Origin: Antedon mediterranea
Lineage: Eukaryota; Echinodermata; Crinoidea; Comatulida; Antedonidae
Direction of reading: 5' to 3'
DNA length: 64,000 nt
Assembly (NCBI RefSeq): GCF_964355755.1
Contig: NC_092672.1
Location: forward strand, 62,001-126,000
Below are positions 1-64,000 of this stretch, in pieces (the first letter of the stretch is position 1; the number at the start of each line of letters is the position of its first letter). The position numbers and the translations under genes were made by a program. The notes below the pieces were generated by a model that was given only the letters and a program-made list of their open reading frames with translations, did no database searches and was not told the DNA's origin.

Positions 1-1208
1 CTATTAAATCTTAACACCTAAATATAAAAATACTATTTTCTTTCAACGACTCCAATACTTAATTGATGTAATTTCAGTGACAACACAAGCAGTCAAATGT
101 CCGACAATAATATTTTAATCCTAATTAGAAACAAAATAGATTTGACATTGAATAAATAGAATACTAGCAACTATTCAAGTGGAGTAGTAAAATGTTGGAT
201 AATGCAACATAATGCGTAACTCATACCATATACTATTAATGTGTGAAATAAAAGAACTATTGAAATTTCAGTGGAAAAAAGAATAAGCTATCTTAATTTT
301 AACACAATTACTTAACCTGATCTGAAGAAGAATCATCGCTGAACTGCTAACAAAAGAATAAGCTATCTTAATTTTAACACAATTACTTAACCTGATCTGA
401 AGAGGAATCATCGCTGCTAACAAGATCATAACAATACTGTTAACTGTTTACATAAACTGAAACACACACAATTAGTTACAAACTTTGTACTATGTTGTTT
501 AAACATAACAGCATTTCTAGGAAGTGAGCTCAAGTATTTCACCAAACGAACAATAAACGTCATATGAAGCAGATAAAATGTGTTTTTTAATATTTTGAGT
601 ATTCATAACTTTTGATTTGGTAGTGAATAATTTAATTAAAATTTCTAAAATGTTTAAAATTTACATTTTGAATTCCAAAAAAAATATAAAGTAAGCACTT
701 AATAAAAGTTGCTCATAGATGGTTTTCTAAAAAGATAGTTTATTATAAAAATTCTGTTTTTGATCACCATATTATGTCCCAACAAATGCTGTTTTTGATC
801 ACCATATGTCCCAACAAAGATATTTGAAAAACATAAGATACCAAGACATCATCAATATACTACTACTTATATTTTTTAATGGCAATAACTAAAACAAAAA
901 ATATTTCTAGAATATTCCAATAAAGAAAGTAAACTTTTGAAAATCGCCTTTTAGTTTTTTCAATTCAATGCTGACTCAATAGGTTCATTTGTTGCACTGA
1001 TCGACTTCAGTTTTGGCTCAATAAGTTGACTATAGGTTCATTTGATGCACTGATAGATTTGTGGCTCAATAAGTATTGTTTTCAGAATACAGTATAAAGA
1101 ATACAAAACGTTTTTTTCATGATTTAGTTGTTTTCAACAATTCACAATGTTTAGTTTCAGGGAAGTTGACTGTATATTCTTGACTGTATTCTTCTTGGTT
1201 TTTTAATA
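1..1208 (-). other. SBNO 3' untranslated region and downstream flank
   Basis: No coding exon is seen here. The SBNO stop codon lies at 1209-1211, so the DNA just below it should be 3' UTR read on the minus strand. A minus-strand AATAAA (plus-strand TTTATT at 739-744) is a plausible polyadenylation signal about 465 bases past the stop. There is a two-copy repeat at 279-423. A short duplication near 748-812 is built on the words TTTTTGATCACCATAT and GTCCCAACAAA. The true transcript end cannot be fixed from sequence. Confidence 0.5.
279..423. repeat. Two-copy direct repeat of about 73 bp
   Basis: Two adjacent copies carry the words AATAAGCTATCTTAATTTTA and GAATCATCGCTG. They are nearly identical, differing by an internal indel around AACTGCTAAC and one base in GAAGAAG/GAAGAGG. 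They lie in the SBNO 3' flank. No coding content was recognised. Confidence 0.75.
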
Positions 1209-4200
1209 TCAAAGTACTGCACTATCTGCACTGTTAAATTGTTTACTATATGTTGTTGCACCAACAGAGAGTTTAGCAATCAGGGCTGGTACACAGTTTT
1301 TTGGTATGAGGCAACCTGTAATAAAAGAATCAAACAAATATAATAATTAGTTTGGTGAGGTTATCATCATACATATCCATAAAGTGCTTGACAACAATTA
1401 GAGGATTTATATATACAATAAAAGGAGTAATGGAGTTATCGCTCTATCTTACCTACAAGTTTGGCTCCATCATCAGTTTTTAATCTTAAGATTTGCATTT
1501 TTGAATGGGGACCTGTTGCAGTTGCTAAAATGTCTTCAACCTTTGACCAAACACTTAAAACGGATCCACTAAGAATATAGTAAGTGCGCCTCCTTAAACC
1601 TACTTCACACGACTGATATACCATGTACCTTTTACAATTACCTCTCCTAATTAAAACAAAAGCATATATATTTGTTGTGAAACAGTAAAAATAAATAGTT
1701 ATATTATATACTATGAGGCTAGCATAGATAACTTTTCAAACAATTTCTAGATTGCTATGGTGGTGACTGGTTAGCATAGATAACTTTTTAGACAATTTCT
1801 AGTTTGCTATGGGGATCCATAGTTCTTGGTGATGACTGGTTAGCATAGATAACTTTTTAGACAATTTCTAGTTTGCTATGGGGATCCATAGTTCTTGGTG
1901 ATGACTGGTTAGCATAGATAACTTTTCAAACAATTTCTAGTTTGCTATGGGGATCCATAGTTCTTGGTGATGACTGGTTAGCATAGATAAATTTTCAAAC
2001 AATTTCTAGTTTGCTATGGGGATCCATAGTTCTTGGTGGTGACTGGTTAGCATAGATAACTTTTTAGACAATTTCTAGTTTGCTATGGGGGATCCATAGT
2101 TCTTGGTGGTGACTGGTTAGCATAGATAACTTTTCAAACAATTTCTAGTTTGCTATGGGGATCCATAGTTCTTGGTGATGACTGGTTAGCATAGATAACT
2201 TTTCAAACAATTTCTAGTTTGCTATGGGGATCCATAGTTCTTGGTGATGACTGGTTAGCATAGATAACTTTTCAAACAATTTCTAGTTTGCTATGGGGAT
2301 CCATAGTTCTTGGTGGTGACTGGTTAGCATAGATAACTTTTCAAACAATTTCTAGTTTGCTATGGGGATCCATAGTTCTTGGTGATGACTGGTTAGCATA
2401 GATAACTTTTCAAACAATTTCTAGTTTGCTATGGGGATCCATAGTTCTTGGTGGTGACTGGTTAGCATAGATAACTTTTCAAACAATTTCTAGTTTGCTA
2501 TGGGGGATCCATAGTTCTTGGTGGTGACTGGTTAGCATAGATAACTTTTTAGACAATTTCTAGTTTGCTATGGGGATCCATAGTTCTTGGTGGTGACTGG
2601 TTAGCATAGATAACTTTTTAGACAATTTCTAGTTTGCTATGGGGATCCATAGTTCTTGGTGATGACTGGTTAGCATAGATAACTTTTTAGACAATTTCTA
2701 GTTTGCTATGGGGATCCATAGTTCTTGGTGGTGACTGGTTAGCATAGATAACTTTTTAGACAATTTCTAGTTTGCTATGGGGATCCATAGTTCTTGGTGA
2801 TGACTGGTTAGCATAGATAACTTTTTAGACAATTTCTAGTTTGCTATGGGGATCCATAGTTCTTGGTGATGACTGGTTAGCATAGATAACTTTTTAGACA
2901 ATTTCTAGTTTGCTATGGGGATCCATAGTTCTTGGTGGTGACTGGTTAGCATAGATAACTTTTTAGACAATTTCTAGTTTGCTATGGGGGATCCATAGTT
3001 CTTGGTGATGACTGGTTAGCATAGATAACTTTTTAGACAATTTCTAGTTTGCTATGGGGATCCATAGTTCTTGGTGGTGACTGGTTAGCATAGATAACTT
3101 TTTAGACAATTTCTAGTTTGCTATGGGGGATCCATAGTTCTTGGTGATGACTGGTTAGCATAGATAACTTTTTAGACAATTTCTAGTTTGCTATGGGGAT
3201 CCATAGTTCTTGGTGGTGACTGGTTAGCATAGATAACTTTTTAGACAATTTCTAGTTTGCTATGGGGATCCATAGTTCTTGGTGATGACTGGTTAGCATA
3301 GATAACTTTTTAGACAATTTCTAGTTTGCTATGGGGGATCCATAGTTCTTGGTGGTGACTGGTTAGCATAGATAACTTTTTAGACAATTTCTAGTTTGCT
3401 ATGGGGGATCCATAGTTCTTGGTGATGACTGGTTAGCATAGATAACTTTTTAGACAATTTCTAGTTTGCTATGGGGATCCATAGTTCTTGGTGGTGACTG
3501 GTTAGCATAGATAACTTTTTAGACAATTTCTAGTTTGCTATGGGGATCCATAGTTCTTGGTGATGACTGGTTAGCATAGATAACTTTTTAGACAATTTCT
3601 AGTTTGCTATGGGGGATCCATAGTTCTTGGTGGTGACTGGTTAGCATAGATAACTTTTTAGACAATTTCTAGTTTGCTATGGGGATCCATAGTTCTTGGT
3701 GATGACTGGTTAGCATAGATAACTTTTTAGACAATTTCTAGTTTGCTATGGGGATCCATAGTTCTTGGTGATGACTGGTTAGCATAGATAACTTTTTAGA
3801 CAATTTCTAGTTTGCTATGGGGATCCATAGTTCTTGGTGATGACTGGTTAGCATAGATAACTTTTCAAACAATTTCTAGTTTGCTATGGGGGATCCATAG
3901 TTCTTGGTGGTGACTGGTTAGCATAGATAACTTTTTAGACAATTTCTAGTTTGCTATGGGGATCCATAGTTCTTGGTGGTGACTGGTTAGCATAGATAAC
4001 TTTTCAAACAATTTCTAGTTTGCTATGGGGGATCCATAGTTCTTGGTGGTGACTGGTTAGCATAGATAACTTTTCAAACAATTTCTAGTTTGCTATGGGG
4101 GATCCATAGTTCTTGGTGATGACTGGTTAGCATAGATAACTTTTTAGACAATTTCTAGTTTGCTATGGGGGATCCATAGTTCTTGGTGGTGACTGGTTAG

Positions 4201-6094
4201 CATAGATAACTTTTTAGACAATTTCTAGTTTGCTATGGGGATCCATAGTTCTTGGTGGTGACTGGTTAGCATAGATAACTTTTCAAACAATTTCTAGTTT
4301 GCTATGGGGGATCCATAGTTCTTGGTGGTGACTGGTTAGCATAGATAACTTTTCAAACAATTTCTAGTTTGCTATGGGGGATCCATAGTTCTTGGTGATG
4401 ACTGGTTAGCATAGATAACTTTTTAGACAATTTCTAGTTTGCTATGGGGGATCCATAGTTCTTGGTGGTGACTGGTTAGCATAGATAACTTTTTAGACAA
4501 TTTCTAGTTTGCTATGGGGGATCCATAGTTCTTGGTGGTGACTGGTTAGCATAGATAACTTTTTAGACAATTTCTAGTTTGCTATGGGGGATCCATAGTT
4601 CTTGGTGGTGACTGGTTAGCATAGATAACTTTTTAGAAAATAATACTTTTCAATTTTCAGTTAAAAACCTTATGCAGTCTTTGTTAAAGGTTTTGAATTG
4701 ACTTTTTACTAACAAAATAAATAAGCATTACTAACCAATAAGCATGACTACATTGGCTTGCTGATGAGTTGTACTGTAATTTCCAATCTTTTTCTGCTGC
4801 CTTTGGTAAAACCTTTTGGTATTTCTTTTTGATTTCTTGCATGGATTCTAGTTTCCCTTGTAAGCCAGTGTTTGGTCGAAATATTTGATACAAATTCTTT
4901 TTGACACCTTTAGCTGCTTTCACAAATATTGCCATCCTTTTACCATTTCGCATCTACACAATAAAAAAACAATATTTTGTATTTGTTAACAATGGAAAGC
5001 ATATAAATGCAGATACATTACACCAGCCTTTAAAAAGAGACATTCTACATACCTGATTAGACAAGAAGAATCCTTCTTCAACTGTACGTAATTCTTGCCA
5101 CATAGTAGAAACGGTTTCAAATGGTAAGCCACGTTCAGAACTAACCTGTAGGATACACAAGAACTTTTTATTTATTATGTCCATGTACTTACAAGTAATA
5201 CAAACACAAAAGAACACAGTTATTATAACCATCACTCACAGTAAAAGAACAACAAATATTTATTAACTTGGCATTACCTTATTCAGTTCAGTTGTGGCTG
5301 TTCCAGTTGAAAAACTGCCTATAAATGTTCTTGCCTCTAATTTCTTTACATTTTCTCCTTCAGATCCAAGATCTATTGTTGATTAGAATTGTGATCATTA
5401 CAATATTACAATTAGAATTTTAAATTGTATATAAAAGTTAATGTACATAATAAAACAGTATCATACCAAGTATACCCATGTCCCAGACACCATCTTTCTT
5501 TGCATTGTTAATTATATGGTTGAGGGTATCCATGAAATACTGGAATAACTTGTTCTGCAGATCTACTTGAATTCCTAGGATACGATTTAAGAACTTGGAT
5601 ATGCTAGTGTAATCTGAAATACAGATATACATGAATCAGGATGTGTTATTTAAGCAAGTATATGTACAATGGTTCAATCTTTATATGTTATATACAAGAT
5701 TATGATTACCTTTGTCAAGTGAAGCATTTTCTAATTGCTCATCTTTAATCAACATCCCAACACCAATTAAAGCTTGTTGAATATCTGTAAGAACAAAACA
5801 ATTGTTTGGCAGTTACATTCAATGAACCGAAAAATGAGATATTAAAACACTAGATTTTGTATTTATTCTGATTTTTTAACATTTTTGGTATTATAAAAAG
5901 TACAAGTTAAGAATAAAAAATATTATTATCTTAAACCTTTAGAAGACCCACATACAGGATGTATGAGTAAAATAAAAGTAGGTAAAGTACTTGCCTTTAA
6001 AGAACGAGCTATTTGCACCGCCAGGAGGTATAACCAAGGGTCTATCCAATCCCACAATGCTCTTCATTGTAGTCTCCAGAGCTGTCCTTCCATA
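1209..6094 (-). other. SBNO1: SBNO C-terminal domain, exons 21-28
   Basis: These exons carry the SBNO-specific C-terminal region: [133 protein letters not shown] and [18 protein letters not shown] before the stop at 1209-1211. Exon 27 (1646-1453) is longer than it first looks: its start supplies [12 protein letters not shown], which restores the conserved W-R-G-N-C run across the array-bearing intron. Confidence 0.92.
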
Positions 6095-6925
6095 CTTTAA
6101 ACATTACAATCACAAAATATCACAATTTAGACAAAATCTAACATGTATTAAATTAAACTACTACTTTCAACTCAGTATTCTGTACTAGTTGCTTCCATTA
6201 CATTTTATAAACATGATTTACTGCAACAATGACACTTTGGAAATTAAGAGTAAAAGTATTTAGTTTTGTTGTATCCAAAAACGAGTAAATAATTAATCAA
6301 GTACAAACAAGTATGCATTCATATATTTTGTAAACAGTCTGTTTTTTTAGACTGTTGTTGTCAGTTTGGCCTGATGTCACCTCGGTGTTATTTGGATTTA
6401 AATGAAATTTATGGGAAAATCTTACCTTATTATCAATATTAAATCGACTTAGATCTCTTGTTTCAACAGCTCTTCTGTCTCCATGTGTTAAGGCACCCTA
6501 AAAACGATATAATTTTGATAACTGATTACTAAGTATTATAGGTACTGATTGCTAAGTACACTACTAGTTAAATGGAACATGTTTCAGACTGTTGAAATCG
6601 TTAGTTATTATAGTTATTAATGAATTATTACTTTCTTTACTCTACTTTGTTCACCCAAATGGCGTTTATCTCACGCTGCATAGCGGCACTATGATTGTTT
6701 ATACTCACTAAACTTTCAAGTCTTTTAGCAACAATTGAAGCAAAGCGATGTTCTCCTGCAAGTTCTGATATAAGGAATAAATACTCAGGTGCAGTGACCT
6801 GATTTGAACGATGCGTCCGACCTGTTCAACAAAGAAGAAACACGTTCATCTAACACTAAGTTCACCTTAATTAAATTCAGTCCAAACAAATGTATACAAA
6901 TTATCATTGAAACAGTCATAACTTA

Positions 6926-6962
<37 letters not shown>

Positions 6963-9900
6963 GAAACGATAAAGATGAGGAAATCTGTGAGAATGAGAAA
7001 AAGTCGCCCCAACCGAGACTCGAACTCGGACCGCCTGCTTGATATGCAGATGTCCTAACCATTAGACCACTGGGGCTTTCATGGTATTGTTCGAACTCGA
7101 TTGGATAACGACTCTTTAACATTCTCGGCGTGGTACGGCGGAACAGCACTAGTCCTCAGTTGTACGCACGCGCAACAATCCCGCCTCGTGAATAAAAATA
7201 CTGAAAGATGAGGGCGTATCAACTGAGGACTAGTGCTGTTCCGCCGTACCACGCCGAGAATGTTAAAGAGTCGTTATCCAATCGAGTTCGAACAATACCA
7301 TGAAAGCCCCAGTGGTCTAATGGTTAGGACATCTGCATATCAAGCAGGCGGTCCGAGTTCGAGTCTCGGTTGGGGCGACTTTTTCTCATTCTCACAGATT
7401 TCCTCATCTTTATCGTTTCAAATTAATTAATTAAATTTCAGTATATCACCGGGCGGTTTAGAATTAATGTTCTTTGCCTCTTGTGTTTATATATATATAT
7501 ATATATATATATAAACACAACAGGCATAGAAATAAATTCCAATTACCACCCGGTGATACACTGAAAATTATTTAATTAATTTTTGAAACGATATATATAT
7601 ATATATATATATCATTATTTACTATGACGTTATCCAAATTCCTTCACTTTCACTGATAAAGGGCTAGTGTTGCCCGAAAGCTCTCCTTATTTTTCTGGAT
7701 GTTTTACTTTATCATTTTGATTTAGCTTTTCGCTTTTTTTTTTTAATTCAACAACAACATTTATTTAGAAACCAGTTCATAAAATAAAAACAGCATAGAT
7801 TAAAAAACAATAACTTAAGATGGTAACATTAAAAAGAACGGTTTCAGGGATCAGAAAAAGAAGTTAAAAAACTTGTCAAAAACCAACCCCTAACACAAAC
7901 AACAAAAGAGCAAACTGCAAGACAAATCATTTTTGTATCTCCATTGAGATCCAGCCTACCAACAGCATTGTCATTTTTTTTAGTAATTTGCCTTTGGATA
8001 TATATCATTATTTATATTCTTATAATTTTTTACAATAATAAATAATAAAGCAATATTTTGTCGTTCACTTTCCTACTTTAATATTACAAATAGTAAAAAA
8101 CCAAGATCGTGGCAATTGTGGACAAAACTGAGTTACAACATATTGAGAATAACCAAATTGTTGAACAGCTCTATCAGCACTCCATGGAAGCTCCAATGTA
8201 ATAACTATGCCATCCACTTTTATATTACAAATACTGATAATTGTGACAAAACTGAGTTACAACATATTGAGAATAACCAAATTGTTGAACAGCTCTATCA
8301 GCACTCCATGGAAGCTCCAATGTAATAACTATGCCATCCACTTTAATATTACAAATACTGATAATTGTGACAAAACTGAGTTACAACATATTGAGAATAA
8401 CCAAATTGTTGAACAGCTCTATCAGCACTCCATGGAAGCTCCAATGTAATAACTATGCCATCCACTTTAATATTACAAATACTGACAATTGTGGACAAAA
8501 ATGAGTTACAACATATTTAGACTAACCAAATTGTTGAACAGCTCTATCAGCACTCCATGGAAGCTCCAATGTAATATGTACTCTTCGTCGTTGATTCTTT
8601 ACCCTTCTGTCTGCTTGAAGTGAGATACCAGAGCTTGCTGCCTCAGAAATTACAGCAACAAACTAAAGAAAAGAGAAAGAAATGTCTGTTTTTATCAAAC
8701 TCTATTAAACATACAAGGACTGCACAACGAAAAACATTACAAAACAAAATTGTCCAAATATTGATGAGAAAAATTAATTACATACCATATTGTTCTTAAT
8801 AAACGCCCCCTTCATTTTTTTTTTCATTATCTAATTAACACACCTTAGTGCCCAATCTATATAAACAGAGGATTCTCACATTTAGAATTGGTTTTCAGCC
8901 CGGAAAGTCACATTTTTTAGCGACTGTGATAACGATGTACGCTAACAGCGTGACAAAACATGTAGGCATACACCGGGCGCGTATGGTAATTCGCGCGTGT
9001 AGGACACTGGACGTTTTTTTTAAATTCGCGACAACATACATTGCTGGTCTTTAAAAACCAGGAAAACAACGGGGATCAGACAATCGCATGTTTATTCACA
9101 CAACACGGAATCGATACAAGGTGTCTGGTTTTATGAATCCCTTTCGTTAGAATTTTTCATCAAGTTGAGGGCGGATTTCAATAAACGCAACGCCTACGAT
9201 AAACACGCTGTTTCTGTTGTGAAGGATAACGAAGAACGCTGCATCGTTGGCCATTTGTCATAAGAGCAATCCAAGATTTTTAATCTTTTTTTTTTAAAGA
9301 TAAAGGCGAAGTAAAAGTATAAATTACAGCTAAACGCAGGCACAGTAGCATAGCAGGGAGTTTGGAGGTACCCTGTGAACTTATTTGTTGCACACCCTAA
9401 AAAACATTGATTGACCGTCTGAAGCAACTTGTTTAGGGTAGCCTAGGCAGGCCTCATATAGGCCTTGGCTCTATTTATGATTTTTACATTTCACCCCTAA
9501 CAAACGCTCCCCTTTTAAAAAAATGCAACGCCCCGAGGGCGTTTATTAGGAACAATACGGTAGTCATATACCTTCAAAACAACAGTATAATATTTTCTCC
9601 ATGTAGATAAGAAATTGTAGAAAACATATTTATTATTAATAATATTAAAATGTACCTTCTTTGCATCCATAAATCGTTTCTTTTCTGTTAAGTTGAGAAT
9701 TTCTAAAGGAATGTCAGACTCACTACGTGCTTCATATTGAACATTCCCATCTTCTTTGCTAACTACACGTCCTTTACGACCTGTCATCTAGAAAACAATC
9801 CAATACCTCTTTTTGAGTAACATTACTTGCCACAAAGTTTTTTAAAAGTATTACAGTAATACAATAAACAATAATATCAAGTTGACAACCATACCTCTGC

Positions 9901-12900
9901 AACATTTTCTGGACCACCAAGACTATCAATAAGCTCATCAAGAGTGTTGGGTGGTAGTTCAGTTGACATCTCTTCAAGTTCATCTAAAAGTTCTTGTTTC
10001 ATTAACTGAGCTTTTTCTATTGCATCCATGCCTGGCAAGAAAGGTGATGACGATGATGTTGAAAGTAGAGGGGCTAATGAAAAAAGAAACAAATTATACA
10101 ATCATTTTAGATACTGTGTAAAAAATAAGGTACCATTATTGTAAACACTATGACACTTAACCATAGAGGTACTATTGTAAACACTATGACACTTACCAAT
10201 AGAGGTACTATTGTAAACACTATGACACTTACCAATAGAGGTACTATTGCAAACACTATGACACTTAACCATAGAGGTACTATTGTAAACACTATGACAC
10301 TTACCAATAGAGGTACTATTATAAACACTATGACACTTACCAATAGAGGTACTATTGTAAACACTATGACACTTACCAATAGAGGTACTATTGTAAACAC
10401 TATGACTTAACCACTTACCAATAGAGGTATTATTGTAAACACTATGACACTTACCAATAGAGGTACTATTGTAAACACTATGACACTTACCAATAGAGGT
10501 ACTATTGTAAACACTATGACACCAATAGAGGTACTATTGTAAACACTATGACACTTACCAATAGAGGTACTATTGTAAACACTATGACACCAATAGAGGT
10601 ACTATTGTAAACACTATGACACTTACCAATAGAGGTACTATTGTAAACACAATGACACTTACCAATAGAGGTACTATTGTAAACACTATGACACTTACCA
10701 ATAGAGGTACTATTGTAAACACTATGACACTTACCAATAGAGGTACTATTGTAAACACTATGACACTTACCAATAGAGGTATTATTGTAAACACTATGAC
10801 ACCAATAGAGGTACTATTGTAAACACTATGACACTTACCAATAGAGGTACTATTGTAAACACTATGACACTTACCAATAGAGGTACTATTGTAAACACTA
10901 TGACACTTACCAATAGAGGTACTATTGTAAACACTATGACACTTACCAATAGAGGTATTATTGTAAACACTATGACACCAATAGAGGTACTATTGTAAAC
11001 ACTATGACACTTACCAATAGAGGTACTATTGTAAACACTATGACACTTACCAATAGAGGTACTATTGTAAACACTATGACACTTACCAATAGAGGTACTA
11101 TTGTAAACACTATGACACTTACCAATAGAGGTACTATTGTAAACACTATGACACCAATAGAGGTACTATTGTAAACACTATGACACTTACCAATAGAGGT
11201 ACTATTGTAAACACTATGACACTTACCAATAGAGGTACTATTGTAAACACTATGACACTTACCAATAGAGGTACTATTGTAATCACTATGACACTTACCA
11301 ATAGAGGTACTATTGTAAACACTATGACACTTACCAATAGAGGTACTATTGTAAACACTATGACACTTAACCATAGAGGTACTATTGTAAACACTATGAC
11401 ACTTACCAATAGAGGTACTATTGTAAACACTATGACTTAACCACTTACCAATAGAGGTATTATTGTAAACACTATGACACTTACCAATAGAGGTACTATT
11501 GTAAACACTATGACACTTACCAATAGAGGTACTATTGTAAACACAATGACACTTACCAATAGAGGTACTATTGTAAACACAATGACACCAATAGAGGTAC
11601 TATTGTAAACACTATGACACTTACCAATAGAGGTACTATTGTAAACACTATGACACTTACCAATAGAGGTACTATTGTAAACACTATGACACTTACCAAT
11701 AGAGGTACTATTGTAAACACTATGACACTTACCAATAGAGGTACTATTGTAAACACTATGACACTTACCAATAGAGGTACTATTGTAAACACTATGACAC
11801 TTACCAATAGAGGTACTATTGTAAACACAATGACACTTACCAATAGAGGTACTATTGTAAACACTATGACACCAATAGAGGTACTATTGTAAACACTATG
11901 ACACTTACCAATAGAGGTACTATTGTAAACACTATGACACTTACCAATAGAGGTACTATTGTAAACACTATGACACCAATAGAGGTACTATTGTAAACAC
12001 TATGACACTTACCAATAGAGGTACTATTGTAAACACTATGACACTTACCAATAGAGGTACTATTGTAAACACTATGACACTTACCAATAGAGGTACTATT
12101 GTAAACACTATGACACTTAACCATAGAGGTACTATTGTAAACACTATGACACTTACCAATAGAGGTACTATTGTAAACACTATGACTTAACCACTTACCA
12201 ATAGAGGTATTATTGTAAACACTATGACACTTACCAATAGAGGTACTATTGTAAACACTATGACACTTACCAATAGAGGTACTATTGTAAACACAATGAC
12301 ACTTACCAATAGAGGTACTATTGTAAACACTATGACACTTACCAATAGAGGTACTATTGTAAACACTATGACACTTACCAATAGAGGTACTATTATAAAC
12401 ACTATGACACTTACCAATAGAGGTACTATTGTAAACACTATGACACTTACCAATAGAGGTACTATTGTAAACACAATGACACTTACCAATAGAGGTACTA
12501 TTGTAAACACTATGACACTTACCAATAGAGGTACTATTGTAAACACTATGACACTTACCAATAGAGGTACTATTGTAAACACAATGACACTTACCAATAG
12601 AGGTACTATTGTAAACACTATGACACTTACCAATAGAGGTACTATTGTAAACACTATGACACTTACCAATAGAGGTACTATTGTAAACACTATGACACCA
12701 ATAGAGGTACTATTGTAAACACAATGACACTTACCAATAGAGGTACTATTGTAAACACTATGACACTTACCAATAGAGGTACTATTGTAAACACTATGAC
12801 ACTTACCAATAGAGGTACTATTGTAAACACTATGACACTTACCAATAGAGGTACTATTGTAAACACTATGACACTTACCAATAGAGGTACTATTGTAAAC

Positions 12901-15900
12901 ACTATGACACTTACCAATAGAGGTATTATTGTAAACACTATGACACCAATAGAGGTACTATTGTAAACACTATGACACTTACCAATAGAGGTACTATTGT
13001 AAACACTATGACACTTACCAATAGAGGTACTATTGTAAACACTATGACACTTACCAATAGAGGTACTATTGTAAACACTATGACACTTACCAATAGAGGT
13101 ACTATTGTAAACACTATGACACTTACCAATAGAGGTACTATTGTAAACACTATGACACTTACCAATAGAGGTACTATTGTAAACACTATGACACCAATAG
13201 AGGTACTATTGTAAACACTATGACACTTACCAATAGAGGTACTATTGTAAACACTATGACACTTACCAATAGAGGTACTATTGTAAACACTATGACACTT
13301 ACCAATAGAGGTACTATTGTAAACACTATGACACTTACCAATAGAGGTACTATTGTAAACACTATGACACTTACCAATAGAGGTACTATTGTAAACACTA
13401 TGACACTTAACCATAGAGGTACTATTGTAAACACTATGACACTTACCAATAGAGGTACTATTGTAAACACTATGACTTAACCACTTACCAATAGAGGTAT
13501 TATTGTAAACACTATGACACTTACCAATAGAGGTACTATTGTAAACACTATGACACTTACCAATAGAGGTACTATTGTAAACACAATGACACTTACCAAT
13601 AGAGGTACTATTGTAAACACAATGACACCAATAGAGGTACTATTGTAAACACTATGACACTTACCAATAGAGGTACTATTGTAAACACTATGACACTTAC
13701 CAATAGAGGTACTATTGTAAACACTATGACACTTACCAATAGAGGTACTATTGTAAACACTATGACACTTACCAATAGAGGTACTATTGTAAACACTATG
13801 ACACTTACCAATAGAGGTACTATTGTAAACACTATGACACTTACCAATAGAGGTACTATTGTAAACACAATGACACTTACCAATAGAGGTACTATTGTAA
13901 ACACTATGACACCAATAGAGGTACTATTGTAAACACTATGACACTTACCAATAGAGGTACTATTGTAAACACTATGACACTTACCAATAGAGGTACTATT
14001 GTAAACACTATGACACCAATAGAGGTACTATTGTAAACACTATGACACTTACCAATAGAGGTACTATTGTAAACACTATGACACTTACCAATAGAGGTAC
14101 TATTGTAAACACTATGACACTTACCAATAGAGGTACTATTGTAAACACTATGACACTTAACCATAGAGGTACTATTGTAAACACTATGACACTTACCAAT
14201 AGAGGTACTATTGTAAACACTATGACTTAACCACTTACCAATAGAGGTATTATTGTAAACACTATGACACTTACCAATAGAGGTACTATTGTAAACACTA
14301 TGACACTTACCAATAGAGGTACTATTGTAAACACAATGACACTTACCAATAGAGGTACTATTGTAAACACTATGACACTTACCAATAGAGGTACTATTGT
14401 AAACACTATGACACTTACCAATAGAGGTACTATTATAAACACTATGACACTTACCAATAGAGGTACTATTGTAAACACTATGACACTTACCAATAGAGGT
14501 ACTATTGTAAACACAATGACACTTACCAATAGAGGTACTATTGTAAACACTATGACACTTACCAATAGAGGTACTATTGTAAACACTATGACACTTACCA
14601 ATAGAGGTACTATTGTAAACACTATGACACTTACCAATAGAGGTACTATTGTAAACACTATGACACTTACCAATAGAGGTACTATTGTAAACACTATGAC
14701 ACTTACCAATAGAGGTACTATTGTAAACACTATGACACTTACCAATAGAGGTACTATTGTAAACACTATGACACTTACCAATAGAGGTACTATTGTAAAC
14801 ACTATGACACTTACCAATAGAGGTACTATTGTAAACACTATGACACTTACCAATAGAGGTACTATTGTAAACACTATGACACTTACCAATAGAGGTACTA
14901 TTGTAAACACTATGACACTTACCAATAGAGGTACTATTGTAAACACTATGACACTTACCAATAGAGGTACTATTGTAAACACTATGACACTTACCAATAG
15001 AGGTACTATTGTAAACACTATGACACTTACCAATAGAGGTACTATTGTAAACACTATGACACTTACCAATAGAGGTACTATTGTAAACACTATGACACTT
15101 ACCAATAGAGGTACTTTTTGTGGAAGGTTGAGAAGTCATTTTTGAATTCACTGTTGTATTTGTCTTTTGTATAAGCCCAGCTGCTAGTAGGACATTGTTC
15201 ACTTCTTCACCGTTTTTCTTTGGTTTCTTGTTTTTTTTCTTTCGTTCTTTACGATGTAACCAAGGATCTAAAAAATGTAAAAGATGAAGAAGTCATTGCT
15301 GACGACAAATATGAAAAAAAAAATGCTTATGCCTATAAATGATGATAAATAAACTTGTATTCTTACCAGCATCGCCAAACGAATCACTTTGGAATGGATT
15401 GAAGTCATCTTCATCATTCGATGATAGCTCTGAATTACCAGTATCAGATTCCTCATCACTCAACCTTTTCATTTTCTCATTGTCACTAACATCAAAATTA
15501 CTATCAATGTCACTATCATCATCAAAAAATGTTTTTCCTCGTTTATTATTTGATTTTTGATCACTAACACGTTTTCGTTTACGACTTGTTTTTTCTTTCA
15601 TGTAACTATCAGGCGTGTTGCTTCGACTGTCGTCAAAGTCCCAGCCAAATAATCCACCTAATGTTTTCCGCCTGTTTGGTGCAGGAAAATGTTTTTCAAC
15701 TAATGTACTAAAAACACCCCTGGAAATAAAAAATTCTATCTTTTATTGCAATGTACATGAAACAAAGTTAAAGCTACTACAACTGGTATGGGGGTGGGGG
15801 TGACCCAAATACTACGGCCCTGAAGTTAAAGCTACTACAACTGGTATGGGGGTGGGGGTGACCCAAATACTTAGTGTGCGAACCCCCCCTTGACAGATCC

Positions 15901-18900
15901 TGGCTACGGCCCTGAAGTTAAAGCTACTACAACTGTATACTTTAAAAACAAAAACTACCTAACTTCACAAAATAATCATCCTTTTAAAAAAATAAATTCT
16001 TAAAACATTAATTTAACTTGGTTTAATATTATTGCCTTTTTAAAAAAAATACAATGCAAATGCCTTATGTGAAATACTAATAATAATTCTACAGCACTTA
16101 CTTAGCAGTAGATACAAAATCATTAAGTTCACCTCCTGCTTCTTCTAATGCATCTAATGTTCTTGCCTCACCTGTTGACTGTAGGCCTATTACAACACAC
16201 TTAAAGAAAATTATCACTCAAATTAAATTGTTACTTTAATATACTTGGTAGATTAACAGAATGAGTCTATAAGATCAACAGAATGAGGGTTGGCAAGCAC
16301 CATGTTAATAATTCTACAGAGTCTCTTAAACACAATGAAGCAGCTGTGTTACACCTTAAAAATAATTTACAATGAAAATAGTTCACTTAAAAATATTGTA
16401 GAAAGAGTAATCTTGACAACTGTGAACAAACCTTTCCATTTTTGACAGATTCCCTTGCCACCTTGACTGCATATGGCACTTTTGAAGCAATACACATGTA
16501 CTTGAAGAACCTCTGATGAGCTGACCAGAACTGACCCCACATTGACTTGCGCATTCTATGCTCTGCACCAATTAAGTCAGCTGCTTTCTGGAAATATGCC
16601 CTACTTTTCATCCACTATATAAATAAACAAATAGAATACATTCTGCAATATTTTTATCAATTCTTATTTGATAAACATCTTAGTAGCTGGTGCACAAAAA
16701 TGACACTACTTAGATACTGTCTTACCAGATGTGCAGATTTATTATATATCTCAATAAACCTCTTGGCTAATGATACTTCTTGTATACTGAATGAGACACC
16801 GTGAAAACTCAGTTGACGTGCAATGTACATGCCTCGCAGTTTCATATCCATGGCAACTATTTCCATAGCACCAACTCCCCTGTATAATTGTATAAAATAA
16901 ACACAAATTCAAGATGACTGAATCACAGTTTAGAATTGGTTAAGAATTGATTTTGAATGACACTTGCCTTCTTTCAACAGCTTGAATGAATGAAGGAAAC
17001 TCTGGAAAAGGTGTATCTTTGCCCCATAGGCCTAACCTTGTCATGTAAGCCATATTCTTTGGTTCTGACGCTCCTTAAAAAATTAGGAAAATCAAAGTTA
17101 ATATATTATGAAACTACTTATACAAAAACATTATTTGATATACAGTTTTTAAATATATTACTTCTATTGGTAGTTTTATTTATTTTTTATTATCAAGGAT
17201 ATTACTTGCTTTCAAATACTATTAATGAACACAACAGCATTTAAAAAAAAAACTTGTTGGCTGTTCTTACCTGTGGCACTACAATATACAATTCTTGCTT
17301 TTGGAAGCTGCTGTTGAAGATCTAGTACCGTAAGTCCAGTCTTTGTTGGTCTAGATGATCCAACAGGAATCAAATTCTTTGCTTTATGACATTCATCCAA
17401 AATTATCTAATATGTAGTTGCTAAGGAAAAGAAGCACCATTGTAAACTAAAAATCCCTCATTATGGCAGTTTTTTGTAATTCTTTACATTTAATAAAAAA
17501 CAATTGAAAGGATACAGGACCATCAAAGTCCTTGCCGCACCAATGAACCAGCTGTTTTAAACGCGTTCTATATTTTCCACCAGCCTGACTTTCACCTATC
17601 AATGATGAGTAGGTAGCAAATATTACTCCTTTCTTTACACTATTGTTTGTATGTGAATTGATTTTGGCATATTTAAACTGTAAGAAAAAAAGGTATAAAA
17701 ATAACAAACTTTTTTAATTACTATGATCGTTTTAAGGAACATTGTAACAGGCTTTACACAATATGTTGTCAAATATGTTGGTTTCATCCTAAACTTACCT
17801 TGTTTAATGAATGCACACTTATATTTGCACCAATATCTTTTAAGTCTCTTTGAGCGTCATACTTCAAATCATTAGAAACAGACAGCCTGTGTAAAATTAT
17901 GAATTTATTTTTTATGCTTTTATTTTAATAGTAATTTTTTTATATATCCATTCAAGGAATTGGTAGAGAGCCACTCTAACAGAAAATTTAATTTGATGTA
18001 TTTTGTTTTTGTTTTTAAATACAAAAATAAATGTTGCTTTGAGATCATTTTTACAATCGATTGATAAAAGAAAACTGACCAGAGTGCACGCTTGCGTCCC
18101 AAGAGGTAATTTTCAAATATGATTCCAGCTACACATCTTCCTTTACCCACACCTGCACCGTCACCTAAAGTTTTAAAACAATAAAGAAAATTAACTTTGT
18201 GTATCTGTAGTTGGAAAATACTAGCAACATAAAATTATAACAATTATTTTTACACTCTAGAGAAGAAGACTCACCGATAAGAAAGCCCGCCCTCTCTCCA
18301 CTAGCAAGGAATGACTCATGTTGTTGACAGGCATATGTGACTGCTTCAAGTTGCAGTGCGGAGAGGTGTCCATAGTCAATAGTACTTTCTGGAATGGCAA
18401 GTCTATACCAAACATCTGGAGGTTGAACACTTGCAAGAGAACTAGTCTCAACTACAGGATCTGGATGTTTTATCCCAAGTTTTACTGTTATAAATATGAA
18501 AAATCAGATCAGAAAAATAAGTAGTATAATAATATACAGTAAAATAGATGACATTTCATTGACATAGATTTTATTTGTGGTACATTAGTAATTTGGTATA
18601 ACTTACATTTACTAGGCATATAGTCAGAATATGTGTCAGCATAGCTTAAACCATCTTCGTCTTCATCCTCATCAGGTTCTTCCTCTTTTGGAGCTTTAAG
18701 AGCATTCACTACAGCCTAAAAAAATTGTTTAATATAATCATAAAGCCTGGTTCAATGTGTCTACAAGACACATACATTAAACTATAACACTTTTAGTATT
18801 TACTCAATTTTTTTAAATATTTACTGTAATAAAAACTGGTGTTTCTTACCGGAAGATAAATTGAATTTTTAGCATTTTCATTTGGCCAGGACTTGATTGT

Positions 18901-20010
18901 TGTATTAATAGTTTTAAAGTCTTTCTTCACTGCTTGTGCTTGGGTGGATCCTTGCGCAAGAGACGTCAAAGCTTTTGATGCTACACCCGTTAAAAGTGAA
19001 TGCTTAGAAACTACAGAAGTGGATGGTCTTGTTGTAAGTATAATAGTAGGCTCTGATTTTTTAGGTTGTGATTTCAAAGATGTTGCTATTTTTAAAGTCT
19101 TTGTATCAGATTTTCCATTTGAAATAACACTCTTTGGTGGTTCAATATTTAACTGTTCAATTGCTACTTGGCCAGGCCCTTTAGAAACCAATTTGTAAGT
19201 TTTTAGAATCTGATTATTTTGAAGGTTAGATAGTCCAGTTGCTGACTTTATCATGGTGGTTGGGGTCTGACCAAGAGATTTTGGAATTACAATTGTTTGC
19301 CTTGATGTCTGTGGATGGATAACAATAGAAGGACGCCTTTGTTGTACCTACAAAATAATAATTTAGGTCATTAATTTAATTTTAGCACAAATGTATACAG
19401 TAATAAGAACACATGCCATGATCAGTCAACCATGTGTGACAGAAAATTCCCAAAATGTTTTAAAAACTTTCAGTATTAACTTATATTGAAAGGGATTGCA
19501 ATTAGGATACAAAGTATACATGCTTACCTGGTGAGTTGATTGAAGTGCTTCAATCAAAGGATCAGTCTCTGTAGTACTAACACCACTTTGAGCCAAAGCC
19601 TAATACAACAATATTAAATAAATACAAATTTTGTACAAATTTAACAGTCAATAAAACTATATTATTTTAGTTAAAAATTTCATACACTAAGCATAATCAA
19701 AACCTGAAATAAGTAGGTTATTCAAAATTGTTATCTGATAATTTTTTACAAATAAAGAAATAAAGTCAATAAATTGGCTGATTTTAAACATTGAAAATGG
19801 CAACAACAAATAGGCATGAAACACACTTTGCTGTCATTCAATTAAATGTTGGATGATCAAGTTCACCTGTGATATAAGTCCTCCTGTGTCAATATTCTGT
19901 TGGTTGTTGGTGTCATCATCAGGAGGATTCAGAATATCATTAATATCTAATGAAAGGCCACTCTCATTCATAGCTGCCGAAAGCAGATCAAAGCCTGGCT
20001 GCTCAGACAT
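1209..20010 (-). CDS. SBNO1: Strawberry notch homologue (SBNO1-like), complete, 28 coding exons
   Basis: A nuclear DExD/H-box helicase-like coregulator linked in animals to Notch and other signalling. Joined exons (minus strand, 5' to 3'): 20010-19867, 19599-19528, 19347-18850, 18715-18607, 18484-18275, 18164-18080, 17886-17799, 17677-17516, 17406-17271, 17073-16968, 16879-16726, 16614-16432, 16199-16102, 15719-15367, 15267-15103, 10073-9895, 9787-9656, 8662-8527, 6821-6709, 6497-6426, 6094-5995, 5784-5710, 5613-5467, 5372-5278, 5145-5053, 4953-4736, 1646-1453, 1315-1209. These total 4224 nt: 1407 residues plus stop, close to human SBNO1. Every junction is in phase. Visible motifs are GDGAGVGKG (about residue 345), DECH (about 460), [15 protein letters not shown] and FGRTHRSNQ (about 1003). 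The ATG at 20010 directly follows an acceptor, so a 5' noncoding exon is likely upstream. Introns after exons 10 and 21 use GC donors. The exon 15 3' end is uncertain because its donor is repeated about 140 times. Confidence 0.95.
1717..4636. repeat. Minisatellite of about 69-70 bp units in SBNO intron 26
   Basis: About 42 head-to-tail copies of a unit containing TTAGCATAGATAACTTTT, CAATTTCTAGTTTGCTATGG and GGATCCATAGTTCTTGGTG. Copies differ at three main places: TTTTTAGAC or TTTTCAAAC, GGGG or GGGGG before ATCC, and GGTGATGACT or GGTGGTGACT. The array fills most of the intron between exons 26 and 27 and stops about 100 bp from the exon 26 donor. It contains no recognisable exon sequence. Confidence 0.97.
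7005..7076 (-). tRNA. tRNA-like sequence, anticodon ATC by position (left arm)
   Basis: This is the mirror copy of the tRNA-like sequence in the right arm of the inverted repeat, with the same stems, loop ATATCAA and Pol III boxes, read on the minus strand. It shares the same doubts about identity and function. Confidence 0.68.
7306..7377 (+). tRNA. tRNA-like sequence, anticodon ATC by position (right arm)
   Basis: A full cloverleaf folds. The acceptor stem is GCCCCAG/TTGGGGC. The D arm is GTCT-AATGGTTA-GGAC. The anticodon stem is TCTGC/GCAGG around the loop ATATCAA, and the T arm is CCGAG-TTCGAGT-CTCGG. The discriminator is G. Pol III A-box (TGGTCTAATGGTTAGGA) and B-box (GAGTTCGAGTC) elements are present. 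Loop positions 34-36 read ATC, which would decode GAT (Asp), but normal Asp tRNA uses GTC and the D arm looks Glu-like. It may therefore be a tRNA pseudogene or tRNA-derived mobile sequence rather than a working gene. Confidence 0.7.
7428..7602. repeat. Second imperfect palindrome with central AT tract
   Basis: The left half contains TATCACCGGGCGGTTTAGAA and CTTGTGTTTATATA. After a TA dinucleotide centre, the right half contains TATATAAACACAACAGGCA and ACCACCCGGTGATACACTG. The pairing is imperfect but clear over about 60 bp each side. It abuts the tRNA-bearing inverted repeat and is followed by another copy of TTTGAAACGAT, which suggests one compound mobile insertion. Confidence 0.7.
8085..8573 (-). 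repeat. 124-bp tandem units copied from SBNO exon 18 3' end and its intron
   Basis: About four units spaced 124 bp apart. The one nearest the gene start (8451-8573) contains the real 3' end of exon 18. The other three repeat the minus-strand exon text ending CTGTTCAACAATTTG and its following intron. In the copies the donor region reads GTTATTCTC instead of the real GTTAGTCTA. The copies carry only the last part of the exon, with no acceptor of their own. Confidence 0.9.
8796..9553. mobile_element. Possible DNA element with short AATAAACGCCC inverted ends
   Basis: The left end has TTAATAAACGCCCCC and the right end has GAGGGCGTTTATTAGG, giving a 12-15 bp inverted match within SBNO intron 17. 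The interior (GC-richer patches near 8930-9010) resembles none of the neighbouring intron DNA. No transposase was recognised and target duplications are not clear. Confidence 0.3.
10124..15118 (-). repeat. 5-kb array of about 140 36-bp units, each copying the SBNO exon 15 splice donor
   Basis: On the minus strand the unit reads ACCTCTATTG|GTAAGTGTC, then ATAGTGTTTACAATAGT. Exon 15 ends ACCTCTATTG at 15103 and is followed directly by this donor, so each unit repeats the last 10 exon bases, a consensus 5' splice site and TTTACAATAG, which looks like an acceptor. Most units are 36 bp. Some are 32 bp (lacking CTTA) and a few are 42 bp (with GACTTAACC). Over the 36- and 42-bp units the gene frame stays open, adding [12 protein letters not shown] per unit. 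The long open frames inside are a by-product of repetition. Confidence 0.97.
15103..15719 (-). other. SBNO1: SBNO acidic and basic linker, exons 14-15
   Basis: Exon 14 (15719-15367) starts with [19 protein letters not shown], then turns into a charged low-complexity linker rich in Lys/Arg and then Asp/Glu/Ser, including a [17 protein letters not shown] run. Exon 15 (15267-15103) opens with [18 protein letters not shown] and ends STKSTSI at the first copy of a repeated splice donor. Such a disordered, charged insert between the helicase lobes is typical of SBNO1. It is the part of the protein most likely to tolerate extra 12-residue units if a later donor in the array is used. Confidence 0.88.
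15745..15925. repeat. Locally duplicated intronic segment with a fragment of a dispersed GGGCCGTAGCCAGG element
   Basis: The word AAGTTAAAGCTACTACAACT occurs three times. The first two are each followed by GGTATGGGGGTGGGGGTGA, and the second run continues into TGACAGATCCTGGCTACGG. The last part is the reverse complement of sequence at 63039-63080 (GGGCCGTAGCCAGGATCTGT), so it is a fragment of an interspersed element flanked by about 20-bp direct repeats. It lies in the intron just upstream of SBNO exon 14. Confidence 0.65.
16432..18484 (-). other. SBNO1: SBNO N-terminal helicase-like (AAA ATPase-type) domain, exons 5-12
   Basis: These eight exons encode about residues 275-649. The order is a conserved lead-in ([20 protein letters not shown]), the P-loop GDGAGVGKG that binds nucleotide, [34 protein letters not shown], the Walker B-type [18 protein letters not shown] (motif III-like), and the SBNO-specific segment with [12 protein letters not shown] and [14 protein letters not shown]. 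All the residues expected of an active ATP-binding core are present, so there is no sign of decay. The donor after exon 8 (17516) is weak (CCT|gtatcc), but the phase and the resulting FDGPIILDECH reading fit the family. Confidence 0.93.
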
Positions 20011-23000
20011 CTAATTAGAAAAACAAAAATTGAGTAAAGTATATTATCGACTATTGCGGTGACTAAGGTCTTATGAATAAAAAAATTGCATTTTACTATT
20101 TTTAAAGTACATTTACTGACATTGCTTGCAGACTGTCTGTTCATTTTGTTGTCAACAAGTGATATAAATATAAAACGCTGTTTTATTATTCCGGCAGAAT
20201 CAACACAATTGCTTGGTCAATTAAAAATCGCTCATACATGCACATTTTTATAACCTCATGTACAAAGTTTAACACCGATTTTTCCAACTGGTTTTATTTT
20301 TAACTCACAATTGTCTTTTTTGTCTTTACCCACAACTTCCTAGAGGGATGTTTGTTTTAGGTTTAGAGGGCCGAAAGCATGATTGTCTCAGTGAATTTGT
20401 TATGATAGGCAGTTGAGTTCTGATGCCGGAATCATAATAATTCAAGATAATTTATTGTTGCCATGAAGATTTTAAAACAATGTTTTGTTGTCCATTGTCA
20501 GATACCAACAGGTTTCTGGTTAAACTTAACCATTCATTTTGTCTTTTTATAATAATGTAATATTATTTTTGTTTACTTTTTTTTTCAAAAGCCTTAGAGT
20601 TAGACCTACCTTTTAATGAAAAGTAAGTGTAAAAAATGCTGTCTTGTTAAATATGACAATTGTATAGGCCTACTACTACTCTACTACTAGGGCCAGGCCT
20701 AGCTAGGCTAGCCTAGACTAGGCCTAGAGTTAGTTGAAAGGTAGACTAATCTGCTAAAGTACGCCGTATCTACTAGACTAGGCCTGACAACCAGTACAGT
20801 GCCAGTGCCACTAACCTCCACACGTCGCACGCGGTTTATATTCATGTTGTTGTAGTTCATCCTATAGGCTAGGCCAGGCCTAGCTAGGCCTTTAGGAGGC
20901 CTAGGCCTAACCTTTTTAATTAGGCCATCGCTAATAATGTAATAAAAGAAACGCCAAAACCTTACAGAAATGTTAATTATGAGTACCTTGTTTATTCATG
21001 TATGTGTTTCAGGCGATTTTGGAGAATCCTTAAACTACGTTCTTTTTAAACAAAGCATGTTTTCCTACTAGCTAGGCTAATAGTAGTCTAGGCCAAGAAC
21101 GTCTGCTGCTCTATAAAAACGAACGATGGATGCTGAGATGAGATCACACATTTTTACCGTCAACCATGTTTCAATCGCGTCAACATTGTGTTTGTCGTCA
21201 TATATTAACGCAAACATACAGACATTATACAATATACAATTATAGATTGATAGATTATTGTGTGATTGATAAGACGCATTTTAAGTGTGCCACTGTACCT
21301 ATTATTATTAAGTTTCAATTCTTCCAGATCATAGTATTCATTCATTAGTATTTTTCCGTGCAAAAATCCTTATTGTTATCCTGCTGGATCCTAAGGTGGT
21401 AGGCCTAGGGGTTCATTTATATCATTATTATTAATACAATAGATATATAAAGTATTATAAAAAGTGTTATTGGTGAAAAGTTGGCTCCTAAATTTCAATT
21501 ATTTTCAATTAAGATCAGAAACTGATTCTTGGAATTAAATTTAATATTTTATATCCAGGTAGCCTATATGCCTACTCTCCCAATCATGTTTGGTGTCCTT
21601 TCTCAATATGTGTAGCTCACACCTACACCCCACCGATTCTTGGAATGCCTAAGTCTCCCAGTCATGTTACTGTTCTTGTAGGTGTCCTGTCTCAATGTAT
21701 AGCTCACATGTACACCCCACCGATTCTTAGATAGAATTAAAAATCTTCTCTTTGGGTTCGTTCCCAATGCTTTCTTTGTCCCTTGTGTCCGAGGCAGAGA
21801 CCCGACTCAAGTTCCTGTATCTTTCTGGGATATCCAACTGCGTTATTCCTTTCCTCCCAGATGTATTGTTATTTGTAGGGCCTATATGTTATTCCTTTCC
21901 TGCCAGATGTATTGTTATTTGTAGGGCCTATATGTTATTTCTTATTTATTCCCTGATGTATTGTTATTTGTAGGGCCTATATGTTATTTCTTATTTATTC
22001 CCAGATGTATTGTTATTTGTAGGGCCTATATGTTATTTCTTATTTATTCCCTGATGTATTGTTATTTGTAGGGCCTATATGTTATTTCTTATTTATTCCC
22101 TGATGTATTGTTATTTGTAGGGCCTATATGTTATTTCTTATTTATTCCCAGATGTATTGTTATTTGTAGGGCCTATATGTTATTCCTTTCCTGCCAGATG
22201 TATTGTTATTTGTAGGGCCTATATGTTATTTCTTATTTATTCCCTGATGTATTGTTATTTGTAGGGCCTAGATATGTTATTTCTTATTTATTCCCTGATG
22301 TATTGTTATTTGTAGGGCCTTTATGTTATTTCTTATTTATTCCCATGATGTATTGTTATTTGTAGGGCCTATATGTTATTTCTTATTTATTCCCTGATGT
22401 ATTGTTATTTGTAGGGCCTATATGTTATTTCTTATTTATTCCCTGATGTATTGTTATTTGTAGGGCCTATATGTTATTTCTTATTTATTCCCTGATGTAT
22501 TGTTATTTGTAGGGCCTAGATATGTTATTTCTTATTTATTCCCTGATGTATTGTTATTTGTAGGGCCTTTATGTTATTTCTTATTTATTCCCTGATGTAT
22601 TGTTATTTGTAGGGCCTAGATATGTTATTTCTTATTTATTCCCTGATGTATTGTTATTTGTAGGGCCTTTATGTTATTTCTTATTTATTCCCTGATGTAT
22701 TGTTATTTGTAGGGCCTTTATGTTATTTCTTATTTATTCCCATGATGTATTGTTATTTGTAGGGCCTATATGTTATTTCTTATTTATTCCCAGATGTATT
22801 GTTATTTGTAGGGCCTTTATGTTATTTCTTATTTATTCCCTGATGTATTGTTATTTGTAGGGCCTATATGTTATTTCTTATTTATTCCCTGATGTATTGT
22901 TATTTGTAGGGCCTATATGTTATTTCTTATTTATTCCCTGATGTATTGTTATTTGTAGGGCCTATATGTTATTTCTTATTTATTCCATTATTGTCTAAAT

Positions 23001-24217
23001 CAAAAGGAAGTAAATAAATATTATTTTGAATTGAAAAAAATAATGCTGCACGTCCACATCTTACAGTGGTTTTTTTTCCTATAAATATTTTAATGTGTCT
23101 GTAGACCTACTTCTTCGTCAAACCATGTTTCAACTACGCGTCAGGATTTGTAGCCGGCCACATCAATTTGAAATCCTGTTTTTTGCTTTTGTGGGTTTGT
23201 TTGCCTATTATCTGTAGTGCAATCCGTATTATTTCTTCTTTTCATTTGTTTGGGTTCTGTTTTTTTTTACTTCAAACAAAACTATTTTTATTAGTATTAT
23301 GTTTTTTTTTATTTGTATGTACATTATTATTAATAATATTTGGTAAGCTTTCTCCTTGGTAAATGGGTTGTTAATACCATCAAATTCTGTAATTTCCCTC
23401 AATGTTTTGCTATAAATGACTTTATCTGGTACATAAGTAGCCTATGTTGTGCAGGAATCATTGTTTTAAAAGTTAGCTTGGCTTAGGTAATAGTATTGAA
23501 ACTCTTTCCATTCTAAAGGTTTGTTTCTCCGTTTTGCTTCAATTTTTCGTTTTTCTTTATAAAGGCTTTCCATTCTTCTCGGTTTTTTTTTTGTCTGTTT
23601 CCTTGAAATGTAGATGTTCAAAAAGGGTCGAAGGTCCTTCATTAATCTAGCTTTTTTTTTTGTAGATTTTTCTCAAAGATTACTTTTATTAGTCTCGATT
23701 TCCCTTCTCGTTTCATTTTCCTAGCCTATTATCGGTGCAGTGATTTCATCATCTCACGTTTAACTGTTCAATATTGTGTTGGCTTGTGTTGTACTGTTTC
23801 CTAACTTTACTGTTAGGCACATGATATTTTTTTTTTCTCCTATCCCGTACTGTCTATATCCATGTAATCTGTAATTTGTTTCTTTCATCCACATTGGTTT
23901 CTTCTGGTAAGTTAAATATGTATTTTTTTTACATATCATCTAGTTTAGTGCTGTTTGTTTCGTGCACTGCTCCAACCCCCCTCGACCCCACCCCACCCCA
24001 CGCACAAACCAATTCCCGCCCACCACCACGCCCCCCCCCCCCCCATCCATGCCGCGTAGTGTTTTGTCAACAACGTGTTCCAATTTTGCGCGTGAACATT
24101 GTGCGTTCCCCCTAGTAACTCTACAACACAAAAGCACAAGTTTTCAATTGTTATGAAAGATAGCTGCGCATTTTTGTCATTTTTTCGTTAAAATACACTG
24201 CTTCTACTTTTTTTTAG
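20011..24217. other. Divergent intergenic region between SBNO and the small plus-strand gene
   Basis: No convincing coding exon was found. The SBNO promoter and 5' noncoding exon, and those of the plus-strand gene starting at 24218, should lie here, but no TATA or clear start signal was identified. Contents: an AGGCCTA-rich stretch around 20660-20930; two or three copies of a segment near 21560-21730 with CCCACCGATTCTT; a 49-bp minisatellite; T-rich DNA 23040-23900; and a C-rich run near 23970-24050. Confidence 0.6.
21839..22985. repeat. 49-bp minisatellite, about 23 copies
   Basis: The unit contains TGATGTATTGTTATTTGTAG, GGCCTATATGTTATTTCTTA and TTTATTCCC. Variants are CAGATG or TGATG, CCTATATG, CCTTTATG or CCTAGATATG, and TTCCTTTCCTGCC in early copies. 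It lies in the divergent intergenic region between two gene starts. Confidence 0.95.
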
Positions 24218-25291
24218 ATGAGATATCTATTTCAAACACTTTTCATTAGCTTGTTTCCAAAAACAGGTAGGCCTACGGAATAATTTGTGTTGGTTTGGAT
24301 TTTTATTCACTATCTATACTATCTATCTAAACTAGCCTAGGCCAGTGTTTGGGCCCACCACCAGACACTGATTTCATGCATATCATCAAAAAACTTATAT
24401 AAGTTCTTTGATATCATGGTTTTTTTTTTTATTACAGTGTTATTATTTTTCTAACCTAATAGTTATGTACAGTAACCGGTAGACCTGCTTAACAGAACAA
24501 ACTCTTTAACAACTGGGTTATTTTCAGATTTAATTTTTTAGAAATGAATTAGGCCTAGTATTATACTGTTACTTTGAGGGGCTTTTATAAATATCTATAG
24601 TATCGTTGTAAGAGCCTTTATTTTTTTGATGTAGCATCTTTTCAATTCTTAGTCGCTCTAGGTGTGCATTGCTTAATTCTTACGTTGTTATCTATTAGCC
24701 TCTGGATGGGTATCGGAATGGACAATGGGGCCACCTTGTGATGACCACCAAATTGGTGGCTATTGGGGACAGCGTTGCGATGGGTTTAAACTTGAAGGTT
24801 AGTGCATACATTATTTCAAAATGATTGCCACTTTTAAATGGTCATTTGCATACGGTATTGCAAAAAAGACGCCTTTAAGCATGGAATAATTTATTTTTAT
24901 ATAAAAATAATGTATTTATGTATTGTTAGCGCATTACATAAAACATCTCAACAATTTAAATCAAAATTTAAAGACTTCCTATTATGTGGACCTTGCTTGC
25001 CCAATGTTAGGTTACGTCAATATATCATGTTACGTTAAAATGGATTATATTTTAATACACATACATTTGGTTTGAACAATTTTACACTGCACTTTTGTTT
25101 TAGATGATCGTGACGATCCTGAAGTTTTATTTGGTGCTTGGATAACATGCTTCCTAATCCTAAGTTTGCTTCTAATAATCCTGGTCAAGAATGCATACGC
25201 TATAAGTCAGAGTGTGACGTCAGCATTGTCAACGCAACCGTCAGGTGTTTGGACAAGAACTACACAATCCAATCGGCTACAACGCATATAG
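24218..25291 (+). CDS. Unrecognised single-pass membrane protein, 111 residues, three exons
   Basis: Exons 24218-24266, 24699-24797 and 25104-25291 join in phase (49+99+188 nt, 111 codons plus TAG at 25289-25291) with good acceptors and donors (CAG|gtaggc, AAG|gttagt). The product starts MRYLFQTLFISLFPKTASG, a plausible signal peptide. A short exodomain rich in Trp, Gly and Asp with two Cys (PPCDDHQIGGYWGQRCDG) and an acidic DDRDDPE segment follow. About residues 62-76 form one strongly hydrophobic span (ITCFLILSLLLIILV). The Ser/Thr/Arg-rich tail should face the cytosol. I do not recognise the family. The ATG directly follows a polypyrimidine-AG, so an upstream noncoding exon is likely. An alternative is that the exons are chance; the signal peptide, membrane span and matching phases argue against that. 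Confidence 0.62.
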
Positions 25292-25590
25292 GACTTTCTT
25301 TTAATTTAAAAACAGTAGGCCTAGGGCTATGCTGCAAAACGGAAATAAATTTATAATTTAATGACTTATGTCATATTATGTTGAGACCGACTTACTTTAA
25401 AAATCTCTAACATTTAAGCCTATTTGATATCAGAATCATGAAATAATTGATTCAAATTATTGTCACTTTTGATCATCATAAACTTTCAAATACAGCCAAT
25501 GGTACAACAACAATCACAAAATCAGCTTTGGAATTATTGAAATTATTGGTATTTTATGTAATGTGATTTTACATAATGTTTGCCGAAATT

Positions 25591-25596
25591 AATAAA
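25591..25596 (+). promoter_or_regulatory. Polyadenylation signal candidate for the small membrane-protein gene
   Basis: AATAAA lies 300 bases past the stop at 25291 and about 60 bp before the transposon at 25654. It fits a short 3' UTR. Confidence 0.5.
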
Positions 25597-25653
25597 ATAC
25601 ATACAGTACTTGTCCTGTTCACAAGCATTGTGCACGGACTGACCGGCCGGCCG

Positions 25654-28189
25654 CACAGTGGGCCAGAATCAATTCAAAGTGTGCCAAAAGCCCAAAATGG
25701 TAAATGTGGCATTCCAAACTTTTTAATATTGGATTAAGAAGAAGACATCTTAAATTATATAAATCCACTAATAATTTAAATTTTTGTAAATTTTAATAGT
25801 GTCTTGTAACCATGGAAACTTGAAGAAACCATGGCATTTCACTTAACATGAGCAAAAACAACAGTTTTGATAAATTCACTGTTATTTTTTCTAGAAAAAA
25901 GCAATGGATTTGATACTGCATGAAATTGTTGTCTGTTATTAATAATATTAGGCAGTAAAATAACATTTTCGATTATTGCTTTATTGTAGGGTTAAAAGTC
26001 ACAAAATATAGCCCAAAAATACCAAAAAATCGTATTTTTAAAGTAAAACCACTAAAGTAGTTTGGATTCGCGTCGATTTGCGCGCTAATTTTTACATTAA
26101 TATTTTGAGCAAAGCTTGCGACATTGCATATAGGAAGCTATTTAAATGTCCCGTTTTAAAATAAATGTATAATGCATTTCCATTGACACATTGATGTACC
26201 ACAATCGCACTAACTTCACGAAGAGAAAACGTTTCCACGACGCGTCTGTATTGGAAAAGAGAATGCTACCAGTGTGAGAATAAGCATTCATAAATGTAGG
26301 TACAGGTAACATGGCCTCCATATCAAAATACAACCTTTAAAGCTGTCCATTCGGCTGGTTTAATTACCAACATTGAACTAGCCTGCAATGTATGTTTACG
26401 TGAATTGCGTTTACATTACAATGTAAGGAATGCCGAGAACATATCAAAAGAACTTTTGGAGTATACTACTAAAACTATCAAACCATTTCTTTATTATTTA
26501 CGAAGAATATGGTACAAGTATGGCCATCACAAGGTTCATTTCATCAGCTATTATTAGTCAGAGAACCAAAAGAACTGCTCTATGCTGCTTCTCAAGGCGT
26601 CTATAAGCAAAATTCACATTTAAAATATGTGCTGAAGTTTGCAATGGTAACACCATTAAGACCAGCTAAAATAAGAAAGCTTTGTCACTTTTAGCTAGTT
26701 GAAACTGATATGACAAAACAGTCATACCAAACAGGTTTGTGGAACGTGAGGGAAGCTAAGCATAGATGCTACGCAAATAATATAACGGTTAAAGAAGATT
26801 CGTCAAGAGTACCCCTTCAAAGCTTGCTGGACCAAACTGCACTTCAAATTGTTCAGTAAAAAAAAGAAGAAATTACAGAAGTAGTTGAACATAAAGATAC
26901 TTCCTCGTGATTTTGCCGATCTTTACACCTGCAATTCAATATATTATTTGATATTAATTAACTATGAACTGGCTGCAGATGAAAACAGAAAAGACAACAT
27001 CTAAATACACTACAATTTACAATTCACCATAGTTGACCAAAAGGTCGTGAATGCTTTGACTGAAACCAAGTATTCAATGCGATGTTATATATATGTGGAG
27101 CTACTCCAAAACAGTTTAATGATTTGGATAAACTCCCATCGTCAAGTGAAGAAGCCTACAGCTATGGCTCTCGCCACTATGGAGTAGGTGCTTCGAAATG
27201 CTAATTCATATTGGTACAGAATGCCAGTAAAAAAAGGGGCGTATTTCGTCTGATAGTGAAAAAGACATCGTTGCCGATATGAAGAAAAGAAATACACGAT
27301 CGGTTTAAAGAAGATATAGGAGTGAAAGTAGATGAACTTACAACAATGTTCAGGAAAACAATGGCAACATAGCTTGCAGAGCTAGCTTTCCAGGAAAAAG
27401 AGACTTTCGCTGAAATTTGCGGGTTTGGATGTCAATCTAATACGTGTTTAGACCCTTTACAATTTAGGGACTACTGCCGAAAAACAGCAGAGTTATATAT
27501 ACAACTCTATCCATGGTATAAAATGCCAGTGAGTGTACATGTTCTCCTAGTTCATGGTTCATCAATTATTTCGAGTTCTGTATTACTGATAGGTATGATG
27601 AGCGAAGAGGCTATCGACGAAAACATGCAATGAAAACAAACAACAACATAAGTGATGTATTTCAGTCATTTAAACCCTTATTTGTAACATACAATAAAAA
27701 CCTATTTCAATATTAATATTATTCACACAATCAGAAAACAGTATTTGTAATGACATCATACTGAACAATAAAAAGATGGTTTCATTGAACTCTGTGGATC
27801 TTTAAATAATTTAAGTACGTTTCAAGCATGGATGCAATTTAATCACACATGATATTGTAATGAGAATTAAAGTCATCTAATCAAAAATTATTATTTTATG
27901 ACGTCTAATATATTAAGAAAATGTTTCAGTTGGATTTATTGGGTGTAATAGAAACCCTTACACTTTCAATAATGAATGTAATATCAATCGACATAAGAAT
28001 CACAAGCACATTCGCCTCAACCAATCAGAAAACACCATTTGTATTACGTCATACCTATTTAAAAATACTTCTATTAAATTCTACGGGTACGTCTGAAAAC
28101 CCTTTAGATCCTTTAAAAGTTAAGGTAATCAGTATTTATTTATGCGTATAGACTTTTGGCACACTTTGAACCAATTCTGGCCCACTGTG
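25654..28189. mobile_element. DNA transposon, 2.5 kb, with 37-bp terminal inverted repeats
   Basis: The left end starts CACAGTGGGCCAGAATC and runs to about 25690. The right end (28153-28189) is its reverse complement with about three mismatches, ending GGCCCACTGTG. Both ends are flanked by GGCCG (25649-25653 and 28190-28194), a possible 5-bp target duplication; this is only suggestive because the flank is itself GGCC-rich. The interior contains a decayed plus-strand gene. The superfamily was not assigned. Confidence 0.75.
27418..27632 (+). pseudogene. Decayed transposon-encoded protein, C-terminal part
   Basis: A plus-strand reading gives RDYCRKTAELYIQLYPWYKM, then PVSVHVLLVHGSSIISSSVL, then LIGMMSEEAIDENM. 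This resembles a transposable-element protein widespread in invertebrates, with the recalled motifs YPWY-MP-VH-LIHG and P-G-LSEEA. Upstream (about 26480-27400) further fragments occur in different frames with stops and shifts, so the gene is broken. The family assignment is from memory of motifs only. Confidence 0.45.
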
Positions 28190-28403
28190 GGCCGCCACGC
28201 CGAAGATGTTAACGTCGATAATCAAACATGAGAATGAGAATGTGGTTTAGTTAGTAACAATTTATTTATTCATTTTCTTTTGTAAACATCAAAGTTGGAA
28301 TGCATGATGTATATTTACAATTATAAAAAAATTAAAATAAATTTAATTGAAAAACTATATTATATTCTACTACTAAAACATATAATCATGAACATCAATC
28401 GGA

Positions 28404-28455
28404 TTATTACTATTATTATTAGTGTTATTGTTATTATTATTATTATTATTTATTA
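28404..28455. repeat. ATT-type microsatellite
   Basis: An imperfect run of TATTAT/ATTATT triplets downstream of the ABCB gene. It contains a minus-strand AATAAA that may serve that gene. Confidence 0.8.
28449..28454 (-). promoter_or_regulatory. Polyadenylation signal candidate for the ABCB gene
   Basis: Plus-strand TTTATT gives AATAAA on the minus strand about 300 bases past the stop at 28755. It overlaps the ATT microsatellite, so it could be chance. Confidence 0.4.
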
Positions 28456-28754
28456 CAAGTTGAAGTTGATATTCGTTTTTTCGCACAACAATTATTGTTA
28501 GTAATAAAGTCGATTGGATAATAGGAATTAAACAAAGAATGGAGAGTGTTCTGCATCAATCTTAGCTACTTTTAATTTACTGTAATAAATGTATTATTAA
28601 CTATGTATTGATTTCATATGCAACAGGAGTATATGCTAACATGTAGGCCTATAAGTACGTCTGTGTTGGAGATAATCTGTACAAGTGACTTGTTTATAGA
28701 TTGGTATCTTCAACCCGTATTACGTATGCATTGTGATTGTGACAATAGTACAAT

Positions 28755-30073
28755 TTATTGTGATTTATTTTGCCGCTGGCCGCCAGTAAGTACAAAATAG
28801 TGTGCTTTCTTGTCCATTAGTTCTTGATGTGATCCGGCCTCAATAATCCGACCATCTTCAACTACCGCTATTTTATCTGCATTTTGAATAGTTGATAGAC
28901 GATGTGCAATTACAATGCAGGTGCGACCATCCATAGCACGATCTAACGCTGTTTGGACAATCTATAATTTAAACAAACGTTGTTTACGCAAAAGAGAACT
29001 GGGCTTAGGCTTACTAATAAATAAATTATTTACTAAACATTAGTAAACTCACCATATGTACATTTTGTTATATGCATCATATTGTTAAAACTCACTCTCA
29101 TAAAGCTACTATATTGTTATTTTTATGCCCACCATTCATTCGTTCGTTAATTCATCCATTCATTCACTCCGGTGTCAAATAATACAAACAAGCAGAAAAT
29201 GCTGAAAACTTTATGTAAGTAGGCCTACCTTTTCACTCTCACTGTCTAAGGCTGAAGTTGCTTCGTCAAGTAGAAGTATTCTGGGATTTCGAGCAAGTGC
29301 TCTTGCAATTGCGACCCGTTGTTTCTGTCCACCAGATAGTTGAGTACCCTTTTCTCCTACAGGTGTTTCATAGCCCTGCATATATAACACATTATAATTT
29401 GTAGTAACACACAATGCACTGTATAAAATATCAAGTGTTTTCTTTGTATAATTAATAAACTGTTTTACCTGCGGTAATGAAACAATAAAGTCATGGATGT
29501 TAGCCATCTTGGCAAACTCTTCAACTTCCGGCACCGTTAGAGGTGTTTCAACAGAATACTCAATATTCTCCTTGATAGTTTTATCAAACAAAATAGGTTC
29601 CTGGCTTACTATGCTCATCTGAGATCTTAACCACTTTATGTTATATGCTTTTGTTTCGTCGCCATCTAGCATCTGAAAGAAAATAGTTAATAAAAACATT
29701 ATAAAGCTCTGTCTACACTATTAAATTAGTTTGACCAAAAGTTTAGACAAGGCTTAATGAAGAATTATGAAAATACTACCATTGCCTGATGATTGTTGTG
29801 TCAATTAAAATAAACTGCAGGCATATGTCTAAGTTCTTCTACTAAAAACAATTTGTTTTGACATAACAAACTTACAACTTTTCCTTCAGATTGATCATAA
29901 AAACGCTCTAATATGGAAACAAGTGTGCTCTTTCCGCATCCACTTTCACCAACGAGGGCAACGGTACATCCCGGCTCAATAGTCAGATCTAAGCCTTTCA
30001 ATATCTTCATATCTGGCCTTGACGGATATGTAAAATGTATAGACTCATACTTAATTTTCCCCTGCATTTCACC
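28755..30073 (-). other. ABCB1: ABCB nucleotide-binding domain 2, exons 22-25
   Basis: Walker A GESGCGKS (about residues 1082-1089), Q-loop [12 protein letters not shown], signature [15 protein letters not shown] (about 1187), Walker [10 protein letters not shown] and H-loop [15 protein letters not shown]. The C terminus is short and ends GGQRQNKSQ before TAA at 28755-28757. Confidence 0.94.
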
Positions 30074-33000
30074 CTGAAGTAAGAGTTATATGGAAACAGT
30101 TAAAAGCCTAGATTCTAGTATTCATGGGCGCTACGTGTCACAAATATTAATAATTAAAATTTATACATACTAATTATTATTTAATACTATTATGTGCTTG
30201 ATTTTTTTAAATACTATATTGTTTTGAATCAATTGAATTTTTATTAAACTTAAAAATTATTTACAAACATAATTTTAGGAACATTTAGGGAAAATGATGA
30301 TAAATGATGATTACCGGATTTGGTTTTAAACCTCCAGTTGAATAGCTGTCTATAGCAGGTACTGTATTGAATAGTTTGATTAGAAGAGCTGTCGAATATT
30401 TAGCTTTTGTGTAATCTGGAATGAACGCAGACGACTGTCCGAGCGAAATACCAGCAAACGATATACCAAAGAAAACCCTTAAAAAATGACATCCATTGTT
30501 AATGGAAAGAAGGTGGAAAAAGTGATTCGAAAACATCTTCAGAGACTCTATGTTCAATAACCGAGAATAACAAGTCAACAGTTCGTTTAAACATTATAAA
30601 GTTTGGGATTCTGGAAACTATATAAATACATATCAGGACAAATATACTTACTTGAAAACTTCGTCTGCTTGCATTTCATCTTCCGTTATAAGATAGCCTC
30701 CAAAACTGAATGCAGCAGCATATATAAAGAACATAATGCCTTGAGAAAACGCAAATGTTAACCCATAGAGCATGGTATTTCTTTGGCTTGATCTTAAAAA
30801 AAACAGTGGTAGGTGTTTAAAAAAAGACAAATAAACTATAAAGGGCAGGAACCTAAAAGCATCATGTCAGATTTCACATTTCGATTCACGTCATCTCAAT
30901 CGGTCTTCTCTCTCAACAATGTATAACCCTACGTCTAGAAAGGCGTTGAAGGAGGAATGAATCAGAAATGTCTAAAGGGACCGAAGCTTCTAATATATAT
31001 AATTTTAGGTTAGTCACTTACGTGTAAGGTGCCTGTAACTGTTGGCAGTATTTACTGTAGAACCTTTCTTCTAGCGTCAAAGAGGCCACCGTACGCATGT
31101 TTTCAATCGATTCACTGGCGGTCTATTAAAATAGTTATAGTAAAGTCACCAACATGGCGTAATAACGAGATGTTTACGTTAGATTACCGTATTTGGACTT
31201 GATGCTAGTAAATCGGTATCATAAGATATTTTTTTCGAAAAAGTTCTGCAATTCAGTTCAGTTCACTCTGGTCGAAGCTTCTACAAATTGGTTCATTTAG
31301 GCCTAATTTAAAACTGTTATTATCCCGTAAGTAATAGTAATGAAAATCTTTCGCATCTGCATTAATAATATAATAATTTGAAAGCAACGTTTTTATTTCT
31401 AATGGTCTCACCCTAACCCCAATTGCAAACGATTTAACTAAAACATGTATTCAATTAGCTTTAAATGAACCAAAAAACATAAAACAACTTAGGCCCTACT
31501 ATTTTAAATATAAACCTACTTTTCCAGCATCTTCAAGAAGTTCAGCATCTTTCTTTTGACTTCCGGAGACAGCTTTCATCTGAAGAACTCCTGCTAGAGC
31601 CAAGAACGGCATACAGCCAAACATGACCAATGCTAATTTCCAACCGTAGTAAAATGCAATAAAAATCGCGGCTACCATGGTAACTACTGACTGCAAAATG
31701 GCCCCTATACGAATACCAGTCGCCTATAGTAAATTAGGATTTTAGAGATAAAACGGACAATAGTTAGACATTTAGCACTTATTCACTTACGCGACTCACC
31801 ACAATGGAATAAATCATGTAGTGATGTATACTGTACTCGCATTTTCCGTTAATACGTACCCCTTTTACGTTAGAAGCATCAGTGGCCAGTCGAGTAGTCA
31901 ATGCGCCAGTGCTATGATGACTATCATCGTACCATGCCATATCCTACAAAATAAAGGTAATATACTGTCTTGAAGAATCGTAATTCTATATAATTGCTCG
32001 TAGAACCACTCAAATTGTTGTCTTTTTATTGTTATTTTACTGGAATTTGTAACTTTACGTAATGTGTTCTTCAGTATTGTAGAAGCTCTCTAAACTTAAA
32101 CACGTGTCCACGTGCACATTGCCCAAAAGCGTAGGCATAGTCCGTATTTCTATAGATCTTAGTTCTTACTGTGTGGAAATACCTGTCTTAACATGGCTTC
32201 AAATGCCTTAGTCCTTAAACGCATAGTGAGATTCTCGCCAGAGATGCTAAACATCCAATTTTGGAAAAAATTGCCTAAACCAGTTACAACACCAAGTACA
32301 ACGAACATCAACGACCAAAACCTGGCGGCATCTTGCATTTCCTCAAGAGAATCTTCAGAAAACACCTGGCAAACAAAACAATTTTTAACTTACTGATGTA
32401 AAGCAAAGAAAACTTATCCACAAATTACGTTCGACATAAGCCTTGTACTATCTTGATTTTTTTATTGTTTTTATACATCACTATTTTTTATTAGGACTAA
32501 CATTATACATACGTTTATTATTTCGCCGAAGAAGATCGCAAACAATGGAAAAGTTAAACCGAGAACGCATGCAGCCAAACATCCAACGATTATGTAGTTC
32601 AATTCAGGTTTGTTCATTCCAAGTATTTGTCCATACTTAATTTCAGGGACTTCCTAAAAATAAACAAGTTAAAACATGACGATGGTGTTTGTGAAGTAAT
32701 TCTCTATGGCTGCGTACTACTACTGACGTACGGTACTGTATTATAATTGCATCAATAAAAAAGTAGACCATTATAATCAATATTGTATTAAGTTCTATCA
32801 GTATACATTGAGTACGTGTATTTTACCTCTTTTTCCTCTTCTTCGTCCTTAGTACTTCCTGCTACTGATTTTGTTCGAGATTTCTGGCGAGATAAGTGGC
32901 GTTTTGTAGATGTTTGCCTTGAAAATGACTCTGAATTTTCTAACTTGTCTTCTCTGCCTTCTGTTGTCATCCAATAAGAAAGAAGAACATAACAAGCGTT

Positions 33001-36000
33001 ATTACAACAACAAATTTTAACAACAATTAGTAAAATGTTCTGCACCACATACTACTAACCTTCATGGGCAGCCTTTTCTGCACCATCTATCATTTGTAGA
33101 GTCACTAATTGCTTGTAAACGCCATTTAGATCCATAAGTTCGTCATGTGAACCATATTCCATTACTTGTCCATCTCTTAATGCAAAGATTATATCAGCAT
33201 TTCTAATGGTTGACAGTCGGTGAGCAATTACAAGTACAGTACGCCCTTCTTGTGCCTTATTAGAAAATAAACTAAATCGTAACCTTTTTTTACCATTACA
33301 ATTACAATACTTCACTAAAACAACAAAGGATTTTCTTGGTTCGTTTCTAATTTACTTCACTTTTTAAAGAAATAAAGTGAAGGAGCCTAACAGAAAGCAT
33401 AGTTTGCGTAGTTTTTGTAAAGTTTATTTTATTGAAAATTTCAAATTACTTTTACAAACATCCGTACAAACATCCGTTTACAAAAACAAACCTTTTTTCT
33501 CTTACTCAATAATAAGATGGTGTGTCATTGTCCATCGTTTATTGATAGGCCTATATATCTGCTTAATTAGAATAATGGTGATACCTTATCTAGTGCCTCC
33601 TGGACAATCTTTTCACTTTCACTATCTAAAGCAGATGTTGCCTCATCTAGCAGCAGAACTGTTGGATTACGTACAAGTGCCCGGGCTATAGCAACGCGTT
33701 GTTTCTGACCTCCAGATAACTGAGCTCCTCGTTCACCAACCAACGTGTTGTAACCCTAAACATTACATGAATATATTTAATATAATAATAAATATATAAT
33801 TTAGATAATAGGAGGTATAATATAGGAGAAACGTTTGAGGAAGCCATAACAAACGGGGGATATAGTAATGGATCTAAAAGACACTTAGATTTGTTGATTT
33901 ATTACAATCATTCGGTTTAAAAATTGACCATAATTATAGAGTAGCTTTTCATTGTGGAAATAAAAGAAAATTAATATGATATTTATAGAAGATTTTACCT
34001 TTGGAAGCTTACTGATGAAATTATGTGCATTTGCAGATTTAGCAGCTTGTATGACCTCGTCATCAGTCACATGAAGCCTTCCATACCGTATATTCTCGTC
34101 AATACTACAACCAAATAGAATTGGTTCTTGGCTGACGACACCAACATTCTGACGCAACCAGTTGATGTTTAGATCTTTTATTTCAACTCCATCCAGTAGA
34201 ATCTAATATTACACAAATATGTATTATTATTTCAAATTTCATTGTTTAATGGACTTTAATTAAATAGCTGTGTTTCTGGTTGGTTAATAAATATCATTAT
34301 TAAAAGATAGTAGCTTACCTGGCCACCAGTGATATCATAGAACCTCTGCAGAAGACTTACGACTGTTGATTTACCACACCCAGACGATCCCACAAGTGCA
34401 ACTGTCTGTCCACTGGCGATATTTAATGATAACCCATTCAGAACTTGTACGTCGGGTCGTGTTGGATACGTAAACGTTACGTTTTTTAGTTGTATATTCC
34501 CTTGTAGAGACTGAGGCCGAAGACCTTCTTTAGAGCTACTATTAATTGATGGTTCCTATTTGAAATGATAATTGTTCCATTATTGTTTACTTTACACAAT
34601 GTACCTATACAAACTACTTGATTATCAATTAAAACATTAGATAACGGTATAACCTACATTATCAATAATTTCATAAAGAACATAAGCTGCTCCTCTTGCG
34701 GTGGCAACAGACGACAAGTGTGGTGTAATGTTTCCAAGCGAAAATGAACCAATCATGACGCAAAAAAAGACAGTCAAAACTTCACCCGGCTCAATTTTGT
34801 TTTCGCTTACCATCTTTGGACCGTACCTATAATCAAATGTATAATATGTCTATTGAGTATTTGAGAATGTAAAAGACATAATTTGCTTTCTGTGTGGAAA
34901 TTACTATTAGCATAAACAAACACACACGTGATCTAATTGCCTTCTACATACGAGGCAATAAATGTGAAAAGAAAATTACCAAAATGCCAGTGCGTAAGAA
35001 GAAAACAGGATAAACATAAATAAGCCAATACCAGTTGCTGTTGTTAATCCTTTCTTGATACCAACGTTTTTAGCAGCAACAAGTTCTTTGCTATACCTAA
35101 AGACACAAGAAAACCAACTCTACACCTATTTTCTGCTCTTTGTTATTGTTACATAATACATACAAGGTTTAAAGCTATTGTGAGAAGGATGAACTTGCCT
35201 CTTTGCCTCTTTCTGCTCACCACCAAATGCCACGACTGTTCGAATACAGGACAGTACTTCCTCTGCCACGCTACCTGCAGCAGCATACACAGTCTGCTCT
35301 TTCTTTGAGAACGACGTAATGGTCTAAAAACACGTATCATTTATTATGTATACGTATTGTAATGATGATTACCCTGTTGATTGCGGTGATGATAATAATA
35401 AAGTTGACGATGAAAAAGAAATGAAAATAAAATATATAAATGGCTTTATGACGATAACAATTACTAAAACGTGAATTGTTGCAATACATACGATAGCCAT
35501 GAATGCGCCACATATGGCTAATAAAGGTGTGAACGACATCATCACTAATGTAAGTTCCCAGCTTTTCCAAAATCCAATAGCAAATCCTATAAAGAAACAT
35601 CACACACTATAAAACTGACACCATAACTTGTGATTTAAAATAATAATCAATCCGCGACAGAAGCTTTTTGGCTCTGTTTGCTTCTATTTGAGCAATAACC
35701 GTAATAAAACTTTTAAATCTATAATAATCAGTTCACCCGTTGTTTTCTAGATTCTACATTGGCCTCCTCCTCAAAAACTAGTGGGGACAATATGGCATTA
35801 TTCTTGAATATAATTTACCTGAAATAAGTTGTGATAAGAATTGGATAACCAAGGCAAACTTATCACCTATGCCTTCCTTCACCCGTTCTAAATCACTGGA
35901 GAAAAAAAGAGGAAAATCTTAAGTATTGTTGATCTTCAATTATGAAGACCTCATGCTTTGTGGAAACTTTCAATATTTATTATTAATCCATATAGATATA

Positions 36001-38708
36001 ATAGGGTATGCATGTGTAATTCATGCGTAGAGAGTTCAAGTAGTGAAGTACCGTACTCTGTAGATTCTACACCCTTATAACGTTATGGAGAATTCAGGAC
36101 TAATAACACAAAACAACAACAATTGGTTGTCTTCTTACTCGGCTAATCGTGTAGTCAACTCTCCGCTTTGATGTTTATCGAACCAGCCTATTTCCTGCCG
36201 AAGTATTGCTCGAAAAAATGTTTTTCTTAAAATGTGTGACTGACGCTCACTGGCGGCACTCCAACATGCGGCCTAAAAATAAATTAAAAACTCGTGAAAA
36301 AGTATATATTTTGATGGTACCTTATAGGCCTAACACATTTCCATGCCAATGTTTCTAAAAGTTAGGTTTGATTTATTGTTCATATTTATGTATGCAATTA
36401 ATATTCGGTATAGCAAGACTGCGAATATAAATCTTTTTTTTTTTCCGGGGAATATACGGATGTAAATTTCACCAAATTTGGTAATCTAGTGTACGAAGAA
36501 ATCGTAACCAGAAAGTGTTGATTTAATGTCTATTACAAACCTGGAGAAAAGAGGCGAAAAAAATTACACAGCCAATATACACATAAATCAGTGAGTACCG
36601 CCTGATTTCGTTTTTAAAATCGTCCATTGAGATATTTTTATTCGTCTCTACAAAATCTGTAGTCATTTCACCAAATATGATCATCATGAATGGCCATCCT
36701 GCACCATGTACAAAGGCAAAGATCGAACCAATTAGCAATAATAGACCATCAAAGTACGTGGCATATCGGAACTGCAAAATAATAAACATGCAATATTTAG
36801 AAACCAGAACAGAATATACAAGATACAACAATTTACACGATAACTTTATTGTCAAATAGTGAGAAAGTAGTAGTAGTCAACGAAAGATTTGAAATTGTCT
36901 TTTTTCATGGCAACATAATATAAAAATAGAATAAAATCAGTAAAATGTTAAAACACGAAGTAAAATACACAGAACAATAATATGTACAAAGGATAAATGC
37001 AATCAGGCGTTCCCAGGTGTTTTATAATACAACTATTTGTGTTTGTTGTCATTCTATTTAAATATGCATTGTGGGACAAACGACAGTCGGTACCGTGCTG
37101 TCCGTAACCTTGATGGTAGGCATACTCTTAGTCGACACCCAGTACGATTAGATACAGAGTGGATGAAGTGTCATCATTCATAATTGCAATTCTTTTCTGT
37201 TCCATTCGATTATCATACATTTCCATAACATTAGGCAGATTATTATCTCCATTTATGCATTTCTTAGCTCTTTTTTGACTATGCGTTCAAATTGCTTTTT
37301 ATTGTATTCATATGTGTTACCATAGTAACAAGTTTTAACTTAACTTAAAAGTTAAACATTAGAACGGCTTTGTAGAAGAGTAAAAGTATTTCTTCATTTA
37401 CCCTAAAGTTTTTGAGTTTCCTAAGGAAATACAAACGTTGATTGCTTTGCGAATAGTTGCTGCATCTGGTCAATCATGGTTCCTAAATATTTATATTTGT
37501 CAACTTGTTAAACAACATACTAAGGCTATAGGACGTATTTCTTTTATTTATATTTGTCAACTTGTTCAACAACATACTAAGGCTATAGGACGTATTTCTT
37601 TTATTTATAAGTTTTATTTGTTCATGTTCTCATTTTAAATGCAGTAAGATGCGATAATAGTATTATATCATTAATCAAAAAACCCACAGCAGTTAGTTTT
37701 ACCCATTTTTACTCAACTTACATACGGTTAAGTATGTTAACACTCACTAGTTCAAAAAAGGCGGCTTTGTTCCTTGGTGGCTCTTCATTTTTCTCTCTAT
37801 ATTGAAAAAAAAACCCCTTTTTAATAAATTAGGTGTGTACGAGACACGTACTATTGTTTACATAGAGCAAATACACCGTCCAACTTAATAGACAAGTTAA
37901 ATATTAAACTGCTCGTTTTAAGAAGATGACCTTTGGAACTTTACTGTCTGATAACCACTTCTGATATACCTGGATACGCCATTAATTCTAGACCCAAACC
38001 AATTTTTGGGCAAATATGTCCGTGCAATGAATGGAATACACGTCTTAAAGGAGCCCTTCTCTGCAATTAAATTTCTCAATGCCTCCTTATAAGCCTATCT
38101 TAATCACGGGAATAATCCTCTGTTTTTCTATTGATTTGCAGTCACTAAACAATAATATGCAAGAGCGGCCACTCCGTATCAATAGTATATATTAATTAGA
38201 TTTAACTTTATATGAAAACAATTGTATTAATAAATACACACACTCCCGGCCAGAACCTCCCTCGCACAACATTACATCATCATTCGTAAACAATGTAGCA
38301 TCGATATCATAACAAAAAATGCCAAAATACAGGGTATACTCTGGCGAACCATTATCTACGAAGGTACAACACATTAAAACAAACAAATGCATAGAAATTA
38401 AATAAATAATTAAGAGAAGACGTATTAAGAGAGACAATTTGCCACCTGAAACCACGTGTCCAGTATGCAGGAATTATAAGAAATAAAAAAAGAAAAGGAG
38501 AAATCAACAAAAAATGTGTTTATAGTGATGTTACATGATCTTACCCCTGCTTCTGACCGTCTTTGATTTCCACTTCAATGTCGTCAGATTTCCCATTTGG
38601 CAGTTTGTGATGAGCATTTACATCCTCTTTGATTGCTCCATAGTCATAATTTTCCTCTTTCACCATGTTTCCGTTGTCTAGCAACCCCTTCGATTCTGAC
38701 GCTGTCAT
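28755..38708 (-). CDS. ABCB1: ABCB1/P-glycoprotein-like full ABC transporter, complete, 25 coding exons
   Basis: An ATP-driven efflux pump for lipophilic compounds and xenobiotics, plasma membrane. Exons (minus strand): 38708-38545, 37796-37748, 36771-36541, 36272-36139, 35895-35819, 35586-35492, 35323-35199, 35096-34980, 34826-34658, 34555-34319, 34202-33999, 33755-33585, 33255-33060, 32960-32827, 32653-32513, 32365-32183, 31943-31860, 31723-31520, 31122-31022, 30792-30652, 30477-30315, 30073-29876, 29672-29469, 29375-29229, 28961-28755. The sum is 3876 nt, 1291 residues plus stop; the family is usually about 1280. All junctions are in phase. Order: cytosolic N terminus, TMD1, NBD1, charged linker, TMD2, NBD2. 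Both ATP sites look intact. The intron after exon 7 uses a GC donor (AAGAG|gcaagt). ABCB1, ABCB4 and ABCB11 cannot be told apart in an invertebrate without a tree. Confidence 0.95.
30315..32653 (-). other. ABCB1: ABCB transmembrane domain 2, exons 15-21
   Basis: Encodes about residues 702-1040. Markers are [100 protein letters not shown] and [13 protein letters not shown]. The pattern matches the second half of ABCB full transporters. No disruption is seen. Confidence 0.92.
32827..32960 (-). other. ABCB1: ABCB charged linker, exon 14
   Basis: About 45 residues between the two halves, rich in Ser, Arg and Lys, then an acidic DEEEEKE end. It contains [20 protein letters not shown], with several basic-residue-Ser/Thr sites of the kind phosphorylated by PKA or PKC in vertebrate P-glycoprotein. 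Phosphorylation here is an inference. Confidence 0.85.
33060..34555 (-). other. ABCB1: ABCB nucleotide-binding domain 1, exons 10-13
   Basis: Walker A GSSGCGKS (about residues 443-450), Q-loop region [12 protein letters not shown], signature LSGGQKQR (about 547), Walker [10 protein letters not shown] (Asp about 571) and the switch histidine in [13 protein letters not shown] are all present. The catalytic Glu after Walker B is kept, so this site should hydrolyse ATP. Confidence 0.94.
34658..36771 (-). other. ABCB1: ABCB transmembrane domain 1, exons 3-9
   Basis: Encodes about residues 72-387. Membrane segments include [20 protein letters not shown] and [12 protein letters not shown]. Family intracellular-loop motifs are present: [71 protein letters not shown] and [19 protein letters not shown]. 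These couple the membrane helices to the nucleotide-binding domain. No lesions are seen. Confidence 0.92.
37484..37612. repeat. Two-copy direct repeat of about 66 bp in ABCB intron 2
   Basis: Two tandem copies carrying TATTTGTCAACTTGTT and ACATACTAAGGCTATAGGAC. The rest of this intron (36772-37747) shows nothing recognisable. Confidence 0.8.
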
Positions 38709-39232
38709 GTTGGAAAGAATAATTAACGTTTGCAGCTTTGAAGTTCACGGTGTTTGATCAAAATGGTGATGTGTACCGAATTCACTTAGGATCTATTGCA
38801 ATTGACCCGACCAATGATGATCCCGTGACTAATGGTTATGATATCATAGCCTATTTTTAGGTATGATAAGCGATTTTACATTTGTGATAGATTTAGTAAG
38901 AAAAAAATAAATACTGTTTATCGGATAAGAGAATTCACCAACCGGATGCGGCGGATACAATTATACTACGCTTGAGGGTTGTTGCACTCTTACTTCTAAC
39001 TCTAACCACCCCACCACACCACACCACACCCCAATCCCCTTCGCCCATCAGCACCTTTCTATTATTAAAAAATAAGATCACTCTCACTGTACTCAAAATG
39101 ATTAAACCTTTCCTGTTTCCATCCATGCACTGAGACGAATTAATTATAAAAATAGCACGACGCGTGTTCAAATTAATTAACTATTATATTTTCACTCACG
39201 AGTAAATAAATAAATTCAATGCGAATTCTTAC

Positions 39233-39303
39233 CTATCTGACAATACGTTGATCAGGAATGTTCATAGACACAGCGGAGACTAAACCTTCCCTCCGTTATA
39301 TAA
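39233..39303 (-). promoter_or_regulatory. Candidate TATA promoter and first noncoding exon of the ABCB gene
   Basis: The minus strand has TTATATAA (39296-39303), then about 60 bases ending at a strong splice donor, CAGATAG|gtaagaatt, at 39233/39232. A start about 30 bases below the TATA would give a 5' UTR exon of about 35 nt spliced to the ATG exon ending at 38708. An AG suitable as acceptor precedes that exon near 38741-38746. This is inferred from motif order only. Confidence 0.4.
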
Positions 39304-39874
39304 ACGTACAAGTAATAATCAATGAATATTGCGTCCGAAGTTCATTATTAAAATACTACCTCCTAATGTCATCTTGAGTGGCTACATCGGCTGCTAATAT
39401 AAACACATTATAATTTATGATAGCAGAGTGAAAGTCACACTCCTAAAGTATATCTTTCCAATGATTTAAAAAAAGCGGACATGTAATTTAGATCAATATG
39501 TTTTATGTATAAGAAGAGAAACACAGAGAATGTCTAAAATGGTACGATTTTAGATTTGTATTATGAAACCCAATTACGCATAAATCGGATCATTTTGTTC
39601 AGCAACTTCTCTGATCTCACTGATTTCGAAAGGAACGGAGTCAACGAAGTTATGCACATAAATTTTCTGCCAAATAAATTATTAACTTGATTTTATCTTA
39701 ACCGAGCTTGGGCGGATCTAGAACGATTTTGAGAGGGATGATGAGAACGAAAAGAAGACTGGGGGAAAGCTAGACTGAGGGAAAGCTAGACTGAGGGACG
39801 GGGGTCGCCAGGGCCATCGGTAATCGAGCTCGAACTAATAAGCCTAAATAATTTTGTTGTCCTATTTTCTCTTT

Positions 39875-40020
39875 CGTCCCCCCCCCCTCTCTCTCTCTCC
39901 CCCTCTCTCTCTCTCTCTCTCTCTCCTCACCTCTCTCTCCTCTTCCCCCACCCCCATCTCTCTCTCTCTCTCTTCCCCCCCCCCCTCCTCACTCTCTCTC
40001 CCTCTCTCCTCCTTCCTATT
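39875..40020. repeat. CT-rich microsatellite
   Basis: Runs of CTCTCTCT alternate with runs of C and short TTCC blocks. The apparent open frame across it is low-complexity Ser/Leu/Pro and is not taken as a gene. Confidence 0.9.
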
Positions 40021-41080
40021 TTTTTGCTGGAGGTGGAACTGGAATTAGGTAATGTCATAATTTTGAAAGAAATAGAGACATACAATATATCATTTTAGTA
40101 TTGCGTACCTTGCGTATATTAACAACAAGCTTTTAACCTAAAAATAATGAATGAACTGTATACTATAAACCATTACATTTAAAGACTTACTAAAATATGG
40201 TAGATGTAATACTTAACTACAGTTTTACAGTTATTAAACGTTTTCCATCAGTAGGTAGTTATTAATAAGTAATTACATCACAATTATTGTTTGTGGTTTG
40301 ACATTACAGCACTCCAATGGTATGCTTTGGCCTTATTCATAAAACATGAACCTCAAACTACAAACTTAAATTAAAAGATGTTTACTCCGCCGAGAGTTTT
40401 AATATATTACCAGTCTGCAGTCCATATGTTGTTGCTGTTGTATTAATATTGTATTTTTGTATATTATATAAAGAGCTTTTTATGTTATATTTTGTGTATA
40501 TTGTACATTGATAACGAAATAAAGAATAACTGAATGATTGAAAATATACCATTATTGACTTGAAAAACGTGGTATTAAATTGGTTAGTTAAATTGGCACA
40601 CTTGAAAGAACAGAATGGAATGAATATATATATTATACACTACAATACTACACTAAATGTTAGGTATAAAACAGTAGAAAGCATGTGGATTGCATAATTC
40701 CAGCATAATCTATTTGCTGTGATGGTTATCTGTGATCGTATCAACGCCATATTTGAGCATAACACTGTACTGGGTGAACGAACTATTACTGAACCAACTG
40801 TATGTACATAAGCTAAACTTATTTAGATACGGTTTTTCGCACCATATAAGGAGATTCAATCAACATTCAAACAATACACTCTGTACATTAAGTACATAAG
40901 CCTCATGTGTTAGTGTTATTGTCTATATTCTTAAGTGTTGTTGAATAATTCTCCTGCAGCCTGAGTTTAGTAAAAAGTTTTAGTAAACAATAAATTACTC
41001 ACACTACAATTTATATCTGTATATTTTAGGATAATTTAATAATAATAATTATATTGTTAACTTGTTGCTTCAAGAATTCA

Positions 41081-41086
41081 TTTATT
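41081..41086 (-). promoter_or_regulatory. Polyadenylation signal candidate for ACAP
   Basis: Plus-strand TTTATT gives minus-strand AATAAA about 0.9 kb past the stop codon at 41996. A 3' UTR reaching it would include the 155-bp repeats. Confidence 0.35.
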
Positions 41087-41995
41087 AAAACAGTGCCTTC
41101 TCACTATTTTAAATCATCACAGTTAAATGATAATATCATAAAAATGATAAAAATTTGCACAAATTAATATGCATCCTTGCACATATATAAAAGTATCAAA
41201 CGAAATACTTAAAGCTTAAATATTTTTAAATAGACATCTGGATATCAAAAATAGTCCAATCAATCACTTTAATGATAAACCATCACTGGAGTCATATGGA
41301 TAGTATTAAACACCCACAATATACGCCAAATTCAATACCCCACTGCACCAATTCAATAATGCACCAAACCCATATTATGGATATCTAAACGCAACCATTA
41401 CAGTGATGCATCTTAGATATGTAATCATACTTCATTTCACAAACCACCGGAATATCTCAACCCCACTTATTCTAACCCAGTATTAGTCTGTACACAGTAT
41501 ATCACTAGCTGTTATTGTCAGGTACACAGTATATACAGTACTTTCTACATTGTTACCACTTTGATTTCTGTTCAATTTATCTGGATTGTTGGTAGCCATG
41601 TTGGTGAAATCTCAACCCCACTTATTCTAACCCACTATTAGTCTGTACACAGTATATCACTAGCTGTTATTGTCAGGTACACAGTTTATACAGTACTTTC
41701 TACATTGTTACCACTTTGATTTCTGTTCAATTTATCTGGATTGTTGGTAGCCATGTTGGTGAAATCTCAACCCCACTTATTCTAACCCAGTATTAGTCTG
41801 TACACAGTATATCACTAGCTGTTATTGTCAGGTACACAGTATATACAGTACTTTCTACATTGTTACCACTTTGATTTCTGTTCAATTTATCTGGATTGTT
41901 GGTAGCCATGTTGGTGAAATCTCAACCCCACTTATTCTAACCCACTATTAGTCTGTACACAGTATATCACTAGCTGTTATTGTCAGGTACACAGT

Positions 41996-62704
<20,709 letters not shown>

Positions 62705-63038
62705 CTATATATTAAAATTAAATGAATGAATGTAAAAATAGACCTTAGCTAGGCTAGATACTGGTACTGGTACTGGTTCAAATAACCGGCTCACAGAGAC
62801 ATCTGGTAGCCATTGACTTGAAGTTGGCATTTGGATGTGTTACTTTTAAATGTAGGCCTACAGTATGAGAGTGACTACTACCAAATTACACAGTCACAAA
62901 ACAACTTATAAAACAGTTCATATATACAGTTAAAACATTGCTGGGAATTATAAATTTCTGTTGATAGTATGGTACCTGTATTTTTGCGTAGACTACTAGT
63001 ATTAATGTTGCTATTTAAAAAAAAACATTATCCAAACC

Positions 63039-63135
63039 AGGGCCGTAGCCAGGATCTGTCAAGGGGGGGTTCGGACACTAAGTATTTGGGTTACCCCCCC
63101 ACCCCCCTCCTGGGGGTGGGGGTGGAGGTGGGGCC
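63039..63135 (+). mobile_element. Fragment of a dispersed GGGCCGTAGCCAGG repeat
   Basis: Begins CAGGGCCGTAGCCAGGATCT and runs through GTCAAGGGGGGGTTCG, ACTAAGTATTTGGGT and a G/C-run tail. The first about 70 bp match, inverted, the segment at about 15840-15913. I recall similar GGGCCGTAGCCAGGA starts as interspersed repeats in several marine invertebrates. Confidence 0.6.
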
Positions 63136-63230
63136 TGAGGCGAAGCGAATTTTGTTAAATGACACCCCTAGATGGCCGGAAAAGACACTCTCATGCAGCA
63201 AAACGATCGTACTTGGACTCGTGGACTATT

Positions 63231-63453
63231 TAAAGCTTGGTTCCCACTAGCGACGCAACGTAACGCAATCTAAGCAACATAAGCAAATGCCCTTCCAATA
63301 ATAATAATTGTGTTTTCCCCCGCCTGCGTGAAATTAAACCTACGACGTTTGCAGCACTATTGCGTCGTCGGTTCCCACTTATGATTACGTAATACAGCAC
63401 TTTGCATCGATACGTTGCTACGTTGCGTTCTAGTGGGAAGAACCACGCTTTAA
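63231..63453. mobile_element. 215-bp MITE with TTAA target duplications
   Basis: TTAA at 63231-63234 and 63450-63453 flank inverted ends AGCTTGGTTCCCACTAG and CTAGTGGGAAGAACCACGCT (one small indel). The inner ends CGACGCAACGTAACGCAA and TTGCTACGTTGCGTTC also pair. It is too short to code. TTAA duplications point to piggyBac- or Kolobok-type mobilisation. Confidence 0.75.
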
Positions 63454-64000
63454 GGACGATAACATTTGTTGCCGTATGTTAGATGCGCGTGCTGTGTGCG
63501 GAACCGCCGATTGTTTGATAATTCAGTCGGTATTTTGTTTTGCGTTCAAGTTCAATGCGAACGTACGTCTAAGAGAAGCCCAAAGCACACTGGGTGAAGG
63601 CAAATGCAATTCTTATTATAGCTCTATCTATAATATTTATTTACAGCAATTTGTTGATGAAATTAAATATGCCAATGTAAATAGGTGTTATTGATACAGT
63701 TTTGAGTATGTATCGGCTGGTGGTGGTCTAGAAAAAAATAATCGGATGCCATAATGTGAACTACAGTACATGATACCATAGATATTATAGTGTAATATAT
63801 TAATAATTCACTATAATCCTCTATGATGATGATACATTATACTCAAAGCCACACATAAATACTAATGTACGTTGGAAGGCTATATACTTTATGCATGCTG
63901 ACTGCCAGTGATCTAAACAATAGGTACGCAGTTGTCGGGCGGTGTTCTTTGTACGAATCGTTCGTGCCCCAGCTCGCTCTGAGACGCGTCAATATCATGT

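Follow-up and report, generated by a model that had tools for sequence, protein, structure and literature searches.

What does a cell make of a gene in which the 5' splice site at the end of one exon is followed by more than a hundred intact copies of the same signal? The question is raised by the minus strand of the 64-kb window (the whole stretch of DNA analysed here), where an exon of an SBNO (strawberry notch) gene runs into a large minisatellite. SBNO exon numbers, e.g. exon 15, are labels taken from the numbering of the sequence-only reading that preceded this work. The features concerned are:

15103..15267, minus strand: SBNO exon 15, 165 nt, 56 residues (sequence, open frame, domain match)
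10137..15115, minus strand: 36-bp minisatellite, about 139 copies (TRF, unit census, donors and their phases, block structure)
15097..15102, minus strand: donor 1, the exon-proximal GTAAGT and probable working donor (sequence, U1-pairing energy, inference from other loci)
13986..15103, minus strand: stretch over which donors 1-29 keep the phase of exon 15 (phase run)
10074..10136, minus strand: rest of the intron, outside the repeat, holding a pyrimidine tract and the acceptor TTTCTTTTTTCATTAG (sequence)
9895..10073, minus strand: SBNO exon 16, ending ...GGPENVAE (sequence, translation, domain match)

Exon 15 ends in ...AAAAGTACCTCTATTG|GTAAGT with 15103 as its final base, as the sequence-only reading had it, and the 36-bp junction unit that it counted at about 140 copies over 5 kb is recovered by TRF as a tandem array with a period of 36, 139.0 copies and 95% matches over 10137-15115. 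The unit comprises 13 nt of exon end and 23 nt of intron start, the final 13 nt of the exon (15103-15115) being part of the first repeat copy, and the array extends from the exon-15 donor to about 62 nt short of exon 16. Its 139 ACCTCTA anchors delimit 138 unit intervals, 119 of them of 36 bp, 14 of 32 bp and five of 42 bp. Intact TTGGTAAGT sites number 119 in the array, compared to one on the same strand and none on the other in all the rest of the window. TTG|GTAAGT is kept in 119 copies, and the donor is no longer intact in 19 of the 138 units; the donors therefore do not look preserved. All 88 occurrences of an exact 37-mer of the array in the 354-Mb assembly (runs of N excepted) fall at this locus, which is far more than chance would give and shows that the array grew locally. 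The earlier claim that it arose from the exon-intron junction is right.

Internally, 35 units form a block that is duplicated at 2,040 bp. The array is most homogeneous, and not diverged, at its exon-side edge, where the first 16 units are of the consensus type; the acceptor-side edge is closed by a variant unit. Such a run of near-identical 36-mers over 5 kb with a 2,040-bp block repeat is difficult to assemble, and its copy number might have been inflated or collapsed; however, the variant units lie in ordered blocks, arrays of the same kind occur elsewhere in the assembly, and miscounted copies would still leave the junction repeat, making an artefact hardly credible. Separately, a hairpin that would hide the donors, by pairing of CTATT/GTAAG with TTTAC/AATAG in each unit, was rejected as it folded no better than shuffles in five unit versions (z of +0.03 to +1.03).

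The intron between exons 15 and 16 now measures 5,029 nt; of the two short SBNO introns that flank it, one (9788-9894) has 107 nt and the other (15268-15366, by reading) 99 nt. The acceptor, TTCATTAG|CCCCTCTAC, directly precedes position 10073, the start of exon 16. The element TTTACAATAG, described earlier as an acceptor-like end in each unit, does not live up to that description, having no clear pyrimidine tract (by reading). When joined in frame, exons 15-17 match the Strawberry notch Helicase_C_4 domain of Pfam at residues 98-159, and the exon 15/16 joint falls outside the domain, the match starting at residue 98 of 159; a PDB search with the same exons returned no match. The paralogues were unusable as a record of the state before the array, exon 15 being unmatched in both: the tandem SBNO-like gene (C3:42-57 kb) gives matches like exon 14 and like exon 16, with exon 15 searched for and not found, and the matches of the copy on C5 are limited to parts of exons 16 and 17.

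Could the downstream donors contribute to the protein? The sequence-only reading had every donor in the same phase, so that using the nth donor would add n blocks of 12 residues. This holds for an unbroken run of the first 29, within which each skipped unit adds 12 (or 14) residues, but fails beyond it: the earliest out-of-phase donor lies at 13985, the 119 intact donors are divided 72/32/15 among the phases, and downstream donors that are both in frame and open are confined to those 29. The exon-15 frame itself stays open into the array, reading 12-residue blocks, up to a stop at 13906. Further, donors 1 and 2 have an identical predicted U1 pairing of -11.0 kcal/mol. Some observations run against use of the first donor: the first 29 are all in phase and open, with none forbidden by the sequence; and splicing from the last intact donor would yield an intron of 123 nt, near the size of its neighbours, which intron definition might favour (the final degenerate copy lies about 87 nt from exon 16, by reading).

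The other junction-spanning arrays of this genome bear on the choice. Besides that of SBNO exon 15, there are three more in the 64 kb, two elsewhere, at the conserved genes DHX8 (L014) and EIF3L (L015), and one probable (L026). Those in the window are:

8114..8576, minus strand: 124-bp array of 3.7 copies at the end of SBNO exon 18 (TRF, sequence, donors, domain)
51885..52065, minus strand: ACAP-like PH-domain exon with a 44-bp array at its donor (TRF, sequence, Pfam PH)
47079..47708, minus strand: ACAP-like ankyrin exon with an array of mostly 75/81-bp units at its donor (TRF, sequence, Pfam Ank)

The PH-exon array contains four GTGAGT donors, and the ankyrin-exon array eight GTATGA donors amid a telomere-like filler. 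At SBNO exon 18, which ends at 8527, the authentic donor is GTTAGT and three copies read GTTATT; these decoys are weaker than the true donor (U1 pairing of -2.6 versus -5.2 kcal/mol), and it may therefore be through their decay that this array is tolerated, in contrast to that of exon 15. The DHX8 array carries 21 GGTAAGT sites, 14 of them being CACCAG|GTAA. At EIF3L, GTAAGT recurs after 29 nt (by reading), and the exon end is first repeated exactly after 142 nt. Distances to the next exon were taken from SBNO exon 15, DHX8 and the PH exon, and in both of the latter the last copy is 86 nt away.

At six of the seven loci, use of donor 2 leads to a frame shift and/or a stop: the insert holds a stop at SBNO exon 18, the PH exon, the ankyrin exon and DHX8 (computed), and the frame is shifted by 17 nt at L026 (computed) and by 29 nt at EIF3L (by reading). 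We therefore infer that the exon-proximal donor is the working one, and a choice of the first donor would seem to be already operating in this genome. SBNO exon 15 is the sole locus with a unit that is open and in frame. One such locus among seven is about the chance expectation, by our own estimate: a probability of about 1/3 that the period is divisible by 3, multiplied by about 1/2 that 12 codons are open. Accordingly, the two functional readings proposed earlier, a length-variable protein segment and a splice-site sink, draw no support from the comparison, donor 2 at the other junction arrays giving a frame shift and/or stop. The first, in which donors 2-29 are usefully employed and 12-residue blocks enter the linker between the SBNO helicase halves, is compatible with the in-phase run of 29 donors, the frame open to 13906, the position of the exon joint outside the Pfam domain and a human precedent in IFI6. 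Against this stand the broken frames of the six other loci, the chance-like single exception, the 14 frame-shifting 32-bp units and the 19 lost donors of 138, and we regard it as distinctly improbable. A ladder of SBNO isoforms in 12-residue steps, produced if the first array donors were used with falling probability (donors 2-29, at most 28 in-frame alternatives), is unlikely as well. Minor use of the first few donors, in the manner of IFI6, may nevertheless occur.

The second functional reading supposes that the U1-binding sites slow splicing or cause retention and thereby lower SBNO output, perhaps according to array length. A single transcript would indeed present 119 intact donors, each with the predicted pairing energy of donor 1, and a retained intron would meet the stop at 13906. 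U1, on the other hand, is abundant. The conserved splicing helicase DHX8 itself bears an array with 21 such sites, and comparable arrays reportedly leave splicing undisturbed in the portions of PMC3087553 and PMC3902484 that treat them; such a brake is very unlikely.

Counts of donor patterns were mixed as to an enriched class of donor arrays, two of three patterns exceeding the reversed control and one falling below it. Across the assembly, a triple GGTAAGT pattern gave 1,301 matches (661+640) versus 2,468 (1,830+638) for the reversed pattern, TGGTAAGT gave 736 versus 456, and AGGTGAGT gave 291 versus 83, these matches being overlapping copies and not arrays; lone GGTAAGT occurs 37,873 times versus 51,278 in the control. 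Similarly, the four donor-spanning seeds seen in the window do not differ significantly from the 1.9 predicted (P about 0.12) from 21 arrays with a combined unit length of 1,341 bp, about 46 kb of unique DNA and about 65 donors, the last an estimate, not a count. The 21 arrays were hand-picked from 55 TRF rows by merging overlaps and omitting about ten places of short period (18 or less); among them, donor-side junction arrays outnumber acceptor-side ones four to none. Outside the window, three of 13 donor-like arrays start at an exon end (L014, L015 and, probably, L026), among the first 100 matches listed from each of three donor-pattern searches, and no such start was seen by eye in the remaining ten of these listed matches, of which L013 starts about 50 nt within an intron and L019 is antisense to an exon-like stretch. 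The 13 do not include five arrays on C3 that belong to a single dispersed 34-bp family.

Minisatellites across exon-intron boundaries have a precedent in lancelet (amphioxus) genes, where they are named mirages in section 16 of PMC3087553 and in PMC3902484; the genes given in these texts are Adh3, the globins BflGb6 and BflGb9, TnC and PGBD5. Section 16 of the former states that regular splicing is undisturbed, as suggested by RT-PCR and Adh3 data, and the latter, in the part concerned, that no aberrant mRNAs result. The SBNO array shares with mirages the tandem copies of an exon-intron junction with its splice signal (in lancelets at 5' or 3' boundaries): its unit holds both the predicted exon end and intron start, the edge at 15115 lying inside the exon that ends at 15103, and its repeats bear the 119 intact signals. 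It differs in number, with about 139 copies over 5 kb as against BflGb6 haplotypes of six and three units, the lancelet units measuring 10-160 bp. In mirages, repeat turnover homogenises the interior and excludes the cluster boundaries; the SBNO array has its 2,040-bp block duplication and a variant unit at the acceptor-side edge, with a homogeneous exon-side edge. G+C is 34.9% over 20 fetched loci of this genome, lower than in Branchiostoma. The array is thus of a kind already known, the mirage, and an extreme member of it.

A splice-donor minisatellite in human IFI6 (6-16, G1P3) was reportedly described by Turri et al. in 1995 (NAR 23:1854). Two downstream repeat units of IFI6 are used as donors, producing alternative isoforms, according to the text of PMC4526556 on this gene. 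Both arrays are minisatellites that supply several splice donors, and in SBNO the IFI6-like property of downstream donors in an open frame is limited to the first 29. The genes are unrelated, their repeat units differ, and use of downstream donors is reported for IFI6, whereas in SBNO it would be hypothetical. A third comparison is offered by the Rogers model of intron gain through tandem genomic duplication of AG/GT sites (as cited in section 16 of PMC3087553), with potato RdRp as a reported case (PMC4974935). Here too DNA bearing splice signals is duplicated inside a gene; however, the SBNO intron seems to have pre-existed and been lengthened, no new intron is seen, and the present one ends in the unrepeated acceptor.

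The array very probably represents a mirage tolerated by splicing and grown by mutation, with donor 1 in use. A 36-bp piece across the exon-15 donor would have been duplicated and then amplified, by slippage together with unequal or block duplication, lengthening an intron of roughly 90-120 nt to its present size. Normal splicing would join the exon-proximal donor to exon 16, since this donor and the upstream acceptor bound an exon of ordinary size, 165 nt, and no other donor of the array is transcribed earlier. The remaining 118 intact donors would thus be removed together with the intron. The array would persist because donor-side duplications are nearly neutral, rather than through a selected function.

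Artificial duplications are the usual means of studying which of several identical 5' splice sites a spliceosome takes, and whether it recognises short introns across the intron or the exon. In this one genome, runs of identical donors occur naturally, with 119 copies at SBNO exon 15, 14 exact copies at DHX8 and four at the PH exon. In the latter two the last copy could form a short intron, yet the conserved protein would come from the first copy only. If donor 1 is indeed the one used at SBNO, a strong preference for the exon-proximal site would persist despite a large number of equal competitors at short-intron distance; otherwise, SBNO would have a length ladder made by splicing, and thereby a natural assay of equal 5' splice-site choice with more than 100 near-identical donors in series. 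The similar junction repeats in other genes suggest that cells may take the first signal and ignore the rest, and that minisatellite growth yields donor-side junction repeats as a by-product, through which short introns may become long.

The window covers bases 62,001-126,000 of contig C3 in a 354-Mb, 18-contig assembly, and its minus strand carries a strawberry-notch (SBNO) homologue: AAA_34 and Helicase_C_4 are matched by this stretch of C3 and by translations of the exons. The intron between its exons 15 and 16, as numbered in the sequence-only reading, measures 5,029 nt and consists nearly entirely of a minisatellite that spans the splice junction:

15267-15103, minus strand: SBNO exon 15
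10137-15115: exon-15 minisatellite, period 36, 139.0 copies
from 10073, minus strand: SBNO exon 16

Each unit comprises the final 13 nt of the exon (AGTACCTCTATTG) and the initial 23 nt of the intron (GTAAGTGTCATAGTGTTTACAAT). The 138 intervals are mostly of 36 bp (n=119), with further lengths of 32 bp (n=14), where the donor is cut down to GGTGTC, and 42 bp (n=5); 119 TTG|GTAAGT donors are still intact. All 88 exact matches to a 37-mer of the array fall at the SBNO locus, with none elsewhere in the assembly as searched outside stretches reading as N. A tandem SBNO-like paralogue lies directly downstream of the gene (G000:C3:42064-57017); exon-14-like and exon-16-like matches are present in it, and an exon-15 match was looked for there and not found.

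According to the sequence-only reading, every donor shares the phase of the authentic donor. This holds unbroken only for the exon-side quarter (donors 1-29), after which the 32-bp units shift the phase, the overall counts for the 119 intact donors being 72, 32 and 15. The first stop in the frame running from exon 15 into the array is at 13906.

When the array is spelled out by unit type, a block of 35 units recurs 2,040 bp apart, and all 16 units adjoining exon 15 are of the consensus type, a pattern that points to block duplication and to recent homogenisation. The part of the intron adjoining exon 16 that is not repeated, about 62 nt with the pyrimidine tract and acceptor, and the neighbouring introns of 107 nt and 99 nt (the latter by reading of the sequence) would fit a starting intron of about 90-120 nt that array growth enlarged about fifty-fold. 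The donor is lost in 19 of the 138 units, and thus the sequence gives no sign of donors being kept; many of these donor-less units are copies of one another rather than separate events.

Comparable arrays have been described as 'mirages', minisatellites spanning exon-intron boundaries in the Adh3, globin, TnC and PGBD5 genes of lancelets, and these reports present data suggesting that regular splicing is undisturbed, as well as a proposal that mirages are a source of new introns (PMC3087553; PMC3902484). In human IFI6 a minisatellite supplies several splice donors, and two of the downstream repeats are used (PMC4526556). Given these precedents, the exon-15 array is a further case of an already described type. 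It is larger, with about 139 copies and 119 donors against 6 and 3 in lancelet BflGb6, when compared with those published counts alone. The original study of the IFI6 minisatellite is reportedly that of Turri et al. in 1995. G+C content is 34.9% across 20 loci fetched from the assembly, lower than that of Branchiostoma, which makes it quite likely that the host is not a lancelet.

Of the 21 tandem arrays examined in the window, three others start at a sense-strand donor:

8114-8576, minus strand: SBNO exon-18 array; the exon end (17 residues) present four times at 125/124-bp spacing
51885-52065, minus strand: PH-domain exon array (ACAP-like), 44-bp unit, at the donor
47079-47708, minus strand: ankyrin exon array, mostly 75/81-bp units, at the donor

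At exon 18 the true donor is GTTAGT and the three intronic copies carry the weaker GTTATT. The PH exon has four identical GTGAGT donors, the last separated from the next exon by 86 nt, and the ankyrin units hold telomere-like TTAGGG/CCCTAA filler. PH, ArfGap and Ank matches lie on one strand of the window, suggesting a gene that we take to be ACAP-like. No acceptor-side array was seen by eye, from open frames, among the 21. All four junction-spanning arrays seen in the window sit at donors, perhaps because a copied acceptor upstream does harm and a copied donor downstream does not. Four donor-spanning arrays against 1.9 expected by chance, a figure built on an estimated donor number (~65), gives P of about 0.12, and thus nothing shows that splice junctions attract minisatellites.

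Outside the window, 13 pattern-found donor-like arrays were fetched from among the matches listed; in ten of these, inspection by eye showed no exon end. The other three are:

L014 2327-3172 (G000:C1:17776227-17777072): DHX8 exon array, 37-bp units, starting at the donor
L015 2469-2971 (G000:C1:18595969-18596471): EIF3L exon array, 29- and 55-bp units, starting at the donor
L026 266-656 (G000:C3:18139966-18140356): 17-bp unit, 23 copies

The DHX8 exon joined to the next has DHX8 as its best PDB match (E = 1.6e-46), while the EIF3L exon matches eIF3 subunit L in PDB (E = 7.4e-5) and also Paf67. The longer EIF3L units hold an exact exon-end copy, CCTTAACTTG, and an acceptor-like CTCTTCAG. The L026 array begins at the donor of a probable coiled-coil exon, whose best PDB match is Rab GTPase-binding effector protein 1 at only E = 0.38, with no Pfam match. 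Separately, a 34-bp tandem unit bearing AGGTGAGT occurs at no fewer than five separate places over 1.6 Mb (G000:C3:20094304-21652415), a dispersed satellite family.

Across the seven loci, use of the second donor would add an open, in-frame piece at SBNO exon 15 only. For the PH and ankyrin exons and for SBNO exon 18 a stop codon lies within the piece, as it does in DHX8, a conserved splicing helicase into which an in-frame TAA would enter; at L026 the frame would shift. In EIF3L the GTAAGT that follows 29 nt later would shift the frame (by reading of the sequence), and the stretch up to the following exact copy of the exon end, at 142 nt, holds a stop. Predicted U1 pairing is equal at both compared copies in six of the seven loci, the second copy at SBNO exon 18 pairing more weakly (-2.6 vs -5.2 kcal/mol). 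In DHX8, likewise, 86 nt separate the last copy from the next exon, so that there and in the PH exon the last copy could yield an intron of ordinary short size; the conserved protein would be obtained in both from the first donor only. Since the second donor breaks the frame or adds a stop at six loci and, in DHX8 and the PH exon, the first alone would give the conserved protein, we infer that exon-proximal donor choice would work reliably in this organism. On a rough estimate of about one in six expected per locus, the in-frame array at exon 15 would be the chance one in seven. Minor use of its early donors is possible; given exon-proximal choice, the array would be removed as intron.
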